From Amycolatopsis methanolica 239 (lineage in GTDB: Bacteria; Actinomycetota; Actinomycetes; Mycobacteriales; Pseudonocardiaceae), in the NCBI RefSeq assembly GCF_000739085.1, contig NZ_CP009110.1, forward strand, positions 3,410,001 to 3,474,000: a stretch of 64,000 nt of DNA, read 5' to 3'. A program made the translations under genes and the position numbers. Positions within the stretch are counted from its first letter, which is position 1, and each line of letters opens with the position of its first letter. Positions 1 through 64,000 of this stretch are shown here, in pieces. The notes beneath the pieces were generated by a model. That model made no database searches. It was not told the DNA's origin and saw only the letters and a list, made by a program, of their open reading frames with translations.

Positions 1-970
1 CGAGCAGGTCGATCTGCTCCAGCACGGTCTTCAGGGGCAGGCCGGCGTGGTCGATGAGGAACAGCTGGCGCTGGTAGTCGCCGACGTCCTCGCGCATGCT
101 CGCGTACCGGTCGATCACCTGCTGCGGGCTGCCGACCGTCAACGGGGTCGTCGCGGTGAAGTCCTCCATCGACGGGCCGTGGCCGTAGACCGGGGCGTTG
201 TCGAAGTAGGGGCGGAACTCGTTCCACGCGTCCTGGGAGTTCTTGCGCATGAAGACCTGCCCGCCGAGCCCGACGATCGCGGTGTCGGCCGGGCCGTGCC
301 CGTAGTGCTCGAAGCGCTGGCGGTAGAAGCGCACCATCTGCTTCGTGTGCGACATGGGCCAGAAGATGTTGTTGTGGAAGAAGCCGTCGCTGTAGTAGGC
401 GGCCTGCTCGGCGATCTCCGGGCTGCGGATCGAGCCGTGCCAGACGAACGGCGGGACCCCGTCGAGCGGGCGCGGGGTGGCGGTGAAGCCGCGCAGGGGG
501 GTGCGGAAGTTGCCCTCCCAGTCGACCACGTCCTCCTCCCAGAGGCGGCGCAGCAGGGCGTAGTTCTCGATCGCCAGCGGGATGCCCTGGCGGATGTCCT
601 GGCCGAACCACGGGTAGACCGGGCCGGTGTTGCCGCGGCCCATCATCAGGTCCATCCGGCCGCCCGAGATGACCTGCAGCATGGCGTAGTCCTCGGCGAT
701 CTTCACCGGGTCGTTGGTGGTGATCAGCGTCGTCGAGGTGGACAGGATGATGTCCTTGGTCACGCCGGCCAGGTAGCCGAGCATGGTGGTGGGCGAGGAC
801 GCGACGAACGGCGGGTTGTGGTGCTCGCCGGTGGCGAAGACGTCGAGCCCGGCCTGGTCGGCGTGCTGGGCGATGGTCAGCATCGACCGCACGCGCTGGG
901 TGTCGTCCGGAGTTTCGCCGGTCGTCGGATCCGTGGTCACGTCGCTGACGGAGAAGATCCCGAACTGCAT
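1..970 (-). CDS. LLM-class flavin-dependent oxidoreductase (3' end cut by window edge)
   Basis: About 323 residues are visible and the gene runs off the left edge. The protein begins MQFGIFSVSD and reads as a bacterial luciferase-like (alpha/beta barrel) monooxygenase. Family features are the ATGEHHNPPF segment after the first strands, the SGGRMDLMMGRG stretch that contacts flavin, and PPFVWHGS later on. Such enzymes use FMN or F420 to oxidise small organic substrates; the substrate cannot be told from sequence. ATG at 968-970 is the start, preceded on the coding strand by GGAGGC. It is monocistronic as far as visible, with an inverted repeat 40-70 bases upstream (1009-1039). Family assignment is firm, cofactor and substrate are open. 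Confidence 0.85.
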   Translation of the reverse strand, partial: MQFGIFSVSDVTTDPTTGETPDDTQRVRSMLTIAQHADQAGLDVFATGEHHNPPFVASSPTTMLGYLAGVTKDIILSTSTTLITTNDPVKIAEDYAMLQVISGGRMDLMMGRGNTGPVYPWFGQDIRQGIPLAIENYALLRRLWEEDVVDWEGNFRTPLRGFTATPRPLDGVPPFVWHGSIRSPEIAEQAAYYSDGFFHNNIFWPMSHTKQMVRFYRQRFEHYGHGPADTAIVGLGGQVFMRKNSQDAWNEFRPYFDNAPVYGHGPSMEDFTATTPLTVGSPQQVIDRYASMREDVGDYQRQLFLIDHAGLPLKTVLEQIDLL

Positions 971-1008
971 GACAGCCTCCTGCTGATCTGGTGTTCGGCC
1001 GGTAAAAC

Positions 1009-1039
1009 GTCTCGCGCGGAAGAATATTCCTGGCGAGAC
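1009..1039. promoter_or_regulatory. Inverted repeat, candidate operator upstream of the LLM gene
   Basis: GTCTCGC at 1009-1015 is mirrored by GCGAGAC at 1033-1039, with an AT-rich palindrome GAATATTC (1022-1029) between them. This is the most AT-rich spot in the gap 971-1203 and lies just upstream of the minus-strand oxidoreductase, so it may be its promoter/operator. No cognate regulator is adjacent. Confidence 0.35.
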
Positions 1040-1203
1040 TATCAGTGGCCCGATCCGGACGCCGGTGACCGGTGGACCACAGCGCCGCTCCGGGGAGGCT
1101 GGCCGGCGCGGTTAGCGGTTGGCGGCGAAGTGGTGCCTGCGGCCGGCCGCCGGTGGGCAGGTCGGCCGCTGGCCAGGGCTCCTCGCCGGTGCGGCGATCG
1201 CGG

Positions 1204-2157
1204 CTAACGGCTGGTCCAGCGCCGATGAGTGTCCGGGTCCACGTTGCTCCCGCAGATGATCGTGACCACGTGCCGCCCGGCGAAGCGCTCGCGGTCCTCC
1301 AGCACCGCGGCCACCCCGAGCGCCGCCGACGGCTCGACCACCAGGCCGGCGTGGTCGAGCAGCAGCCGCATCCCCGTGGTGATCGACTCCTCGCGCGCCA
1401 GGACCGCGTCGTCGGCCACCTGCAGCAGGTCGTCCAGCACCTCCGGGATCGGGAAGCGACCGGCGACGCCGTCGGCGATCGTCTCCGCCGACTCCGTCGT
1501 CACGACCCGCCGCTGCCGCCAGGACAGGGTCATCGCGGGCGCGCCCAGCGGTTGCACGCAGATCACCTCGACCCCGGGCGCGAGCGCCTTCAGCACGTGC
1601 CCCACCCCGGTCGCCATCGCCCCGCCGCCCAGGGCGATCAGGACGACGTCGGCCGACGGCGCCTGCTCCACCAGTTCCAGGCCGATCGTCGCCGCGCCCT
1701 CGCACGTTTCGAGGTCCAGGCTGTCTTCCACCAGCCGGATGTCGTGGTGCCGCGCGATGTCCGCCGCCTGTTCCCGTGCCCGCTCGAAGTCGCCGTCCAC
1801 CAGCTCCAGCCGCGCGCCCAGCGCCCGGATCCGGTCGAGCTTCGCCACCGGCGCGGACCGCGCGGCCACGACCGTGACGTCGAGCCCCCGGCGGCGGCCG
1901 GACCAGGCCAGCGCCTGCCCGAGGTTGCCCGCGCTCGCGCACACCACCGCACCCGAGCCGAGCGCGTCAGCGATCACCTCGGTCCCGCGGCCCTTGAAGC
2001 AGCGCACCGGGTTGGCCGTTTCGAGTTTGATGCCGACCGCGCAGGCGAGGACGGGTTCCAGCGCGTCGCAGCGGTAGCACGGGGTGTCGAGGAACACCGG
2101 GTCGATCACGGTGCGGGCGGCCCGGATCCGGGCGGTGTCGAGTCGCGTCGTCAGCAC
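1204..2157 (-). CDS. PLP-dependent threonine dehydratase/serine racemase-family enzyme
   Basis: 317 residues with a GTG start at 2155-2157. The start overlaps the stop of the upstream phosphatase gene by seven bases (GTGCTGA), so translation is probably coupled. The fold-type II PLP family is shown by the lysine motif CFKGRG (expected Schiff-base Lys), the SAGNLGQALA loop and the glycine-rich LIALGGGAM phosphate-binding loop. Family members deaminate, racemise or eliminate hydroxy-amino acids. It is the last gene of a minus-strand run GTP cyclohydrolase II homologue, phosphatase, PLP enzyme, so its substrate may belong to that pathway rather than to isoleucine synthesis. No C-terminal ACT domain is present, against a biosynthetic IlvA. 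Confidence 0.8.
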   Translation of the reverse strand: MLTTRLDTARIRAARTVIDPVFLDTPCYRCDALEPVLACAVGIKLETANPVRCFKGRGTEVIADALGSGAVVCASAGNLGQALAWSGRRRGLDVTVVAARSAPVAKLDRIRALGARLELVDGDFERAREQAADIARHHDIRLVEDSLDLETCEGAATIGLELVEQAPSADVVLIALGGGAMATGVGHVLKALAPGVEVICVQPLGAPAMTLSWRQRRVVTTESAETIADGVAGRFPIPEVLDDLLQVADDAVLAREESITTGMRLLLDHAGLVVEPSAALGVAAVLEDRERFAGRHVVTIICGSNVDPDTHRRWTSR

Positions 2158-2927
2158 GCGCGCAACAGTTCCAGCACCACGTCCCGCAGCCCCGGAGCCA
2201 GTGCGATCGTCGACGCCGAGGACACCGTGTGGTCGCTGCCGTCGGCGTCCAGGACCAGCCCGCCCGCCTCCCGCACCAGCAGCACGCCCGCCATCGTGTC
2301 CCACGGCAGGTTCGACAGGATGATCGTCGCGTCCAGGCGGCCGTGCGCGACCCACGCCAGGTCGGCCGCGGCGGTGCCGATCATCCGCACCCGTTCCGCC
2401 CGCGCGCCCAGCTGCTCCAGCAACGCCAGCCGCAGCCGGTTCTTCGGCCCGGCGTCCGCGCCCACGGCGAAGTCGCCCAGCGACACCATCGCGTCGGCCA
2501 GCTCTGACGCCCCGGAGACGGCGATCCGCGTGTCCCCGGCGAAGGCGCCGTAGTGCTCGACCGCGGTGTAGACCGTGTCGAGGAACGGCAGGTCGATCGC
2601 CGCCACCACGCTGCGCTCGCCGGACACCAGAGCCAGCGAGATCCCGGTGAGTGGGATGCCGCGCGCGAAGTTCGCCGTCCCGTCGACCGGGTCCAGCACC
2701 CACCACAGCGCGCCCCGCTCGCCGCCGTGCTCCTCGCCGACCAGCCCGATGTCCGGCGTCTCCCGTGCGAGGAACTCCCGCACCGCCTCCTCGACCGCCA
2801 GGTCGATGTCGGTCACCAGGTCGCGCTCGCTCTTCGCGGTCACCGACCGCGGCGCGCGGGAGGTGACGATGCGCCGCCCGATCGCGACGGCTTCCCTGGC
2901 GACGGGCAGCAGGCTCAGGTGGTCCAC
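2151..2927 (-). CDS. Inositol monophosphatase-family phosphatase
   Basis: 258 residues, usual length for the IMPase/SuhB family of Mg-dependent phosphomonoesterases. Metal-binding motifs are all present: GEEHGG, then WVLDPVDGTANF (the DPxDGT signature), and WDTMAGVLLVREAGG near the C-terminus. The gene starts one base after the stop of the GTP cyclohydrolase II homologue and overlaps the next PLP gene, so the three form a tight operon. In this context it may dephosphorylate a ribosyl- or pyrimidine-phosphate made from GTP rather than inositol phosphate; that is inference. Histidinol-phosphatase (HisN) is a family alternative but no his genes are near. Confidence 0.85.
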   Translation of the reverse strand: MDHLSLLPVAREAVAIGRRIVTSRAPRSVTAKSERDLVTDIDLAVEEAVREFLARETPDIGLVGEEHGGERGALWWVLDPVDGTANFARGIPLTGISLALVSGERSVVAAIDLPFLDTVYTAVEHYGAFAGDTRIAVSGASELADAMVSLGDFAVGADAGPKNRLRLALLEQLGARAERVRMIGTAAADLAWVAHGRLDATIILSNLPWDTMAGVLLVREAGGLVLDADGSDHTVSSASTIALAPGLRDVVLELLRAC

Positions 2928-2928
2928 G

Positions 2929-3528
2929 TCAGTGCTCCGCGACGTCGAAGGTGTCCACCTGCGGCAGGACGTGCCCGAGGCGGTCGCGCTTGGCGGTCAG
3001 GTACCGGATGTTGTCCGGGCTGGCCGGCGCCAGCAGCGGGACCCGTGCCGACACGCGGATCCCGTTCGACTCCAGCGCCGCGATCTTGTCCGGGTTGTTG
3101 GACATCAGCCGCACCGACCGCACGCCCAGGTGGCGCAGCACCCGCGCGGCGGGGCTGTAGTCGCGCACGTCGACCGGCAGCCCGAGGCTGGTGGCCGAGT
3201 CGACCGTGTCCAGCCCTTCGTCCTGCAGCACGTGCGTGCGCACCTTCGCCACCAGTCCGATCCCGCGTCCCTCGTGCCCGCGCAGGTACACCAGCACTCC
3301 GCTGCCTTCGCACACGATGGCGTCCAGCGCCGCGTCCAGCTGTTCACCGCACTCGCAGCGCACCGCGCCGAACACGTCGCCGGTGAGGCACTCCGAATGC
3401 ACCCGCACCAGCACGTCGTCGCGGCGCAGCCGTCCGTGGGCGAGCGCCAGGTGCTCGGCGCCGTCCCGGAACGCCACGCTGCGGAACTTGCCGCGCCGGG
3501 TGACCAGCGTCGATTCGGCGATCTCCAT
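2929..3528 (-). CDS. ribA: GTP cyclohydrolase II homologue with His in place of the key Tyr
   Basis: 199 residues. Zn ligands Cys47, Cys58 and Cys60 lie in HSECLTGD...RCECG, and the GHEGRGIGL substrate loop is intact, so a GTP ring-opening enzyme is clear. Aligning KVRTHVLQD with the E. coli RibA stretch KIRAYALQD puts His99 at the position of catalytic Tyr105. From memory, the Streptomyces coelicolor paralogue SCO6655 lacks this Tyr and stops at the formylated pyrimidine (FAPy) instead of releasing formate; the same is likely here. No DHBP synthase domain and no riboflavin genes are nearby, and a deformylase-family gene is divergent at 3582. Start ATG 3526-3528 follows GAGGGG. The ribA symbol reflects family, not proven riboflavin function. 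Confidence 0.85.
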   Translation of the reverse strand: MEIAESTLVTRRGKFRSVAFRDGAEHLALAHGRLRRDDVLVRVHSECLTGDVFGAVRCECGEQLDAALDAIVCEGSGVLVYLRGHEGRGIGLVAKVRTHVLQDEGLDTVDSATSLGLPVDVRDYSPAARVLRHLGVRSVRLMSNNPDKIAALESNGIRVSARVPLLAPASPDNIRYLTAKRDRLGHVLPQVDTFDVAEH

Positions 3529-3581
3529 GGGTTCCCCTCGTCGTCGACCGGGAACTTGCCCTACCCGGTATACCTGATCTG

Positions 3582-4274
3582 ATGAATCCGCTGCCGCCGG
3601 ACACCACCGACGACGTGCGCGGGGCCGCCGTGGCGGTGCTGCCCGTCGGGAGCCTGGAACAGCACGGCCCGCACCTGCCGCTGACCACCGACACCCTGAT
3701 CGCCTGCGCGGTCGCGTCGCGGATCGCGCAGGACCACGGCTTCTGGCTGCTGCCGCCGGTCACGGTGTCCTGCTCGCACGAGCACGCCGCGTGGCCGGGC
3801 ACGGTGAGCATCTCGGTCACCACGCTGGTCGCGGTGGTCGAGGACATCGCCACGTCGCTGCGGGCCTCCGGGGTGGGCAGGCTCGTGCTGGTCAACGGGC
3901 ACGGCGGCAACCACGTCCTGGCCAACGTCGTGCAGCAGGCCGGCGGCTCGATGGTGCTGTTCCCCACCTACGGCGAGTGGCAGGAGGCGCGCGCGGCGGC
4001 GGGTGTGCGCACCTCCAACGACGAGGACATGCACGCCGGCGAGCTGGAGACTTCGATCCTGCTCTGCGCCGCCCCGGAGGTGGTCAGACCGGGCTACGAG
4101 ACCGCGGACTCGGCACCCGGCGATCTGCGCCACCTCCTCTCGCTCGGACTGGCCCCCTACACGGAATCGGGCGTGGCCGGTCATCCGTCACTGGCTACAC
4201 CGGAGAAAGGCCGGAAGGTGCTGGACGCGCTGGCCCGCGCGTTCCGGGCGCACCTGCCCCTTCTCGCCTCCTGA
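3582..4274 (+). CDS. Creatininase-family amidohydrolase (possible FAPy deformylase)
   Basis: 230 residues. Metal ligands of the creatininase fold are visible in GSLEQHGPHLPLTTD, in NGHGGN and in DEDMHAGELETS. The family includes creatinine amidohydrolase, MftE of mycofactocin maturation and ArfB, which deforms FAPy in archaeal flavin/F420 synthesis. Divergent transcription 53 bases from a GTP cyclohydrolase II homologue that probably yields a formylated product makes a deformylase or related amide hydrolase role attractive; that is inference. Its last 80 bases overlap, tail to tail, the 3' end of the flippase-like gene on the other strand. TATACCT at 3569-3575 could be a -10 element. Confidence 0.8.
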   Translation: MNPLPPDTTDDVRGAAVAVLPVGSLEQHGPHLPLTTDTLIACAVASRIAQDHGFWLLPPVTVSCSHEHAAWPGTVSISVTTLVAVVEDIATSLRASGVGRLVLVNGHGGNHVLANVVQQAGGSMVLFPTYGEWQEARAAAGVRTSNDEDMHAGELETSILLCAAPEVVRPGYETADSAPGDLRHLLSLGLAPYTESGVAGHPSLATPEKGRKVLDALARAFRAHLPLLAS

Positions 4275-5169
4275 GCGCCAGGACCCCCGGCAGCGCCGCG
4301 ACGAGCGAGAGCACCCCGTAGACGACAGCGGTGGTGACGCCCGCGCCCGCGCCGAGGCCGGTGGCCCCGAAGGCGACCGCGGTGAACCCCTCGCGCGGCC
4401 CCCAGCCGCCGATGTTGAGCGGCAGCGCCATGACGACCAGCGCGAGCACGACCAGCGGGACGAGGGTGGTCACCGGCGCGGTCACCCCGGCCAGCCGCGC
4501 GGCGAGGACGAACATCGCGACGTGCCCGGCGATGGTGAGCGCCGACAGCGCCACGATCCCCGCCGCGGTGGGCCCGCCGAGCAGGCCGCGGGCGTCGGCG
4601 AGGGTCCGGGTGGCCGCGCCGCGCCAGGCCGGTTTCGCGGCGAGCAGCCCGGCGACCACGAGCGCGGCACCCAGCAGGACGAGCAGCCCGGGGCCGGTGG
4701 ACAGGCCCGGCAGCAGGTCCGGGTGGAGGGCCAGCACGGTGACGCCGGCGACGAGCAGCACGGCCTGCCCGGCGAACCGTTCGAGCACCACGGCGCGGAC
4801 GCCGCGGCCCACGTCGCCGGAGTCGTGGCCGTGGCTGACCGCGCGGTCGACGTCGCCGAGCACTCCGGCGGGCAGCACCGAGTTGAGCAGGGTCGAGCGG
4901 TAGTAGGCGGCGACCGCGGCCGGCAGCTGAAGCGGCAGGCCGAGGCCGCGGGTGACGAGGACCCATCGCCCGGCGGCGGTGACGGTGGTCAGCAGCCCGA
5001 TCGCCAGCGCGAGCACGACCGATTCCGTGTCGATGAGCCCCAGCCCGGTGAGAAACGCGCCGCTGCCGACCTTCCAGAACAGGGTGGCGAGGATGCCGGC
5101 CGCGGTGAGCAGGCGCAGCCACGGCCACAGGCGGGCTGTCGGTGCGCGGGCGGCGGTGGGAGTGGTCAT
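4195..5169 (-). CDS. Lysylphosphatidylglycerol synthase TM-region/UPF0104 flippase-like membrane protein
   Basis: 324 residues with about eight hydrophobic segments. The layout resembles the MprF-type flippase domain (UPF0104): an N-terminal helix around LLTAAGILATLFW, then AAGRWVLVTRGL, YYRSTLLNSVLPAGVLGDVDR and, late, ALPLNIGGWGPREG, which is the conserved motif of this family. Such proteins move lipids or lipid-linked compounds across the membrane. Start ATG 5167-5169 overlaps the stop of a 58-residue upstream reading frame that is a decayed copy of this gene's own 5' end. It is the last gene of the minus-strand run from 8640 and overlaps the creatininase gene 3' end. The role as exporter of the cluster product is inference. 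Confidence 0.75.
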   Translation of the reverse strand: MTTPTAARAPTARLWPWLRLLTAAGILATLFWKVGSGAFLTGLGLIDTESVVLALAIGLLTTVTAAGRWVLVTRGLGLPLQLPAAVAAYYRSTLLNSVLPAGVLGDVDRAVSHGHDSGDVGRGVRAVVLERFAGQAVLLVAGVTVLALHPDLLPGLSTGPGLLVLLGAALVVAGLLAAKPAWRGAATRTLADARGLLGGPTAAGIVALSALTIAGHVAMFVLAARLAGVTAPVTTLVPLVVLALVVMALPLNIGGWGPREGFTAVAFGATGLGAGAGVTTAVVYGVLSLVAALPGVLALRRREGAGAPGTRGPARPAPSGLSPV

Positions 5170-5424
5170 CGGGCTCCGTTCAACAGGGGGAGCACGCCCG
5201 ATTGCGCGTTGATGAGCTCCAGCCCGGTGAGGAACACCCCGGCGCCGGCCTGCCCGGTGAGGGTGGCGGGGATGGCGGCTGTGGCGAGTGAGTGCAGCCA
5301 GGGCCAGAGGCGGGCCGCTGTCCTGGCGGTGGGGGTGGTCATCGGGCTCCGATCGTGCGCGTGGGCGTGGCCGATCGGGGTCGCTGAGCCGCGGTCTGGT
5401 GCGGGTCGTCATCGGGCTCCGATC
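5022..5424. repeat. Tandem partial duplications of the flippase gene 5' end
   Basis: Copy A (5022-5175) is the real gene start, copy B (5205-5349) is a diverged repeat of about 145 bases, and copy C (about 5402-5424) keeps only the start-site box. Each ends with a near-identical block around CGGAGCCCGATGAC read on the minus strand, which joins a TGA or its remnant to an ATG. Copy C overlaps the methyltransferase stop at 5409. The divergence (gaps, many substitutions) shows this is an old duplication, not a recent assembly artefact. Confidence 0.75.
5166..5341 (-). CDS. 58-residue ORF derived from a duplicated flippase 5' end
   Basis: ATG at 5339-5341, stop TGA at 5166-5168 sharing ATGA with the flippase start. 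The peptide begins MTTPTARTAARLWPWL and contains GVFLTGLELIN. The flippase itself begins MTTPTAARAPTARLWPWL and contains GAFLTGLGLID. Similarity covers almost the whole peptide, so this is a duplicated N-terminus that kept an open frame and a coupling overlap. It may be translated as a leader that feeds ribosomes to the flippase, or be a relic. One hydrophobic stretch is present but weaker than in the parent. No independent function is claimed. Confidence 0.5.
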
Positions 5425-6254
5425 GCCAGCAGGTCGGTGTGGTGCACGACCACCTCGAGTTCGCCCGCGGCGCAGGCGGCCAGCCGCCGCCGGGTGTAGG
5501 CCTCGGTGTCCAGCCACGGTTCCTGCCGGCGGGCGGCGGCGACCCAGCCGCGCAACCACTGTTCGGTCAGCTCACTCTGGTCCGGCCCGAGCCGCCACGG
5601 GCTGGGGGCGCGGTGCACGGTCGCGCCGAGCTGCTCGAACGCCCAGGTCGCCACCGTGACCGCGTCCGGGCCGAGCAGCTCGCCGCGCCGCTGGTGCGCG
5701 TTGAAGGCCACGGCGAGGTCGGCGTCGAGCGGGTCCGCGGGCGTCAGCTCGACCCGCCCGGCGACCGACAACGTCAGCAGGGCCGCGCACCCCGCCGCGG
5801 CGCACGCGCCGGCGATCGTGTCCACGTCGGACGGTGTCAGCAGGTCCAGCAGCGCCGACGCGGTGAGCAGCGAGGTGCCGGTCAGGTCCAGGCCGGCGAG
5901 CTCCCCGCAGCGGGTCTCGAACGTCGCCCCCCGGACGGAGGCGCGGACGAGCAGGCCGGGGTCGCGGTCGTGCAGCACCCAGTGCTGCGGGACGCCCAGC
6001 CGCGGCGCCAGCCAGCGGCCCACCGACCCGGTGCCGGAGCCGAGGTCCTGGACGACCAGCGGGGCGGGACGTCCGGCCAGCCACCGCCGGAGCGGGGTGA
6101 GCAGCTCCGGCGCCCGCGCGGCCGCGTCGGCGGGTTCGCGCAGCGCCAGCCAGTCCGGTGCGCAGCGGGTCGTGTCCGTGCTGCCGGGTCCGGCGCCGTC
6201 CCATCGGTCGTGTGCCACACCCTTGTCACGGGCGCGCACCCGGTTCCGGTTCAA
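5409..6254 (-). CDS. Class I SAM-dependent methyltransferase
   Basis: 281 residues from ATG 6254, or about 269 from a GTG at 6216-6218 that lies just after the glycosyltransferase stop; the latter may be the true start. SAM motif I is VVQDLGSGTGSVGRWL, followed by an acidic loop HDRDPGLL and the post-I region GELAGLDLTGTSLLTASALLD. The acceptor is unknown. It sits between the glycosyltransferase and the flippase in an overlapping minus-strand operon. Related annotation elsewhere calls it a trans-aconitate-like methyltransferase, which says little about substrate. In the proposed pathway it would decorate the pyrimidine or sugar moiety (inference). Confidence 0.75.
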   Translation of the reverse strand: MNRNRVRARDKGVAHDRWDGAGPGSTDTTRCAPDWLALREPADAAARAPELLTPLRRWLAGRPAPLVVQDLGSGTGSVGRWLAPRLGVPQHWVLHDRDPGLLVRASVRGATFETRCGELAGLDLTGTSLLTASALLDLLTPSDVDTIAGACAAAGCAALLTLSVAGRVELTPADPLDADLAVAFNAHQRRGELLGPDAVTVATWAFEQLGATVHRAPSPWRLGPDQSELTEQWLRGWVAAARRQEPWLDTEAYTRRRLAACAAGELEVVVHHTDLLAIGAR

Positions 6255-7269
6255 ACAGGATCCGGTCCATCACCCGCGCGGTGGTCGTCCACGGCAACAA
6301 CCCGTCGCGCCGGGACCGCGCCGCCCGGCGCAGGGCCGACCGCGTTCCCGCCGAGGTCAGCCACGAGCGCAGGGCCCCGGCCAGCGCGTCCACGTCGCCG
6401 GGCGGCACCACGGTCCCGGGCGGTGTGCCGTCCGCCGCCCGGCCGAGCGCCTCGGTCTCCACCGAGGTCAGCACCGGAATCCCGCGCGCCAGCGCCTCCG
6501 TCACCACCATTCCGTACGTCTCCGACCGCGACGGCAGGACCAGCAGCCCGGCCCGCGCGTAGGCCTCCTCCAGCGCCGTCCCGGTCAGCGGCCCGGGGAT
6601 CGTCACACGCGCCGTCAGCTCGTGCCGCGCCACCAGGTCCCGCACCCTCGCGGCGAACGCGGGGGAGCGGTGCACCGGCCCGACCAGGCGGCACGCCCAG
6701 TCCAGATCCGCCACCGCGGCGAGGGCCTCGACCAGCATGTCCTGCCCCTTGTGCGGGGTCAGCGACGCCACGCACAGCAGTTCCTCACCCGACGACAGCG
6801 GCGCGGGATCCGTGCCCGGCGTGACCACGTGCACCCGGTCGCGGGGCAACCCGTGGCGGCGCACCAGCCGCGCGGCCGTTCGCGCGCTGGGCGTGACCAC
6901 CGCCGAGGCCGCCCGCAACGTCGAGCGCTCCAAGGCGTCCAGCTCCGCGTGCGCCCCGGTCTCGTCGGCCAGCGGCATGTGCACCAGCACCACCAGCCGC
7001 AGCCGCGCGGCGTGCGGCACCACGACGTCCGGCACGCCGCACGCCACCAGCCCGTCGATCACCACCAGCGACCCCGGCTCGGCGGCCGCCAGCGCGCGGT
7101 CCAGCGCGGCACACGCCGCCGGGGAGGGGTGCGGCCACGACCCGTCGACCGCGACCTCCCGCACCGGCCTGCCCAGCGCGGTCAGCTCGCGGCTGATCCG
7201 CCGGTCGTAGACGTTGCCGCCGCTGGGCAGTTCCGGATCGTCGACGTCACCCGGCAGGATGAAGATCAC
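6226..7269 (-). CDS. Glycosyltransferase family 4
   Basis: 347 residues, GT-B fold. The N-terminal half starts [24 protein letters not shown], typical of the acceptor domain with a GGN loop. The C-terminal donor domain shows [20 protein letters not shown] and the EX7E region [17 protein letters not shown] that binds nucleotide-sugar. No membrane segment is evident, so it acts in the cytosol on a soluble or membrane-surface acceptor. It overlaps the T-fold gene upstream by 23 bases and the methyltransferase downstream by 29 (or abuts it, depending on start), so the genes are surely co-transcribed. Donor sugar is unknown. Confidence 0.85.
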
Positions 7270-7657
7270 GGTCGTAACTCGCCCACGCCACGTGCGATTC
7301 GCGCAGTGTCACCGAAATCCCCGCCAGCCCGTGCGCGCCCGCGCCGAGCGCACCCGAGTGCACGCGGTCGGCGAGCCGGTCGGCGATCACCTTCGCCAGG
7401 AACTCCGTGGACGTGTTGACCCCGGCGAACTCCGGCACCTCGTCCAGGTTGCGGTAGTTGAGGTCGGCCAGCACGGCGCCCAGCTGCTGGGTGGCCAGCC
7501 CGATGTCGACGACGATGTTGTCCGCGTCCAGTTCGGCGCGGCGGAACGTCGCGTCCACCACGAACGTCGCGCCGTGCAGGCGCTGCGCGGGGCCGAACAC
7601 CTCGCCGCGGAAGCTGTGGGCGACCATCACGTGGTCGCGGACGGTGACGCTGAACAA
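7247..7657 (-). CDS. 6-pyruvoyltetrahydropterin synthase/QueD-fold homologue lacking catalytic residues
   Basis: 136 residues with a TTG start (7655-7657) placed five bases after GAGGAG; the gene overlaps the MDR dehydrogenase by 31 bases. The T-fold pattern [15 protein letters not shown]...RLHGATF matches PTPS/QueD. Canonical enzymes have AAH plus HGH as three Zn ligands and a catalytic Cys before HGH. Here His14 and His28 remain, but the third His is Ala30 and the Cys position is Ala24. From memory, the S. coelicolor homologue SCO6650 likewise lacks metal and triad yet keeps a pterin-type pocket and shows no PTPS activity. A distinct reaction or a binding role on a GTP-derived pyrimidine/pterin is therefore expected. 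Confidence 0.85.
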
Positions 7658-8640
7658 GAGCTCTCCTCGGGGTAGGCGACGCGGTGGCACAGCGCGGGGA
7701 TCGCGCCCGAGGCCAGCCCCGGCATGACCGAAGGCAGGTCCTCGAACACGCACTCCCCGGTGATCAGGGTGTCGAACACGGGGTCGGCGAGCAGCTCCAG
7801 CGCCAGCGCGAGCCGGTCGCCGAAGCTGCGCTGGGACCGCCGGGCCGGGGACACCATGCCGACCTGGCTGCCGCGAATCGTCAGCCGCCGCGAGTGGAAG
7901 AACTCGCCGAGCGGCACGCTGACCCGCCGGTCGCCGTACCAGCTCAGCTCGAGAACCTCGCCCTCCGGCGCCACCAGCTCCAGCGCCCTGGCCAGGCCCG
8001 CATCGGTCCCGCTCGTGTGCACCACGAGGTCGCAGCCGTCGGTGGCGTCGCCAGGCAGGGCGAACCCCACGTCCAGCGCGGCCGCCACCGCAGCGCGCGC
8101 CGGATCCACGTCGACCAGCTGCGCCCGCACCGCCGGGAACCGCGCCAGCAGCGCCGCGACCGCGCAGCCGACCATTCCGCCGCCGACCACGGCCACCCGG
8201 TCGCCGAGCAGCGGCGCGGCGTCCCACAGCGCGTTCACCGCCGTCTCCACCGTGCCGGCCAGGATCGCCCGTCCTGGGGGCACCGCGTCCGGCACCGGCG
8301 TGACCGCGCTCGCCGGGACGACGAACCGGGTCTGGTGCGGGTAGAGCGTGAACACCGTGCGCCCGGCCAGTTCCGGCGGCCCGTCCTCGACCACACCGAC
8401 GTTGAGGTAGCCGTACTTCACCGGCCCCGGGAACCCGCCCTCCTGGAACGGTGCGCGCATCAACTCGTGCTGGCTCACCGGGACCGCGCCGCGGAAGACG
8501 AGCGTCTCGGTGCCCCGGCTCACGCCCGAGAACAGCGTCCGGACCTCGACCTCGTCCGGCCCGCGCGCGGGCAGCGGGACCGTCCGGACCTCGCCCGGGC
8601 CCGGCGGGTTGAACCAGAAGGCCCGTGCGGCACGTGTCAT
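7627..8640 (-). CDS. MDR-superfamily (zinc-alcohol-dehydrogenase-like, BchC-like) dehydrogenase
   Basis: About 337 residues from ATG 8638-8640, which follows GGAGG by seven bases. The Rossmann motif is [20 protein letters not shown]. The usual catalytic zinc cysteine region is replaced by [12 protein letters not shown], and the structural-zinc Cys cluster is missing, as in BchC-like and other zinc-free members. It would oxidise or reduce a hydroxyl/carbonyl using NAD(P)H. It is the first gene of the minus-strand operon, with only 32 bases separating it from the divergent phosphotransferase gene. Confidence 0.75.
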
Positions 8641-8672
8641 GGGCACACCTCCGGCGAAGGGACACGATCACG
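8641..8672. promoter_or_regulatory. 32-base divergent gap holding two ribosome sites
   Basis: GGAGG for the minus-strand dehydrogenase and GAAGGG for the plus-strand phosphotransferase both lie in this short gap. The promoters must therefore reach into, or lie within, the opposing coding sequences. This ties expression of both arms of the locus together. Confidence 0.5.
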
Positions 8673-9371
8673 ATGATCGTCCAGACCCAGCGTGGCACGG
8701 TTGCCGCCGGCCGGGAACAGGCCCTGGCGGCGTGCGGCCTGATCGTGCTGCTGAACGTGCTCGCGATGACCCTCGGCCTGGGGGTGCCGGGCTGGCTCGC
8801 CGGCGCCGCCTACGGCGCGGCGTTGCTGGGCCTGCTCGGCGCCGCGTTGCGCCGGTCCGGCCGGCCGGTGCTGGGGCCCGCGGACCGGGTCACGCTCGCC
8901 CGCGCGACGCTCGTCGGCGGCGTCGTCGCGCTGGTCGCCACCGGGCTGTCCGGGCCGGTGCTGGTCGCGCTGGCGGCGGTCGCGCTCGCGCTGGACGCGG
9001 TCGACGGCCAGGTCGCCCGCCGCACCGGGACCGTGTCGCCGCTGGGCGCGCGGTTCGACATGGAGGTGGACGCCTTTCTGATCCTCGTGCTCTGCGTGCC
9101 GGTCGCGCTGACGCTGGGGCCGTGGGTGCTGCTGATCGGCGCGATGCGCTACGCGTTCGTGGTGGCCGGGTGGCTCGTGCCGTGGCTGCGCGGGCCGCTG
9201 ACGCCTAACCTGGCGCGCAAGGCGGTCGCCGCGGCGCAGGGCGCCGCGCTGGTCGTGGTGGTCGCCGATGTGCTGCCCCGGCCCGTGGCGGTGGTCGTGG
9301 CCGGGGGCGCGCTGGCGGCGCTGGTGTGGTCGTTCGGCCGTGATGTGGGGACGCTGTGGCGGAACCGGTGA
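8673..9371 (+). CDS. CDP-alcohol phosphatidyltransferase family protein
   Basis: 232 residues, multi-pass membrane protein. The family signature D-x2-DG-x2-AR-x8-G-x3-D-x3-D is complete: Asp108, Asp111-Gly112, Ala115-Arg116, Gly125, Asp129 and Asp133. Such enzymes move a phosphoalcohol or phosphatidyl group from a CDP-linked donor to an alcohol. Start chosen at ATG 8673 after GAAGGG; an upstream ATG at 8625 would run into the divergent gene. The downstream sulfatase-like gene starts inside its last 16 bases. No phosphatidylinositol or PG synthesis neighbours occur, so a dedicated lipid or phosphodiester product of this cluster is likely (inference). Confidence 0.85.
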
Positions 9372-10918
9372 CCGCGCGCCGGGTCGCGGCGGACGTGCTC
9401 GCGTGCGTGCTCGTCGTCGCCGCCCTGGTCGTGCCGAACAACCTGGCGCTGTTCGGGCCCGCCACGCTGCTGCGGATCCCGGTGGAGGCGGTGGCCGGCG
9501 TCGCGCTGATGCTGGTCCTGCCGCCGTGCGGACGGCGGATCGTGGCCGCCGTGGCCGGTGCCGTCCTCGGGGTGCTGGTGCTGTTCAAGATCGCCGACAT
9601 CGGGTTCCACCGCGCGTTCGACCGCCCGTTCAGCCTGGTGTTCGACTGGAGCTTCGCCGGGCCGGCGCTGAGCCTGCTCGGCGGGTTCGCGCGGGTCGCC
9701 GCCGTGGCCGGCGCGGTGCTGGCCGCCGTCGCGCTGGTGCTGTTGACGACCTGGGCGGCGATGCGGCTGGCGCGGGTCGCCACGGACCACCGCGCGGTCT
9801 CCGCGCGGGTGGTCGCCGTGCTGGCGGTCGTCTGGATCGTGGCCGCGCTGACCGGGTTGCCGCTGGCGTCCCGCACGACCGCCGCGCTGGCCTACCGCGA
9901 GGCGCGCGCCGTCGCCTCGGATCTGGCGGACCAGCGTGAGTTCGCCGCCGAAATGGCGGCCGACGCCTTCCGCGGCACCCCGTCCGACCAGTTGCTGACC
10001 TCGTTGCGGGGCAAGGACTTCCTGCTCAACTTCGTGGAGAGCTACGGCCGGGTCGCGGTGGACGACCCCGGGGTGACCGCGTTGCTCGACTCCGGCTCCG
10101 CACGGTTGCGGGCCGCCGGGTTCAGCGCTCGCAGCGCGTTCCTCACGTCCTCGACCAGCGGCGGGGGCAGCTGGCTCGCGCACTCCACGATGGAGTCCGG
10201 GCTGTGGGTGGACAACCAGCAGCGCTACCGGACATTCGTGGGCAGCGACCGGCTGACCCTCTCCGGCGCGTTCGCGCGGGCGGGCTGGCGCACGGTCAAC
10301 GTGCAGCCGGAGAACGGCGCGGACTGGCCGGAGGGCGCGGTCTACCGGTTCGGCCGGCTGTACGACGGCCGCAACATCGGTTACCGCGGCCCGAACTTCT
10401 CCTACGCGGCGATGCCCGACCAGTTCACGCTGTCGGCGTTCCACCGCGACGAGATGACGCCCGGGCACGTGCCGTTGATGGCGGAGCTCGATCTGGTGTC
10501 CAGCCACTGGCCGTGGGCTCCGCTGCCCCGGATGGTGGACTGGGGCACTGTCGGCGACGGCTCGACTTTCACCCACACCGGTCCGTCCGTGGACGAGGTG
10601 TGGTCCGATCCGGCGCGCGTGCGGGCCGCCTACGGCGACGCCGTCGAGTACTCGTTGTCCGCGTTGCTCTCCTACGTGGAGACCTTCGGCGACGACAACC
10701 TGGTCCTGGTGTTCCTCGGCGACCACCAGCCCAACACCTCGGTGACCGGCGAGGGCGCGAGCCGCGACGTGCCGGTGACGCTGGTGGCGCGCGATCCGGC
10801 CGTGCTGGACCGCATCACCGGCTGGGGCTGGCAGGACGGGCTCCGCCCGGCCCCGGACGCGCCGGTCTGGCCGATGAGCGCGTTCCGGGACCGGTTCCTG
10901 ACCGCCTTCGGGCCGTGA
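9356..10918 (+). CDS. Membrane-anchored sulfatase/LtaS-like alkaline-phosphatase-superfamily protein
   Basis: 520 residues. About four to five N-terminal membrane helices (residues 10-170) precede an extracytoplasmic domain. That domain opens with LLNFVESYGRVAV and later shows SSTSGGGSWLAHSTMESG, where a Ser/Thr nucleophile is expected, and LVLVFLGDHQPNTS, the metal-binding DH motif of the superfamily. Members include lipoteichoic acid synthase, phosphoethanolamine transferases and sulfatases. It is translationally coupled to the CDP-alcohol phosphotransferase, so transfer or hydrolysis of a phosphodiester head group outside the membrane is plausible. Exact reaction is unknown. Confidence 0.75.
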   Translation: MAEPVTARRVAADVLACVLVVAALVVPNNLALFGPATLLRIPVEAVAGVALMLVLPPCGRRIVAAVAGAVLGVLVLFKIADIGFHRAFDRPFSLVFDWSFAGPALSLLGGFARVAAVAGAVLAAVALVLLTTWAAMRLARVATDHRAVSARVVAVLAVVWIVAALTGLPLASRTTAALAYREARAVASDLADQREFAAEMAADAFRGTPSDQLLTSLRGKDFLLNFVESYGRVAVDDPGVTALLDSGSARLRAAGFSARSAFLTSSTSGGGSWLAHSTMESGLWVDNQQRYRTFVGSDRLTLSGAFARAGWRTVNVQPENGADWPEGAVYRFGRLYDGRNIGYRGPNFSYAAMPDQFTLSAFHRDEMTPGHVPLMAELDLVSSHWPWAPLPRMVDWGTVGDGSTFTHTGPSVDEVWSDPARVRAAYGDAVEYSLSALLSYVETFGDDNLVLVFLGDHQPNTSVTGEGASRDVPVTLVARDPAVLDRITGWGWQDGLRPAPDAPVWPMSAFRDRFLTAFGP

Positions 10919-10950
10919 CCCTGTGCGGTTTCAGTCAGGGCGGCTTGCAG

Positions 10951-11397
10951 TCAGTGCGGCGCGGGCGCGGGTTCCAGCACCAGCACCGGGATCTGCCGTT
11001 CCGTGGACTCCTGGTACTTCGCGTACTGCGGGAATACCTCGACCGCGCGCTTCCACCACACTTCGCGTTCGTCGCCTCCCGCCTCGCGCGCGACCATGTC
11101 GAACACCTGCTCGCCGTCGCGGACCTCGACCCGCGGGTCGGCCAGCGCGTTGAGGTACCAGACCGGGTTCTTCGGCGCCCCGCCCAGCGACGCGACGGCC
11201 GCGTAGACCCCGTCGTGCTCGACGCGCATCAGCGGCGCCTTGCGCAGCTTCCCAGACTTCCGCCCGACCGTCGTCAGCACGATCACCGGCATCCCCTGCA
11301 CCGACACGCCCTTCGTGCCGCCCGAGCCCTCGATCTGCTCGACCTGGTTGCGGGACATCGTCATCGTGCCGGGCTCGTACTCGCCTGTCAGCGGCAT
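10951..11397 (-). CDS. Nitroreductase/deazaflavin (F420)-dependent family protein, Ddn-like
   Basis: 148 residues from ATG 11395-11397 with GGAAGGA upstream. The split beta-barrel family is shown by [36 protein letters not shown] and [16 protein letters not shown], the standard pattern of mycobacterial Ddn-type F420H2-dependent reductases. These reduce quinones, nitro compounds or unsaturated bonds. It stands alone between the sulfatase-like gene and a LysR gene, both converging or co-oriented without overlap. Confidence 0.85.
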
Positions 11398-11441
11398 CCG
11401 CGGGTCCTTCCGTTCAAGATCGCTTTCCGCGCGCAACGCCG

Positions 11442-12368
11442 TCACGGCAGAAGTGATTCCCGGATGGCCGGTTCGGACAGGACTTCGCGCATGAACGCGG
11501 TCAGCCAGTGCTGCGCCGGGGTGCGGGCGTGGCCGTGCCGCGCGTACACCGAGACCTGCGCGGGCTCGATGTCGAACGGCAGCTCCAGCAGCCGCACGCG
11601 GTGGTCGGCCGCGAAGACGTCGGCGACCAGCCGCGGGACCATCGCGACCAGTTCGCTGTCCTGCACCAGGTACGGCAGCGTCGAAAACCGCGTCACCTCC
11701 AGCACCACCCGGTCCAGCAGGCCACGCGCCTCCAGCGCCCGGCGCGGGCCGTGGTGCCCGGTGGGACCGAACACCGCGATGTGCTGCTCGCGCGTCAGGT
11801 CGGCGAGCGTCGCGGAGGTGCCGCGCAGCCGGGGGTGACCGGCGGCGACCATGCCGACGTAGCCCTCCGCGAACAGCGGGATCCGCGCCACCCGCTGCGA
11901 GCTGATCAGCGGTGACGCGACGAACGCGTCGATCTCGCCGCGGCCGAGCTGGTCCACCGCGCTGTCCACGTCCAGCGGCCGCACGGTCAGCGTGACCCCG
12001 GGCGCCCGCGACGGCAGCGCCGCCATCAGCCGGGGGAGCAGCGACACCTCGCCGAGGTCCGACAGGCACAGCGTGAACCGGGCACGCGCCGTCGCCGGGT
12101 CGAACGTGTGCGCGCCGCTCAGCGTGGATTCGATCTCGGCCAGCGCGTGGTGCAGCGACGGGTACAGGGCCTGCGCGGTGGTCGTCGGGGCCAGGCCGCC
12201 GCCGGTGCGGCGGAACAGCTCGTCGGAGAAGCGGCGGCGCAGCTTCTGGAGGCTGTAGCTCACCGTCGGCTGAGTGACGTGCAGTGACTCCGCGGTCGCC
12301 GTGACGCTACGGGTCTCGTAGAGCAGCACGAACGTCCGCACGAGGTTGAGGTCGAAGTCGCGCATCAT
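11442..12368 (-). CDS. LysR-family transcriptional regulator
   Basis: 308 residues, normal length. The N-terminus [43 protein letters not shown] is the LysR winged helix, followed by a type 2 periplasmic-binding-like effector domain. It is divergent from the benzoylformate decarboxylase gene with a 98-base gap (12369-12466), the usual arrangement for a LysR activator of the adjacent catabolic genes. The effector may be benzoylformate or a related aromatic acid (inference). Start is one of two adjacent ATG codons (12368 or 12365). Confidence 0.9.
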
Positions 12369-12466
12369 CGATCCCGTCTATGAGGGCGGTCGGCAACATT
12401 GATTGGAGCACGGGCGGATGATCTGCCACTCTCGGGGCTACCCCAGTGCCGAGGAGGACACCGCGC

Positions 12467-14035
12467 ATGCCGACAGTCCGGAGGATCGCCCACGAGTTCC
12501 TGGAACGCCGTGGCCTCACCACGATCTTCGGCAACCCCGGCTCGAATGAGCTGCCGTTCCTGGCCGGACTGCCGGACGGCTTCACCTACGTCCTCGGCCT
12601 GCACGAGGGCGTCGTGGTCGGGATGGCCGACGGGTACGCCCAGGCCACCGGCCGCCCGGTGCTGGTCAACCTGCACGCGGCCGCCGGCTCCGGCAACGCG
12701 ATGGGCGCCCTCACCAACGCCGTCTACTCCCGCTCGCCGCTGGTCCTGACCGCGGGCCAGCAGGTCCGCTCGGCGATCGGGCTGGAGGCGATGCTCGCCA
12801 ACGTCGACGCCACCCAGCTGATGCGCCCGCTGGCCGGCTGGTCCGGCGAGCCCAGCTGCCCCGGCGACGTGCCGCGCTCGCTCGCGCAGGCCGTGTTCGA
12901 GGCCGAACTGCAGCGCCGCCCCACCTACCTGTCGGTGCCCTACGACGACTGGTCCGCCGAGATCGACGACAACCCGGTCCTCGACCGCACGGTCCGCCGC
13001 GGCCTGTCACCGGACGAGGGCCAGCTCGACGACCTCGCCCGCCGGCTCGACACCGCGCGCAACCCGGTGCTGGTGCTCGGCGGCGACATCGACACGCTCG
13101 GGCTCTTCGAGCGCGCGGTGTCCTTCGCCGAGCACCGCGCCCTGCCGGTGTGGGTGGCCCCGTCGCCGCACCGGCTGCCGTTCCCCAACCGGCACCCGCT
13201 GTTCCGCGGCGTCCTGCCCGCCGGGATCGGTTCCGTGTCGGCCGAACTCGACGGCCACGACCTGGTCCTCGTGCTGGGCGCGCCGGTGTTCCGCTACCAC
13301 CAGCACGTGCCCGGCCCGTTCCTGCCCGAGGGCGCCACACTGGTCCAGGTCACCGACGACCCGGGCGAGGCGGCCCGCGCGCCGATGGGCGAGTCGCTCG
13401 TCGCGAGCGCTGGCGCGGTCCTGGACGGCCTGCTCGCGCGGCTGCCCGCCCGGGAGCCGGGGGAGACGGCGTTCGTGCCGAACCCGGCGGCGGCCACCGG
13501 CGAGCGGGCGCTGCACCCGGAGCAGGTGTTCGCCGCGCTGCGCGAGACCCAGCCCGCCGACACTGCCTACGTGGTGGAGTCCACATCGACCAACTCGGCG
13601 TGGTGGCGGCAGATGGACCTGCGCCGCCCCGGCTCCTACTTCTGGCCCGCCGCAGGCGGACTCGGGTTCGGCATGCCCGCCGCGGTCGGGGTCGCGATGG
13701 GCCTGCCCGGCCGCCCGGTGGTCGGCGTCATCGGCGACGGCTCCGCGAACTACGGCATCACCGCGCTGTGGACCGCGGCCAGGTACCGGGTGCCGGTGAC
13801 GTTCGTGATCCTGCGCAACGGCACCTACGGCGCGCTGCGCTGGTTCGCCGACCTGCTGGGCACCACGGACGTGCCGGGCACCGAGATCCCCGGCCTGGAC
13901 TTCGCCGCGATCGCCGCCGGTTACGGCGTGCCTGCCACCACGGTGTCCGATGTGGACGACCTGCACGCACAGCTGAAGACCACCCCCACCGGACCCCGCC
14001 TGATCCAGGTGGACACCGAACTGACCACGCCCTAG
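12467..14035 (+). CDS. mdlC: Benzoylformate decarboxylase (ThDP enzyme)
   Basis: 522 residues from ATG 12467, which follows GAGGAGG by nine bases. The ThDP motif is VIGDGSANYGI. Residues known from Pseudomonas putida MdlC line up: Ser26 in GNPGSNE, Glu47 in LHEGVV, His70 in VNLHAAAGSGN, and the His of FRYHQH (His278 here, His281 there). This retention of the full catalytic set argues for true benzoylformate decarboxylase, giving benzaldehyde and CO2, over other ThDP enzymes. An aromatic-acid transporter follows after 27 bases. No mandelate dehydrogenase or benzaldehyde dehydrogenase is in the window, so the cell may import benzoylformate directly or encode those elsewhere. Confidence 0.88.
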   Translation: MPTVRRIAHEFLERRGLTTIFGNPGSNELPFLAGLPDGFTYVLGLHEGVVVGMADGYAQATGRPVLVNLHAAAGSGNAMGALTNAVYSRSPLVLTAGQQVRSAIGLEAMLANVDATQLMRPLAGWSGEPSCPGDVPRSLAQAVFEAELQRRPTYLSVPYDDWSAEIDDNPVLDRTVRRGLSPDEGQLDDLARRLDTARNPVLVLGGDIDTLGLFERAVSFAEHRALPVWVAPSPHRLPFPNRHPLFRGVLPAGIGSVSAELDGHDLVLVLGAPVFRYHQHVPGPFLPEGATLVQVTDDPGEAARAPMGESLVASAGAVLDGLLARLPAREPGETAFVPNPAAATGERALHPEQVFAALRETQPADTAYVVESTSTNSAWWRQMDLRRPGSYFWPAAGGLGFGMPAAVGVAMGLPGRPVVGVIGDGSANYGITALWTAARYRVPVTFVILRNGTYGALRWFADLLGTTDVPGTEIPGLDFAAIAAGYGVPATTVSDVDDLHAQLKTTPTGPRLIQVDTELTTP

Positions 14036-14062
14036 TCCCCACACCCCACAAGGAGAACGGCA

Positions 14063-15298
14063 ATGACGACGTCTCCCACCCGCTCGGTCTGGACGGCGGT
14101 GCTGTGCTGGCTGACCGTCCTGCTCGAGGGTTACGACCTGGTCGCGCTCGGCGCCACGATCCCGACCCTGCTCAAGACCGGGCACCTCGGGTTCACCGCG
14201 GCCGGCGCGACCGCCGTGGCCACCGTGTCGCTGATCGGCGTCGCGGTCGGCGCCGCCGCGCTCGGCCCGCTGACCGACCGCTTCGGACGGCGCATCATGC
14301 TCATCGGCTCAGTGCTGCTGTTCTCGGTGTTCACGCTGGTGCTGCCGCTGGCGCCGAACGTGGCCACCTTCGGAGTGTTCCGCTTCGTCGCCGGGCTGGG
14401 CCTCGGCGCGTGCATGCCGGTCGCGCTGACCGTGATGTCGGAGAACCTGCCCGCGCGGCGCCGGGCCAGCGCCTCCACCTTCACGATGACCGGTTACCAC
14501 GTCGGCGCGGTGCTCACCTCGTTGCTCGCGCTGGCCGCGGTGGAGAACTGGCACGTGCTGTTCTATGGGGGCGGCATCGCCGGCCTGCTCGTGGTGCCGA
14601 TCATGTGGCGGAAGCTGCCCGAGTCGGCCGCCTACCTGGAGGCGAAGCAGGACGCGCAGAAGTTCAGCGTCCGCGACCTGATCGGGCCGAAGTTCCGGCG
14701 CATCAGCATCGCCGTGTGGACGGGCTCGTTCATGGGCCTGCTGCTGGTGTACGGCCTGAACACCTGGCTGCCGCAGCTGATGCGCACCGCGGGCTACCCG
14801 CTGTCCACGTCGATCACCCTGCTGCTGGTCCTCAACATCGGCGCGGTCATCGGGCTGGTGCTCGCCGGGACGATCGCCGACCGCTTCGGGATCCGCCCGG
14901 TCGCGCGGATCTGGTTCGGCGCCGGCGCGGTGCTGCTGGCGCTGCTGAGCCTGAAGATCGGCAACAGCTTCGCGCTCAACGCGCTGGTGCTGCTGACCGG
15001 CGTGTTCGTGTTCTCCGCGCAGGTGCTGATCTACGGCTACGTCGCGCACGCCTTCCCGGCGCAGGCGCGGGGCACCGCGCTCGGGATGACGTCGGCGATC
15101 GGACGGCTGGGGTCGATCCTCGGCCCGTTCGTGACCGGCGCGCTGGTGACCGCCGGCGTGGCCTACCCGTGGGGTTTCTACTTCTTCGCGGTGGTCGCGG
15201 CGCTCGGCCTGTGCGCGATCCTGCTGCTGGGTTCGGGCAAGCGTGACGCGGCCGCGGTGGCGCAGGCGTCACCCGCGCAGGAAGGGCTCCAGCACTGA
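14063..15298 (+). CDS. MFS transporter, aromatic acid:H+ symporter type
   Basis: 411 residues, twelve predicted helices. The first helix carries LEGYDLVALGATIP, the acidic DGxD-like motif of the AAHS family (PcaK, BenK, MhpT), and the 2-3 loop is GPLTDRFGRRIMLIGS. AAGG-type ribosome site AAGGAG precedes ATG 14063. Position directly after mdlC suggests uptake of benzoylformate, mandelate or a related aromatic acid. Its last 31 bases overlap the 3' end of a decayed hydrolase gene on the other strand. Confidence 0.88.
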   Translation: MTTSPTRSVWTAVLCWLTVLLEGYDLVALGATIPTLLKTGHLGFTAAGATAVATVSLIGVAVGAAALGPLTDRFGRRIMLIGSVLLFSVFTLVLPLAPNVATFGVFRFVAGLGLGACMPVALTVMSENLPARRRASASTFTMTGYHVGAVLTSLLALAAVENWHVLFYGGGIAGLLVVPIMWRKLPESAAYLEAKQDAQKFSVRDLIGPKFRRISIAVWTGSFMGLLLVYGLNTWLPQLMRTAGYPLSTSITLLLVLNIGAVIGLVLAGTIADRFGIRPVARIWFGAGAVLLALLSLKIGNSFALNALVLLTGVFVFSAQVLIYGYVAHAFPAQARGTALGMTSAIGRLGSILGPFVTGALVTAGVAYPWGFYFFAVVAALGLCAILLLGSGKRDAAAVAQASPAQEGLQH

Positions 15299-15975
15299 CA
15301 GCAGCTCGGCGGGCCGGTCGAGCGGGATGATGTGCCCGCAGTCCGGGATGAGCCGGCTGGTCAGGTCGTCGGTGACCGGCCGCAGCTGGCGGGCGCGTCG
15401 CTGCCTCGATCTGCCCGGCGGTGCGCGGCAGCTCCCGGTAGAAGGAGAAGGCGCGGCGCAGGGCGGCGGTGCCGGTGTAGGCAGTGACGAAAGCGTCCCG
15501 GATGCCGTCCGGGACGCCCCGCCCGCGGGTGCCCGCGGCGAGGAAGAAGCCCAGGTAGGCGGCTTCGTGGCCGGCGAGGACCTCCTCGGCGAGGCCGGGG
15601 ACCGCGTGGAACCCGAACCACCACGGCGGCCCGGCCGCGAGGAAGTCCTCGCCGCCGGGCAGCGTGCCCAGCAGCGACTCCATCACGACCAGGCGGCGGA
15701 CCCGGTCCGGGTGCCGCAGGGCGAGCAGGCCGCGGGCGGGGTGCCTGCGTCGATGCCCACGACGGTCGCCGACGGTTCGCCGAGGGCGTCCAGGATGCCC
15801 AGCGCTGGTCCGGGGCGATGACGCGGTGGGTGCGCGCCAGTGCGGGCAGCACCTCCTGCCAGAGCTGCCAGGTGTGCCAGAAGCCATGCAGCAGCAGCAC
15901 GGCGGGGCCGCTTCCCGCGGTGGCGACGGTGGTCTCGATACCGTTGGTGCGGACCCTGCTCAGGGCGACGGGCAT
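15268..15975 (-). pseudogene. Alpha/beta hydrolase pseudogene (frameshifts and deletion)
   Basis: Reading from ATG 15973-15975 gives a good N-terminus (VLLLHGFWHTWQLWQEVLPA, THRVIAPDQR). Within about 130 bases the similarity jumps through all three frames: LGILDALGEPSATVVGIDAG, then RGLLALRHPDRVRRLVVMES. Later DDLTSRLIPDCGHIIPLDRP and the final VLEPFLRG appear in a further shifted frame, ending at TGA 15268. The segment after APDQR, normally about 20-25 residues, is missing. The nucleophile region VVGIDAG would have Asp, as in epoxide hydrolases/haloacid-type members. At least three shifts plus a deletion make it non-functional. Confidence 0.8.
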
Positions 15976-16079
15976 GGTGCTCCTTGCACTGGTCACCATT
16001 GGTGACCACATCAACGCCGGTAACCGGCGGCGAGCCGGGAAGACGGCACCTCCGGCACAGGTGGTGAGTTCGAGGTGAC

Positions 16080-16289
16080 CAACGGGCGCAGAAGATGCTG
16101 TCGGCGACGCTCCGGAGCCTCGTCCTGGACGGCCTCGCGCAGCGGCGCGTGGAGGCGACGGTGCCGCCCAGCGTGCACTGCCGGCTCACCGACCTGGGCC
16201 TCTCGCTGGAGTCGGCGCTCGCGGTGGTGCGCGACTGGGCGGAGACACACATGGCCGAGATCGACCGCGCGGCGGCGGAGGGATCTTGA
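16080..16289 (+). pseudogene. HxlR-family regulator remnant (N-terminus lost)
   Basis: The frame through ATG 16095 reads QKMLSATLRSLVLDGLAQRR...LTDLGLSLESALAVVRDWAETHM, which is the second half of an HxlR winged-helix regulator (normally about 110-120 residues). Only five codons upstream keep similarity; the region that should encode the first helices is absent. It is divergent from the broken alpha/beta hydrolase, the usual partner of such a regulator, so regulator and target decayed together. Residual translation from ATG 16095 (64 residues) is possible but would lack DNA-binding helices. Confidence 0.65.
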
Positions 16290-16897
16290 AGCCGATCGTG
16301 CGGTGGTGCTCTGTCGAATCTGACGAGAGTGACCTCAGTGGACCGGCCTCGTCGCCGGCGCGCCTTCGAAGGCGGCATGGTGCTTAGCCGGACTCGACGA
16401 ACCGGGAGGCGAGCCGGGCCGAGGGGAGGCCAAGGCCGGGAATCCGCACCCTCGCGTGCCACCTGCCGTGCGACGGCACGTCCGGAGTGGCGGCGGCGTC
16501 CGTGTCGATGTGGATGCTGCCTCGGAGGTCACGGAGCAGAGCCGTGAGCTCCTCCTCTCCTGGGGCCCCCAGGTTGTTCACGATGTCGGGCGGAGGGCCC
16601 GGCGCGCAACACCCGACGGCGCTGACCGACGCTTCCCTCACCCGTCCAGCGCAGCGATCGTCGCTGATGCGATCTTGCTCACAATCGTGCGCTCTCGAAC
16701 AGTGTTCCCGTCCCGGCCGTGTCCGAACTGTGTCGAACCTGCCATTCCGCAGGTAGTGCCGCCAATGAGCACCCGGAAAGCGGGCCTTGAGGTTGCCCAT
16801 TTCCTCCCCATCGGTAACGGTAGGTCGACCAATGATTTAGGTTTGACCCGTTCGGGTTACCGCATGCGAAAGGAGGCCGCGCCCCTCGCGACGGCGC
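16290..16897. other. About 600 bases without a confident gene
   Basis: The best frame is a minus-strand GTG-started ORF at 16384-16641 (85 residues, containing PDIVNNLGAPGEEEL and RVRIPGLGLPSARLASRF) with GC-rich third positions but no recognised family. The stretch 16650-16860 is less GC-rich than its surroundings. Close to the transporter start, GACCCG-TT-CGGGTT (about 16845-16858) is a short inverted repeat that could be an operator, and AAAGGAGG lies at 16869-16876. Confidence 0.4.
16384..16641 (-). CDS. Possible small ORF of unknown function
   Basis: GTG 16639-16641 to TAA at 16384 gives 85 residues. Third codon positions are mostly G or C, which supports coding, but no family, signal peptide or membrane segment is seen and the neighbouring sequence looks like decayed DNA. 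It may be the 3' remnant of a longer lost gene. Confidence 0.25.
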   Translation of the reverse strand: MREASVSAVGCCAPGPPPDIVNNLGAPGEEELTALLRDLRGSIHIDTDAAATPDVPSHGRWHARVRIPGLGLPSARLASRFVESG

Positions 16898-16903
16898 GTG
16901 CGT

Positions 16904-18613
16904 ATGTCTGCTGACTCTGAAACCGAGGCCCGCGCAAGAGTTCCCGAGGAGACCGGTATCGCCGGGCACCTCCCGGACGAGCACGTGCCTCCGGTCGGCG
17001 ACGCGGCGGGCACGCCGCGCACCGACCGCACGGTGTTCGGGGTCGCCGCGGCACTGGCGCTGGCGATCATCGTCTGGGGGGTCGCCTCGCCGAGCAGCCT
17101 GGCGAACATCGCGGACACCGTGCTCAACGACGCGGTCATCCCGTACGGCGGCTGGGCGTTCGTCCTCGCCGCGAGCGGCTTCGTGGTCTTCGTCGTCGCG
17201 CTGGCGGTCAGCCGCTACGGGCGCATCCGGCTGGGCCGGGACGACGAAAAACCCGAGTTCCGCACCGCGTCGTGGATCGCGATGATGTTCAGTGCCGGCA
17301 TGGGCATCGGCCTGATGTTCTTCGGCGTGTACGAACCGGTGTCGCACCTGGCCAGCCCGCCGCCGGGCACCGCGGCCGCCGGCTCCGACGAGGCCGTGCA
17401 CACCGCGATGGCCACGACCCTGTTCCACTGGACCGTCCACCCGTGGGCGATCTACGCCGTCGTCGGGCTCGCCATCGCCTACAGCACGTTCCGCCGCGGC
17501 CGCAGCCAGCTGATCAGCGCGGTGTTCGCGCCGCTGCTCGGCAGGCGCCGCACCGAAGGCCCGCTGGGCAAGGCGATCGACGTGATGGCGATCTTCGCGA
17601 CGCTGTTCGGCTCGGCCGCCTCGCTGGGCCTCGGCGCGCTGCAGGTCGGCGGCGGCATGGCGTCAGTCGGCTGGATCGACAGCCCGGGCACCGGCCTGCT
17701 GGTCGGCATCATCGCGATCCTCACCGTCGCGTTCATCGCCTCGGCGGTGTCCGGCATCGCCAAGGGCATCCAGTGGCTGTCCAACATCAACATGGTGCTG
17801 GCCGCGCTGCTCGCGGTGTTCGTGCTCGTGGTCGGCCCGACGGTGCTGATCCTGAACCTGGTACCCAGCGCGATCGGCGACTACTTCCGCGAGCTGGCCG
17901 AGATGTCCGGCCGTTCCGGCGTGACCGGCGGCGCGGAGATGCAGACCTGGCTGTCCGGCTGGACGGTCTTCTACTGGGCCTGGTGGATCTCCTGGACCCC
18001 GTTCGTCGGCATGTTCATCGCCCGGATCTCCCGCGGCCGCACCATCCGCCAGTTCGTCCTCGGCGTCATCGCGGTGCCGAGCGTGGTCAGCCTCGTGTGG
18101 TTCGCGATCTTCGGCGGCGCGGCGATCCAGAAGCAACGGTCCGGGGTGGACATCGCGGGCGCGGGCAGTTCCGAGTCCGCCACCTTCACGCTGCTGGAGC
18201 ACCTGCCGTGGTTCGTGCCGATGGCGATCCTGGTGATGATCCTGGTGTCGATCTTCTTCGTCTCCGGCGCGGACGCCGCGTCGGTGGTGATGGGCACGTT
18301 GTCGCAGAAGGGATCGGTCAACCCGCACCGCAACGCGGTGATCTTCTGGGGTGTGCTGACCGGTGCGGTCGCGGCGGTGATGCTGCTCGTCGGCGGGGAG
18401 GACGGGCTGACCGGCCTGCAGAACCTCACCATCCTGGTGGCGGTGCCGTTCGTCGTCGTGATGATCGGGCTGTGTGTGTCGCTGTACCGGGACCTGCGCA
18501 GCGATCCGATGGTGATCCGGGAACGCGAGATGCTGCGCTCGCTGGCCGAGATCCACGAGGAGCGCACCGGCGACGAGCGCAGGCGCCGCCGCCTGCGCGC
18601 CCGCCGGACCTGA
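16904..18613 (+). CDS. BCCT-family betaine/choline/carnitine transporter
   Basis: About 569 residues with twelve helices. Family motifs: MFSAGMGIGLMFFGVYEPVSH (sodium/substrate region) and WAWWISWTPFVGMFIARISRG with the Trp box that cages trimethylammonium groups. A hydrophilic N-terminal tail (40 residues, acidic) and a C-terminal Arg-rich tail (ERRRRRLRARRT) may sense osmotic state as in BetP. Likely imports glycine betaine or similar osmolytes using Na+ or H+. The start is uncertain between GTG 16898 and ATG 16904; the strong AAAGGAGG lies further upstream than usual. A bidirectional terminator follows immediately. Confidence 0.88.
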   Translation: MSADSETEARARVPEETGIAGHLPDEHVPPVGDAAGTPRTDRTVFGVAAALALAIIVWGVASPSSLANIADTVLNDAVIPYGGWAFVLAASGFVVFVVALAVSRYGRIRLGRDDEKPEFRTASWIAMMFSAGMGIGLMFFGVYEPVSHLASPPPGTAAAGSDEAVHTAMATTLFHWTVHPWAIYAVVGLAIAYSTFRRGRSQLISAVFAPLLGRRRTEGPLGKAIDVMAIFATLFGSAASLGLGALQVGGGMASVGWIDSPGTGLLVGIIAILTVAFIASAVSGIAKGIQWLSNINMVLAALLAVFVLVVGPTVLILNLVPSAIGDYFRELAEMSGRSGVTGGAEMQTWLSGWTVFYWAWWISWTPFVGMFIARISRGRTIRQFVLGVIAVPSVVSLVWFAIFGGAAIQKQRSGVDIAGAGSSESATFTLLEHLPWFVPMAILVMILVSIFFVSGADAASVVMGTLSQKGSVNPHRNAVIFWGVLTGAVAAVMLLVGGEDGLTGLQNLTILVAVPFVVVMIGLCVSLYRDLRSDPMVIREREMLRSLAEIHEERTGDERRRRRLRARRT

Positions 18614-18660
18614 TCCGCCACGGCCACCCGGGCCCGGGCTCGGGTGGCCGTGGCGGATCA
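18611..18660. terminator. Bidirectional hairpin containing both stop codons
   Basis: TGATCCGCCACGGCCACCCG pairs perfectly with the mirrored arm ending at 18660, around a GGCCCGGGCT loop. The TGA of the BCCT gene (18611-18613) and the TGA of the convergent lipase gene (read on the minus strand, 18658-18660) form the two tips of the stem. It is a GC hairpin without a U-tract, of the kind seen between convergent actinobacterial genes. Confidence 0.85.
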
Positions 18661-19509
18661 GTCGAGCCCGAGCGCCTCGAGCGTCTCGCCGGCCATTTCG
18701 GCCTCACCGAGCGCGTTCGGGTGCACCACCACCGGGTTGCTGCCCTGCAGGAACGGCTCGATCCAGCGGACGCCCGCGGGCTGGCACGCGTCGTGCCCCT
18801 CCGAGGCGACGGAGAAGTCCACATAGGTCACGCCGGTTTCTTCGGCCGCGCGGCCGACCGCGTCGTTGAGCGTGGCCTGCAGGCTGCGCAGGTACGCCAC
18901 ATCGCCCTCCGCGACGGGCATCCTGTCGAAGCAGCCGCCGGTCGCGGGCAGGATCCACGGGTAGCCGAGGATCGCGACCTCGGCGTCGGGAGCCTTGTCC
19001 CGCACGGCTCGCAGCGCGTCCACGAGCGCCGGGTAGGTCTTGTTCCGGACGGTGTCCTCGAAACTGCTCCCGAAGGTGTCCTTGCAGGGGCTGCCCTTGC
19101 CGCCGGCGAGGATGCCGGTCGAGCCGCAGGCGAGCAGCGCGCCGATGAAAACGCCGCTGTCGTTGCCGCCGATGGTCATCGTGATCAGATCGGTGCCCGC
19201 CTCGACGGCGTCCAGCTGCGGCGGCACGCCCGGGTACTGGGCGGTGGTCAAGTGCCTGGTCTCGGCCGCGCCGCAGGTGACGTCGGTGAGGCTCGCGCCG
19301 ATCTCGTCCGCGAGGACGTGCGGGTAGTTGCCGCTGGAGCGCAGGCACAGCGGGGAGGCGTCCGGATCGGACGGTGGCACGCCGGAGGCGGCACTGTAGG
19401 AGTCGCCCAGCGCCACGTAGTCGAGGGAGTCGGCGTGGGCGGCGGGTGCGGCGGCGAGGGTGGCGGTCGCGGTGGCCGCGGCGAGGGTCGCGGCGAGTCG
19501 GCGGGGCAT
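18658..19509 (-). CDS. Secreted SGNH/GDSL hydrolase (lipase-like)
   Basis: 283 residues. A signal peptide (MPRRLAATLAAA... cleaved near AHA-DS, residue 27) leads to block I ALGDSYSAASG with nucleophile Ser37, block III GGND, and the C-terminal VHPNALG with the catalytic His in a position typical of Streptomyces secreted lipases. Six or more cysteines suggest disulfides. It would hydrolyse esters outside the cell. The gene is convergent with the BCCT transporter and divergent from the glycosidase gene. Confidence 0.88.
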   Translation of the reverse strand: MPRRLAATLAAATATATLAAAPAAHADSLDYVALGDSYSAASGVPPSDPDASPLCLRSSGNYPHVLADEIGASLTDVTCGAAETRHLTTAQYPGVPPQLDAVEAGTDLITMTIGGNDSGVFIGALLACGSTGILAGGKGSPCKDTFGSSFEDTVRNKTYPALVDALRAVRDKAPDAEVAILGYPWILPATGGCFDRMPVAEGDVAYLRSLQATLNDAVGRAAEETGVTYVDFSVASEGHDACQPAGVRWIEPFLQGSNPVVVHPNALGEAEMAGETLEALGLD

Positions 19510-19766
19510 GGCTGGTCTCCCGGGCGTCGTTGGCGGGTACCGGAATCTACTGACGAGTAGGTAAGTGATCGTCGGGCATCCGGGAAACGCTTGTCAAGGA
19601 GCCGGACAGGGCTTTCCGGCTCTCCTCGTGCGGTCGCGTCGAGACTTCGCGCGCCGGGCCATCACGGGCATGACAACTCCCGGCGCGCTGAGCCTTCCGC
19701 TGACGTTCATCCGTGCTACGGCTCTCGGTCGGCTGTCCGTCGGGTGCCGCGGCTGGACTGCCCCGC
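19510..19766. other. Divergent intergenic region with hairpin
   Basis: Between the lipase (minus) and the glycosidase (plus). A perfect 10-base stem, GCGCGCCGGG (19649-19658) with CCCGGCGCGC (19679-19688), has a 20-base loop and could form in the 5' leader of the plus-strand gene. No clear -10/-35 pair is seen. Confidence 0.4.
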
Positions 19767-21323
19767 GTGCTCGCGTTGAAGATCAAGGCCGCCGCCTGCC
19801 TGGCGCTCGTCGCCGCGACGCTGCCCGCCCCCGCGCAGGCCGCGCCCGAACCCGGCTGGGGCGGGGACGGCCTGACCTGGACCACGACCGCGATCGCGCC
19901 GGGCGTCGAGGTGCGCTCGGGCGTGCTGCAGCGGCCGACCGCGCCGTACTGGACCGTGACCGTCGCCGCGCCCGCGACGAACGTGCTCACCGGCGCCGCC
20001 ACGGTCGTCGACCTGGGCAGCGCCGGGTGGGCTTCGGCGACGGCGGAACGCCTTGCGGCAGCGGGCTTCCCGGCCCGGCAGGAGGTCGTGCGCCGGCCGT
20101 CCTACACCGACACGCCCCGCGGGGTCGCGGGCGTGCGGGTGCGGACCGGGAAGTTCGCTACGCAGGCCGAGGCGCAGACGACGGTGACCGCGCTGCGGGC
20201 GGCGGGTTTCCCGACCGCGACGGCGGCCTGGACCGGCTACGACGTGGACCAGGCCCCGGACGCCGAGCGGGTGCACGTCGCCGTCGTCGACCCGCGCGCG
20301 TTCCGCGGTTCGGTCGAGGCCTCGCACGGCGAAACGGTCGCGACGCGGGAGAAGACCTCCACCCTGGCCTCGAAGCTCGGCGCGCTGGTGGCCGTCAACG
20401 GCGGGTTCTTCGTGACCTCCGACGCCGACGGGTACCAGGGCGTGCCTGCCGGGCTCGCGGCCTACGACGGGCGGCTGGAGTCGCTGTCGGCAGGCTCGCG
20501 GGCGGCGCTCGTGCTGGGACCAGGGCCGGCGCGGATCGCGAACCTGACCTCGACGGTCACCGTCCGGTCCGGCGGGGCCGTGCACGCCGTGGAGGGCGTC
20601 AACCGCAAGCCGGGCGTGCTGCGCAACTGCGGGCGGCCCGGCGCGGTGCCGACGACCGCGGCGCGCCAGGACTTCACCTGCACCAGCGCGGACGAGCTGG
20701 TGTTGTTCACCGACGCGTTCGGCGCGGCCCTGCCTGCCGGGGCGGGCACGCAGGTCGTGCTCGACGCGTCAGGCGTGGTGCTCTCGGCGGGGGCGCGGGG
20801 TGGTGTGCTGCTGCCCGGGCAGTCGGCGGTGCAGGGTATCGGGACGTCGGCGGACTGGCTGGCCACTCACGCCGTGGCGGGGCGGCGGCTACTGGTGGAC
20901 TCGCGGGTGCGGGAGGCCTCGGGCTTCCCCACGGTGACGCCGCGCTCGGTGGTCAGCGCCGCGCCGCTGCTGCTCCGCGACGGCCGGCTCGCGGTCGACG
21001 CCGCGACCGAGGGTGTGCTGGACCCGCGGGACCTGTCGTTCGGTTACGCGTGGTCGCAGCAGCGCCAGCCGCGCACGATGGCCGGCATCGACGCACGCGG
21101 CCGTCTGCTGCTGGTGACCGTCGACGGGCGGCAGCCCGGAGTGAGCGAGGGCGTGACGCTGGTGGAGGGCGCGCGGCTGATGCGGTCGCTCGGCGCGGTG
21201 GACGCGCTGAACCTCGACGGCGGCGGCTCCAGCGCGATGGTCGTCGCCGGAGCGGTGGTGAACCGGCCCTCGGACGCGGCGGGGGAGCGTGCGGTCGGCG
21301 ACGTGGTCGCGGTGCTGCCCTGA
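19767..21323 (+). CDS. Secreted phosphodiester glycosidase (NAGPA domain) with SPOR-like N-terminal region
   Basis: 518 residues from GTG 19767, chosen because it directly precedes a clean signal peptide (VLALKIKAAACLALVAATLPAPAQA). Residues 60-170 contain two repeats of the type found in sporulation-related (SPOR) domains (AERLAAAGFPARQEVV, VTALRAAGFPTATAAW). The rest is a NAGPA/phosphodiester glycosidase domain: VAVNGGFFVTSDADG, VNRKPGVLRNC and the C-terminal ALNLDGGGSSAMVV. Such secreted proteins likely trim sugar-phosphodiester decorations of the cell wall. An earlier ATG at 19713 would add 18 residues. Confidence 0.85.
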   Translation: MLALKIKAAACLALVAATLPAPAQAAPEPGWGGDGLTWTTTAIAPGVEVRSGVLQRPTAPYWTVTVAAPATNVLTGAATVVDLGSAGWASATAERLAAAGFPARQEVVRRPSYTDTPRGVAGVRVRTGKFATQAEAQTTVTALRAAGFPTATAAWTGYDVDQAPDAERVHVAVVDPRAFRGSVEASHGETVATREKTSTLASKLGALVAVNGGFFVTSDADGYQGVPAGLAAYDGRLESLSAGSRAALVLGPGPARIANLTSTVTVRSGGAVHAVEGVNRKPGVLRNCGRPGAVPTTAARQDFTCTSADELVLFTDAFGAALPAGAGTQVVLDASGVVLSAGARGGVLLPGQSAVQGIGTSADWLATHAVAGRRLLVDSRVREASGFPTVTPRSVVSAAPLLLRDGRLAVDAATEGVLDPRDLSFGYAWSQQRQPRTMAGIDARGRLLLVTVDGRQPGVSEGVTLVEGARLMRSLGAVDALNLDGGGSSAMVVAGAVVNRPSDAAGERAVGDVVAVLP

Positions 21324-21332
21324 ACACTAGGG

Positions 21333-22110
21333 TCACTCGCTTCCGGAGACCTGGGCGGCGGTGCGCTCGCGGGCCAGGAGCCGGCGCAGGGCGGCGAGGA
21401 CCTCGGCGGGCGCCTTCTCCATGACGAAGTGCCCGCCGTCCGGGATCAGGGTGAGTTCGGCGCGGGGGATCCCGGCGGCGAGCTACTCGGCGATCGTGGT
21501 GCGCAGGTAGTCGTCGCCGGTTCCCCACACGATCGCCGTGGGGCAGGGGATGTCGCCGAGCCCCGCGGCGAGGTCGGCGCGGGCGGGCACGCGGTACTGG
21601 CTGAAGCAGTGCAGCACCCAGCGGGCGCCTTCGGGGTCGCGCATCCAGCCGAGGTAGTCGTCGAGGGTCTCGCGGTCGAAGACGCCGTCCCGCAACGGTT
21701 TTCGCAGGGCCGCGTCCTTGATCCCGGCCAGTGGCAGGACTTTCGCGAACGCGCCCGCGAGCGGACTGCGGCCGAGCGAGCCTGCCCGGGAGAACACGGC
21801 GTACCAGGCGGGTACGAAGGTGCGGTGGGCGCGGCTGTTGAGGATCGCGAGCCGGCGCACGCGCTCGGGGTGGCGCTGGGCGAAGCCGAGGGCGAGGAAG
21901 CCGCCGTAGTCGTGGCCGAAGAGGTTGACGTCGCCGATCCCGAGGGCGTCCAGGACGCGCCCGAGGTGGGCGACCTCGGTGTCGTAGTCGAACCGCAGGT
22001 CCGTCCGCCGTTCCGAGGCTCCCCAGCCGAGCCAGTCGAGGGCGAGGACGCGGTGGTGCTCGGCGAGCGCCGCCGACCCGCACCGAGCGCGGCTCAGCGG
22101 TCTGGGACAT
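21333..22110 (-). pseudogene. Alpha/beta hydrolase pseudogene (N-terminal deletion, in-frame amber stop)
   Basis: From ATG 22108-22110 the first codons (MSQTAEPRSVRVGG) run into a frame change after which EHHRVLALDWLGWGASERR, VNLFGHDYGGFLALGFAQRHPERVRRLAIL appear in the correct frame. The oxyanion HGFP segment that should come between is gone. The nucleophile GHDYGG is of the Asp type (epoxide hydrolase-like). The downstream frame then meets TAG at 21483-21485 inside a region that continues with good similarity (ELTLIPDGGHFVMEKAPAEV) to TGA 21333. Deletion, shift and stop make it non-functional. The divergent TetR gene at 22213 was probably its regulator. Confidence 0.8.
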
Positions 22111-22128
22111 GGGTTGCCTCCGTACTTC

Positions 22129-22145
22129 TTGCGATCGTTGCAAGA
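22129..22145. promoter_or_regulatory. Candidate TetR operator palindrome
   Basis: CTTGCGATCGTTGCAAG is symmetric at its ends (CTTGC/GCAAG) with a GATC core. It sits between the divergent TetR gene and the hydrolase pseudogene, the normal place for an autoregulatory TetR operator. Confidence 0.5.
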
Positions 22146-22212
22146 GCGGGTTCACGGTAGCAGGCCGCGGGGAGTTCTTACAACGGATGCAGGAACGCGT
22201 AGGGTGTCCGGC

Positions 22213-22845
22213 ATGACCACCGGGGACGTCAAGGCGCGCGATCCGCGGAAGCAGCGGACGATCGACGCCCTGCTCGCGGCTGCCGAACAGGTCTTCGCCC
22301 GCCGCCCGGTCGACGAGGTGACGGTCGAGGAGATCGCCGAGTGCGCCGGGGTCGCGGTCGGCTCGATCTACAACAACTTCGGTTCCAAGGCCGGCCTGCA
22401 CGCCGCGGTCGTGGAGCGGGCGCTGGACGTGGACCGCGAATACATGGACCGCGCCTACCCGCCGGACCGCTCGCCGGTCGAGCAGCTCGAAGCCGCCGCC
22501 GAGCAGTACCTGCGCTTCTACCTTGAGCAGCCGGAGTTCTTCCGGATGCTCGCCTTTCCCGCGCCGCTGGGGAACTACTCCGCCGCGGCCGAGACCGCCG
22601 CCCGGCTCGCGCACCGGGTGGACGAACAGAACGCGCGCATGATCGACGCGATCGAACGGGGCATCGCGGCCGGGCTGATCCGGCCGCTGGACGCACGCAA
22701 GGCCGCGAAGGTGCTCTGGGCGAGCTGGAACGGCGTCATCAGCCTCGCCTGGCGCCCCGACGAACTGCGCGAGGACGAAGAGGGGCTGGCGGAACTCCTG
22801 TCGCTGGCGGCGGACCTCGTCGCCTGGGGGCTGCGCCGGGTCTAG
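22213..22845 (+). CDS. TetR-family transcriptional regulator
   Basis: 210 residues from ATG 22213. The helix-turn-helix reads VDEVTVEEIAECAGVAVGSIYNNFGSKAGLHAAVV, a standard TetR DNA-binding domain, followed by an all-helical ligand domain. It is divergent from the hydrolase pseudogene with a 102-base gap containing the repeat-like CTTGCGATCGTTGCAAG, a near-perfect palindrome around 22130-22146 that is a good operator candidate. Its stop TAG is shared as CTAG with the stop of the convergent acetyltransferase gene. Confidence 0.9.
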   Translation: MTTGDVKARDPRKQRTIDALLAAAEQVFARRPVDEVTVEEIAECAGVAVGSIYNNFGSKAGLHAAVVERALDVDREYMDRAYPPDRSPVEQLEAAAEQYLRFYLEQPEFFRMLAFPAPLGNYSAAAETAARLAHRVDEQNARMIDAIERGIAAGLIRPLDARKAAKVLWASWNGVISLAWRPDELREDEEGLAELLSLAADLVAWGLRRV

Positions 22846-23705
22846 GCGGCCCGGCGCAGGTCGAGGCGCGCGGGGAGCGGCCGGAACCCGGCGGAGCGGT
22901 AGGTGGCGACGGCGGCGGTGTTGGTGCTCGGGGTGCAGACGAACCCGCACGACGAGCCCAGCTCGCGTAGCGCGGCCGCCGCGGCGAGGGTGATCGCCCT
23001 GCCGTGACCGCGGCCGCGGTGGTCCCGGTGCACGCCCATCGGCTCCAGCAGACCGGGCCTGCCCGGACCGGCGGACCACACGGTCACCGCCCCCACCGGC
23101 GTGTCCTGGTCGTGGCCGACGAGGCACCGCGCGTCGGCGTACGGCGGCGCGGAGGCCATGTCGCGCCATTGCTCAGCGGTGAACGTCGACCCGTCGAAGG
23201 CGGCCCGTTGCACCGCGGCGCGCACGTGTGCCCCCTTCGGTCCGGTCACCTCGATCCGCAGACCCTGGTCCGGCACGGCCTCGGCGAGGTCACGCACCAG
23301 CGGTGTCCAGGCGTCGCCGTCGTGCCAGCCGTCGCCGCGCAGCAGGTCCCGGACCAGCGCGCCCGGCGGGGTCTCCAGGAACACCTCGCCCGCGGGCAGG
23401 AAGCCGCGCTCGGGCCGGGTCAGGTCGCCGGCCAGCTGCCGCGCGAGTTCATCGTCCCGGCGGAGGTCCGGCGCGACCGTGAGGCGCAGCAGGCCGGGCT
23501 CGTCCAGCAGCCCCACCGCGACGATCCGCCCGTCCCGGCTCCACGTCCGGACCGCCGCGGCCATCGTGTCCGCGCCGAACCGCCAGAACCAGCCGAGGTC
23601 GCCCGGATGCAGCTGCACCGGCGCCGCGTCGTGCTGCCAGGTCCGCAGCGCGTGCACGGCCTCGTCCAGGATGGTCCCCACACCGTCGATCAGACACCAC
23701 CGCAC
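22842..23705 (-). CDS. GNAT-family N-acetyltransferase
   Basis: 287 residues with a GTG start at 23703-23705. The C-terminal GNAT fold shows EPMGVHRDHRGRGHGRAITLAAAAAL, the acetyl-CoA pyrophosphate loop (R/Q-x-x-G-x-G/A), then the NTAAVATYRSAGFRP end motif. The N-terminal half (residues 1-140) is a second, degenerate GNAT-like module, as in two-domain acetyltransferases. Substrate is unknown. It converges with the TetR gene and shares the CTAG stop palindrome. Confidence 0.85.
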   Translation of the reverse strand: MRWCLIDGVGTILDEAVHALRTWQHDAAPVQLHPGDLGWFWRFGADTMAAAVRTWSRDGRIVAVGLLDEPGLLRLTVAPDLRRDDELARQLAGDLTRPERGFLPAGEVFLETPPGALVRDLLRGDGWHDGDAWTPLVRDLAEAVPDQGLRIEVTGPKGAHVRAAVQRAAFDGSTFTAEQWRDMASAPPYADARCLVGHDQDTPVGAVTVWSAGPGRPGLLEPMGVHRDHRGRGHGRAITLAAAAALRELGSSCGFVCTPSTNTAAVATYRSAGFRPLPARLDLRRAA

Positions 23706-23737
23706 TGCGGCCGCGCACCCGGTTTTACGCTGGGCCG

Positions 23738-24073
23738 ATGGATCTCTTCGCCGGCATCCCGGTCAGCGACTACCCGGCCGCCCGCGAGTGGTACGAGCGG
23801 TTGTTCGGCCCCATCGCCTTCGAGCCGAACGACGTCGAGGCGGTGTGGGAGCTGGCCGAGCACCGGTACGTCTACATCGAGCACCGCCCGGAGCACGCGG
23901 GCCACGCCCAGCACACGATCTTCGTGGACGACCTCGACGAGGTGGTCGCCGGAATCGCCGGCCGGGGCCTGGAACCGGCCCAGCGGAAGACCTACGACAA
24001 CGGCGTCCGCAAGATCACCTACCGCGACGCGGACGGCAACGAGATCGGCTTCGGCGGCGCGCCGGTCGGGTGA
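23738..24073 (+). CDS. VOC/glyoxalase-family protein
   Basis: 111 residues. The start MDLFAGIPVSDYPAAREWYERLFG is the first beta-alpha-beta-beta-beta unit typical of vicinal oxygen chelate proteins, and the end VRKITYRDADGNEIGFGG is the second unit. Single-domain members act as dimers in isomerases, dioxygenases or as antibiotic-binding resistance proteins; the reaction is not predictable. It is divergent from the acetyltransferase gene with a 32-base gap. Confidence 0.85.
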   Translation: MDLFAGIPVSDYPAAREWYERLFGPIAFEPNDVEAVWELAEHRYVYIEHRPEHAGHAQHTIFVDDLDEVVAGIAGRGLEPAQRKTYDNGVRKITYRDADGNEIGFGGAPVG

Positions 24074-24121
24074 AATGCGGTTGCTCCGGCTCACTTGTCC
24101 GCTCCCGCGGAGGGCCCGCGC

Positions 24122-24709
24122 CTAGAGCATCCCGGCCGCGCGGAACAGCCGGTCGTAGATGTCGCGGATCGTCTGCTGCTTGCGGGCGTTGTAGTCCATC
24201 ACGGTGCCGCCACCGGGGACCGCGGCCAGCTTCGCCTCCCGGTAGCGCTCGCGGTCGTCCGGGTGCGTGCGCAGCCAGTCGCGGAAGAGGCGGTGCCGGA
24301 TGGCCTCCGGACAGTCCGGCCCGTACACGTGCAGGTTCACCCGCGGCTCAGCCAGTGTCAGGCACCGGTGTTCGTGGAAGGACGGCTCCCGAATCGCCAG
24401 CACGTACCCCAGCCGCTCCAGCGGCGGCACGTACGTGTGCTCCGCCCGCGGGTCGGCGACCGTCAGGTCGACGTCGATGACGTCCTTCGCGGCGAGGCCG
24501 GCCACGGAGGTCGATCCCACGTGCTCCAGGTCCAGCGCCGCCGGGCCCAGCGCCGTGCGGATCCCCGCCGCCAGGTTCCGGTAGCGGCGCGGCCAGTCCG
24601 GGTCGTACGGCTCGATCCGCACGGGCGCCGGCGCGGGCGGGCCGTGCACCCACGGGTTCTCGTCCGGGTCGGGGTCGTGATGCCGGGTGATCTCCGCGAA
24701 CGTGGCCAC
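24122..24709 (-). CDS. GrpB-family nucleotidyltransferase-fold protein
   Basis: 195 residues. The GrpB signature is VRIEPYDPDWPRRYRNLAAGI followed by DLEHVGSTSVAGLAAKDVIDVDL, which includes the nucleotidyltransferase-like GST motif and two Asp residues. Function of the family is largely unproven (some members are dephospho-CoA kinase-linked domains). An N-terminal 40-residue extension ends with a Pro-rich stretch. The DUF429 gene begins upstream of it on the same strand, separated by 10 bases. Confidence 0.85.
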   Translation of the reverse strand: MATFAEITRHHDPDPDENPWVHGPPAPAPVRIEPYDPDWPRRYRNLAAGIRTALGPAALDLEHVGSTSVAGLAAKDVIDVDLTVADPRAEHTYVPPLERLGYVLAIREPSFHEHRCLTLAEPRVNLHVYGPDCPEAIRHRLFRDWLRTHPDDRERYREAKLAAVPGGGTVMDYNARKQQTIRDIYDRLFRAAGML

Positions 24710-24719
24710 TCCCGCGAAG

Positions 24720-25475
24720 CTAGCAGCCCCAGATGCCGCCTTCCAGCTCGTCCCCGGCGCCGCCCGGATGGCCCGCCGCCATGCCGAACGCCGTCATCGC
24801 CGCGTCGAAAGCGTCCTCTGTGGACGCCGCGATGTCCCGGAACGCCGGGGGAAGCCCGGCGACGGCGCGGGCGCGGGCCGCCGGGTCGCTCTTGGTGACG
24901 CCGCCGGTGAACATCCGCGGGTACACCTCGGCCGCGAACGGCGGCCGAGGCGGGTCGAACGGCCAGACCCGGAACCCGGCGCCCGCCAGCCGGTGCAGCG
25001 CCCGCATCCCGTGCAGCGACCCGCGGCCCACCTGCCCCGCCCCGACGAGCTGGAACACCGACTTCGCCGGGAACCCGGCGGCGCGCGCGGCTTCCTCGGT
25101 GCGCCGGAACTCCTGCGACGGCAGCAGTCCCGCCTTGCCGGTGGTCCAGAACGGCGGCTCCGGCGCGGCGAGCCACCGCGCCAGGCCGTGCTCCCGCATC
25201 AGGGGCGTCAGCGACTCCTCCGCGAGGGCGGCCCACAACCCGCGCGCGGCAAGTCCGCGTTCCCGCAGGTACCAGGCGGGCAGCGAGAACGCGAAGTCCA
25301 GCCCCACCACGAGGTCGGCCGTCGCGGTCCCGATCAGCCAGTCGACGACCTCCTCGCGGCTGCGCCCGTTCTCCAGCCGCACCAGCTCCCCGCCGGCCAC
25401 CTCGGCGACCCAGATCACCCGCCGCTGTGCGGGGCCGGCTCGCCCGGACCAGTCGACGGCGACGACACGTGCCAC
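24720..25475 (-). CDS. DUF429 (RNase H-fold predicted nuclease) protein
   Basis: 251 residues with GTG start 25473-25475. It opens VARVVAVDWSGRAG, the acidic beta-strand motif of this family, and continues with VVGLDFAFSLPAWYL and later VYPRMFTGG and STEDAFDAAMTAFGMA. The conserved Asp residues fit an RNase H-like metal site, but no activity is known for most members. The start overlaps the 3' end of the ABA4-like gene by 61 bases, so the two are expressed together. Confidence 0.75.
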   Translation of the reverse strand: MARVVAVDWSGRAGPAQRRVIWVAEVAGGELVRLENGRSREEVVDWLIGTATADLVVGLDFAFSLPAWYLRERGLAARGLWAALAEESLTPLMREHGLARWLAAPEPPFWTTGKAGLLPSQEFRRTEEAARAAGFPAKSVFQLVGAGQVGRGSLHGMRALHRLAGAGFRVWPFDPPRPPFAAEVYPRMFTGGVTKSDPAARARAVAGLPPAFRDIAASTEDAFDAAMTAFGMAAGHPGGAGDELEGGIWGC

Positions 25476-25909
25476 GAGCCGATCGTGGCACGCCGGGCGG
25501 CGACCGCGCGAACCGCCAGGTAGGTCAGCAACCCGAAGGGCGACAACAGGATCGTCAGCACCAGGATCGGCGCCAGGACCGCGTGGGGCACGCCGCGCTC
25601 CCGCGCGTCGGAGTACATCCACCGGCCGATGAACAGGTCGAACGCGATCAGGTGCGCCCAGATCGCCGCCGTGCCTTCCGGCGTGCCCAGGAACGCCCGC
25701 AGCGTCTCCAGGTCCGGCCTGCTCACCACCGACCACAGCGTGCCGAAGTCGCCGACCGCGAACACGGTGTAGACCACCAGGGGCGGGAGGACGATCCACG
25801 GTGACGCGATGATCCGCCGCGTCACCCACCACCCCGGCGCGAGGATCATCAGCGCCCAGAACGGCGCGGCCAAGCAGAACGTGATCTGGAACAGAGTCGT
25901 CGTGCTCAT
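25415..25909 (-). CDS. ABA4-like (DUF4281) membrane protein
   Basis: 164 residues, four hydrophobic helices. It matches the ABA4-like family: LAAPFWALMILAPGWWVTRR, WIVLPPLVVYTVFAVGDFGTLW, HLIAFDLFIGRWMYSDARERG, and ILVLTILLSPFGLLTYLAVR. ABA4 in plants is needed for neoxanthin synthesis; bacterial homologues are uncharacterised. Start ATG 25907-25909 overlaps the stop of the upstream membrane protein gene as ATGA. Confidence 0.8.
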   Translation of the reverse strand: MSTTTLFQITFCLAAPFWALMILAPGWWVTRRIIASPWIVLPPLVVYTVFAVGDFGTLWSVVSRPDLETLRAFLGTPEGTAAIWAHLIAFDLFIGRWMYSDARERGVPHAVLAPILVLTILLSPFGLLTYLAVRAVAARRATIGSWHVSSPSTGPGEPAPHSGG

Positions 25910-26865
25910 GCCGCGCTCACTTCCGGACGACGGGAACCGGCGGCCAGCGACCACACCGCGCCGGCCGCCACGGCGACCACGATCCCGGCGAGCGCGGCCA
26001 GGGGCCGGGCGTCCGGATGGATCAGCGGCTGCCCGCGCAGGGCCTGCCACGTCACGAGCGCGACCAGGCCCGCGTAGCCGAACCCGGCCACCGCCACCAG
26101 CCGCGCCCGCACGACCCCGGACCGCAGGCGCGCCACCCGGCGGGCCAGCACGGCCAGCAGGAGCGCGAACAACGGCAGGACCTGCAGCGCGTGCATGCCG
26201 ACGAAGTGCGGGATCCGCAGGTCGCCGCCGGTCGTGCTCCAGCCGGTGACGGGCATGCCCGGCCCGCCGTCCGCGACGCCGACGCTGTGCGCGCCGATGA
26301 GACCTTCGAACGTGCCGTTCCGCATCGAGCGCACCTGCTCGCCGGTGGGGCCGATCATCAGCCCGCCGAGCCCGAGCCCCGCCAGCGACACGACCGCGCC
26401 GAGCCGGATGGCCCAGCGTGCGGCCGCATCGCTGATCTCCGTGCGCAGCAACAGGATCGTGAGTACGAGCGCGCCCGTCCACAGCGCCGCGATCGAGATG
26501 CCCATGACCGTGAACAGCGTGGCGTCGAACGCGGTGGCGGCGTTGAAGTGACTCGCCCGGCCGCGGACCACCTGCAGCACGATGATCGCGTACTCGGCCA
26601 GCACGATCACGGCGATCGCGGTCGACACGCGCGCGGCCAGGCGCTGCCCGCGCCGCAGGAGCGTGAGCATCCACGCCCATGTCACGCAGTACAGCGCGAT
26701 CGAGACGGCGAACTTGAGCGGCTTGAGCCAGATCGGCGCGCCGAGCAGGACCCGGTCGTCGAGGGCGAGGCCGCCCAGCGACACGACGGTCATGCCGGCC
26801 ATGATCCCGGCGGTCCACATCATCGGGCGGTGCCAGGCCGAGACCCGGCCGAGCAGGGTTGTCAT
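25906..26865 (-). CDS. Multi-pass membrane protein of unknown function
   Basis: 319 residues with about eight to nine predicted helices. It begins MTTLLGRVSAWHRPMMWTAGIMAG and contains IWLKPLKFAVSIALYCVTWAWML, FNAATAFDATLFTVMGISIAALW and IPHFVGMHALQVLPLFALLLA. The HxxGMH-like IPHFVGMHA motif suggests a haem or metal site but this is unproven. It forms a coupled pair with the ABA4-like gene, as in other actinobacteria. A palindromic operator lies directly upstream. GGGAGGAG precedes the ATG at 26863-26865. Confidence 0.7.
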   Translation of the reverse strand: MTTLLGRVSAWHRPMMWTAGIMAGMTVVSLGGLALDDRVLLGAPIWLKPLKFAVSIALYCVTWAWMLTLLRRGQRLAARVSTAIAVIVLAEYAIIVLQVVRGRASHFNAATAFDATLFTVMGISIAALWTGALVLTILLLRTEISDAAARWAIRLGAVVSLAGLGLGGLMIGPTGEQVRSMRNGTFEGLIGAHSVGVADGGPGMPVTGWSTTGGDLRIPHFVGMHALQVLPLFALLLAVLARRVARLRSGVVRARLVAVAGFGYAGLVALVTWQALRGQPLIHPDARPLAALAGIVVAVAAGAVWSLAAGSRRPEVSAA

Positions 26866-26884
26866 CGCACGTCTCCTCCCAGCC

Positions 26885-26923
26885 GGATAGCGTTACTATC
26901 CACTACGGGAAGTTACGCTATCC
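26885..26923. promoter_or_regulatory. Nested palindromic operator upstream of the membrane-protein operon
   Basis: GGATAGCGTTACT (26885-26897) and AGTTACGCTATCC (26911-26923) are inverted copies with one mismatch. The first copy also closes on itself as GGATAG-N5-CTATCC (26885-26901). This AT-rich island lies 20 bases before the start of the 319-residue membrane protein gene, overlapping the expected promoter, and looks like a TetR/ArsR-type repressor site. No matching regulator gene abuts it. Confidence 0.6.
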
Positions 26924-26950
26924 ATCCTGAGGGAGTCCACAGGATTGGCA

Positions 26951-27716
26951 CTAACGGAGGAGCGCCTCGCCGAGTTCGCGCCAGAACCGCCGTGCGGTCG
27001 CGCCCGGTCCGATGTCGATCACCTGCATGGCGACGTGATCCGCCCGCTTCGAGGTGCCGGCGCAGCTTGCCCGTGATGGTCGCCAGGTCGCCCCAGAAGA
27101 CGAGATCGTCGACGATCCGGTCGCTGCCGCTGCGGGCGAGGTCGTCCTCGGTGTAGCCGAGGCGCCGGAACTTCGCGATGTTGTACGGCGTGGTCAGGTA
27201 TGTGTGCAGGTGTTCCCGCGCGACCGTGCGGGCGGCCGCGGGATCCGTCTCGAACAGCACGGCATGCTCGACGGCCAGGAACGCGCGATCCCGGGCGAGT
27301 TCGAGCATCTTCGGGCCGTATGCGGCCAGGATGCGACGGATCGGCGCCGCGGGTTTCCGCGAGTCGAGTTCGTCGAGGTAGTCGCGCATGGCCGTGCGCG
27401 GCTTGACGCCGGGGTGCGGCTCGCCGCCGAATCCGAGGCCGAGGAGGTGCCGGCCGGGGTAGGCGTCGGCCAGCAGAGCGGCCGCGCCGTGTGCGGAGTG
27501 GGCCGGGTGCGACCAGATCTGCGCGATGCCGTTGACGACCCGCAGCCGCTCGGTGGCCGCGAGCGGGAGGCCGGCCTGGGTGAACGCCTCGCGCCCGCCC
27601 ACCTCGGGGAACCAGAACGCGCGCCAGCCCTGCTCTTCCAGTTCTCACACCGACTCGCGCATCAGCCCGGCGGGCTGGTGTTCGAAGTCGAACGTGTAAA
27701 AGCCGAATGCGCCCAG
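26951..27716 (-). pseudogene. F420-dependent LLM oxidoreductase pseudogene (MSMEG_4141-like)
   Basis: The coding trace begins LGAFGFYTFDFEHQPAGLM, meets TGA at about 27647, continues ELEEQGWRAFWFPEVGGREAF and runs in frame to KLRRHLEAG near 27040. There a one-base shift moves the end, DHVAMQVIDIGPGATARRFW, into another frame, stopping at TAG 26951. After LELARDRA about 30 residues normally present in this family (substrate/F420 region up to the APEQ segment) are deleted in frame. Stop, deletion and shift together mark a dead gene. The ArsR gene upstream, same strand, would have been its operon partner. Confidence 0.8.
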
Positions 27717-27774
27717 ATCATAGATCGACGTATCGCAGATTATCGATGTGATCCGGCACGGGGGCGGGGGAGCG

Positions 27775-28107
27775 CTACAGGGTCTTGCCGAGCACCGCGA
27801 CCAGCTCGGCGATGCGCTGCTCGTCGCGCTTGTAGTGGGTCCACTTGCCGACCCGGGTGGCGCGCACGAGGCCGGCGCGCTGCAGCTCGGCCAGGTACGC
27901 CGACACCGTCGACTGCGCCAGCCCGGCCTTGGCCTGGATGTGGCTCACACACACGCCGACCTCGGCCGGATCGGCGATCGCCTGCTCGACGGGGAAGTGC
28001 CGCTCGGGCTCGCGCAGCCAGGTCAGCAGCTGCAGGCGCACCGGGTTCGACAGCGCCCGCAGCGCGCGGACGACCTCGGGGTCCGGGGTGACCGCGGCTT
28101 CCGTCAT
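27775..28107 (-). CDS. ArsR-family transcriptional regulator
   Basis: 110 residues from ATG 28105-28107. It shows the ArsR fold: RALRALSNPVRLQLLTWL, then the recognition helix region KAGLAQSTVSAYLAELQRAGLV and the wing TRVGKWTHYKRDE. There is no CxC metal site, though one Cys lies in VCVSHIQ, so it is of the non-metal-sensing type often paired with LLM monooxygenases. Its partner oxidoreductase downstream is now broken. Confidence 0.88.
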   Translation of the reverse strand: MTEAAVTPDPEVVRALRALSNPVRLQLLTWLREPERHFPVEQAIADPAEVGVCVSHIQAKAGLAQSTVSAYLAELQRAGLVRATRVGKWTHYKRDEQRIAELVAVLGKTL

Positions 28108-28145
28108 GGCACCCAGGTTATCCGGGCGGGCGCGAGCCGGGCTGC

Positions 28146-28592
28146 TCACACCTCGCGCGGCGGTGCGGTCGGGCAGGGGTCCCAGCAGTAGGCGGCGCAG
28201 TCAATGGTCGCCCACACCGTCTTCCCGCCGTCCGGGGCGTGCCTGCTGCCCCAGTCGCGGGCGACCGCGTTCACGATGTGCAGGCCGCGTCCGCGCCGGT
28301 CCGCCGGGGCGCTGTCCGTCAGCACCGGCATCCGCGAGGAGTCGTCGTCGACTTCGAGGTGGATCCGGCAGGGGTCCTCGTCCCGGTGCAGCCGCAGCCG
28401 GCGGGGGCCGCCGCCGTGGTCGTAGGCGTTGGTGACCAGCTCGGTGGCAGCCAGGAGCACCGCCGTCAGGTGGTCTTGCCCGAGATCCGCCAGTGCCGAT
28501 GCCGCCCAGCGCCGCACCGCGACCAGCGGGGGCACGGCGCTGGGCTCGAAGTCGAGCACCAGCGCGGCGCGGTCCGGATCCGACATGTCCAC
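28146..28592 (-). CDS. ATP-binding (HATPase_c) anti-sigma-factor-type protein
   Basis: 148 residues from GTG 28590-28592, nine bases after GAGAGGGG; a TTG at 28625 is an alternative. The Bergerat fold is compact: N-box LLAATELVTNAYDHG, then LEVDDDSSRMPVL and GRGLHIVNAVARDWG. Proteins of this kind in actinobacteria (RsbW-like, often annotated ATP-binding protein) phosphorylate or bind anti-sigma antagonists. No partner sigma or antagonist gene is next to it. The C-terminal tail has two Cys (CAAYCWDPC) after the fold. Confidence 0.8.
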   Translation of the reverse strand: MDMSDPDRAALVLDFEPSAVPPLVAVRRWAASALADLGQDHLTAVLLAATELVTNAYDHGGGPRRLRLHRDEDPCRIHLEVDDDSSRMPVLTDSAPADRRGRGLHIVNAVARDWGSRHAPDGGKTVWATIDCAAYCWDPCPTAPPREV

Positions 28593-28688
28593 GTGCCGCC
28601 ACCCCTCTCCGCCCTGTTTGCTCAAAGCGGTTGGTGCTGTCTACCCTGCGGTGGCAAGTGGAAAACCACTGCCCCCGGCTGCGCGGCG

Positions 28689-29666
28689 CTACGCCGTCGG
28701 GTTCCGGCGCGGTGTGATGCGCGCGTGCGGCAGCCCGGGCGCGGGCAGCCGGGACACCGCGCCCCGATAGCCGTCGACGCGCCCGAACTGGTCGGACTCC
28801 GCCTGCCAGGCCTCGCGGTAGGCGGCGATCTCCTCGTGGCTGCGGCCCACGAAGTTCCACCACATCACGATTTCCTCGGTGAACGGCGTGCCGCCGAGCA
28901 GGAGTACCCGCGCCGGGCCGCTGCCGTCGTTGACCAGTTCCAGGGCGGCCGCGCCGGGCGCGAGGTAGGCGAGGTCGCCACTGGTCAGCTGCGTGCCCGC
29001 GACGGTCACGCCGCCGGTGTCCTGCAGTACGCCGTGCTCGAAGGCGGGGTCGACGTCCAGCTCGAGGCGCGCGCCGGGCGCCAGGGTGAGCTCTGCGCCG
29101 AGCAGGGGCGTGAAGGTCGGGACCGGCGAGGTGCTGCCGGCGAGCCCGCCCAGGAAGACGCGGACTGCCGCGCCCGGCACCTCGACGACCGGAGGCGCGT
29201 AGTGCCGGAAGTCGCGCGCGGTGTGCCGGTGCTCGTCCGGCAGCGCGATCCACAGCTGGACACCGTGCAACGTAGTGGTGTCCGGTGTGGACACCTCCGA
29301 GTGCGCGATGCCGTGCCCGCCGGTCATCAGGTTAAGTTCGCCGGGGCGGACGAAGGCGTGCGTGCCGAGGCTGTCCCGGTGCTCGACCTCGCCGGTGAAC
29401 AGCCAGCTCGCGGTCTGCAGCCCGGTGTGCGGGTGCGGGGCGACGTCCATCCCGCCGGTGGCCGCGACGTCCTCCGGGCCGTAATGGTCGGCGAAGCACC
29501 ACGCGCCGATGAGGGACCGCTGCCGCTGCGGCAGGGTGCGGCGCACCCGCATCGCGCGCGGTCCGCCCAGCGGGACGTCCCGGGGCGTCAGCACAGTCAC
29601 GGTGCGCGCGGGCGCGGGCGGGTCACCGCACACCAGTTCGGCGGGGTCCGCCTCCACGTTGCTCAT
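28689..29666 (-). CDS. Pirin-family cupin protein
   Basis: 325 residues. The N-terminal cupin carries the metal-binding pirin motif: HPHTGLQTASWLFTGEVEHRDSLG and GGHGIAHSEVS, with three His and one Glu as ligands. The C-terminal cupin (TFTPLLGAELTLAPGARLEL, VTVAGTQLTSGDLAYL) is typical. Some bacterial pirins are quercetin dioxygenases, others modulate metabolism; activity here is unknown. It stands alone on the minus strand. Confidence 0.88.
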   Translation of the reverse strand: MSNVEADPAELVCGDPPAPARTVTVLTPRDVPLGGPRAMRVRRTLPQRQRSLIGAWCFADHYGPEDVAATGGMDVAPHPHTGLQTASWLFTGEVEHRDSLGTHAFVRPGELNLMTGGHGIAHSEVSTPDTTTLHGVQLWIALPDEHRHTARDFRHYAPPVVEVPGAAVRVFLGGLAGSTSPVPTFTPLLGAELTLAPGARLELDVDPAFEHGVLQDTGGVTVAGTQLTSGDLAYLAPGAAALELVNDGSGPARVLLLGGTPFTEEIVMWWNFVGRSHEEIAAYREAWQAESDQFGRVDGYRGAVSRLPAPGLPHARITPRRNPTA

Positions 29667-29796
29667 GGGTTCATCCTGCCATCCGCAGGCGGCGGATGGC
29701 CGGGGCTCAGCGGGTGTCGGCGCGGGGGAGGCCCCCGTCGGGGCCCCATCGACGGCGTGCAGATCACCACCGTCGGCTCGGCCGACCCGCGGCGGT

Positions 29797-30201
29797 TCAC
29801 CGGGCGCCGAGCTCGGCGGCGACCTCCGCGTTGATCCGCTCGAACTGCTCGCCCATCCGTGCGGCCAGCGCGGTGGCCGCCGACAGTGGCCGCACCATCA
29901 CCATCAAGTCGTCGATCCGGCCCTGCTCGTCCAGGTGCAGCAAGTCGCAGCCGGTGAGCTGCTTGCCGTCGGCCGTCGCCTCGAAGACGAGCGCGTGGTC
30001 ACGCCCGCCGGCGTCGGCGATCTCCCGCACGTAGCGGAAGTCCTCGAACACCCGCACCACGGCGCGCAGGATCGCGGCGGTGTCGGCCTTTCCGCGGTAC
30101 GGCTTGAAGGCCACCGGACTGGTGAACACGACGTCGTCCGCGAGCAACGCCGCCATGCGGGCCTCGTCGCCTGCCTCCACGGCTTCCCGGACCGGATGCA
30201 T
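29797..30201 (-). CDS. SnoaL/NTF2-like family protein
   Basis: 134 residues from ATG 30199-30201. The cone-shaped NTF2-like fold is suggested by MHPVREAVEAGDEARMAALLADDVVFTSPV, PYRGKADTAAILRAVVRVFEDFRY and GCDLLHLDEQGRIDDLMVMVRPLSA. Family members are polyketide cyclases, isomerases or small ligand-binding proteins. It lies just downstream of the ECF42 sigma gene on the same strand with a 47-base gap and may be a co-transcribed target. Confidence 0.8.
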   Translation of the reverse strand: MHPVREAVEAGDEARMAALLADDVVFTSPVAFKPYRGKADTAAILRAVVRVFEDFRYVREIADAGGRDHALVFEATADGKQLTGCDLLHLDEQGRIDDLMVMVRPLSAATALAARMGEQFERINAEVAAELGAR

Positions 30202-30248
30202 GGCCGCGAGGGTAGCGGCGCCACCCCGGCCGGACAATCCTGGCGCCG

Positions 30249-31472
30249 TCAGTCCGCTGTGGACCGAAGCGTGCCGAGCTCGGTCAGCCGCGCGGCCAGG
30301 AACGCCCGGTCGGCCGGGTTCGCCGCCAGGTCGTGCGCCCGCCGGTACGCCGCGGCGGCCTCGGCTGGGCGGCCGAGCCGTCGCAGCAGGTCGGCCCGCG
30401 CGGCGTGGTGCAGATGGTAGTGGTCGAGACCCTCGATCCGGTCGAGCAGCGCCAGCCCGGCGGCGGGCCCGCCGGTCATCGCGACGGCCACCGCGTGGTT
30501 GAGCGCCACCACCGGCGACGGCGCGATCCGCAGCAGCTCCGCGTACAGCGCGGCGATCCCCGGCCAGTCGGTGTCCTCGGCGGACGGGGCCTGCGCGTGC
30601 AGCGCCGCGATCGCCGCCTGCAGCTGGTACGGGCCGGGCGCCCCGAGCCGCAGCGCGCGGTCCAGCACCCCGACCCCCTCGGCGATCGCGGCCCGGTCCC
30701 AGCGGCCGCGGTCCTGGTCGGCCAGCAGCACCACCTCGCCTGCGGGGGAGTGGCGCGCGGCCGCCCGCGAGTCGTGCAGCAGGAGCAGCGCCACCAGTCC
30801 CAGCGCTTCCGGCGCGTGGGGCATCAGGGCTGCGACCAGTTTGGCGAGCCGGATGGCCTCCGCCCGCAACGTGCCTGCCGGCCCCGCCGTGTAGCCCCGC
30901 GTGAAGATCAGGTACACCACCGACAGCACCCCGGACAGCCGCTCCAGCAGCAGGTGGTCGGCAGGCACGGCGAACCTGATCCCGGCGTCGCGGATCTTCC
31001 GCTTCGCCCGCACCAGCCGCTGCGCCATCGTCGCCTCCGGCACCAGGAACATCCGCGCGATCTGGGCCGCGGTCAGCCCGGCGACGGCCTGCAACGTGAG
31101 CGCCACCCTGGCCTCGGGGGCGAGCGCCGGGTGGCAGCAGGTGAAGATCAGGCTCAGCCGCTCGTCGCCCACGGCGAGCAGCCGGTCTTCGCCCAGCTCG
31201 CTCACCGCGGGCCGCCCGGCGCCGGCCCGCTCCTCCTTCTCCCGGCCCGTCCGGTCGCGCCGCAGCCGGTCGACGGCGCGGTTGCGGGCGGCGGTGAGCA
31301 GCCACGCGACCGGATCGTCGGGAACCGTGTCCCGCCAGGCGCGCAACGCGAGCGTGCACGCGTCCTGCAGCACGTCCTCGGCCAGCTCGAAGTCGCCGAG
31401 CACCCGCACGAGTGCGGCGAGCATCCGGGCGCGGTGCTCCCGGTAGACGCGCCCGACGACGTCAGACGGCAC
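30249..31472 (-). CDS. ECF42-type RNA polymerase sigma factor with C-terminal TPR-like extension
   Basis: 407 residues. Region 2: [38 protein letters not shown] with [11 protein letters not shown]; region 4: [51 protein letters not shown]. The remaining 200 residues are the helical, TPR-like extension that marks ECF42 and is needed for activity in Streptomyces work (from memory). No anti-sigma gene is present; instead the YCII/DGPF gene overlaps its start by 11 bases, which is the conserved ECF42 partner. Confidence 0.9.
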
Positions 31473-31836
31473 CGGCGGGGCTGTGGTCGACGCCGGGCAC
31501 GTGCGCGAGCGGCCGGACCTCGATGGTGCCAGTCTCGGCCAGCGGGCAACGCGCGGCCAGCTCCAGCGCCTCGTCGAGGTCCCGGCAGTCCAGCACGTAG
31601 TACCCGCCCAGGTGCTCGTGGGTCTCCACGAACGGCCCGTCGGTGATGAGCGTCCGCCCGTCCCGCACGGCGACCGTCGTGGCGGTGTGCACGTCCTGCA
31701 CCGGATCGCCGGCGACCAGGACCGCTCGCCGCCGCAACTCGTCGGCGAAGGCGTTCACCCTGGCCAGAGCCTCCGCGAACCCCGGATCCGACGGTTCCGC
31801 CCGCTCGCAGTTGTAGATCATCAACAGGTAGCGCAT
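31462..31836 (-). CDS. YCII-related (DGPF-domain) protein, ECF42 partner
   Basis: 124 residues. It opens [11 protein letters not shown] and carries the DGPF signature [22 protein letters not shown], a dimeric ferredoxin-like fold related to muconolactone isomerase. Genes of this family are almost always next to ECF42 sigma factors and are among their targets. Its stop lies 11 bases inside the sigma gene, so the two are translationally linked. Confidence 0.9.
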
Positions 31837-31932
31837 CGGTCCTCCCGGTCGTCCTCATTCCCGGATGACGAACGGGATGCCCGCGACTCGACAGCCCGCC
31901 GGGAGATTCTCGCCCTGGCGCGCCGGAAATGC

Positions 31933-31969
31933 ACGAGGGCACGACCGCGTCGTGCGGCCGTGCCCTCGT
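31933..31969. terminator. Hairpin terminator downstream of the DUF1540 gene
   Basis: ACGAGGGCACG (31933-31943) pairs perfectly with CGTGCCCTCGT (31959-31969). It begins 13 bases after the stop of the minus-strand DUF1540 gene and also lies just upstream of the YCII gene, so it separates two co-oriented units. No long U-tract. Confidence 0.7.
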
Positions 31970-31981
31970 CGCCCCGGGCGG

Positions 31982-32284
31982 TCAGCGCGGGGTGTAGGTG
32001 AGGCAGTTCGCGGCGTGGCCGCCGGAACCGGGCCCCACCCGGACGCCCGAGGCCGTGCACTCGAGCGAGGAGTTGTAGGTGCAGTCCGCGCGGGAGCACG
32101 CACCGACCTGGGCGACGACCCGGTCCAGGCCGCCCTTGGTGTTGAGCGGCACGAAGGTGCCGCAGTCCGCCGAGCCGTTCTCGCCGCTGACGGTGATCGC
32201 GTAGGCGTGGCATCCGTCGTGGTTGTACGAGCACCCGGTGACGGTGCACTCGGCCACGGTGGGCATCTCGGTGCTGGTGGTCAT
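31982..32284 (-). CDS. DUF1540-type double cysteine-motif protein
   Basis: 100 residues, two copies of a small Cys-rich module: CTVTGCSYNHDGCHAYAITV...CGTF (residues 13-44) and ACSRADCTYNSSLECTASGV...NC (62-93). The spacing C-x3/4-C-x5-C-x-n-C is that of DUF1540 and suggests a bound metal, perhaps zinc. Function is unknown. A terminator follows; the long intergenic region upstream may hold its promoter. Confidence 0.85.
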   Translation of the reverse strand: MTTSTEMPTVAECTVTGCSYNHDGCHAYAITVSGENGSADCGTFVPLNTKGGLDRVVAQVGACSRADCTYNSSLECTASGVRVGPGSGGHAANCLTYTPR

Positions 32285-32829
32285 TACCGCTCCTCACGAC
32301 AGGTGGTGGGATATCGTTCGGTACCCAGGACAATGCCACCGGCCGGTGTGTGCGGCAATTCGGCGGAATTAGGTGAGCCTAGCCTGGACGGGCCGGTTTT
32401 CGCAGGTGGGCGCCGGTAGTGAAATTGCGGGAACGGGAGCCTGGAAATGATTCCCGCCCCTTCGGGTGATTGTTCGTACCACTCGGCGGCGGCCGGTGGA
32501 GCCCGTCCAGGAACGTCCGCTCGAACCGCGCGCCGTCCGCGCCCGGCGCGACCGTCACCGGGCCGCCACGCGGGTCCGGCGCCGTGCGCTCAACCATCCC
32601 GGCGACAAGCGTCCCCAGGCAGGCTGCACCCCCGGTCAGGGTGGGGCAGCCGCGAGCGGGACGCCCGGGAAAGTTGAAATGGTCCACTGTGGACACAAAC
32701 GGCGGAGATTTCCCAACCGTGATCACCGGGATCCGGTGTGAAAGATTCGTGGATCTTCGTGCCCCGGTGATCCGTTTCGTCGCGTAAGCTCCTCGCGTTT
32801 GTGTTGCTGGCCTGCACCAAGGAGTTCGC
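32285..32829. other. 545-base divergent intergenic region
   Basis: No convincing gene. It holds the promoters of the DUF1540 gene (minus) and the secreted amidase gene (plus). Visible structure: the palindrome CACCGG-GAT-CCGGTG at 32724-32738, TAAGCT at 32785-32790 as a possible -10 for the amidase, and AAGGAG just before its GTG. I looked for the ydaO/c-di-AMP riboswitch that often precedes cell-wall hydrolases in actinobacteria and did not see its conserved blocks. Confidence 0.45.
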
Positions 32830-34902
32830 GTGCGCCCTCGTCACTGGGGATCCCTGTTGTGCGTGCTGACGGCGACTGTCGCCGTGCTGTCCGCGCCTGC
32901 CGCCGCGCAGCCCGCGGCCCGGCCGGTCGCGCCGAAGGCGTCGACGGTCGCGCTCGCGAACGCGCCCGAGGTGGCGCCGGGCGCTCGGGAAGTGCCTGCG
33001 CGGGAGGAGTTTTCGCTGGCCGGGCTCAGCTGGCGGGGCGCGGCGCCGGACACGGTGTCGGTGCGGTGGCGGTCCACGGCGGGCGGGTGGAGCGACTGGC
33101 GCGCGGTCTCACGTCAGGAGTCCGGCCGTGACGGGGCACCGGCGCCGTCCACCACCGAGCCGATCTGGACCGGCCCGGCCGACCGGCTGCAGGTGCGCGC
33201 CGAACGCGGCGGCGCGCCGGTGACCGCGGAGCTGTCCGCCGTGCTGGTCGACCCCGGGACGTCCCCGGCGGATGCGATGGTCGCGCAGGCCACGGGCGTG
33301 CCGTCGATGCCGGCCGTCGTGACCAGGGCGCAGTGGGGCGCCGACGAATCGCTGATGACCTGGACGCCGGAGTACGCGCCCACCGTCAAGGCGGTGACGC
33401 TGCACCACACCGACAACAGCAACGACTACACCTGCGACCAGTCGGCCGAGCTGGTGCGCGGCATCTACTACTACCACGCGGTCACCAACGGCTGGGGCGA
33501 CATCGGCTACAACGCCCTGGTGGACAAGTGCGGCACCGTGTTCGAGGGCCGCGCGGGCGGGCTGAACCTGCCCACGATCGGCGCGCACGCGGGCGGGTTC
33601 AACACCTCCACGTTCGGCATTTCGATGCTCGGCACGTACACCACGGTCGCACCGACGGAGGCGACGCTGGACGCGGTGGCGCGCCTGACCGCGTGGAAGC
33701 TGGGCAACGGCTACACCGACCCGTCCGGGTCGACCACGCTCGTCAGCCGGGGCGGCGGCACGTCGAAGTACCCGGCGGGCACCGAGGTGACGCTGCCGAC
33801 CGTGTTCGGGCACCGGGACGTCGGCGCGACCGAGTGCCCCGGCGACGCCGGGTACGCCCAGCTGCCCGCGCTGCGCACGCGCGCCACGGAGCTGGCCGGG
33901 GACTGGCGGTCCAGCCCGGTGCACCAGAAGTGGGTCGCGGTCGGCACGGCCGCGGCGGGCCCGGTGTACGCGGTCGAGGCGGACTGGCCGGGCGGCGGCC
34001 GGGCGACGACCTTCGGCGCTGGCGGTTCGACGATCGCGTGGCGCTCGGACCTGGGCGCGTACTGGGTGCGCGGCGCGATCCACGGCACGTTCACCGCGCT
34101 GGGCGGGCCGTCGCTGTTCGGCTACCCGACGACGGACGAGCGCGGCACGCCCGACGGGGTGGGCCGGTACAACCACTTCAGCGAGAACGCCTCGATCTAT
34201 TTCACGGCGGACACCGGCGCCCACGGCATCCTCGGGCCGATCCGCGACAAGTGGGCCGCGCGCGGCTGGGAGACCGGGCTCGGATATCCGCGCACGGACC
34301 AGAAGGCGACGCCCGACGGCGTGGGCCGCTACAACCATTTCACCGGGAACTCGTCGATCTACTGGACGGCGGACACCGGCGCGCAGGCGGTCCAGGGCGC
34401 GATCCGCGACACGTGGTCGGCGCTGGGGTGGGAAACCAGCCCGCTGGCCTACCCGACGACCGACGAGCGCGCCACCCCGGACGGGGCCGGGCGGTACAAC
34501 CACTTCAACGGCAGTGGCGGCGGCTCGATCTACTGGACGCCGGGCACCGGCGCCCACGCGATCTACGGCGCCATCCGGGCGCGGTGGAGCGCGCTCGGCT
34601 GGGAAGCGGGCCCGCTCGGCTACCCGACGACGAACGAGCTGGTCACCCCAGACGGAGTGGGGCGCTACAACCACTTCAACGGCAGCGGCGGCGGTTCCGT
34701 CTACTGGTCGCCCGGCACCGGCGCGCACGCGATCTACGGCGTGATCCGCTCGCACTGGGCCTCGCTGGGCTGGGAGACGTCCTGGCTGGGCTACCCGACG
34801 AGCGACGAGTACGGCGTCGCGGGCGGACGGCGCAGCGACTTCCAGGGCGGCTACATCGTGTTCTCCTTCGCCACCGGCAAGGCGACCGCCTACCGCTACT
34901 GA
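32830..34902 (+). CDS. Secreted N-acetylmuramoyl-L-alanine amidase with five LGFP repeats
   Basis: 690 residues, GTG start 32830 after AAGGAG. Signal peptide (residues 1-27), a linker domain (30-155), then a PGRP/amidase_2 domain: VVTRAQWGADESL, TLHHTDNS (Zn His), IGYNALVDKCG, and GHRDVGATECPGD (Zn His and Cys). From about residue 360 to the end come LGFP repeats with GYPTTDE-like centres at residues 431, 485, 540, 597 and 654. These repeats are thought to anchor corynebacterial/mycolate-type envelopes. The protein would cleave the peptide from peptidoglycan at the cell surface. Its stop overlaps the end of the convergent DUF4241 pseudogene by seven bases. Confidence 0.9.
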   Translation: MRPRHWGSLLCVLTATVAVLSAPAAAQPAARPVAPKASTVALANAPEVAPGAREVPAREEFSLAGLSWRGAAPDTVSVRWRSTAGGWSDWRAVSRQESGRDGAPAPSTTEPIWTGPADRLQVRAERGGAPVTAELSAVLVDPGTSPADAMVAQATGVPSMPAVVTRAQWGADESLMTWTPEYAPTVKAVTLHHTDNSNDYTCDQSAELVRGIYYYHAVTNGWGDIGYNALVDKCGTVFEGRAGGLNLPTIGAHAGGFNTSTFGISMLGTYTTVAPTEATLDAVARLTAWKLGNGYTDPSGSTTLVSRGGGTSKYPAGTEVTLPTVFGHRDVGATECPGDAGYAQLPALRTRATELAGDWRSSPVHQKWVAVGTAAAGPVYAVEADWPGGGRATTFGAGGSTIAWRSDLGAYWVRGAIHGTFTALGGPSLFGYPTTDERGTPDGVGRYNHFSENASIYFTADTGAHGILGPIRDKWAARGWETGLGYPRTDQKATPDGVGRYNHFTGNSSIYWTADTGAQAVQGAIRDTWSALGWETSPLAYPTTDERATPDGAGRYNHFNGSGGGSIYWTPGTGAHAIYGAIRARWSALGWEAGPLGYPTTNELVTPDGVGRYNHFNGSGGGSVYWSPGTGAHAIYGVIRSHWASLGWETSWLGYPTSDEYGVAGGRRSDFQGGYIVFSFATGKATAYRY
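34120..34809 (+). repeat. Tandem LGFP repeat units in the amidase gene
   Basis: Units are marked by GGCTACCCGACG-like cores at 34120, 34282, 34447, 34618 and 34789, spaced 162, 165, 171 and 171 bases. The third and fourth units share long nearly identical DNA around RYNHFNGSGGGS, which points to recent duplication or gene conversion between them. Confidence 0.85.
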
Positions 34903-36117
34903 ACGGCGACCGCCGGGGCCCGTTCCGCGTCGTGCAGGACGAGGAAGTCCGCGACGAAGCAGGCGATCGCGCCCCCGGCGGTGCGGCCGATCCAAGTCGG
35001 GTACGAGCCGTCGCCCCAGCCGCTGGGGAACCCGACGAGCGTGGCGCCCGACGCCGGATCGGCCACCTGCGCGGCCGAGCCTCCGGTGAGGCCGACGAAG
35101 GTGTCCTCGAACGTGTTCTCGAGGATGCCCTCCATCGCGGCGAGGGCGTCGGCGTCCACGAAGCACCCCAGGCCCGCGTCCACGCCGAACCCGTAGAACT
35201 GCCCGTCCCCGAGCAGCGGCGGATCCTGACCCGGTTCGAGCGCCGGTTCCCGCGACACCACGGGTTCCGGGGAGATGGCCAGCCGGGCCGCGGCCACGCG
35301 CTCGTGGCCGGGATCGCCGGCGAACCGCACCACCGCGAGGTCCACGGGGTACTCGCCCGGCGCGACGGTGGCGGTGAACGGTTCGAGCCGGTTGTCCAGC
35401 CACCCCGGGTCCGCGGCGACCACCCGGCCGCTGGTCAGCCGGACGACGCCGGCGGGGCGCACTTCGGTCTCGACCTCCCGGTCCGACAGCGACCAGCGTC
35501 CTGGCCGGAAGAGCAGGTCCGCGTGGCGCGGCTGGAGCGGGGCCGCGGGCCGCCACAGCGGGCCGCCACAGCGGGTCGGCCGTTTCGTCCGGGCCGTGGT
35601 GCTCGCGCGTCCTGGCAGGCTGGCCGAGGAAGTCCGCCCACTCGCCGAACGGGGGAGCGGGCAGGTGCAGGCCGTCGGCCGGCCTCCGCTCGGTGGCCTC
35701 GCTCGTGTGGCTGCCGGGGATGTGGGTGATGGTGCGGACCGTGCCGTTCCGGGCGGAACGCGGACGTGCTGTGGCGGACGTGCCGGTCGTCGAACTCGGC
35801 CTGGTCCGGGTCGGCGTAGTGCCAGGCGGTGGAGCGCAGGCAGAACAGCCGCCGGTCGGGCAGGAGGCGGAACTCGATCTCGCGGTCCCGCCTGCCTGCC
35901 CGGTCGAAGCGCCAGAACCGCGCGAATCGGTGGCCCAGGCGATTTCGAGCATCGCCTGCGGCCGTTGCGCGCCCGGTGCGGCGAACGCGACGGCGTACTG
36001 CTCGCCGCGGCCGTCGCGGTCCCGGGCCGTGGCCGTGGTCAGCCGTCCGACGATCCGGCGGGTCTGCGGATCCCACCCCTCGCAGTACGCCGCGTCCAGC
36101 GGCACGCGCTCGTTCAT
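34896..36117 (-). pseudogene. DUF4241-domain protein gene with three frameshifts
   Basis: The trace starts at ATG 36115-36117 (MNERVPLDAAYCEGWDPQTR), shifts near 35930 to RFARFWRFDRAGRRDREIEF, shifts back near 35755 to RNGTVRTITHIPGSHTSEAT, and shifts again at an exact 13-base tandem duplication (GGGCCGCCACAGC twice, 35547-35572). The intact C-terminal DUF4241 half follows: SGRVVAADPGWLDNRLEPF, FYGFGVDAGLGCFVDADAL, GFPSGWGDGSYPTWIG. The reconstructed protein is about 400 residues, as in relatives. A start inside (ATG 35462) could still express the 188-residue C-terminal domain. Confidence 0.8.
35547..35572. repeat. 13-base perfect tandem duplication causing a frameshift
   Basis: The unit GGGCCGCCACAGC occurs twice head to tail. 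Removing one copy restores the DUF4241 frame (DPLWRP running into PLQPRHADLLFRPGRW), so this is the mutation that broke, or one of those that broke, the gene. Confidence 0.8.
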
Positions 36118-36127
36118 GCGGGGCACT

Positions 36128-36245
36128 CTAGGGACGCCCACCGACAGTTTCCGGCTTGAACGGCACCACCTGCCCGAACCGCACGAGTTCGCCGTAGTGC
36201 TCGGGCTGCACCGGGTTCAGCACGAGGTCCAGCAGCGCGGTCCCG
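36128..36245 (-). pseudogene. C-terminal fragment of an unidentified oxidoreductase-like gene
   Basis: About 38 residues, ALLDLVLNPVQPEHYGELV followed by RFGQVVPFKPETV, end at TGA 36128 in a stretch whose upstream sequence is non-coding or belongs to other remnants. It looks like the conserved end of a larger enzyme, family not identified. It lies nine bases upstream of the DUF4241 pseudogene start and next to an orphan LysR fragment. Confidence 0.35.
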
Positions 36246-36283
36246 GCCCTGCGCGGGCGCCGGGGCGTCGCGCACGTCCCACC

Positions 36284-36661
36284 ACAGCCGTGCCCGCGGC
36301 GCACCCGCTGGCGCGCGGGGAGTTCGTGGACATCGCGGACCTGCACGGGCAGCGGTGGATCGCGGGCACGGGCGACGACCGGGTGTTGGGGGTCTGGCCG
36401 GGCCTTGACGAGTGCCCCGAGGCCTACACCGCGCGCGACTGGCTGGCGAAGCTGCAACTGGTCGCGGCGGGATGTGGCATCACCACAGCGGCCGCCTCGC
36501 TCGCCCCGGTGGCGCCGGCGGGCGTGCGGGTGCTGCCGGTGCGCGGCGGACCGTCCGAACAGCGCCGCCTCCAGCCGGCCCGGATGCTGGGCCCGCAGCC
36601 GGAGGCAGCCGGGCGGGTGGCGGAGGCGCCGCGGGTGGCGGCGGTGGCGGCGCGGTCGTGA
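36284..36661 (+). pseudogene. LysR effector-domain fragment without DNA-binding domain
   Basis: In one frame, HPLARGEFVDIADLHGQRWI, ARDWLAKLQLVAAGCGITT and ASLAPVAPAGVRVLPVRGG match the last 110 residues of a LysR substrate-binding domain, stopping at TGA 36661. The helix-turn-helix half is missing and the upstream 40 bases belong to another remnant on the other strand. This is a junction of two truncated genes, as left by a deletion. Confidence 0.65.
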
Positions 36662-36738
36662 TCGTGCGCGCGGCGCACGTGCGGTTGCCACTGCCACCTG
36701 CAACACCGCCGGGGTGACACCCGCGTGTCGCGCGAGGG

Positions 36739-37713
36739 CTAGCCCTCGCTGCGTAGCTGGTAGCGCCGCTCGGCGTAGGCGAGGTCGTCCTTCCACAGCC
36801 GGGCGGCCGCGTGGCGCATCAGCGGGCGCAGCGCGGGCGCGGCGGTGCGCGCGAGCCGGAAGCCGGGCCGGGACGACGCCGCCACCACGGCCTCGATCAC
36901 GGCGGTGCGGGGGCGGCCGTCGCGGCCGGGGCCCAGCGGCGTGGCGTGCGTTTCGACCACGCTGCCGGCCCCCTCGCCCTCGGTGATGCGCATGACGATC
37001 GTCCGCGGGCCGGGGCAGGTGAACTCCGCCTGGACCGGCACGCCGAGCGTCGGGGTGACGCGGAAGGTCACCGAGACGAGGAACCGGTCGTCCTCCTCGG
37101 CCACGTCGACCTCGGCGGGCGCGGACAGCACCTTCAGGCGCGTGAACGAGTACGGGTGGAACCACGAGCCGTGCCACGGGTCGAGCCGGTTGGCGATCAC
37201 GTCCCGCGGCTCGCACACACCCTCCAGGCGCGCCACCGCGTCCACCCCACCACCAGGCCGGGCGGGGACGACCGGCGCGGGCAACGGCTCCTCGCCGCCG
37301 GCGCGATCCAGCCGCACCCACGCCAGCACCCCGTCGTCGAACGCGGGACGGCACGACCGCTCGTCCAGCCGCAGCCCGTGCCACCGGCAGATCAGGCCGC
37401 CGTCGTCGACCGAGCCCAGCGCCATCGGCGCGCCCAGGTGCGGGCACGCCCCCGGCCCGACCAGCAGCTTCCCGGCCCGGTCCCGCCACGCGACCAGCTC
37501 GATCCCCGCCACCGAGAACCCGTGGGGCCGGTCGCCACGCACGTCCCGGCTCGCCGCGAACACGTACCAGTTCCCCGACGGCCGCGCCTCGGCCCGCTTC
37601 AGCGCGGCCTCGATGAGCGACGGCTTCGCGTCCCGGTACGTGGGCTCCTGACGCGCCCACGGCGTGCGCGGGATCGGTTGCAGCGGCCAGTTCCGGGGCC
37701 AGCGCGGTGACAT
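36739..37713 (-). CDS. Rieske 2Fe-2S protein with DUF5914 (carotenoid-cluster oxygenase-like)
   Basis: 324 residues. The Rieske site is complete: GACPHLGAPM (Cys, His) and CRWHGL (Cys, His). The C-terminal part contains RLDPWHGSWFHPYSF, with His residues that could bind the mononuclear iron, and the rest fits DUF5914. Such genes sit in actinobacterial isorenieratene clusters and may hydroxylate or otherwise tailor the aromatic carotenoid ring; the reaction is unproven. It is the last gene of the overlapping crt operon, one base after crtU. A palindrome (GCGAGGGCTAGCCCTCGC, 36732-36749) covers its stop. Confidence 0.82.
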   Translation of the reverse strand: MSPRWPRNWPLQPIPRTPWARQEPTYRDAKPSLIEAALKRAEARPSGNWYVFAASRDVRGDRPHGFSVAGIELVAWRDRAGKLLVGPGACPHLGAPMALGSVDDGGLICRWHGLRLDERSCRPAFDDGVLAWVRLDRAGGEEPLPAPVVPARPGGGVDAVARLEGVCEPRDVIANRLDPWHGSWFHPYSFTRLKVLSAPAEVDVAEEDDRFLVSVTFRVTPTLGVPVQAEFTCPGPRTIVMRITEGEGAGSVVETHATPLGPGRDGRPRTAVIEAVVAASSRPGFRLARTAAPALRPLMRHAAARLWKDDLAYAERRYQLRSEG

Positions 37714-37714
37714 C

Positions 37715-39217
37715 TCACCCTCCTAACGCGGCCAGGGCCCGCAGCGGTGCGAACCGCCCGCGGACCGGCACGGTGGTCAGTTCGTGCCCGGCCAGCCCCC
37801 ACCGCGCGAGCAGGCAGTTCGCGGCGTGCCAGCCGGTCGCGGCCGCGCGTTCCATCAACGCGACCGGAAGGTCGATGCGGATCCCGTCCCCGGCCAGCAC
37901 GACCCCGTCGAACGGCGTGCGGACGCGGGGGCGGCGGGCGAAGTCGCCGACGCCGAACAGCGGGCAGTCCCGCCGCCACTGCACCAGCTCGCCGACGATC
38001 CGTGCGCCCGCGGTCTCCGGGTACAGCCGGTGCAGCCGGTCGACCAGTTGCTCGCGCAGCGCGACGACCTCGTCGGCGCAGGCGTAGGCGTGCAGCTCGA
38101 CGACGGACCCACCGTGCTCGGCGGCCCAGGTCGCGGCCTCCCGTTCGTACCGGTCCAGCACGCTGATGTTGTCCAGCGGGTCGAGCCCGCCGGTGGCGAG
38201 GAACGCGGGGCGGTCCGGCGCGACGGGGCGGTCCAGCCACAGCCGGTGCACGAGGAACGGCGGCGCGATCCGCAGCCCGAGCACCCGCGACCGCCAGTCC
38301 CCGTCGGCGAGATCCGGCGACGCCGACACGATCGACTGCAGCCCGGACACGTCCGCCGCGAGCACCACACCGTCGGCGGCGAGACCGTCGACGGACCAGC
38401 GCGAGCCGTCGCGCGCCACGACTCCGGCCTCGGTGCCGGTGCGGAACCGCACGCCCAGACCCGCCAGATACGCCCGCAGCGGCTCCCACAGCGCGGTGTC
38501 GTAGGCCGAGTCCGGCACGTCGAACACGAGCCCCTCGGACGAGCCGAGGAAGTACAGGTGGAACATCGTCGCCAGCTCCGCGGCCGACATCTCCGACGGC
38601 GGCGCGAAGAAGCTGCGGGAGAACACCTCGAACGCCAGGTGCCGGGCGGCCGGCGGGAAGTTGATGCGCTCCAGGAACGTCGCCGCGTCCACGTCGTCGA
38701 GCCGGTCGTAGGTGCCCGGCACCGACACCGCGGCCAGCGGCGCGGCGGCGCGGGCGTTGAGCCGCAGCAGGTCCCGGACGCGGAAGGTGGGGCTGCGCAA
38801 CGCGAAGGCGAGCGCGTTCCACGGCGGCGTGCTCGGCAGCCCGCGGAAGGTGTCGCGGCGTCCTTCGCCGTCGACGAGCGGGTAGTCGGCGACCGGGCGC
38901 AGCCGCGACAGGCCCGGGTCGGCGCGGCGCAGCAGCGCGCGCAGGTTGTAGTACTGCCGGAAGAACGCGTGGAAGCCGCGGCTCATCGACACGGTGCTGC
39001 CGTCGGCGAGCCGGTCGGTCCACGCCGACACGCGCCCGCCGAGCTCGTCCTGCCGCTCGACGACCGTGACGGCGACACCGCGCTCGGCCAGCCCGGTGGC
39101 CGCGGTGAGCCCGGCGATCCCGCCGCCCACCACCACGACCTCCGGCCGGTGCGGCAGCGTGCGGGCGTCCGGCGCGCCGACGGGGGCGCGGTGCCGGACG
39201 GCGCGGCGGTCGGTCAC
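37715..39217 (-). CDS. crtU: Beta-carotene desaturase/methyltransferase CrtU-like
   Basis: 500 residues, GTG start sharing GTGA with the upstream methyltransferase stop. FAD dinucleotide motif EVVVVGGGIAGLTAATGLAERG, followed by MSRGFHAFFRQYYNLRALLRR and a C-terminal GVVLAGDGIRIDLPVALMERA, as in the CrtU/Rieske-linked FAD family that turns beta-ionone rings into phi aromatic rings (isorenieratene). It depends on FAD and acts on membrane-bound carotene. Given CrtYc/CrtYd next to it, the pathway is phytoene, lycopene, beta-carotene, aromatic carotenoid. Confidence 0.88.
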   Translation of the reverse strand: MTDRRAVRHRAPVGAPDARTLPHRPEVVVVGGGIAGLTAATGLAERGVAVTVVERQDELGGRVSAWTDRLADGSTVSMSRGFHAFFRQYYNLRALLRRADPGLSRLRPVADYPLVDGEGRRDTFRGLPSTPPWNALAFALRSPTFRVRDLLRLNARAAAPLAAVSVPGTYDRLDDVDAATFLERINFPPAARHLAFEVFSRSFFAPPSEMSAAELATMFHLYFLGSSEGLVFDVPDSAYDTALWEPLRAYLAGLGVRFRTGTEAGVVARDGSRWSVDGLAADGVVLAADVSGLQSIVSASPDLADGDWRSRVLGLRIAPPFLVHRLWLDRPVAPDRPAFLATGGLDPLDNISVLDRYEREAATWAAEHGGSVVELHAYACADEVVALREQLVDRLHRLYPETAGARIVGELVQWRRDCPLFGVGDFARRPRVRTPFDGVVLAGDGIRIDLPVALMERAAATGWHAANCLLARWGLAGHELTTVPVRGRFAPLRALAALGG

Positions 39218-39948
39218 GCGGGCTCCCCGGGGTTGGTGGCCAGGAAGGTGTGCACGACGCCGCGCTGCCAGCCGGTCATCGTCTCGCTGTGCACGGCGGT
39301 GAACCCCGCGCCCGCGAGCCGTTGCCGGAACCGCGCGGCGCCGTCGAAGGCGAGGACGCTGCGCCACAGGTGCCGGTAGAGCGTCGCGTCGCCGGTCGCC
39401 ACCCGGCCCGCCGGGATGATGATGCTCCAGCACACCGCGTGCCATACCAGGCGGGCGGCGAGCGAGTCGCGCACCGAGTATTCGTGCGCGGCGAACGTGC
39501 CGCCCGGCTTCAGCAGGGCCCGCAACGCGCGCAGCTGCCCGTCCGGATCCGCGAGGTTGCGGATCAGGTACGCGGCGAAGATCCCGTCGAACGGCCCGGA
39601 AATCCCGGATCCGGCGAGCTCCTCGGCCCGGCTGTGGACGAAGTGGACGGTCGGGGGCCAGGACTTCCGCCGCGCCTGGGCGAGCATCTCGGTGGAGGCG
39701 TCGAAGGCGACGATCTCGGCGTGCGGCGCGGCCGCCAGCAACGCCGCGGTGGAGGCGCCGGTCCCGCAGCCCGCGTCGAGCAGCCGCAGGCCCCGGCCGC
39801 CGCCGGGCAGGCGCATCCGGCGGGCCGACAGGCGCAGGTGCTCGTGGTAGCCCGGGTTGGCGCCGACCAGCCGGTCGTAGGCGGCGGCGCCGGTGTCGAA
39901 CGCGCCGGGCACCTCGTGGCAGGCCAGGCCGGTGCGGTCCACGGTCAT
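39214..39948 (-). CDS. Class I SAM-dependent methyltransferase in the carotenoid operon
   Basis: 244 residues from ATG 39946-39948 after AAGGAGGAGG. SAM motif LRLLDAGCGTGASTAALL, post-I AEIVAFDASTEML, and LLKPGGTFAAHEYSV. It resembles UbiE/quinone-type methyltransferases. In this operon it may help ring methyl migration or methylate a hydroxylated carotenoid. It overlaps crtYd (start) and crtU (stop) by four bases each. Confidence 0.82.
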   Translation of the reverse strand: MTVDRTGLACHEVPGAFDTGAAAYDRLVGANPGYHEHLRLSARRMRLPGGGRGLRLLDAGCGTGASTAALLAAAPHAEIVAFDASTEMLAQARRKSWPPTVHFVHSRAEELAGSGISGPFDGIFAAYLIRNLADPDGQLRALRALLKPGGTFAAHEYSVRDSLAARLVWHAVCWSIIIPAGRVATGDATLYRHLWRSVLAFDGAARFRQRLAGAGFTAVHSETMTGWQRGVVHTFLATNPGEPA

Positions 39949-40262
39949 GCCTCCTCCTTGGCGGTGCGCCGTTCCCACAGCAGCAGCACGGCGGTGACCA
40001 GGGCGAACCCGAACAGGAAGTCCTCGACCGGGATGTCCCACGGGAAGCGCAGCCCGCTGGTGTGCTCGGGCGCGTACAGCACGATCGGCGCGCTCAGCTT
40101 GGTGAGCCAGCCGTCTACCGGGATCTGGAAGCCGACCACGATGGCCATCGAGATCCAGTAGGCGGGCTTGCGGAACAACCCGGTGCGCAGGTAGGCCAGC
40201 TCCCATGCGCACACGGCGATCACCGCGAGCACCGACGGCAGCGTGTACCCCAGCCCGGTCAC
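39945..40262 (-). CDS. crtYd: Lycopene cyclase subunit, CrtYd type
   Basis: 105 residues, GTG start 40260-40262 overlapping the crtYc stop as GTGA. Three helices with the cyclase motif IPVEDFLFGFALV. CrtYc and CrtYd form a heterodimeric lycopene cyclase in actinobacteria. Its stop overlaps the methyltransferase start. Confidence 0.88.
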   Translation of the reverse strand: MTGLGYTLPSVLAVIAVCAWELAYLRTGLFRKPAYWISMAIVVGFQIPVDGWLTKLSAPIVLYAPEHTSGLRFPWDIPVEDFLFGFALVTAVLLLWERRTAKEEA

Positions 40263-40594
40263 CGCCGCACCTTCCGCAGCTCGTGCAGGCGGCCGAGCAT
40301 CGCCTGCACGCACCCGTAGGTCAGCACCCCGCACACCGGGATGACCAGGAAGAACAGCAGCTCCTCCAGCGGGACGGCGAACGGCAGCCGCACCCCGGTG
40401 ACGTATTCGGGGTTGTACCACCAGACTCCGGCGGCGATCGCGATCGCGTCCCACACGAGGAACACCAGCGCGACCGGCAGCACCGCGCGCGCCAGCGCGA
40501 CCGGGCGCCGGTAGACGCGCGCGCCCAGGAACTCCAGCGGCAGGGTGATCGCCAGGCACCCCGCCAGGACGAGCAGGTACTGGTAGTGGTCCAT
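40259..40594 (-). CDS. crtYc: Lycopene cyclase subunit, CrtYc type
   Basis: 111 residues beginning MDHYQYLLVLAG, three helices and the motif VPLEELLFFLVIPV, the hallmark PxE(E/D)xxFF of heterodimeric cyclases. The ATG follows the crtB stop directly. Acts with CrtYd to cyclise lycopene ends in the membrane. Confidence 0.9.
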   Translation of the reverse strand: MDHYQYLLVLAGCLAITLPLEFLGARVYRRPVALARAVLPVALVFLVWDAIAIAAGVWWYNPEYVTGVRLPFAVPLEELLFFLVIPVCGVLTYGCVQAMLGRLHELRKVRR

Positions 40595-41557
40595 TCACGC
40601 CCACCTCTCCGTCGCGGCCGCGGTCAGGTCCGCCGCGCGCCGGCCGCGCCGCGCCCACATCGCCCGCGCCAGCCCGGACAGCGCCAGCCGCACCCGGCGG
40701 GCGCGGCCGACCCGGGCCCGGTGGGCGAACACCGCGAACTCGGCCGCCTCGATCCGGTCCAGGATCTCCGAGTACAGCACCAGAGCGGTCGCGATGCACG
40801 GCCGGGACACCGGGTGCAGCCGGTCGATGCCGGCCCGCGCGTAGGCGTAGACCTCGCGGGTGGTGGCGTGCTGGGCGGCCAGCGCCGCGCGCACCCTGGG
40901 GTCGGTGCGGCCGTGCCGGTGGCACCACAGCAGCAGGTCGCGGTCGACGCCGAACGCGGCGAGCTCGTCGGCGGGCAGGTAGACGCGGCCGCGGTCGAGG
41001 TCCTCGGCGACGTCACGCAGGAAGTTGGTCAGCTGGAAGGCCTTGCCCAGCGCCGCCGCGTAGGGCGCGGCCTCCGCCTGCTCGCCGACGGTGCCCAGCA
41101 CAGGCAGCATCTGCAGGCCGATCACCTCCGCCGAGCCGTGCACGTAGCGGTCCAGCGCGGCGCGGTCGGCGTAGCCGGTGACGGTGAGGTCCATCCGCAT
41201 CGAGTCGAGGAACGCGGTGAACAGGTCGCGGCGGATCCCGTAGCGGCCGGCGGTGTCCACCACGGCCGCGAGGACCGGGTCGTCGCTGCGGCCGCTGTCC
41301 AGGCCGGCGAACAGCTCCGCGGAAAGCGCTTCCAGGCGCCGCGCCGGATCGCTGCCGGGGGGAGCGGAGTCGACGATGTCGTCGGCGAAGCGGGCGAACC
41401 CGTAGAGCGCGTGCACGGCCGGGCGCTGCGCCTTGGTCAGCAGGCGCGTCGCGAGGTAGTAGGTGCGGCCGTGCTCGGCGTTGAGGCGGCGGCAGCGGAC
41501 GTAGGCCTCGCGCAGGCGTGGCTCGGTGATCCCGGCGGCGTCCAGGGCCCCGGTCAT
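40595..41557 (-). CDS. crtB: Phytoene synthase
   Basis: 320 residues. First Asp-rich motif [10 protein letters not shown] (Asp59, Asp60, Asp63) and second [16 protein letters not shown] bind Mg-diphosphate; [11 protein letters not shown] precedes the second. It condenses two GGPP to phytoene. It overlaps crtI as ATGA and directly precedes crtYc. No GGPP synthase (crtE) is in this operon, so the precursor must come from elsewhere in the genome. Confidence 0.92.
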
Positions 41558-43053
41558 CGCGCCGCCACCAGTGGACGGGTCACGCGGGCGCCGGTGATCC
41601 GGTCGGCGGCGAGGCGTCCAGACACCAGCGCGGTCGGCACGCCCACCCCGGGGGCGGTGCTGCCGCCGGCGAGCACGACGTTGCCGGCGCCGCGCACCAG
41701 GTTGCGCGGCCGGAACGGGCCGGTCTGCGCGACGGTGTGCGCCAGCGCGAACGGGGTGCCGGCCAGCATGCCCTGCCGCGCCCAGTCGGCCGGGGTGACG
41801 ACGTGCCTGGCCTCGATGCCGTCGCCGAGCCCGGGCAGCAGCCGCTCGGCGACGTGGCCGAGGACCTCGTCGGCGTAGGCGTCCCCGACGCGGTCCCAGT
41901 CCACCGGGCCGCGCCGCAGGTTCGGCGCGGGCGCCAGCACGTAGAGCAGGTCGCGGCCGTCCGGCGCGAGCGCGGGGTCGGTGGCCGTCGGCCGGGTCAC
42001 CAGCAGGGAGGGATCGCTCATCAGCCGCCCTTCGTGGATCAGCTCGTGGAACGTCCGCCGCCACGCCGCGCCGAACAGAATGGTGTGGTGCGCCGTGTCG
42101 CACCGCTGCCGCGTCCCGACGTGCACGACGACCGCGGACGGCGCGGGCCGCAGCGGCACCGGCCGGCGCGGGGTCCGGCCGAGCAGCTCGTAGGCCGTGG
42201 GCAGCTCGGTGGTGAGCACGACGGCGTCGGCGGGCAGGCTGCCGCCGGTGGTCTCCACCGCGGTCACCCGCGAGCCGGACCGCCGCAGCGCCGTGACCTC
42301 GGCGCCGTAGCGGAACTCCACCCCGGCGTCCGCGGCCGCCGCGGCCAGGGCGTCGGGCAGCGCGCGCATGCCGCCGCGCGGGAAGAACACCCCGGCCACG
42401 GTGTCCATGTAGGCGATCACCGCGTACACGGCCAGCGCGTGCTGGGGGGACTGCCCGGCGTAGAGCGACTGGAAGGAGAACACCCGGCGCAGTCGCTCGT
42501 CGCGGAGGAAGCGGCCGATCTTGCGGTCCAGCGGCCCGAAGGCGCCCATCGCGACCAGCCGGGCCAGGTGCGGGGTGACCAGGGCGAGCGGGGAGTCGAA
42601 GTTGGCGCCGATGAACCGGTCGAACTCGGTCCGGTAGAGCCGGGTGAGCCACTGGCGCAGCCGGCGGTAGCCGTCCGCTTCGGACGGTCCGGCGAACGCG
42701 CGCACCGCTTCGGTCATGGCCTCGGGGTCGCTGTGCACGTCGAGGCTGCTGCCGTCGGCGAAGCGGGCGCGGTAGGCGGGGGTGACCGGGACGAGGTCGA
42801 GCCGGTTCGCCAGGCTGTCGCCGACCGCGGCGAGGGTCTCGTCGACCAGATCGGGCATGGTCAGCACGGTGGGCCCGGTGTCCACGCGGTAGCCGTCCAG
42901 GTCCAGCCGCCCGGCCCGGCCGCCGGGCACCGGGGCGCGCTCGACGACGGTCACCTGCCGTCCCCGCCCGGCCAGGTGCAGCGCCGCCGCCAGCCCGGAC
43001 AGCCCCGCACCCACCACGACGATCCGGTCCGCCGGGCCCGTCACGGTCCGCAT
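41554..43053 (-). CDS. crtI: Phytoene desaturase
   Basis: 499 residues from ATG 43051-43053 with GAGGGGTGG upstream; a longer frame to 43119 lacks a ribosome site. FAD motif [22 protein letters not shown], then [33 protein letters not shown] and the C-terminal [23 protein letters not shown], all standard for bacterial CrtI. It introduces four double bonds into phytoene to give lycopene. First gene of the operon; its upstream gap carries repeated AACGTTGC boxes. Confidence 0.92.
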
Positions 43054-43088
43054 CCAGCCACCCCTCACTCGACAACCCGGACAGGTAA

Positions 43089-43107
43089 AACGTTGCACGA
43101 ACGTTGC
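43089..43107. promoter_or_regulatory. Direct repeat AACGTTGC, candidate operator of the crt operon
   Basis: AACGTTGC occurs at 43089-43096 and 43100-43107, exactly 11 bases apart (one helical turn on the same face), in the 99-base gap between crtI and the divergent gene at 43153. Direct half-sites with 11-base spacing are what CarH/LitR-type MerR light regulators use in other carotenogenic bacteria; no such regulator is in the window. Confidence 0.45.
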
Positions 43108-43152
43108 GCCGTTGTCCACTCGGTGAGCCTGCCGCCCTGCGGACTAGCGTAG

Positions 43153-44094
43153 GTGACGGACGCCGGGCCGACCGAGCACGAGGAGGACGTGGTGGGAGAC
43201 CTGCTGGGCCCCGGGCCCGCGCCGAGGAAGCGGTTGCGGGAGCTGCTGGCGGAGCCGGGGCCGCTGGTGGCGCCCGGCGCCTACGACGCGCTCACGGCGC
43301 GGCTGGTCGAGCAGGCCGGGTTCGACGTGGTCTACTTGACCGGGTTCGGCACCACCGCCTCGCTGATCGGGCGGCCCGACGTCGGCCTGCTGACCGGCAC
43401 GGAGATGATCGACAACGCGCGGCGCATCGTGTCGGCCGTCGACGTGCCGGTGATCGCCGACGCCGACACCGGCTACGGCAACGCCCTCAACGTGGTCCGC
43501 ACCGTGCAGGCCTACGAGCAGGCCGGGGTGGCGGGCATCCACCTGGAGGACCAGGTCAGCCCGAAGAAGTGCGGCCACTTGAGCGGCAAGGCCGTCATCC
43601 CGCGCGAGGAGATGGCCGGCAAGCTCCGGGCCGCCGCCGCGGCCCGCCGGGACCCGGACTTCGTGCTGATCGCGCGCACCGACGCCGCCGCCGTGCACGG
43701 GCTCGCCGACGCGGTCGACCGCGCCCGCGCCTACGCCGAAGCCGGCGCCGACCTGCTGTTCGTGGAGGCCCCGACCAGCGAGGAGGACATCGCCACCGTC
43801 GCGCGGGAGCTGTCCGGGGTCGCCCCGCTGGTGTTCAACTGGGCCGAGGGCGGCCGCACCCCGCCGCTGTCCCTGGAGCGGATCCGCGAGCTGGGCTTCT
43901 CGCTCGTGCTGTACCCGATCGGCACGCTGCTCGCCGCGACCGCGGGTGTCCGCGCCCTGCTGGACGCCGTGCGCCGGGACGGGACGCCCGCGGCCGCGCT
44001 GCCCGGACTGCCGTCGTTCGGCGAGTTCACCGACCTCATCGGGCTGCCCGAGGTGTCCGATCTGGAGGCGCGGTTCGCGGGGGAGTCCGGTTAG
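43153..44094 (+). CDS. Isocitrate lyase/PEP mutase-family enzyme
   Basis: 313 residues, GTG start 43153. Barrel signature [17 protein letters not shown] and the loop KKCGHLSGK with the active Cys of 2-methylisocitrate lyase, oxaloacetate decarboxylase and related enzymes; the IARTDA and [10 protein letters not shown] segments bind Mg. The exact reaction (C-C cleavage versus phosphonate chemistry) cannot be told; KKCGH favours a lyase. Divergent from the crt operon, and its stop overlaps the end of the GH43 gene. Confidence 0.85.
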
Positions 44095-45095
44095 GACACC
44101 TGCGGCACGCCCTTGACGAACTCCAGGTTCATGCCGAACAGGCCGCGTGCGGCACGCTGGCCGCCCAGCCAGCCGTGGAAGTAGATCCGCCCGCCGACGA
44201 CGTCCGCCCCGCCCGGTCCTTCCGCGGCGTGGCCGATCGAGTCCGTGGTCAGCAGCGGCCGGTCGGCCTTGGTGTAGGGGCCGGTCAGCGAGGACGCCGT
44301 GGCGTAGCGGGTCTGGTAGCCGGCGTCGCGGTAGTCGTCGGCGGAGTAGAACAGCACGTACTGGCCGCCGCGCTGGGTGATCACCGGCGCTTCGACGATG
44401 CCCTTCTCCTCGGGACGGTCCGCGCGCAGGATCTCGGTGCGCGGGCCGGCGGGCGCGGCGCCGTCCTGGGTCATCTTCTGCACGAAGATCGCCGACGCGC
44501 CGCCGCCCGGGTGCTCGGCCTTGTACAGCAGGTAGCGGGTGCCGTCGCGGGTCTGGAAGGTCTGCGGGTCGATGTCGCCCTGGTCGCCGGGGTCGCAGAT
44601 CAGCGGCGCGTCCCCGGCCGGCTGGTAGGGGCCTGCCACGGAGTTCGCGACGGCGGTGCCGATGCAGCGGTGCCGGTCCGTTTTGGACACCGCCGCGTAG
44701 TACATGAGGAAGGTGCCGTCCGCGCGGCGGGTGACGTCGGGCGCCCAGTAGCCGCCCTTGGGGTCCACCCAGGACGGATCGGCGGCCAGCGCGTCGCCGG
44801 TGACCCGCCACGGCCCGTCCGCGTCCTTGGCGACGGCGACGGGGATCCGGCCGGGCGGGCCGGTGGTGGCGAACGCGTGGTAGTCGGTGCCGATCTTGAG
44901 CACGTCGGGGTCCGGGAAGTCCTCGTTGAGCAGCACCCGCGGGGCGGGCGCGGCCTGCGTCACGGCACCCGGCAGCAGCGCCGAGGAGAGCAGGATTCCC
45001 AGGCAGGTCAACGCTCTCGCGGTCCTGGGTCGCCGGCGCGGGCGGGTCGGTCGGTCGGGTTCGCTGGCCTTGGTGATCTTGCCTGCCGTGTCCAC
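44091..45095 (-). CDS. Secreted glycoside hydrolase family 43-like protein
   Basis: 334 residues. A basic N-terminus with a hydrophobic stretch (ALTCLGILLSSALLPGAVTQA) is a signal peptide. The five-bladed propeller shows the three acidic positions of GH43: Asp in EDFPDPDVL (residue 62 or near), Asp in GDQGDIDPQTF and Glu in KGIVEAPVI. Likely removes arabinose or xylose from plant polysaccharides outside the cell. No sugar regulator is adjacent on this side. It converges on the lyase gene with a four-base overlap. Confidence 0.85.
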   Translation of the reverse strand: MDTAGKITKASEPDRPTRPRRRPRTARALTCLGILLSSALLPGAVTQAAPAPRVLLNEDFPDPDVLKIGTDYHAFATTGPPGRIPVAVAKDADGPWRVTGDALAADPSWVDPKGGYWAPDVTRRADGTFLMYYAAVSKTDRHRCIGTAVANSVAGPYQPAGDAPLICDPGDQGDIDPQTFQTRDGTRYLLYKAEHPGGGASAIFVQKMTQDGAAPAGPRTEILRADRPEEKGIVEAPVITQRGGQYVLFYSADDYRDAGYQTRYATASSLTGPYTKADRPLLTTDSIGHAAEGPGGADVVGGRIYFHGWLGGQRAARGLFGMNLEFVKGVPQVS

Positions 45096-45419
45096 GGCGC
45101 AGGAGTTACCCGGGCGGCGGAGGGACTAATCTCCTCCCTTCGGGCCGCCGGCCGTGCCCGCTGCGGTGACGACGGGGGAGCCGCGGGGCGCTGGTCCGGT
45201 GATCCACCCGCCTCCGACGGAGGAGCCGCCGGTGCGGACGGTCACCGGGTGCGCGCCGGCGCACGGTGCCGAGGCCCGGCTCGCCTGCCGCCGCGACCGG
45301 ACCAGTTGGTGCTGACTCTGGGGCGCGGATGCGGAATTCGCGGGGGTGAGCTCTGCGGTGGCGGGGTGGCGGCCGGGAGGCCTACCGTGGTTGTTCCGGC
45401 TGCGGAAAGGGGAACCGTC
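45096..45419. other. 324-base intergenic region
   Basis: Lies between the GH43 gene (minus) and the HdeD gene (plus). Only short, unconvincing frames are present. GAAAGGGGAA precedes the HdeD ATG. A run of GGAGGCC/GGCGGAGG words near 45200-45235 has no clear structure. Confidence 0.4.
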
Positions 45420-46016
45420 ATGGCCGTGCACCAGCCCTACGGGGCGTTCCGGGTGACGCTCGGCGAGTCGACGGGCGGCGAGTTGCGGCGGGTCACCGGG
45501 CGGTGGTGGATGGTCGCCCTGCTGGGGGTGGCCACCGCGGTGCTGGGCGTGCTCCTGCTGGTGAACCTCGCCGTCGCGGTGGGCACGCTCGCCGTGATCA
45601 TCGCGATCGCCCTGCTGTTCGAGGGCTTCGACGAGATCCTCACCGCCGACCGGCACCGCACCCGGTGGCCGTTCTACCTGCTCGGGGTGGTGTGGATCGG
45701 GATCGGGGTGATCGCGCTCGCCTGGCCGGGCATCACCCTGCTCACGCTCGCCGTGGTGGTCGGCGTCGGGTTCGTCGTCGCGGGCGCCGGGCAGATCGCG
45801 GCGTCACTCGCGTGGCGGCGGCGCCTGCCGATGTGGGGCCTGTGGCTCGGCCTCGGCGTGGTGACGCTGCTGATCGGGGTGGTGGCGCTGGTGTGGCCCG
45901 GCCTGACCGTCCTCACGCTCGCGATCTGGCTCGGAATCGCCCTGGTGCTGCGCGGCGCCGGCGCCCTCTGGTTCGCCCTCCAGCTGCGCCGCGCCCACCA
46001 GGCCATCGAGGCTTAG
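45420..46016 (+). CDS. HdeD-family (DUF308) membrane protein
   Basis: 198 residues with six helices arranged as three similar hairpins: RWWMVALLGVATAVLGVLLL, WPFYLLGVVWIGIGVIALAWPG and MWGLWLGLGVVTLLIGVVALVWPG. The repeated (I/V)GVxALxWPG signature is that of HdeD/DUF308. E. coli HdeD acts in acid resistance; the role in actinobacteria is unknown. The stop overlaps the end of the convergent glycosidase pseudogene by four bases. Confidence 0.88.
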   Translation: MAVHQPYGAFRVTLGESTGGELRRVTGRWWMVALLGVATAVLGVLLLVNLAVAVGTLAVIIAIALLFEGFDEILTADRHRTRWPFYLLGVVWIGIGVIALAWPGITLLTLAVVVGVGFVVAGAGQIAASLAWRRRLPMWGLWLGLGVVTLLIGVVALVWPGLTVLTLAIWLGIALVLRGAGALWFALQLRRAHQAIEA

Positions 46017-46988
46017 ACCGCTCGCGCGATCGCGATCGAACCCTCCAGCCGGGCGCCGGCCTCGTAGAGCATGTACTCCACGCCGTTTTCGGTGCCGAAC
46101 GACGCGGACGCGCACCGGCCGTTGTCGGGTGCTCCGGGCAGCGGCGCGTGGAACACGCCCAGGTGCCGTCGCAGGCTGAAGTCGTTGCCCACCTCGGTGA
46201 TCAGCATCGACCCGCCGGCCTCGATGTTGCAGTGGTACACCACGTAGGTGCTGCCGTCGCGCTTCACCACCGACGGCCCGCTGATGTCGCGCGCGCCGAC
46301 GTCCTCCGGGCGGATCAGCGGCTCCTGCGCGAACTCCCAGGTCCGCCGACCAGCCCCAGCCGATCGTGCGCCGGTTGGTCTGGTTGTTGATCATGAAGAC
46401 CATCACGTACTTCGCGCCCAGCGCGGGCGGGCTGTGCTCGAACACCCGCGCGTAGGACGTCTCGCTGGTGCCCGCGGGCAGCATCGACGCCGACAGCACG
46501 ACCTTGTCGTGGGTGAAGTTGATGCCGTCGCTCGACCGGGCGAGACGGGTCGTGGTGTTCTCGCCGTGGAAGTACAGCCACATCTCCTGCGTCGGCGCGT
46601 GCATATCACGTGCGGCGACGAGATGTGGCTGACCGAGTAGTGCGGCGCCCACACGTTGGACACGATCGGGTTGGCCGGGTGCTCGGTGAACGGCCCCATC
46701 AGGGAATTGGCGTAGGCCAGGCAGATGCCGCCGGGCGCGTCGTGCGGCGCGTAGTACAGGTAGTAGCGGCCCAGCGCGTTGCGCACCCGGCCGTGCCGCG
46801 GACGCACGGGAAGATCAGCTCGCCGGTCGGGTTGTACTTGAGCGCGCTCTTGTCGAACGCGGTGCGCAGGAACCGGTAGTCGGGGAAGCCCGCGGGGCGG
46901 CCTGCGCGGGGACGGCGGGGACGGCGAAGGCCGCCAGGCCCAGCCCGGCGGCGACCTTGAGCGTGGCCCGGCGGGAGAGCTCGGTCAT
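46013..46988 (-). pseudogene. Tat-exported glycoside hydrolase (beta-propeller type) with frameshifts
   Basis: Start ATG 46986-46988 gives a twin-arginine signal, MTELSRRATLKVAAGLGLAAF. After the cleavage site the frame shifts; DYRFLRTAFDKSALKYNPTG, RNALGRYYLYYAPHDAPGG, then EMWLYFHGENTTTRLARSSDG and finally SGPSVVKRDGSTYVVYHCN and GVEYMLYEAGARLEGS lie in successive different frames. At least three shifts are needed to join them. The trace fits secreted GH43/GH117-like propeller enzymes. It is divergent from the LacI gene and carries a LacI operator at its promoter. Confidence 0.8.
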
Positions 46989-47059
46989 TCGGTGACTCCC
47001 TTTCGTCGGCGTTGACGACACGGGACTGTCCGTGGCCTGTTCGAGCGACGTCAAGGTGC

Positions 47060-47073
47060 TAATACGTATTAGT
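47060..47073. promoter_or_regulatory. LacI operator O1 (perfect palindrome CTAATACGTATTAG)
   Basis: A perfect 14-base palindrome with central CG, the classic form of LacI/GalR-family operators, in an otherwise GC-rich gap. It is 72 bases upstream of the glycosidase pseudogene start and 94 before the LacI gene. Confidence 0.85.
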
Positions 47074-47136
47074 CCCGTCCTCGTCCGGTGTCGGACAAGT
47101 TCCTTGACACTGTTCTCCTCGTGCCAGAGCCTCGCC

Positions 47137-47150
47137 TAATCCGCATTAGC
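47137..47150. promoter_or_regulatory. LacI operator O2 (CTAATCCGCATTAG)
   Basis: A second, slightly imperfect copy of O1, 77 bases away and 17 bases before the LacI start codon, so it should give autoregulation. A TTGACA at 47105-47110 between the two sites is a good -35 for the LacI gene. Paired sites allow looping. Confidence 0.8.
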
Positions 47151-47166
47151 CACAGCGGGAGGTCGC

Positions 47167-48186
47167 ATGCCGTCCAGGCGTGACATGCCCCGGCAGGCCG
47201 ACATCGCCCGCATCGCCGGCGTCTCGCAGGCCACGGTGTTGGTCGTGCTCGGCGGCCGGTCCGGGGTCCGGATGGCCGAGTCGACGCGCCGCCGGGTCCT
47301 CGAAGTGGCCGAGAACCTGGGGTACGTGCCGCACCCGGTCGCGACCCGGTTGGCGTCGGCGCCCTCGAACATGCTCGGCCTCTACACCTTCCGCGCCACG
47401 TTCCCGATGGAGGTGGCCGACTCCTACTACCCGATCCTGGTCGGCGTCGAGGAGGAGGCCGCGGCGCTCGGCCAGGATCTGATCCTGTTCACCGGGCTGA
47501 GCGGCGCGGAGGCGTCCGGGGAGGCCTCGATCCGGCGCACCCGCGTCGCCGACGGCTGCCTGTTCTTCGGGCGGCACGTGCCCGAGGAACCGATCGCGAA
47601 GCTGGTCGACTCCGGCTTCCCGCTCGTCTACATCGGACGGCGGGAGGAGCTCGGCGGCCGCATCCCGTTCGTGGGCGCGGATTACGTGGCGGCCTCGGCC
47701 GAGGTCGCCACGCGGCTCGCCGGGCTCGGACACCGGAACCTGCTGTACGTGCGGGAAGCCGACGAAGCACCCTCCTCGGCCGACCGTGAACGCGGCCTCC
47801 GCCAGGCGGCGCCGGACGCGCGGATCGTCCGCCTCGACGGGCCCGCCCTGACCACGGACACGGTCCGCGGCTGGCTCGCCGAGGGCATCACCGCGATCGA
47901 CGTGGAGGAAACCGACACCGGTGCCGCCTACACCGCGGTGCGCCGGGCGCTCGACGCGGCCGGACTGTCCACACCGGACGACCTGTCGCTCGCGGTGCTC
48001 GGCCGCCCGCCGGGGGACGAGCCGGTCAGCGGCTTCGACATCCCGCGCCGCGAGATGGGCCGGCGCGCCGTGCGCCTGCTCGTCGACCTGATCACCGAAA
48101 CCGGGACCACGCCGCAGCAGCTGCTGCGGTGCCCGCCCGTGGCCGGCACGACCGCCGGCCCCGCACCGGAGAGGGACCATGCCTGA
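47167..48186 (+). CDS. LacI-family transcriptional regulator
   Basis: 339 residues. Helix-turn-helix RQADIARIAGVSQATVLVVLGG with the hinge helix region PHPVATRLASAPSNMLGLYT, then a periplasmic-binding-type sugar domain. It is intact while every structural gene around it is damaged. Two matching palindromes lie upstream. Its stop overlaps the start of the FAD enzyme pseudogene (48179) by eight bases, so they form one operon. Confidence 0.92.
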   Translation: MPSRRDMPRQADIARIAGVSQATVLVVLGGRSGVRMAESTRRRVLEVAENLGYVPHPVATRLASAPSNMLGLYTFRATFPMEVADSYYPILVGVEEEAAALGQDLILFTGLSGAEASGEASIRRTRVADGCLFFGRHVPEEPIAKLVDSGFPLVYIGRREELGGRIPFVGADYVAASAEVATRLAGLGHRNLLYVREADEAPSSADRERGLRQAAPDARIVRLDGPALTTDTVRGWLAEGITAIDVEETDTGAAYTAVRRALDAAGLSTPDDLSLAVLGRPPGDEPVSGFDIPRREMGRRAVRLLVDLITETGTTPQQLLRCPPVAGTTAGPAPERDHA

Positions 48187-49740
48187 ACTCGACACCGAAA
48201 TCCTCGTCGTCGGCGGCGGACTCGGCGGCGTGGCCGCCGCGCTGGCCGCGGCGGGCGGCGGGCACCGGGTCGTGCTCACCGAGGAGACCGACTGGCTCGG
48301 CGGCCGGCTCACCGCGCAGGCGGTGCCGCCGGACGAGAACCCGTGGATCGAGCGGTTCGGCTCGACCGCGACCTACCGCCGCCTGCGCGAGGGCATCCGC
48401 GGCTACTACCGGCGCCACTACCAGCTGCGGGCGGAGGCCGCGCGCCTGACCGACCCCAACCCCGGCTCAGGCCGGGTCAGCAAGCTGTGCCACGAGCCGC
48501 GGGTCGCGTTGGCGGTGCTGGAGGCCATGCTCGCCCCGCACCGCGCGGCCGGGCGCGTCACCGTCCTGCTCGAACACCGCCCGGTGGCGGCCGAGACGAC
48601 CGGCGACCGCGTGGACGCGGTCACGCTGGAGGGCCGGGACGGCGCCCGCACCACCGTGCGCGCCGGCTACGTCCTGGACGCCACCGAGAACGGCGACCTG
48701 CTGCCGATGACCGGCACCGAGTTCGCCGTGGGCGCCGAGTCGCGCGACGAGCACGGCGAGCCGCACGCCCCCGAGCACGCCGATCCGGCCAACCTGCAGG
48801 GCATCACCTACTGCTTCGCGTTGTTCCACCACGCCGGGCAGGACCACGTGATCGACCGGCCGGAGATGTACGACTTCTGGCGGTCCTGCACCCCGGAGTT
48901 CTGGCCCGGCCCGCTGCTTGGGGTTCCGCGCGCCCGACCCGCGCACGCTGGAACCGGTCGAGCGGACCTTCGTGCCCAACCCGGACGGCGACCCGCTCGC
49001 GATCACCGCCGACCAGAGCGCCGACGCCCGTGACAAGGAGCTGTGGGGCTTCCGCCGGATCCTGGCCCGCGGCCTGCACGAGGCCGGGGCGTTCGACTCC
49101 GACATCACCCTGGTCAACTGGCCGCTCAACGACTACTGGCTGCGGCCCGCGCTGGAGATCGACGGCCACACCGGCCCGGACGACGTCGCCCGCGCCCACC
49201 ACGAGGCCAAGCAGCTGTCGTTGTCAGTGCTGTACTGGCCGCGGACCGAGGCGCCGCGCGCGGACGGCGGCACCGGCTTCCCCGGGCTGAAGCTGCGGCA
49301 CGACGTCACCGGTACCGCGGACGGCCTCGCGAAATCCGCGTACGTGCGGGAATCGCGGCGGATCAAGGCGGTCACCACCGTCACCGAGCAGGACGTCTCG
49401 CTGGACGTCCTCGGCCCGCACGGGCGCAAGCGGCACGCCGACTCGGTCGGCATCGGCAGCTACCGCATCGACCTCCACCCCTCGACCTCCGGTGACAACT
49501 ACGTCGACGTCGCCAGCGTGCCGTTCGAGATCCCGCTCGGCGCGCTGCTGCCGCGGCGGGTGCGCAACCTGGTGCCGGGCGCGAAGAACATCGGCACGAC
49601 GCACATCACCAACGGCTGCTACCGGCTGCATCCGGTGGAGTGGAACGTCGGCGAGGTCGCCGGGCACCTGGGCGGTTTCGCGCTGCGCCGCGGCGTGGGA
49701 CCACACCAGGTCCGCGACCGAGACCCGCCGCCGCGGCGCC
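48179..49740 (+). pseudogene. FAD-dependent oxidoreductase (PF12831-like) with frameshifts
   Basis: The first 245 residues are fine: TEILVVGGGLGGVAAALAAA, TEETDWLGGRLTAQAVPPDE. Near 48919 an extra G in a G4 run moves the frame; without it PGPLLG would continue as FRAPDPRTLEPVERTFVPN. The rest (KNIGTTHITNGCYRLHPVEW, GEVAGHLGGFALRRGV) then reads well until about 49700, where the expected C-terminal 30 residues are lost at a junction with the next pseudogene. The G-run shift could be a read error, the 3' truncation could not. Confidence 0.75.
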
Positions 49741-50402
49741 CGGCGCACGTGGTCGGTCAAGGCCGCCCGGCCGAGCGCGTGGGTCCGGCGCGGCGACGCG
49801 CCCTGGTACGCGCTGCTCACCCCGCTGGTGCCGATCGTGCTCGCGCTCGGGGCGAAGGTGCCGATCGTGCCGTCGCTGCTGGCGGGTGTGCTGTTCGCGC
49901 TGCTGACCACCACCCGGTGGGGCAACCTCAACGGGCAGGCGCTGCGCTCACTCTACAAGGCGTTCGACGTGGCCGCGCCGCCGATCGTGTTGTTCATCGC
50001 GATCGGGATGCTGCTGGCCGCCGTGAAGCTGCCCGGCGCGAAGTCCGCGCTGACGCCGATCGTGTCGGCGATCAGCCCGGCGGGCGCGATCGCGTTCGTG
50101 CTGGTGTTCACGGTGCTGGTGCCGCTGTGCCTGTTCCGCGGCCGCTCAACGTGTTCGGCCTCGGCGCCGGGGTCGCCGGCGTGCTGGTGTCCGGCGGGAT
50201 CTACCCGATGCCCGCGGTGGTCGGCCTGATGGCCTCCTACAACCAGATGTTCAGCGTCTCCGACCCGACGAGCACCCAGACGGTGTGGAGCGCGCAGTAC
50301 GCCGGGGTGCGGCCGGAGCGGGCGATGATCCCGACCCTGCCCTACACCTGGGTGGTCGCGCTGGGCGGGATGATCCTGACCGCCGTGCTCTACCTGCCGT
50401 GA
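49741..50402 (+). pseudogene. C-terminal half of a multi-pass transporter, frameshifted
   Basis: Helices ALLTPLVPIVLALGAKVPIV, AFDVAAPPIVLFIAIGMLLA and AGAIAFVLVFTVLVPLCLF lie in one frame; a one-base loss near 50145 moves NVFGLGAGVAGVLVSGGIYP and the final helix to the next frame, ending at TGA 50400-50402. The N-terminal half is missing, apparently deleted together with the end of the FAD gene. It resembles ion/organic acid permeases but the family is not firmly identified. Confidence 0.6.
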
Positions 50403-50958
50403 AGCTGCTGACGGCCGACGGGCTGGCACTCGACGCCCGTCGGCACCCCGGGGACGGCCCGGTGGTGGTGCTGGCGCACGGGATCACCGGCGACCTGACC
50501 GAGAACGGGCTGTTCGACGCGCTGGCGGGCAGGCTGACCGGGCACGGCTTCGAGGTGCTGCGGCTCTCGTTCCGGGGGCACGGCGTGAGCGCGGGCCGGC
50601 CGCGGGTGACGATCGCGGCCGCGCGGGGCCGCGGGGTCGCGGTGGCGGCGTCCAGCTTCGGCGCGGTGAGCACGACCCTGTCGTTGCCGGAGCTGGGCGA
50701 CCGGCTGTCCGGGTGGTGCTGTGGCAGCCGGTGCTCGACCCGCACGGGGCGTTCCTGGCGAGCACCGTGCCCGCGCTGGTGCTGCACGGCGACGCCGACG
50801 AGCACGCGCCCTACGAGGTGGCGCGGGATGCCGCGCTGGCCCGGAACCACACGAGCTGGTGCAGCATTTCCAGCGCCGGGCACGGGTTCCGCGGGGCGGC
50901 CGCGGAAGTGCTGGACCGGACGGTGGACCGGCTGGTGGCCTACTGCGGCGAGCGGTAG
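50399..50958 (+). pseudogene. Alpha/beta hydrolase pseudogene
   Basis: GTG 50399-50401 shares GTGA with the transporter stop. The start (KLLTADGLALDARRHPGDGP, VVVLAHGITGDLTENGLFDA, GFEVLRLSFRGHG) is good, then the lid/nucleophile region is shortened (AARGRGVAVAASSFGAVS) and a shift near 50713 moves VLWQPVLDPHGAFLASTVP and LVLHGDADEHAPYEVARDAA to another frame, ending at TAG 50958. It overlaps the DUF5313 gene 3' end by 19 bases. Confidence 0.75.
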
Positions 50959-51344
50959 CGCGCGATGTAGCGCTCCTTGACCTCCCGCTCGGCCTCCTCC
51001 TTGGCTTCGGCGCGCACCTTGCGGGCGGTGCCGTAGGGGTAGCCGTGCTTGCGGAGCCGGTTCTCGACGCTCTCCTCGGCGTAGACGAGGGAGTAGAAGA
51101 ACCCGACGATCCCGGCCATGAGCACCAGGCTCAGCCGCAGGGTGAGCGGGCCGGGCAGCAGCAGCCAGACCAGCATGAGGGGCAGGAGCAGCACCGAGGC
51201 CCGCGCCGCGTGCCGCCACAGCCAGGTCTTGGCGGTCACGTCGTGCAGGACCCAGGTGCGGTGCTGCTCGGGCAGGCGGCCGCCGAGGGCGTACCACAGC
51301 CACTGGAGGGGATTGGGGCGTCGGCGCTCGGTCACGTCTCCCAC
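50940..51344 (-). CDS. DUF5313 membrane protein
   Basis: 134 residues. It opens with RRPNPLQWLWYALGGRLPEQHRTWVLHDVT, the DUF5313 signature, followed by two helices (ASVLLLPLMLVWLLLPG, LSLVLMAGIVGFFYSLVY) and a charged tail (RKHGYPYGTARKVRAEAKEE). Widely conserved in mycobacteria and relatives, function unknown. It is divergent from the first OhrR-like gene. Confidence 0.85.
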   Translation of the reverse strand: MGDVTERRRPNPLQWLWYALGGRLPEQHRTWVLHDVTAKTWLWRHAARASVLLLPLMLVWLLLPGPLTLRLSLVLMAGIVGFFYSLVYAEESVENRLRKHGYPYGTARKVRAEAKEEAEREVKERYIARYRSPQ

Positions 51345-51406
51345 AGTACCCTAAAAGTTAGTGCGTTAATTATCAGTGCCCTCACGGATGGAGTAGGCTC
51401 GGCCAC

Positions 51407-51880
51407 ATGACCGCGATCGACCTGGGCGAGAACCCGCTGGCGCTGGACCGGCAGGTGTGCTTCGCCCTGTCCGTGGCCTCCCGCAGCGTCATCGGGATCT
51501 ACCGGCCGCTGCTCAAGCCCTACGGCCTCACCCACCCGCAGTACCTGGTGCTGCTCGCGCTGTGGGACCGCGCGCCCCGGTCGGTGAAGGACCTGGCCGA
51601 GACCCTGCGCCAGGAGCCGGCCACGTTGTCGCCCCTGCTCAAGCGGCTGGAGGCGCTGGGCTACCTGACGCGGGAACGCAACCGCTCCGACGAGCGGGCG
51701 CTGATGGTCGACCTGACCGAGTCCGGCCGGGACCTGCGCGCTGAGGCCGAGAAGATCCCGTACCGGGTCGTGGAGACGCTCGGCATGGAGGTCGCCGAGC
51801 TGGAGCAGCTGCACGCCGCGCTGGCCCGCGTCATCGCCGCGACCGGAAACGCCGGTGCGGAGCGCGACGAGACCGGTTGA
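51407..51880 (+). CDS. MarR-family regulator, OhrR type (Tyr replaced by Ser)
   Basis: 157 residues. Reactive Cys18 lies in RQVCFALSVASR, matching peroxide-sensing Cys15 of B. subtilis OhrR, and the winged helix is SVKDLAETLRQEPATLSPLLKRLEALGYL. The Tyr four residues after the Cys, which hydrogen-bonds the thiolate in OhrR, is Ser22 here, whereas the paralogue at 53077 keeps Tyr. The AT-rich upstream segment 51352-51376 (with TTAATTA) is the likely operator. No ohr gene is adjacent; DUF5313 is divergent. Confidence 0.85.
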   Translation: MTAIDLGENPLALDRQVCFALSVASRSVIGIYRPLLKPYGLTHPQYLVLLALWDRAPRSVKDLAETLRQEPATLSPLLKRLEALGYLTRERNRSDERALMVDLTESGRDLRAEAEKIPYRVVETLGMEVAELEQLHAALARVIAATGNAGAERDETG

Positions 51881-52016
51881 CGCAGGGATTCCCGGGAGTG
51901 CCAGTTTTTCCGGCAGCACTTCCGAAAGGCGTCCTCCCGCGCATCCTGTCCGGTTCACCGCGCGGACGGGTCTGGCCCGGCACCTGCGTCACTGACGCGA
52001 CCGGCGCCGACGGTGC

Positions 52017-52451
52017 TCAGCGGGTTTGGGCCTGGAACATCCAGTGCTGCTTCTCCAGGTCGGCGGCGATGCCGATGAGGAGGTCCTGGCTCACCGGGTC
52101 GGGCTCGCCGGTGGCCGCGGTCCCGGCGCGCAGGCCGGTGATCGTGGCGGCCAGGATGCCGGCCTCGGCCGCGGCCCGGTCGGCCAGCGGTCCGGCCGGC
52201 AGGCCGGGCAGCGTGGACTCGGCGGCGACCGTGCTCGCGCGGCCGTCCGGGGAGACCCCGAGCGCGGCCAGGCGCTCGGCGACGCTGTCGGCGTGCTCGC
52301 GGGTGGCGGCGGCCAGCTCGTCCAGGTGCAGGTGGACGGCGCGGAAGTGCGGGCCGGTGACGTTCCAGTGCGCCTGCTTGGCCGGCAGGCCCAGGTCGAT
52401 CAGATCGGTGAGCGTCCGCTGGAGTGCGGTGGCGACGGTCTTGGTGGCCAC
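52017..52451 (-). CDS. dps: Dps ferritin-like DNA-protection protein
   Basis: 144 residues. The ferroxidase site between subunits is intact: AKQAHWNVTGPHFRAVHLHLDE and EHADSVAERLAALG supply the His, Asp and Glu ligands. Dps dodecamers oxidise ferrous iron with peroxide and protect DNA. Position between two OhrR-type regulator genes fits an oxidative-stress group, although direct control is unproven. Confidence 0.92.
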   Translation of the reverse strand: MATKTVATALQRTLTDLIDLGLPAKQAHWNVTGPHFRAVHLHLDELAAATREHADSVAERLAALGVSPDGRASTVAAESTLPGLPAGPLADRAAAEAGILAATITGLRAGTAATGEPDPVSQDLLIGIAADLEKQHWMFQAQTR

Positions 52452-52488
52452 CTCGTCGAGGATTACTTCGGTCCCTTCCTTCGGGAAT

Positions 52489-52916
52489 TCAGCCCTGCAG
52501 TGCCTTCTTCAGCACCGCGACCGCCTGGTTGATGGCGGCTTCCGCGGCGTTGGTCTCAGCGCGTTGAGCATCACGAAGTCGTGGATGACGCCCTGGTAGC
52601 GCACGGCGGTGACGGGGACGCCGGCCTGGCGCAGCTTGTTCGCGTAGGCCTCGCCCTCGTCGCGGAGCGCGTCGGCCTCGGCGACGATCCACCGCGCGGC
52701 GGCGTAGCTCTGCTCGAGCGCGACCGGGTAGCGCGCCTCGGGGGAGCGGTCGTAGTCCGGGAAGACCACGGCCGTGCCGGTGCCGCCATCTCGCGGATCA
52801 GCCGGTCGTGGGTGTGCGCGTTGCCGAACACCCAGCCCGCGCCGTGGATGTAGAGGACGACGGGCAGCGTGCCGGTGGCGCCCGCGGGGCGCAAGGTTGT
52901 GCGGGTTGGCGGTCAT
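52489..52916 (-). pseudogene. HSL/family IV esterase pseudogene with large internal deletion
   Basis: The oxyanion region [19 protein letters not shown] is in one frame, [20 protein letters not shown] and [20 protein letters not shown] in another, and the end [15 protein letters not shown] in a third (stop TGA 52489). About 130-150 residues between WIVAE and ADALRDEG are gone, including the GDSAGG nucleophile and the catalytic Asp; the catalytic His in GVIHDFVM remains. Dead gene. It is divergent from the second OhrR-like regulator with a palindrome between, so it was probably its target. Confidence 0.8.
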
Positions 52917-52979
52917 CGCTGTCTCCCTGAGGCTTCGGGGACCGGGTCGCTCGCGATCGATCTGTCACATCAAAATATC

Positions 52980-52989
52980 TTGTGCACAA
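52980..52989. promoter_or_regulatory. Palindrome TTGTGCACAA, candidate OhrR-type operator
   Basis: A perfect 10-base palindrome within the AT-rich stretch 52968-53015, 88 bases before the second OhrR-like gene and between it and the divergent esterase pseudogene. AATTGCGTA follows immediately and could be part of the same site. Confidence 0.5.
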
Positions 52990-53076
52990 CTGAATTGCGT
53001 ACTATGTCATGTGTCACCCCTGGATGGCACGCCACCGGCCGATGGGGGATGATCGAGTGCTGACCAAGGAGGAGTC

Positions 53077-53535
53077 ATGGCCGAACCGGCCGCACCGCGG
53101 CTCGACGATCAGGTCTGCTTCGCGCTGTACGCCGCGTCCCGCGCGGTCACCTCGCTCTACCGGCCGCTGCTCGACGAGCTGGGCCTGACCTACCCGCAGT
53201 ACCTGGTGATGCTGGCGCTGTGGGAGCACGGCGAGCTGTCCGTCAAGGATCTTGGGCAGGCGCTGTCGCTGGACTCGGGGACGCTGTCGCCGCTGCTCAA
53301 GAGACTGGAGAAGCTGGAGTTCGTCCGGCGGGAGCGCCGCGCCGACGACGAGCGCTCGGTGTGCATCCGGCTGACGGACAAGGGCGACGGGCTGCGGTCG
53401 AAGGCCGTGCCGCTGCCGGGCGTGATCGGCGACGCGATGGGCCTGCCGCTGGACGAGCTGGAGGCACTGCGCGCGACGCTGCGCGGGCTCACCGCGTCGG
53501 TCAACGCCTACCGCGAGTCTCGGCCGGGCGTATAA
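53077..53535 (+). CDS. MarR-family regulator, OhrR type
   Basis: 152 residues from ATG 53077 after AAGGAGG. Cys14 in DQVCFALYAASR and Tyr18 match the peroxide-sensing Cys15/Tyr19 pair of B. subtilis OhrR, and the winged helix SVKDLGQALSLDSGTLSPLLKRLEKL is nearly identical in pattern. It should release its operator on oxidation by organic hydroperoxides. The divergent esterase gene is now broken, and no ohr gene is next to it. Confidence 0.88.
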   Translation: MAEPAAPRLDDQVCFALYAASRAVTSLYRPLLDELGLTYPQYLVMLALWEHGELSVKDLGQALSLDSGTLSPLLKRLEKLEFVRRERRADDERSVCIRLTDKGDGLRSKAVPLPGVIGDAMGLPLDELEALRATLRGLTASVNAYRESRPGV

Positions 53536-53624
53536 CGACCTATACGGCGCGGCGCTGGTGCGTGCGGCCGGGTGACCCGGACCCCTAGTCTGCGGGGAAG
53601 GGCCCCCGACCGAGAGGATTCCAC

Positions 53625-55277
53625 GTGCTCGACCTGCTGGTGCGCAATGTCCGTGCGCTGACCGTGTCCGACGAGCGTCCCCGCGCGCACACCGTGGGCG
53701 TGCTGCACGGGCGGATCGTCGGCCTCGACGAGGAGGTCGAGGGCCTGGCCGCCCGCACCGTGGTGGACGGCGGCGGCGCGGTGCTCACGCCCGGTTTCGC
53801 CGACGCGCACAACCACATGGTCTGGTACGGCCTGTCGCTGGCCGAGATCGACCTGTCCGGCTGCCGCACGCTGGACGAGCTGTACGACATGGTCGCCGCG
53901 CGGGCCGCCGAACTGCCGTCGGACGCGTGGGTGATCGGCTCGAAGTACGACGACTTCGTGCTGGGCGGGCACCCCGACCGCGCCGCGCTGGACCGCGCCG
54001 GCGGCGGGCGCGCGGTGTGGCTCAAGCACCGGTCGGCGCACATGTGCACGGTGAGCTCCGCGATCCTCGCCCAGGCCGGCGTGCTCGACGGCTCGGCGCG
54101 CGTGCCCGAGGGCGGGGTGGTGGCCCGCGACGACGACGGCGCACCCACCGGCCTGCTCGGCGAGCAGGCCCAGCAGCTGGTGGACGTGCTGGTCAAGCCC
54201 TACCCGGTGGAGGAGCTGGCGGCGGCGATCGAGCGCGCCGCGAAGGTCTACGTCAGCGAGGGGCTCACCGCGGTGACCGAGGCCGGGATCGGCGGCGGCT
54301 GGATCGGGCACAGCCCGGCCGAGGCGACGGCCTACCACCTGGCGCGCGAACGCGGAGCGCTGCCGCTGCGGGTGGAGCTGATGCCGGCCAGCGAGGTGCT
54401 GCACCCGCTCGGCGGCAACCCGGCCGACACCGGCTCGATCGGCGTCGACCTGGGCCTGCGCAGCGGGTTCGGCGACGAGTTCCTGCGCCTGGGCCCGATG
54501 AAGATCTTCACCGACGGCGCGCTGAGCAGCCGGACCGCCGCACTGACCGAGCCGTTCTGCTCGCACGGCGGGCTCGGCGTGCTGCAGGACGATCCGAAGG
54601 TGCTGCGGGACACCATCGTCGCCGCGCACCGCAGCGGGTGGCGGGTGGCCGCGCACGCGATCGGCGACCGCGCCATCGACCTGACGCTGGACGCGTTCGA
54701 GGAGGCCCAGCGGGTGCTGCCGCGCCCGGACGTGCGGCACCGCATCGAGCACGCCGCGATGGTGCGGCCGGACCAGCTGCCGCGGCTGGTCGCGCTCGGG
54801 GTGGTCCCGGTGCCGCAGGCCCGGTTCCTGGCCGAGATCGGCGACACGATGGCCGAGGCGCTGGGCGAGGCGCGGGTGCCGTGGCTGTACCGGCAGAAGT
54901 CCTTCGTGGACGCCGGGCTGCGGGTGCCGGGCAGCTCCGACCGGCCGTGCGTCGGCGTCGGCGCGCCGCTGGCCGGCCTGCGGTCGATGATCGAGCGGAC
55001 GACCAGCGCCGGGGTGGTGCTGAGCCCGGACGAGCGGGTCGGCGCGGAAGAGGCGCTGCGGGCCTGCACCGCGCACCCGGCGTGGGCTTCCCACCAGGAA
55101 CACGAACGCGGCCGGCTCGTCCCGGGCCTGCGCGCGGACATGGTGCTGCTCGACGACGACCCGACCACGGTGCCGAGCGAGCGGATCAGCGAGATCGGCG
55201 TGCTGGCGACGTTCGTCGGCGGCCGCTGCGTGCACGGTGCGGACGGGCTGCGGGCCGACGGGCCGGCGCCGGTCTGA
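53625..55277 (+). CDS. YtcJ-like metal-dependent amidohydrolase
   Basis: 550 residues, GTG start 53625. HxH motif GFADAHNHMVWYGLSLAEIDL, later WLKHRSAHMC, MKIFTDGALSSRTAALTEPF, and AAHAIGDRAIDLTLDAFEEA with DVRHRIEHAAMV, the standard ligands of the amidohydrolase barrel in the YtcJ/NfdA group. Members hydrolyse formamides and related amides in the cytosol. It converges with the DUF1015 gene one base apart (stops at 55277 and 55279). Confidence 0.88.
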   Translation: MLDLLVRNVRALTVSDERPRAHTVGVLHGRIVGLDEEVEGLAARTVVDGGGAVLTPGFADAHNHMVWYGLSLAEIDLSGCRTLDELYDMVAARAAELPSDAWVIGSKYDDFVLGGHPDRAALDRAGGGRAVWLKHRSAHMCTVSSAILAQAGVLDGSARVPEGGVVARDDDGAPTGLLGEQAQQLVDVLVKPYPVEELAAAIERAAKVYVSEGLTAVTEAGIGGGWIGHSPAEATAYHLARERGALPLRVELMPASEVLHPLGGNPADTGSIGVDLGLRSGFGDEFLRLGPMKIFTDGALSSRTAALTEPFCSHGGLGVLQDDPKVLRDTIVAAHRSGWRVAAHAIGDRAIDLTLDAFEEAQRVLPRPDVRHRIEHAAMVRPDQLPRLVALGVVPVPQARFLAEIGDTMAEALGEARVPWLYRQKSFVDAGLRVPGSSDRPCVGVGAPLAGLRSMIERTTSAGVVLSPDERVGAEEALRACTAHPAWASHQEHERGRLVPGLRADMVLLDDDPTTVPSERISEIGVLATFVGGRCVHGADGLRADGPAPV

Positions 55278-55278
55278 G

Positions 55279-56394
55279 TCACGCCTCCAGGGCGGCGAGC
55301 AGCAGCCCGCTGCGCGGCTTCGGGGTGAAGTACGTGCTCTTGCGCGGCATGCGGCGGCCCTGCGCGTGCGCGGCGAGCACTTCGGACAGCGGGACGGGCG
55401 CCAGGCGCAGCACGGCGTCCGTCCCCGGTCCGGGGGAGTGCTCGTCGGGCAGCGCGTGCACGTGCGGGCCTTCCGGGTCGAGGCCGAGTGCCCTGTCCAG
55501 CAACAGGTTCTCCACCAGGGCGTGGTCCGGTCCACCGCCGGGCAGTGCCACCAGCAGCTCGCCGCCGCGGGCGGAGACGGTCACTGTGCCGGGCTCAACG
55601 GCGTCCACTTCGGACACTTCGCGCACGGTCAGCCCGGCGGCGCGCCACGCGGCGGTCAGTTCGCGGACATCGAGTCCGGTGCCGCTGATCGTGCGGTGGA
55701 TCGCGCCGATGTGCAGGTCCGGCCCCGCGGTCACCAGGGCCAGCAGCGGCGTGCCTGCCTCGGCCGCGGCGGCCACGCGGTGGTTGCCGTCGGCCACCAG
55801 CAGGGGCGCGGCGCGCACGGCGGCGAGCAACCGGTCCTGCTCGTCGCCGGGACCGGTGAGCCACAACCGGTGCGAGCGGCCCGCGCCGTCGGTCAGGTCC
55901 ACCGCGGGATCACCGCGCATCGCGGCCAGCGCGGCGGGCGTGAGTCCGTCGCCGGTGACCGGCACCAGCATGGCCGCGCTCGTCGCGCAGCCGAGCGCCC
56001 GCAGCGCCGCGGCGCGTTCGACGACGACACCGGCGTAGACCTCCTCGCTGTGCCGGATCCGCGCGCCGACCGCGGACGGGTCGACCAGGCACAGCACCCC
56101 CGCCGCGGTCCCGTCGCGCCCGGCGATGCGGTACGGCGCCACCACCTCGCGCACGCGCCGGTAGTCCCGTTCCCGCAACCGGTCCAGCATCGCGCGCGCC
56201 GCGGGCAGGGCTTCCCGCAGCGAAGCCGCACCCGGCCGCCGGTGCGGGTGCTGCACCGCCAGCAGCGAATCACCCGGGGTCGCGGCCAGAGCCGCGGTGA
56301 TCTCGTCGGCGTCGGCGAACTCGTCCACGTCCGGACCGGTCACCGGCCCGTGGGGCACCCAGCCGGTGCCGATCGCGCGCGCCCATTCCGCCAT
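55279..56394 (-). CDS. DUF1015 family protein
   Basis: 371 residues. Typical features are LLAVQHPHRRPGA, VREVVAPYRIAGRDGTAAGVLCLVDPSAVGARIRHSEEVY, the central LLVADGNHRVAAAAEAGTP (ADGHHR-like motif) and the C-terminal RMPRKSTYFTPKPRSGLLL. The (D)GxHR motif resembles a ParB/sulfiredoxin fold nucleotide site. Unlike most family members, which are near serine synthesis genes, this one follows an alpha/beta hydrolase gene on the same strand. Function unknown. Confidence 0.85.
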   Translation of the reverse strand: MAEWARAIGTGWVPHGPVTGPDVDEFADADEITAALAATPGDSLLAVQHPHRRPGAASLREALPAARAMLDRLRERDYRRVREVVAPYRIAGRDGTAAGVLCLVDPSAVGARIRHSEEVYAGVVVERAAALRALGCATSAAMLVPVTGDGLTPAALAAMRGDPAVDLTDGAGRSHRLWLTGPGDEQDRLLAAVRAAPLLVADGNHRVAAAAEAGTPLLALVTAGPDLHIGAIHRTISGTGLDVRELTAAWRAAGLTVREVSEVDAVEPGTVTVSARGGELLVALPGGGPDHALVENLLLDRALGLDPEGPHVHALPDEHSPGPGTDAVLRLAPVPLSEVLAAHAQGRRMPRKSTYFTPKPRSGLLLAALEA

Positions 56395-56417
56395 ACCCCG
56401 ATCCTGCCGGACCGGGC

Positions 56418-57212
56418 TCAGCTCGCCTGCGACAGCTCGCGGGTCTCGTCCCGCGCCCAGCGGGCCAGGCGCGGCGCCGCGGCCAGGTAGAAGTCCGGGT
56501 CCAGCCCCATGCCGGTGTGCGTGCTGTGGATCTCGGCGCACTCGGCGTACGGGTCCAGGCACAGCTGCCACGGCGCGATCGCGTCTTCGCGCGAGTACAC
56601 CGCCAGCGCGGGCACCTCCGGCGGCAGGGGCGCGGCCAGCGCCTTGATGTTCTCGTCGTAGCACGGCCCGGTGAAGCAGTCCAGGTCCATCAGGCCAGGA
56701 ATGCCCAAAGTGGACAGACGGGCGAGGACGCGGGCGACCCGCACCACCTTCGGGTGCGCGCCGAGCGGATCCAGCACGGGGCTGCCGAGCATCACCAGTC
56801 CGCACACCAGATCCGGGCGGCGGATCGCGGCCAGCCGCGCCAGCCAGCCCCCGCGGCTCTGCCCGATGATCACCACGCGGCCGCCGGTCTCCTCGGCGTG
56901 CTGCTCCAGCCGGGCCTCGATGCGGTCGACCAGTTCGGTGGTGCACCCGACGTTGAAACCGATCCGGGACCCGGCAGGCCGGTACCCGCGCGCCTTCAGC
57001 CACGCGCTCGCCAGGGTCATGCTGCGATCGCCGAACCCGAAACCGGGCACCAGCAGCACACCCAGCCCGCCGCCCTCCTCGGGGTCCCTGGGCCGCCAGA
57101 TCGGATGACGCAGTAGTCGCGGGAAGTCCAGCAGGGCCAGCAACAGGTGCTCGCGCGTAGCGGTGCGGATGGTTTCGCCCGCTTCACGCGCGGGCTGGAG
57201 CAGCGTCAACAT
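56418..57212 (-). CDS. Alpha/beta-hydrolase fold protein, intact
   Basis: 264 residues from ATG 57210-57212. LGVLLVPGFGFGDRSM holds the oxyanion loop, VVIIGQSRGGWLARL the Ser nucleophile, and ALAVYSREDAIAPWQLCLDP and EIHSTHTGMGLDPDFY the Asp and His. It is the only intact hydrolase of this fold in the second half of the window. It is upstream of the DUF1015 gene (23-base gap) and likely co-transcribed. Substrate unknown. Confidence 0.82.
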   Translation of the reverse strand: MLTLLQPAREAGETIRTATREHLLLALLDFPRLLRHPIWRPRDPEEGGGLGVLLVPGFGFGDRSMTLASAWLKARGYRPAGSRIGFNVGCTTELVDRIEARLEQHAEETGGRVVIIGQSRGGWLARLAAIRRPDLVCGLVMLGSPVLDPLGAHPKVVRVARVLARLSTLGIPGLMDLDCFTGPCYDENIKALAAPLPPEVPALAVYSREDAIAPWQLCLDPYAECAEIHSTHTGMGLDPDFYLAAAPRLARWARDETRELSQAS

Positions 57213-57309
57213 GTGCGGCCTCCTCGCAACTGAAGAGACCATTGATCTACCCAGAATCCGCGCGGTTGACACCTGGAGCCGTATCCCACCGTCGAAAGGG
57301 GACGCGAAG

Positions 57310-58350
57310 TCAGCCCCGTCTCCCGGACCGCAGGTACCGTGCCGGGGTCGTGCCGGTCCACCGGCGGAACGCGTAGATGAAACTCGACGCCTCCGCGTAT
57401 CCCAGCCGCAGCGCCACATCCTCCACCGACAGCGCGCCGGTCGCGAGCATCTCCTCGGCGAGCGCCTGCCGGACCTCGTCGAGCAGGCCGCGGAAACTGG
57501 TGCCGGCGTCCTCCAGCCGCCGCCGCAGGGTCCGGGTGCTGACGTTGAGCTCCCGCGCCACGTCCTCCATCGCGAGCGTGCCCCCGACGCGGATCAGCTT
57601 GTCCCGAACCTGGTGCGCGATGCCGGAGCGGGCGCGGCGCCGGCTGACCAGCTCACGGCACTGCGCCTCGCACAACGCGACCGTGTGCTCACTGGCCTGC
57701 GGCAGCGGCTGCCCCAGTGCGGCCGCGTCGATCGCCACGTGGTGCGCGGGCGCGCCGAACACCGGCCGGCACCCGAAGACCTCCTCGTACCGGCCCGGAT
57801 CGGGTGGCGCGGGGAACCGGAACTCCAGGCGCCGCACGTTCAGGCCGCCGGGCAGGAGGTCGTGCATCACCGTGTGGATCGCGCTGACGTCGCGCTCCAG
57901 CAGGAACCGGCGCACGTCGTGCGGCAGCCCGTCGTCCCGCAGCTCGAAGCGCAGCTCCTCGGCGGCCAGCTCGACCACCGGCAGGCAGAAGATGAAGCTG
58001 AGGTCGAGGTAACGCAGGGCGAAAGTGATCGCGTCGCGCAGCGTCGGGCTGCTGATGCAGGCGAACCCGAAGACGCCGAACGTGGTGACCCGGTAGCGGA
58101 CACCGGCGTCCAGGCCGAGGCCGGGCGGGTCGCCCAGCTCCCGCACGAGGTTGCGTGCGACGGTCAGTTCCTGGTGCGCGTCGACCTGCGCCGCCGGGTC
58201 GTCCAGGCGCGCCGTGGGCAGGCCGGTGCCGCGCAGCAGGGCGTCCCGCGGCACCCCGCGCTCGGCCCCGAAGCGGACGAGCAGGGCGACGCTGGCGACG
58301 CCGCGGGGGAAGTCCCAGTCCCGGACGGCGACGGGCAGCTGCTGACTCAT
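57310..58350 (-). CDS. AraC-family transcriptional regulator
   Basis: 346 residues. An N-terminal arabinose-binding-like (OruR/ArgR-type) domain (to about residue 240) and a C-terminal double helix-turn-helix: MEDVARELNVSTRTLRRRLEDAG and SVEDVALRLGYAEASSFIYAFRRWTG, TPARYL. Regulators of this group control degradation of fatty acids, steroids or cyclic ketones. It is divergent from the two-gene oxidoreductase operon at 58491 with a 140-base gap, and so is its likely activator. Confidence 0.9.
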   Translation of the reverse strand: MSQQLPVAVRDWDFPRGVASVALLVRFGAERGVPRDALLRGTGLPTARLDDPAAQVDAHQELTVARNLVRELGDPPGLGLDAGVRYRVTTFGVFGFACISSPTLRDAITFALRYLDLSFIFCLPVVELAAEELRFELRDDGLPHDVRRFLLERDVSAIHTVMHDLLPGGLNVRRLEFRFPAPPDPGRYEEVFGCRPVFGAPAHHVAIDAAALGQPLPQASEHTVALCEAQCRELVSRRRARSGIAHQVRDKLIRVGGTLAMEDVARELNVSTRTLRRRLEDAGTSFRGLLDEVRQALAEEMLATGALSVEDVALRLGYAEASSFIYAFRRWTGTTPARYLRSGRRG

Positions 58351-58490
58351 GGCCGGAAGTATGGATTCCGCCGGTCACCGGCCCGCGACCGGGGTGGCCG
58401 AAAATCTCGGTTTCCTGGCCGCTGGTCTCTGTGGCGGAGTGAGCCGCAGCACTTACTGTGGAGTAGCCCCACTCACCGCCGAGGAGCAGC

Positions 58491-59978
58491 ATGGCACGCA
58501 CCACCGCCCACCGACCGCCGTCCGTCGTCATCATCGGCGCCGGGTTCGGCGGCCTGGCCGTCGCGACCGAACTGGTCCGCGCCGGTTTCCGCGACTTCAC
58601 CATCCTGGAGAGAGCGGACGAGATCGGCGGGGTGTGGCGGGAGAACACCTACCCCGGCGCCGGGTGCGACATCCCGTCGCCGCTGTACTCGTTCTCCCAC
58701 CGGCCCAACCCGGACTGGCCGATGCGGTTCTCCCTGCAGGCCGACATCAAGGGCTACCTCGAGGAGGTCGCCCGCGAGTACGGGGTGACCGACCGGATCC
58801 GGTTCGGCACCGGCGTCGCCGGGGCGGAATTCGACGAGGCCACCGGCCGGTGGCGCGTGCGCACCGAAGCCGGCGAGGTCATCGAGGCCGGCGTCCTGGT
58901 GCCCGCCGTGGGCCAGCTGTCCCAGCCTGCGATGCCGGACCTGCCGGGCCGCGAGTCCTTCCGCGGGCGGGCTTTCCACTCCGCGGCCTGGGACCACGAC
59001 GCCGACCTCACCGGCAAGCGGGTCGCGGTGATCGGCACCGGCGCCAGCGCGATCCAGTTCGTGCCGAAGCTGCAGCAGATCGCCGCCCACGTGACGGTGT
59101 TCCAGCGGTCGGCGCCGTGGATCGTGCCCAAGAACGACATCGCTTACCAGCCCTGGCACCGCGCGATGTTCCGCCGCCTGCCGGTCACCCAGAAGATCGA
59201 GCGTTTCCGGATCTGGCTGATCTGCGAGTTCCTCTCGCTCGGGCTCGTTGACCTCCCGGTCGTGCGCCGGTACCTGGAACGGCTGGCGAGCAGGCACCTG
59301 GAGAGCCAGGTGCCCGACCCGGAGCTGCGCGCCAAGCTCACGCCGGACTACGAGCCCGGGTGCAAGCGGGCGCTGTTCTCCAACGAGTACTACCCGGCGC
59401 TGACCCGGCCCAACGTCACCGTCGAAACCGAGAAGATCGTCGAGATCGTGCCCGAGGGCGTGCGCACCGCCGACGGCGTGGTGCACGAGGCGGACGTGCT
59501 GGTGTACGGCACCGGGTTCCGCGCCACCGACTTCCTGGTCCCGATGACGGTGCGCGGCCGCGGCGGGGCGGAGCTGGCCGACACCTGGCGCGACGGCGCG
59601 TGGGCCTACCTCGGCATCACCGTGCCGCAGTTCCCGAACCTGTTCCTCGTGTACGGGCCCAACACGAACCTGGGGGGCAACTCGATCGTCTACATGCTCG
59701 AGTCGCAGGCCCGCTACATCGTGCAGGCGGTGCGCGCGCTGGCGAGCAGGCCGGGCGTGGCGCTCGACGTCAAGCCCGAGGTCGCCGCGCGCTTCGACAC
59801 CGTCCTGCAGCGCAAGCTTGGCCGCTCGGTGTGGACCCGCTGTTCCAGCTGGTACCGCAACGAGGCGGGCCGGATCGTCAACAACTGGCCAGGCACGGTC
59901 ACGCAGTACCGGCTGAAGACCCGGACCCTGGATCTGAACGACTACCGCGCGATCGCGGCGGGAGGGGACGGCGCATGA
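58491..59978 (+). CDS. Class B flavin monooxygenase, Baeyer-Villiger type
   Basis: 495 residues. Two Rossmann motifs: VVIIGAGFGGLAVATELVRAG (FAD) and GKRVAVIGTGASAIQFVPKL (NADPH), with the BVMO fingerprint FRGRAFHSAAWD (F-x-G-x3-H-x3-W-D) just before the second. It inserts oxygen next to ketones (or oxidises heteroatoms). Start ATG 58491 follows AGGAGCAGC. Its stop overlaps the GMC gene as ATGA, so ketone formed by an alcohol oxidase could pass to the monooxygenase (inference). Confidence 0.9.
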   Translation: MARTTAHRPPSVVIIGAGFGGLAVATELVRAGFRDFTILERADEIGGVWRENTYPGAGCDIPSPLYSFSHRPNPDWPMRFSLQADIKGYLEEVAREYGVTDRIRFGTGVAGAEFDEATGRWRVRTEAGEVIEAGVLVPAVGQLSQPAMPDLPGRESFRGRAFHSAAWDHDADLTGKRVAVIGTGASAIQFVPKLQQIAAHVTVFQRSAPWIVPKNDIAYQPWHRAMFRRLPVTQKIERFRIWLICEFLSLGLVDLPVVRRYLERLASRHLESQVPDPELRAKLTPDYEPGCKRALFSNEYYPALTRPNVTVETEKIVEIVPEGVRTADGVVHEADVLVYGTGFRATDFLVPMTVRGRGGAELADTWRDGAWAYLGITVPQFPNLFLVYGPNTNLGGNSIVYMLESQARYIVQAVRALASRPGVALDVKPEVAARFDTVLQRKLGRSVWTRCSSWYRNEAGRIVNNWPGTVTQYRLKTRTLDLNDYRAIAAGGDGA

Positions 59979-61672
59979 CCGGCGAGCTGGACTACGACGT
60001 CGTGGTGATCGGCTCGGGTTTCGGGGGCAGCGTGAGCGCGCTGCGCCTGACGGAGAAGGGCTACCGGGTCGGGGTGCTCGAGGCGGGCCGCCGGTTCGCC
60101 GACGACGAGTTCGCCAAGACCTCGTGGCGGCTGCGGAAGTACCTGTGGGCGCCGCTGCTGGGCTGCTTCGGCATACAGCGGCTGACGTTGCTGCGCGACA
60201 CCTTCATCCTGAGCGGCAGCGGTGTCGGCGGCGGGTCGCTGGTCTACGCCAACACGCTGTACGAGCCGCCGGCGCGGTTCTACGCCGACCCGCAGTGGGC
60301 GCACATCACGGACTGGCGCGACGAGCTGGCGCCCTACTACGACCAGGCGAAGCGGATGCTGGGTGTCACCCAGTACCCGGGCACCACGCGGGCCGACCGG
60401 GTGCTGCGGGAGGTGGCCGAGGACATGGGCATCGCCCACACGTTCCGGCCGACGCCGGTCGGGGTGCTGTTCGCGACCGGTGCCCAGATGCCCGGCGAGG
60501 AGGTGCCGGACCCGTTCTTCGGCGGTGTCGGCCCGGCCCGCCGCACGTGCCTCAACTGCGGGTCCTGCATGACCGGGTGCCGCCACGGCGCGAAGAACAC
60601 GCTGGTGAAGAACTACCTGCACCTCGCCGAGCGGGCGGGCGCGGTGGTGCACCCGCTGACCACGGTGGTGGACGTCCGCCCGTGTCCCGGCGGCGGGTAC
60701 GAGGTGAGCACCGTCCGCACCGGGTCGCGCAGGCGCCGCCGGACTTTCACCTGCGAGCAGGTCGTGTTCGCCGCGTCCGCACTGGGCACGCAGCGGCTGC
60801 TGCACCGGCTGCGTGACCGCGGTTCGCTGCCGAAGATCTCAAAGCGGCTCGGATACCTGTCGCGCACCAACTCCGAGGCGATCCTGGCGGTGCGCTCGCG
60901 CGACAAGAACGCCGACTACACCGACGGAGTCGCGATCACCTCGTCGATGCATCCGGATGAGGTCACGCACGTCGAGCCCGTGCGGTACGGCAAGGGCAGC
61001 AACCTGATGAGCCTGCTCGCCACGGTGCTGGTGGACGGCAAGGACGGGCACCGGCGGTGGGTGCTGGGCCTGCGGGAGCTGGCGCGGCACTGGCGGGAGC
61101 TGCCGCGCATCCAGAACCCGCGGAAGTGGTCGGAGCAGATGGTGGGCCTGCTGGTGATGCAGAGCCTGGACAACTCGGTGACCACCTACACGCGGCGGGG
61201 CCTGTTCGGCCGCCGGATGACGACGCGCCAGGGCGACGACGCGCCGAACCCGATGTGGATCCCGCACGGGCACGAGGTCGCGCGGCGGGTGGCGGAGAAG
61301 ATCGACGGCGTGCCCCAGGGCGCCTGGACCGACATGGCGAACATCCCGCTGACCGGGCACTTCATCGGCGGCTGCGCGATCGGCGACTCCCCGGAGACCG
61401 GTGTGGTCGACCCCTACCAGCGGCTGTACGGCTATCCCGGCCTGCACGTCGTGGACGGCTCGGCGATCTCGGCGAACCTGGGGGTGAACCCGTCCCTGAC
61501 GATCACCGCCCAGGCCGAACGGGCGCTCGCGCTGTGGCCGAACAACGGCGAGACCGACCAGCGGCCGCCAGTGGGTGCGCCCTACGCCCGGCTGGCCCCG
61601 GTGGCGCCGAAGAACCCCGTGGTGCCCGAGGCCGCGCCGGGCGCGCTGCGCCTGCCGGTCACGCCGGTCTGA
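59975..61672 (+). CDS. GMC oxidoreductase (cholesterol-oxidase-like, Cys-rich insert)
   Basis: 565 residues from ATG 59975, after GGAGGGG. FAD motif YDVVVIGSGFGGSVSALRLTEKG, second motif GSGVGGGSLVYANTLYEPP and C-terminal GLHVVDGSAISANLGVNPSLTITAQAER. A Cys-rich insert CLNCGSCMTGCRHGAKNT at about residue 189-206 is typical of the long cholesterol-oxidase-like dehydrogenases. It oxidises a secondary alcohol to ketone, probably of a sterol or alicyclic substrate. Coupled to the BVMO gene. A hairpin terminator follows. Confidence 0.9.
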   Translation: MTGELDYDVVVIGSGFGGSVSALRLTEKGYRVGVLEAGRRFADDEFAKTSWRLRKYLWAPLLGCFGIQRLTLLRDTFILSGSGVGGGSLVYANTLYEPPARFYADPQWAHITDWRDELAPYYDQAKRMLGVTQYPGTTRADRVLREVAEDMGIAHTFRPTPVGVLFATGAQMPGEEVPDPFFGGVGPARRTCLNCGSCMTGCRHGAKNTLVKNYLHLAERAGAVVHPLTTVVDVRPCPGGGYEVSTVRTGSRRRRRTFTCEQVVFAASALGTQRLLHRLRDRGSLPKISKRLGYLSRTNSEAILAVRSRDKNADYTDGVAITSSMHPDEVTHVEPVRYGKGSNLMSLLATVLVDGKDGHRRWVLGLRELARHWRELPRIQNPRKWSEQMVGLLVMQSLDNSVTTYTRRGLFGRRMTTRQGDDAPNPMWIPHGHEVARRVAEKIDGVPQGAWTDMANIPLTGHFIGGCAIGDSPETGVVDPYQRLYGYPGLHVVDGSAISANLGVNPSLTITAQAERALALWPNNGETDQRPPVGAPYARLAPVAPKNPVVPEAAPGALRLPVTPV

Positions 61673-61697
61673 GCCGGTGACCCTTGTGGTGGGAGCC

Positions 61698-61724
61698 GGT
61701 GGTGGCGGTTCGGCCGCCACCACC
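61698..61724. terminator. Hairpin terminator after the GMC gene
   Basis: GGTGGTGGCGG (61698-61708), loop TTCGG, CCGCCACCACC (61714-61724): a perfect 11-base stem 26 bases after the GMC stop. No U-tract, as common in high-GC actinobacteria. Confidence 0.75.
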
Positions 61725-61872
61725 ACGCGGCCATTCCGGTGCGGGCCGGGCAGCCGCCTCGCCTCATTCGCCGCGGTGCGGGAGCGGGTGCGCGTTCTGC
61801 TACTCCGTTCGAGGCTGCCGTCCGGCCTCGACCGCGGCGGTTGTCCTGTCCCTCCGAGCTGAGGTTTCGCTG

Positions 61873-62493
61873 ATGTCCGATCCGACCGAGTACCCGCCCG
61901 AGCCCTGGCGCCTGCGTGGCCACATGCACGTCTCCGCCTGGTGCGTGCCCGTCGGGGAGCTGCCCGGACTGCCGCCGGGCGTGCGGCCGCTCACCGTGGC
62001 CGGGTGGGCGGCCGTGCTCGCCGCGTGGGTCGACTACCAGCCGCCCAGTGTGCTGTCGTATCGGGAGCTCATGGTGACCGTCGTCGCGCGCGGCGGGATC
62101 GTCGTCACCATCCCGCACATCTGGGTCGACAGCCCGGCCTCCCTGGCCGGCGGGCGCGCCCTGTGGCACATCCCGAAGGAGCTCGCCGACTTCACCCTCG
62201 CCGACGAACCGGACTTCGCCGCGGAGGCCCGCGCGGACGGGGATCTGCTGGCGGGCGCGGAGTTCCGGCGCCGCCGCGCGCTGCCGGTTCGGTTGCCGCT
62301 GGCGTTCTCGGTCCTGCAGCGCGGCCCCAAGCGCAGCGGCGTGCGGGTGGCCGCCCGGTTCGGGGTGGCCCGATCGGTGTGGCGGGTCGGCGCGGGCGGC
62401 CCGCTGGCGTTCCTGGCCGGGCGCCGGCCGCTGCTCAGCCTGGTCGCCAGGGACTTCCGGATGCGGTTCGGTGTCGGCCGGAGCACCGAATGA
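61873..62493 (+). CDS. Acetoacetate decarboxylase-family protein
   Basis: 206 residues from ATG 61873. The family fold is shown by WCVPVGELPGLPPGV, YRELMVTVVARGGIVVTIPHIWVDS and GRALWHIPKELADFTL, where the Lys of IPKEL is at the Schiff-base position. It could decarboxylate a beta-keto acid or act on another carbonyl; activity outside true ADC is often different. It follows the GMC gene by 200 bases with a hairpin between, so it is probably a separate unit. Confidence 0.82.
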   Translation: MSDPTEYPPEPWRLRGHMHVSAWCVPVGELPGLPPGVRPLTVAGWAAVLAAWVDYQPPSVLSYRELMVTVVARGGIVVTIPHIWVDSPASLAGGRALWHIPKELADFTLADEPDFAAEARADGDLLAGAEFRRRRALPVRLPLAFSVLQRGPKRSGVRVAARFGVARSVWRVGAGGPLAFLAGRRPLLSLVARDFRMRFGVGRSTE

Positions 62494-62830
62494 CACTCTT
62501 GTAAGTCACCCGCGTGGTCTAATCTGCGTGTCGAATCCGGCCACGGCCCGTGTCCGTTACTCCACCTGATCGGGCGGTTTGATCGCGGCACGACCGGATC
62601 GCGCCACACTCGATCACGGCGAGTGAGGACCGGCGCTCGCGTTGTCGCAGCGCATGACGGTGCGGCTCTTCCCGGCCCTCTGGACGCGTTCCAAACGTCG
62701 TTCGTCCGGGTGAGCCCGGACGGCTCGCGCGATCACCGAACTTCCCGATCACCGGCTGCTAGCGTCTTCCGTGCTCGCGACGGGGTCACCCGGAGCGGGC
62801 GGAACTGTAGCCGAGCGATCGGATGAGAGA
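62494..62830. other. Upstream region of secreted protein 1, conserved with that of secreted protein 2
   Basis: No gene. From about 62545 onward blocks are shared with 63437-63735: CTCCACCTGATCG, GATCACGGCG-GTGA, AACGTCGTTCGTCCGGGTGA, CCGTGCTCGCGACGG and GCGGAACTGTAG. The last two lie within 70 bases of the start codon and are the best candidates for shared promoter elements. Confidence 0.6.
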
Positions 62831-63136
62831 GTGCTGAAGAAGTCTGCGATTGTCGCCGCTGCCGCGGCCGGTTTCATGATGATCGGTTCCCCGGCCTTCG
62901 CCACGCAGGGCGCGTGGGACGAGGGTGGCGACACCGGCCAGCTGGGCCTGCTCAACGTCGACGACGTCGCCAACGACAACAACGTCGGTGTCTGCGACAA
63001 CAACGTCAACGTCCTGGGTGTCCAGGTGGCGGACGCGCTGGAGGGTGTCGGCGCGACTGTGCCGATCCTGTCGGGCGCTTCGGACGCGCAGTCCGGCGAC
63101 GCGCCGGACACCTGCGTCGCCGAGGCCGACAACTGA
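62831..63136 (+). CDS. Small secreted chaplin-like protein 1
   Basis: 101 residues, GTG start 62831. A signal peptide (VLKKSAIVAAAAAGFMMIG, cleaved at AFA-TQ) leads to a mature acidic protein with DNNVGVCDNNVNVLGVQVAD and a second Cys near the C-terminus. The pattern NN-V-x-V-C-x-N-x-V-N-V-x-G and two Cys resemble the chaplin core (VCGNSVNVIG...C) of streptomycete surface proteins, but the domain is more acidic. A surface role in aerial growth or adhesion is inference. Two terminators follow. Confidence 0.75.
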   Translation: MLKKSAIVAAAAAGFMMIGSPAFATQGAWDEGGDTGQLGLLNVDDVANDNNVGVCDNNVNVLGVQVADALEGVGATVPILSGASDAQSGDAPDTCVAEADN

Positions 63137-63190
63137 GGTCGCGGCAACGACCCTGAACCGGCTCCGCCGGCCGGGGTACTGTGCACGGGT

Positions 63191-63233
63191 GCGGACGGGA
63201 ATCACTGGTACTGATTCCCGTCCGCGCCTTTTC
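63191..63233 (+). terminator. Rho-independent terminator 1 after secreted protein 1
   Basis: GCGGACGGGAATCA (63191-63204), loop CTGGTAC, TGATTCCCGTCCGC (63212-63225): a perfect 14-base stem followed by GCCTTTTC. Strong by any standard for this GC content. Confidence 0.92.
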
Positions 63234-63252
63234 TTCGGGTAGGGAAAACGTG

Positions 63253-63288
63253 AACACCCGCATTCGAATTCGGATGCGGGTGTTTTTT
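63253..63288 (+). terminator. Rho-independent terminator 2 after secreted protein 1
   Basis: AACACCCGCAT (63253-63263), ten-base loop, ATGCGGGTGTT (63274-63284), then TTTT. It backs up terminator 1 within 30 bases and insulates the second gene copy. Confidence 0.92.
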
Positions 63289-63735
63289 CGTGCGCGGGAA
63301 CGGGCTTGCGGGGTGGCGCTCGCGGTGGCCACTGTGCCTGGACGGCTGCCGAGGCGCCTCCGGACAGTGGGTCGGAGGCGAATTGCATGCCGGTAAGCCA
63401 CACGTCCGGGCTAATTGCCCGAACTCGTCTGTTCACGTTGCGTGTCCACTTCTCCACCTGATCGAGGGGTTTAGACGCTGTACAACCGGCGTTCTGCGCG
63501 GTCGATCACGGCGCGTGAAAACCGGATTGAGGGAAAGGGGCGGATAATCGCAGCGCATCGCCTATGGGTGCGCGGAAGACTGGTTCGCGGCTACCGAAAC
63601 GTCGTTCGTCCGGGTGATGGCGACGGGCCCGTGCAATTGCTTTCGGCGCACCTTGCCGGCTGATAATGTCTGCCGTGCTCGCGACGGAAGTCTCGTCGCG
63701 GCGGAACTGTAGTCGAGTTGATGGGGAATAAAAAG

Positions 63736-64000
63736 GTGCTCAAGAAGTCCGCAATTGTTGCCGCTGCTGCGGCCGGTTTCATGATGATCGGTTCCCCGGC
63801 CTTCGCCACGCAGGGCGGGGGATGGGACGACGGCGGCGACACCGGTCAGCTGGGTCTGATCAACGTCGACGACGTTCTCAACGACAACAACGTCGGTGTC
63901 TGCGACAACAACGTCAACGTGCTCGGCGTCCAGGTGGCCGACGCCCTGAACGGCGTGGGCGTGACCGTGCCGATCCTGACCGGCGCCTCCGAGGCCGACT
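63736..64000 (+). CDS. Small secreted chaplin-like protein 2 (3' end beyond window)
   Basis: 88 residues visible. GTG 63736 matches the start of copy 1; an in-frame ATG at 63721 (MGNKK) is an alternative. Signal peptide identical to copy 1. The mature part differs by small changes: GGGWDDGGDTGQLGLINVDD, VLNDNNVGVCDNNVNVLGVQ and LNGVGVTVPILTGASEAD. It is most likely another chaplin-like surface protein, expressed from its own promoter. Confidence 0.75.
   Translation, partial: MLKKSAIVAAAAAGFMMIGSPAFATQGGGWDDGGDTGQLGLINVDDVLNDNNVGVCDNNVNVLGVQVADALNGVGVTVPILTGASEAD

Follow-up and report, generated by a model that had tools for sequence, protein, structure and literature searches.

A recurrent actinomycete gene cluster predicted to convert GTP into a glycosylated, lipid-associated product

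Our genome context analysis of a locus in Amycolatopsis methanolica 239 (positions 1204-10918 of a 64,000-nucleotide stretch of DNA, referred to here as the window) indicates that a GTP cyclohydrolase II (GCH II) homologue, a creatininase-family hydrolase, an MDR-fold oxidoreductase, a PTPS-fold protein, a GT4 glycosyltransferase and several lipid-related families belong to one system recurring across the class Actinomycetes. The reading that we favor, with somewhat more confidence than doubt, is that of a dedicated pathway branching off riboflavin synthesis of the archaeal order, whose product would be derived from GTP, glycosylated, methylated and, within this class, joined to a lipid. Family membership, co-occurrence, residue correlation and gene fusions are read directly from sequence; from these we infer every reaction, the succession of steps beyond the reductase and the attachment to lipid.

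The gene set is shared by Streptomyces and members of other classes of the phylum, and nothing that we found names a product for it. The proposed pathway would account for two long-standing orphans of S. coelicolor, a GCH II whose reaction ends at FAPy and a protein of PTPS fold devoid of PTPS chemistry, and predicts specific substrates for each. In work by Spoonamore et al. from 2006 and 2008, SCO6655 reportedly makes FAPy and SCO6650 is said to show no PTPS activity. If the lipid arm holds, bacterial membrane lipids would gain a head group of nucleotide origin. A description of the locus or its product was not found in the literature searched, which lay mostly outside subscription papers, so that this is not proof of absence.

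Gene content and recurrence of the locus

All eleven families named in the initial annotation were located in their assigned places (Table 1). The methyltransferase, MDR and sulfatase assignments, which fall under the Pfam cut-offs, are based on motifs and context, and it is Pfam membership that makes the UPF0104 protein a candidate flippase. The two divergent gaps (53 and 32 bases) are as described. One spacing is looser than claimed: under the start adopted in this analysis, 239 bases separate the flippase and methyltransferase genes. The creatininase and flippase genes share 80 bases in a tail-to-tail overlap.

Table 1. Genes of the locus in the window of Amycolatopsis methanolica 239
Product	Position	Strand	Basis of assignment
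PLP enzyme	1204..2157	-	
IMPase-family phosphatase	2151..2927	-	PF00459, 169.5 bits (cut-off 27)
GCH II homologue	2929..3528	-	PF00925, 201.2 bits
Creatininase-family hydrolase	3582..4274	+	PF02633, 210.8 bits
UPF0104 / LPG_synthase_TM membrane protein, candidate flippase	4195..5169	-	PF03706, 89.6 bits (cut-off 33.4), scored on the longer ORF 4195-5559
Class I SAM methyltransferase	5409..6218	-	DLGSGTG motif; PF13649, 18.0 bits (under cut-off 27)
GT4 glycosyltransferase	6226..7269	-	PF00534, 93.2 bits
PTPS-fold protein	7247..7657	-	PF01242, 79.6 bits (cut-off 22.4)
MDR-fold oxidoreductase	7627..8640	-	PF00107, 24.4 bits (under cut-off 31.8)
CDP-alcohol phosphotransferase	8673..9371	+	PF01066, 41.9 bits (cut-off 22)
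Sulfatase/LtaS-superfamily enzyme, membrane-anchored	9368..10918	+	PF00884, 18.1 bits (under cut-off 25)

The MDR served as the bait defining the system, and 74 loci of the class were found through it alone, including a 32% MDR paralogue with no neighbours (L042) and a sister system at 40% (L041); of 41 new class loci, 40 entered the analysis, G132 being the one omitted. Among these 74 loci, GT4 occurs in 71, the PTPS-fold protein in 70, the CDP-alcohol enzyme in 66, the flippase in 64, the methyltransferase in 58, GCH II in 57, the creatininase in 45 and the sulfatase-like enzyme in 32; L033 holds MDR and CDP-alcohol genes only. That the arrangement recurs in loci collected through the MDR alone shows it to be no coincidence, and this joint occurrence bears out the proposal that the families form one system. 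Confinement to close relatives, named at the outset as grounds for refutation, is clearly ruled out by the presence of the set in Streptomyces, Actinomadura, Amorphoplanes, Lentzea, Kutzneria, Pseudonocardia and others, with at least 591 matches in the sequence collection. A single gene order accounts for 50 of 80 named loci, and an inverted block is seen in 5.

Two families of the original set fared less well. The PLP enzyme appears in only 5 of the 74 loci (one a mere 30% match), four of them being the window and its closest kin, and it was set aside as a local passenger. The IMPase is present in 19 of the 74 and is thus no essential member, but one option among two or more for the phosphatase step; another 5 of the 74 contain HAD phosphatase-like ORFs, none of them an IMPase locus, and the predicted phosphatase of the pathway is exchangeable between IMPase and HAD. 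A LysR gene and genes downstream, also considered as pathway members, proved confined to close relatives.

The likeness to S. coelicolor SCO6650-6655 mentioned in the initial annotation was also supported, these presumably being the same locus: SCO6650 corresponds to PDB 3d7j and SCO6655 is a GCH II (PMC2853524). The S. coelicolor region fits the commonest Streptomyces-type order (PTPS-GT4-MT-flippase-creatininase-GCH II), from which the probable gene-by-gene identities are drawn.

The core enzymes and the age of the lipid arm

The PTPS-fold protein is the orthologue of SCO6650 (PDB 3d7j, matched by the family profile at E 1.6e-81). It has in common with QueD/PTPS enzymes the T-fold family PF01242 and an invariant anchor Glu, but the catalytic Cys and third zinc His of those enzymes are replaced by Ala in class members (70/70 and 69/70, respectively). 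Members from the deep loci described below keep the three His, with Ala (15) or Glu (5) in place of the Cys. A role as a working pterin synthase was ruled out on the residues at the catalytic Cys and the zinc His triad. No Cys is invariant across the 39 MDR sequences aligned, and the enzyme, probably zinc-free, matches the PDB MDRs 2d8a and 2dfv over the nucleotide-binding part (phmmer), and PDB relatives of the GT4 include MshA- and PimB-type enzymes. Of the lipid-arm enzymes, the CDP-alcohol phosphotransferase carries the motif D..DG..AR........G...D...D, its residues invariant in 66/66. The sulfatase/LtaS-like enzyme, sub-cut-off in Pfam and unmatched by any PDB sequence at E 1, has the FVESYG, Thr, SSH and GDH motifs, with E/T/H/D/H, putatively the metal ligands and the Thr nucleophile, invariant in 32/32.

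Other classes of the phylum yielded 28 MDR matches, of which 20 (the deep loci) were scanned within 8 kb of the MDR. All 20 contain a RibD_C reductase, MDR, PTPS and GT4, and in none of them was a flippase, CDP-alcohol or sulfatase gene present within that distance; a methyltransferase follows GT4 in 13, dissimilar to that of the class. Because the deep core stands without lipid genes, the lipid arm is likely a later, near-constant addition within the class Actinomycetes, and real there, rather than the ancestral point of the pathway. Separation of the two arms in relatives, raised at the outset as evidence against a single system, is thus observed in part, in the deep loci, whereas within the class the lipid genes stay: the CDP-alcohol gene accompanies GCH II in 54 of 57 loci (the flippase in 52 of 57).

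These deep loci speak for the foremost alternative, in which the same front end and the MDR/PTPS/GT4/methyltransferase core would give a soluble glycosylated pyrimidine or pterin, exported or stored, with the flippase and CDP-alcohol enzyme serving export or a separate lipid need. The restriction of the sulfatase-like gene to 32 of the 74 class loci is in keeping with it, and the substrates of the UPF0104 and CDP-alcohol proteins cannot be read from sequence. On the other hand, the CDP-alcohol gene, besides its near-constancy in GCH II loci, is found in 80 of 80 named loci and often overlaps the core or is divergently paired with it, and overall we consider a purely soluble product unlikely.

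The GTP-derived front end

The GCH II keeps its three zinc Cys, residues 54, 65 and 67 in E. coli numbering, in every aligned row. Alignment to PDB 2bz0 places a His in the window enzyme at the switch Tyr position 105 (E. coli numbering; KVRTH versus KIRAY), as against Met in the Streptomyces enzymes. The role of this Tyr was reportedly established by Spoonamore in 2006 and linked to deformylation. In what is the strongest of the new evidence, residue 105 is His, Met, Leu or Gln in 45/45 loci with a creatininase and Tyr in 12/12 GCH II loci without one; the named loci, partly from the same genomes as the 74-locus set, give 66 non-Tyr with creatininase and 1 Tyr without. Tyr is likewise present in 22/22 GCH II proteins outside the locus and in all 6 found among the 20 deep loci, none of these 6 with a creatininase. 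The 45 non-Tyr proteins form one tree branch, which leaves independent evolution of the match unsupported; as the match between residue and creatininase is one tree event, Fisher's p overstates the association.

The creatininase has E, H, D, H and E positions, which we take to be metal ligands, invariant in 45/45. It scores under the NCBIfam cut-offs for ArfB (NF033501, 41.2 versus 180 bits) and MftE (132.2 versus 172), and we propose it as a FAPy deformylase with an ArfB- or BrbF-like role. The creatininase-family BrbF (SMc02977) of Sinorhizobium is reported to deformylate FAPy (PMC9478397), a paper that identifies no GTP-opening partner for it; its likeness to the window enzyme lies in the family and in the proposed FAPy role in a bacterium, BrbF's own pathway being riboflavin. 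The suggested start from GTP, with GCH II and creatininase acting like the GCHIII/ArfB pair, would be consistent with both the co-occurrence and the switch-residue match, which support it.

On sequence grounds the pathway also takes in an ArfC-like reductase of the RibD_C family, which lies elsewhere in the genome, outside the window. Its gene occurs in 30/32 MDR-positive versus 8/29 MDR-negative genomes, mostly unlinked to the locus; the unlinked copy in the window's genome has a deaminase domain and would suit riboflavin too. Seven loci encode GCH II-RibD_C fusions (6/6 tested by Pfam, L208 by sequence), and the reductase was apparently recruited at least twice. The nearest PDB entries to the reductase of L038 are diaminopyrimidinone/uracil reductases (5xv5, 6p8c, 2azn and kin).

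That the locus is merely a spare riboflavin or flavin supply strikes us as very improbable. GCH II, ArfB-like and RibD_C proteins are riboflavin families, and since the genomes G330 and G278 yielded no GCH II other than the cluster fusion, it may serve riboflavin in them; however, no deaminase, RibB, RibH or RibE is among the eleven window genes (Pfam/NCBIfam), a further GCH II lies outside the locus in 10 of 12 deep or divergent genomes searched, and MDR, PTPS, GT4 and CDP-alcohol enzymes have no place in riboflavin synthesis.

Equally hard to credit is an independent GCH II/creatininase pair simply lying beside a glycolipid operon: the two genes are gained and lost together and GCH II is missing from 17 of the 74 loci (some of which reach contig edges), but SCO6655-type GCH II (at least 71% identical) occurs in 22/32 MDR-positive and 0/29 MDR-negative genomes (with G048, at 40% MDR, scored negative), GCH II of another origin sits in the same gene set, reductase fusions recur, and no such pair without MDR-PTPS-GT4 was found in the 61 genomes searched. 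With a single clade of the cluster GCH II proteins rejected (57 versus 22 rows, AU p 0.003), at least two separate entries of GCH II into this gene set are implied.

Proposed pathway and product

The switch residue, the creatininase and the reductase fusions together point to the series GTP, FAPy, diaminopyrimidine and ribityl-pyrimidine, that is, the archaeal riboflavin order. GCH II lacking the switch Tyr would open GTP and release the formamide FAPy; the creatininase-family enzyme would convert FAPy to the diaminopyrimidine ribosylamine phosphate and formate; and the RibD_C/ArfC-like reductase (unlinked in the window's genome, linked or fused elsewhere) would turn the sugar into a ribityl chain. 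The same order is seen in the archaeal ArfA-ArfB-ArfC route to riboflavin and F420, where a formamide made by one enzyme is removed by a creatininase-family protein and the sugar is reduced before deamination. Unlike that route, the ring opener here would be a modified GCH II instead of GCHIII/ArfA, and the locus has no deaminase, RibH or RibE, with MDR, PTPS, GT4, methyltransferase and lipid genes added.

The phosphatase (IMPase in the window, HAD elsewhere) could take off the phosphate, after which the MDR and PTPS-fold pair may modify the 2-amino-4-oxo-pyrimidine, with the anchor Glu of the PTPS fold gripping the ring; GT4 would glycosylate the pyrimidine and the methyltransferase methylate it. 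Members of the class Actinomycetes would add further steps: linkage of the product to a lipid or phosphoalcohol by the CDP-alcohol phosphotransferase, its passage across the membrane by way of the UPF0104 protein and, perhaps, its finishing outside by the sulfatase/LtaS-like enzyme. Of the scheme originally put forward (a GTP-derived head group that is glycosylated, methylated, joined to a lipid and flipped), the start from GTP and the unity of the system stand; lipid joining would not be its ancestral point, although in one large branch the product is probably attached to a membrane lipid. Taken further, and only tentatively, the pathway would define a new class of membrane glycophospholipids in Actinomycetes, with a methylated, glycosylated ribitylamino-pyrimidine or 8-ribityl-pterin head group made with a PTPS-fold enzyme devoid of PTPS chemistry, belonging to aerial hyphae and spores and having a soluble form older than the class. 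SCO6652, which belongs to the presumed S. coelicolor locus, is listed in PMC3610822 with log2 values of +4.3 and +4.1 at the aerial and spore stages, a hint of a developmental function.

Co-occurrence of the gene families within Actinomycetes

All eleven genes that the initial annotation had drawn into one locus (PLP, IMPase, GCH II, creatininase, flippase, methyltransferase, GT4, PTPS-fold, MDR, CDP-alcohol and sulfatase-like) are present in the window at the coordinates it gave, and its two divergent gaps were reproduced by our measurements (see the table). The genome is a single contig of 7.24 Mb.

Gene arrangement in the window and positions of related features
Feature	Sequence	Position	Arrangement	Distance
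GCH II/creatininase	window		divergent	gap 53 bases
MDR/CDP-alcohol	window		divergent	gap 32 bases
PTPS/MDR	window		overlap	31 bases
GT4/PTPS	window		overlap	23 bases
CDP-alcohol/sulfatase-like	window		overlap	4 bases
LLM-class-like ORF	window	2-970		
GCH II-RibD_C fusion	L081	11817-13172		
GCH II-RibD_C fusion	L082	13699-15003		
RibD_C reductase, unlinked	L083 (window's genome)	9414-10487		

When the MDR protein served as the only bait, 32 of 61 relatives had an orthologue of at least 58% identity, and 43 of 296 genomes from the class had a match at E<=1e-40. All window proteins were searched against 73 fetched loci. Among the resulting 74 loci (including the window, MDR being present in all as the bait) we found GT4 in 71, PTPS in 70, CDP-alcohol in 66, flippase in 64, methyltransferase in 58, GCH II in 57, creatininase in 45, sulfatase-like in 32, a RibD_C reductase in 24 (20 at >40% identity), IMPase in 19 and PLP in 5. 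A scan of species genomes returned at least 591 relatives. The best 80 of these, which overlap in part with the genomes of the first set, include Streptomyces, Actinomadura, Amycolatopsis, Saccharothrix, Lentzea, Kutzneria, Pseudonocardia and others; they carry CDP-alcohol (80), PTPS (78), GT4 (77), methyltransferase (76), flippase (73), GCH II (67) and creatininase (67), with identical gene order in 50 and inverted blocks among the others. Thus, the families proposed to form one locus do travel together within the class. Among the 74 loci, a more distant MDR paralogue (L042) had none of the neighbor genes beside it. The absence of GCH II from 17 of the 74 loci counts against the pathway reading.

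The presumably corresponding S. coelicolor region (SCO6650-6655) is already known piecemeal, from the structure 3d7j, SCO6655 and SCO6652: PMC2853524 names SCO6655 as a GCH II, and PMC3610822 reports on SCO6652. No description of a pathway or product was found in the open-access literature searched.

Two minor observations concern the surroundings. The ORF at the window's edge, from a family present in 10 loci, resembles by eye an LLM-class flavin-dependent oxidoreductase and adjoins the PLP gene in close relatives. A sister system (L041, genome G048) comprises MDR (40%), a 110-aa PTPS-family protein, GT4, HAD phosphatase, CDP-alcohol, methyltransferase and flippase; GCH II, creatininase and reductase are all absent from the whole locus.

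GCH II switch residue and creatininase

The residue aligned with the Tyr of E. coli RibA (2bz0) and of RibBA (4i14) is His in the window GCH II. Of the 57 cluster enzymes, 23 carry His at this position, 18 Met, 3 Leu, 1 Gln and 12 Tyr; all 22 GCH II proteins encoded outside the locus have Tyr there. Creatininase shares the locus with 45/45 non-Tyr and 0/12 Tyr enzymes. Likewise, among the best 80 of at least 591 relatives, 66 non-Tyr enzymes occur with creatininase and a single Tyr enzyme (L124) without it; in L142, which is truncated, the available stretch contains creatininase and no GCH II. Since the non-Tyr proteins form one branch (support 98/89), this match represents one evolutionary event, not many. 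SCO6655, with Met at the switch position, reportedly stops at FAPy (Spoonamore et al., 2006). Deformylation of FAPy by a creatininase-family protein is described in PMC9478397. The window creatininase scores below the ArfB and MftE cut-offs, which counts against the pathway reading.

PTPS-fold protein and probable lipid arm

The PTPS family profile matches PDB 3d7j (SCO6650) at E 1.6e-81. All 70 class sequences have Ala in place of the catalytic Cys and keep the anchor Glu, and 69 have Ala for the third zinc His; the protein can therefore, as judged from these residues, hold a 2-amino-4-oxo-pyrimidine ring, but not perform PTPS chemistry as known. The 20 sequences from other classes retain three His, with Ala (15) or Glu (5) at the Cys position. 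The 3d7j structure reportedly lacks zinc, and the protein PTPS activity.

All 66 CDP-alcohol sequences carry the full motif without variation, and the Glu, Thr, His and Asp-His motifs of the sulfatase-like enzyme are retained in 32/32. Because CDP-alcohol and flippase also accompany most of the 57 GCH II loci (54 and 52, both in 51), a lipid link is likely in Actinomycetes, on the basis of family membership.

Ancestral core and recruitment of GCH II and reductase

Searching the whole phylum at E<=1e-30 returned 28 matches in other classes, and 20 of them were fetched. RibD_C, MDR, PTPS and GT4 lie within 8 kb in 20/20, and flippase, CDP-alcohol, sulfatase-like, creatininase and IMPase in 0/20 (E<=1e-5, within 8 kb). 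Hence, reductase, MDR, PTPS and GT4 make up the ancestral set, frequently joined by a methyltransferase, and the lipid arm occurs in the class. A different methyltransferase occurs in 13/20 deep loci and in 0/74 class loci; GCH II occurs in 6/20, with Tyr at the switch in 6/6.

Grouping the 57 cluster GCH II proteins together against 22 others was rejected (AU p 0.003). In a quick reductase tree (support 86 to 98, without AU test), class-cluster and unlinked reductases fall on one side and deep ones opposite, closer to riboflavin-operon RibD. GCH II was recruited convergently, and the reductase apparently likewise.

Reductases of at least 49% identity occur in 30/32 MDR-positive versus 8/29 MDR-negative relatives (p 1e-7, kinship ignored) and, outside the genus, in 14/16 versus 6/27 (kinship ignored). 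The closest one in the window's genome is unlinked, adjoins nadABC-like genes and carries its cytidine-deaminase domain at the C-terminus, opposite to the domain order of RibD. Seven loci encode GCH II and RibD_C as a single protein (L081, L082, L200, L202, L206 and L207 by Pfam, L208 by sequence). No GCH II besides the cluster fusion was found in genomes G330 and G278, which also counts against the pathway reading. The L081 and L082 fusions are the sole GCH II found in their genomes. Stand-alone 'NKLDAY'-type GCH II proteins outside the MDR locus (L105, L106, L107) are sister to the Tyr-type cluster enzymes.
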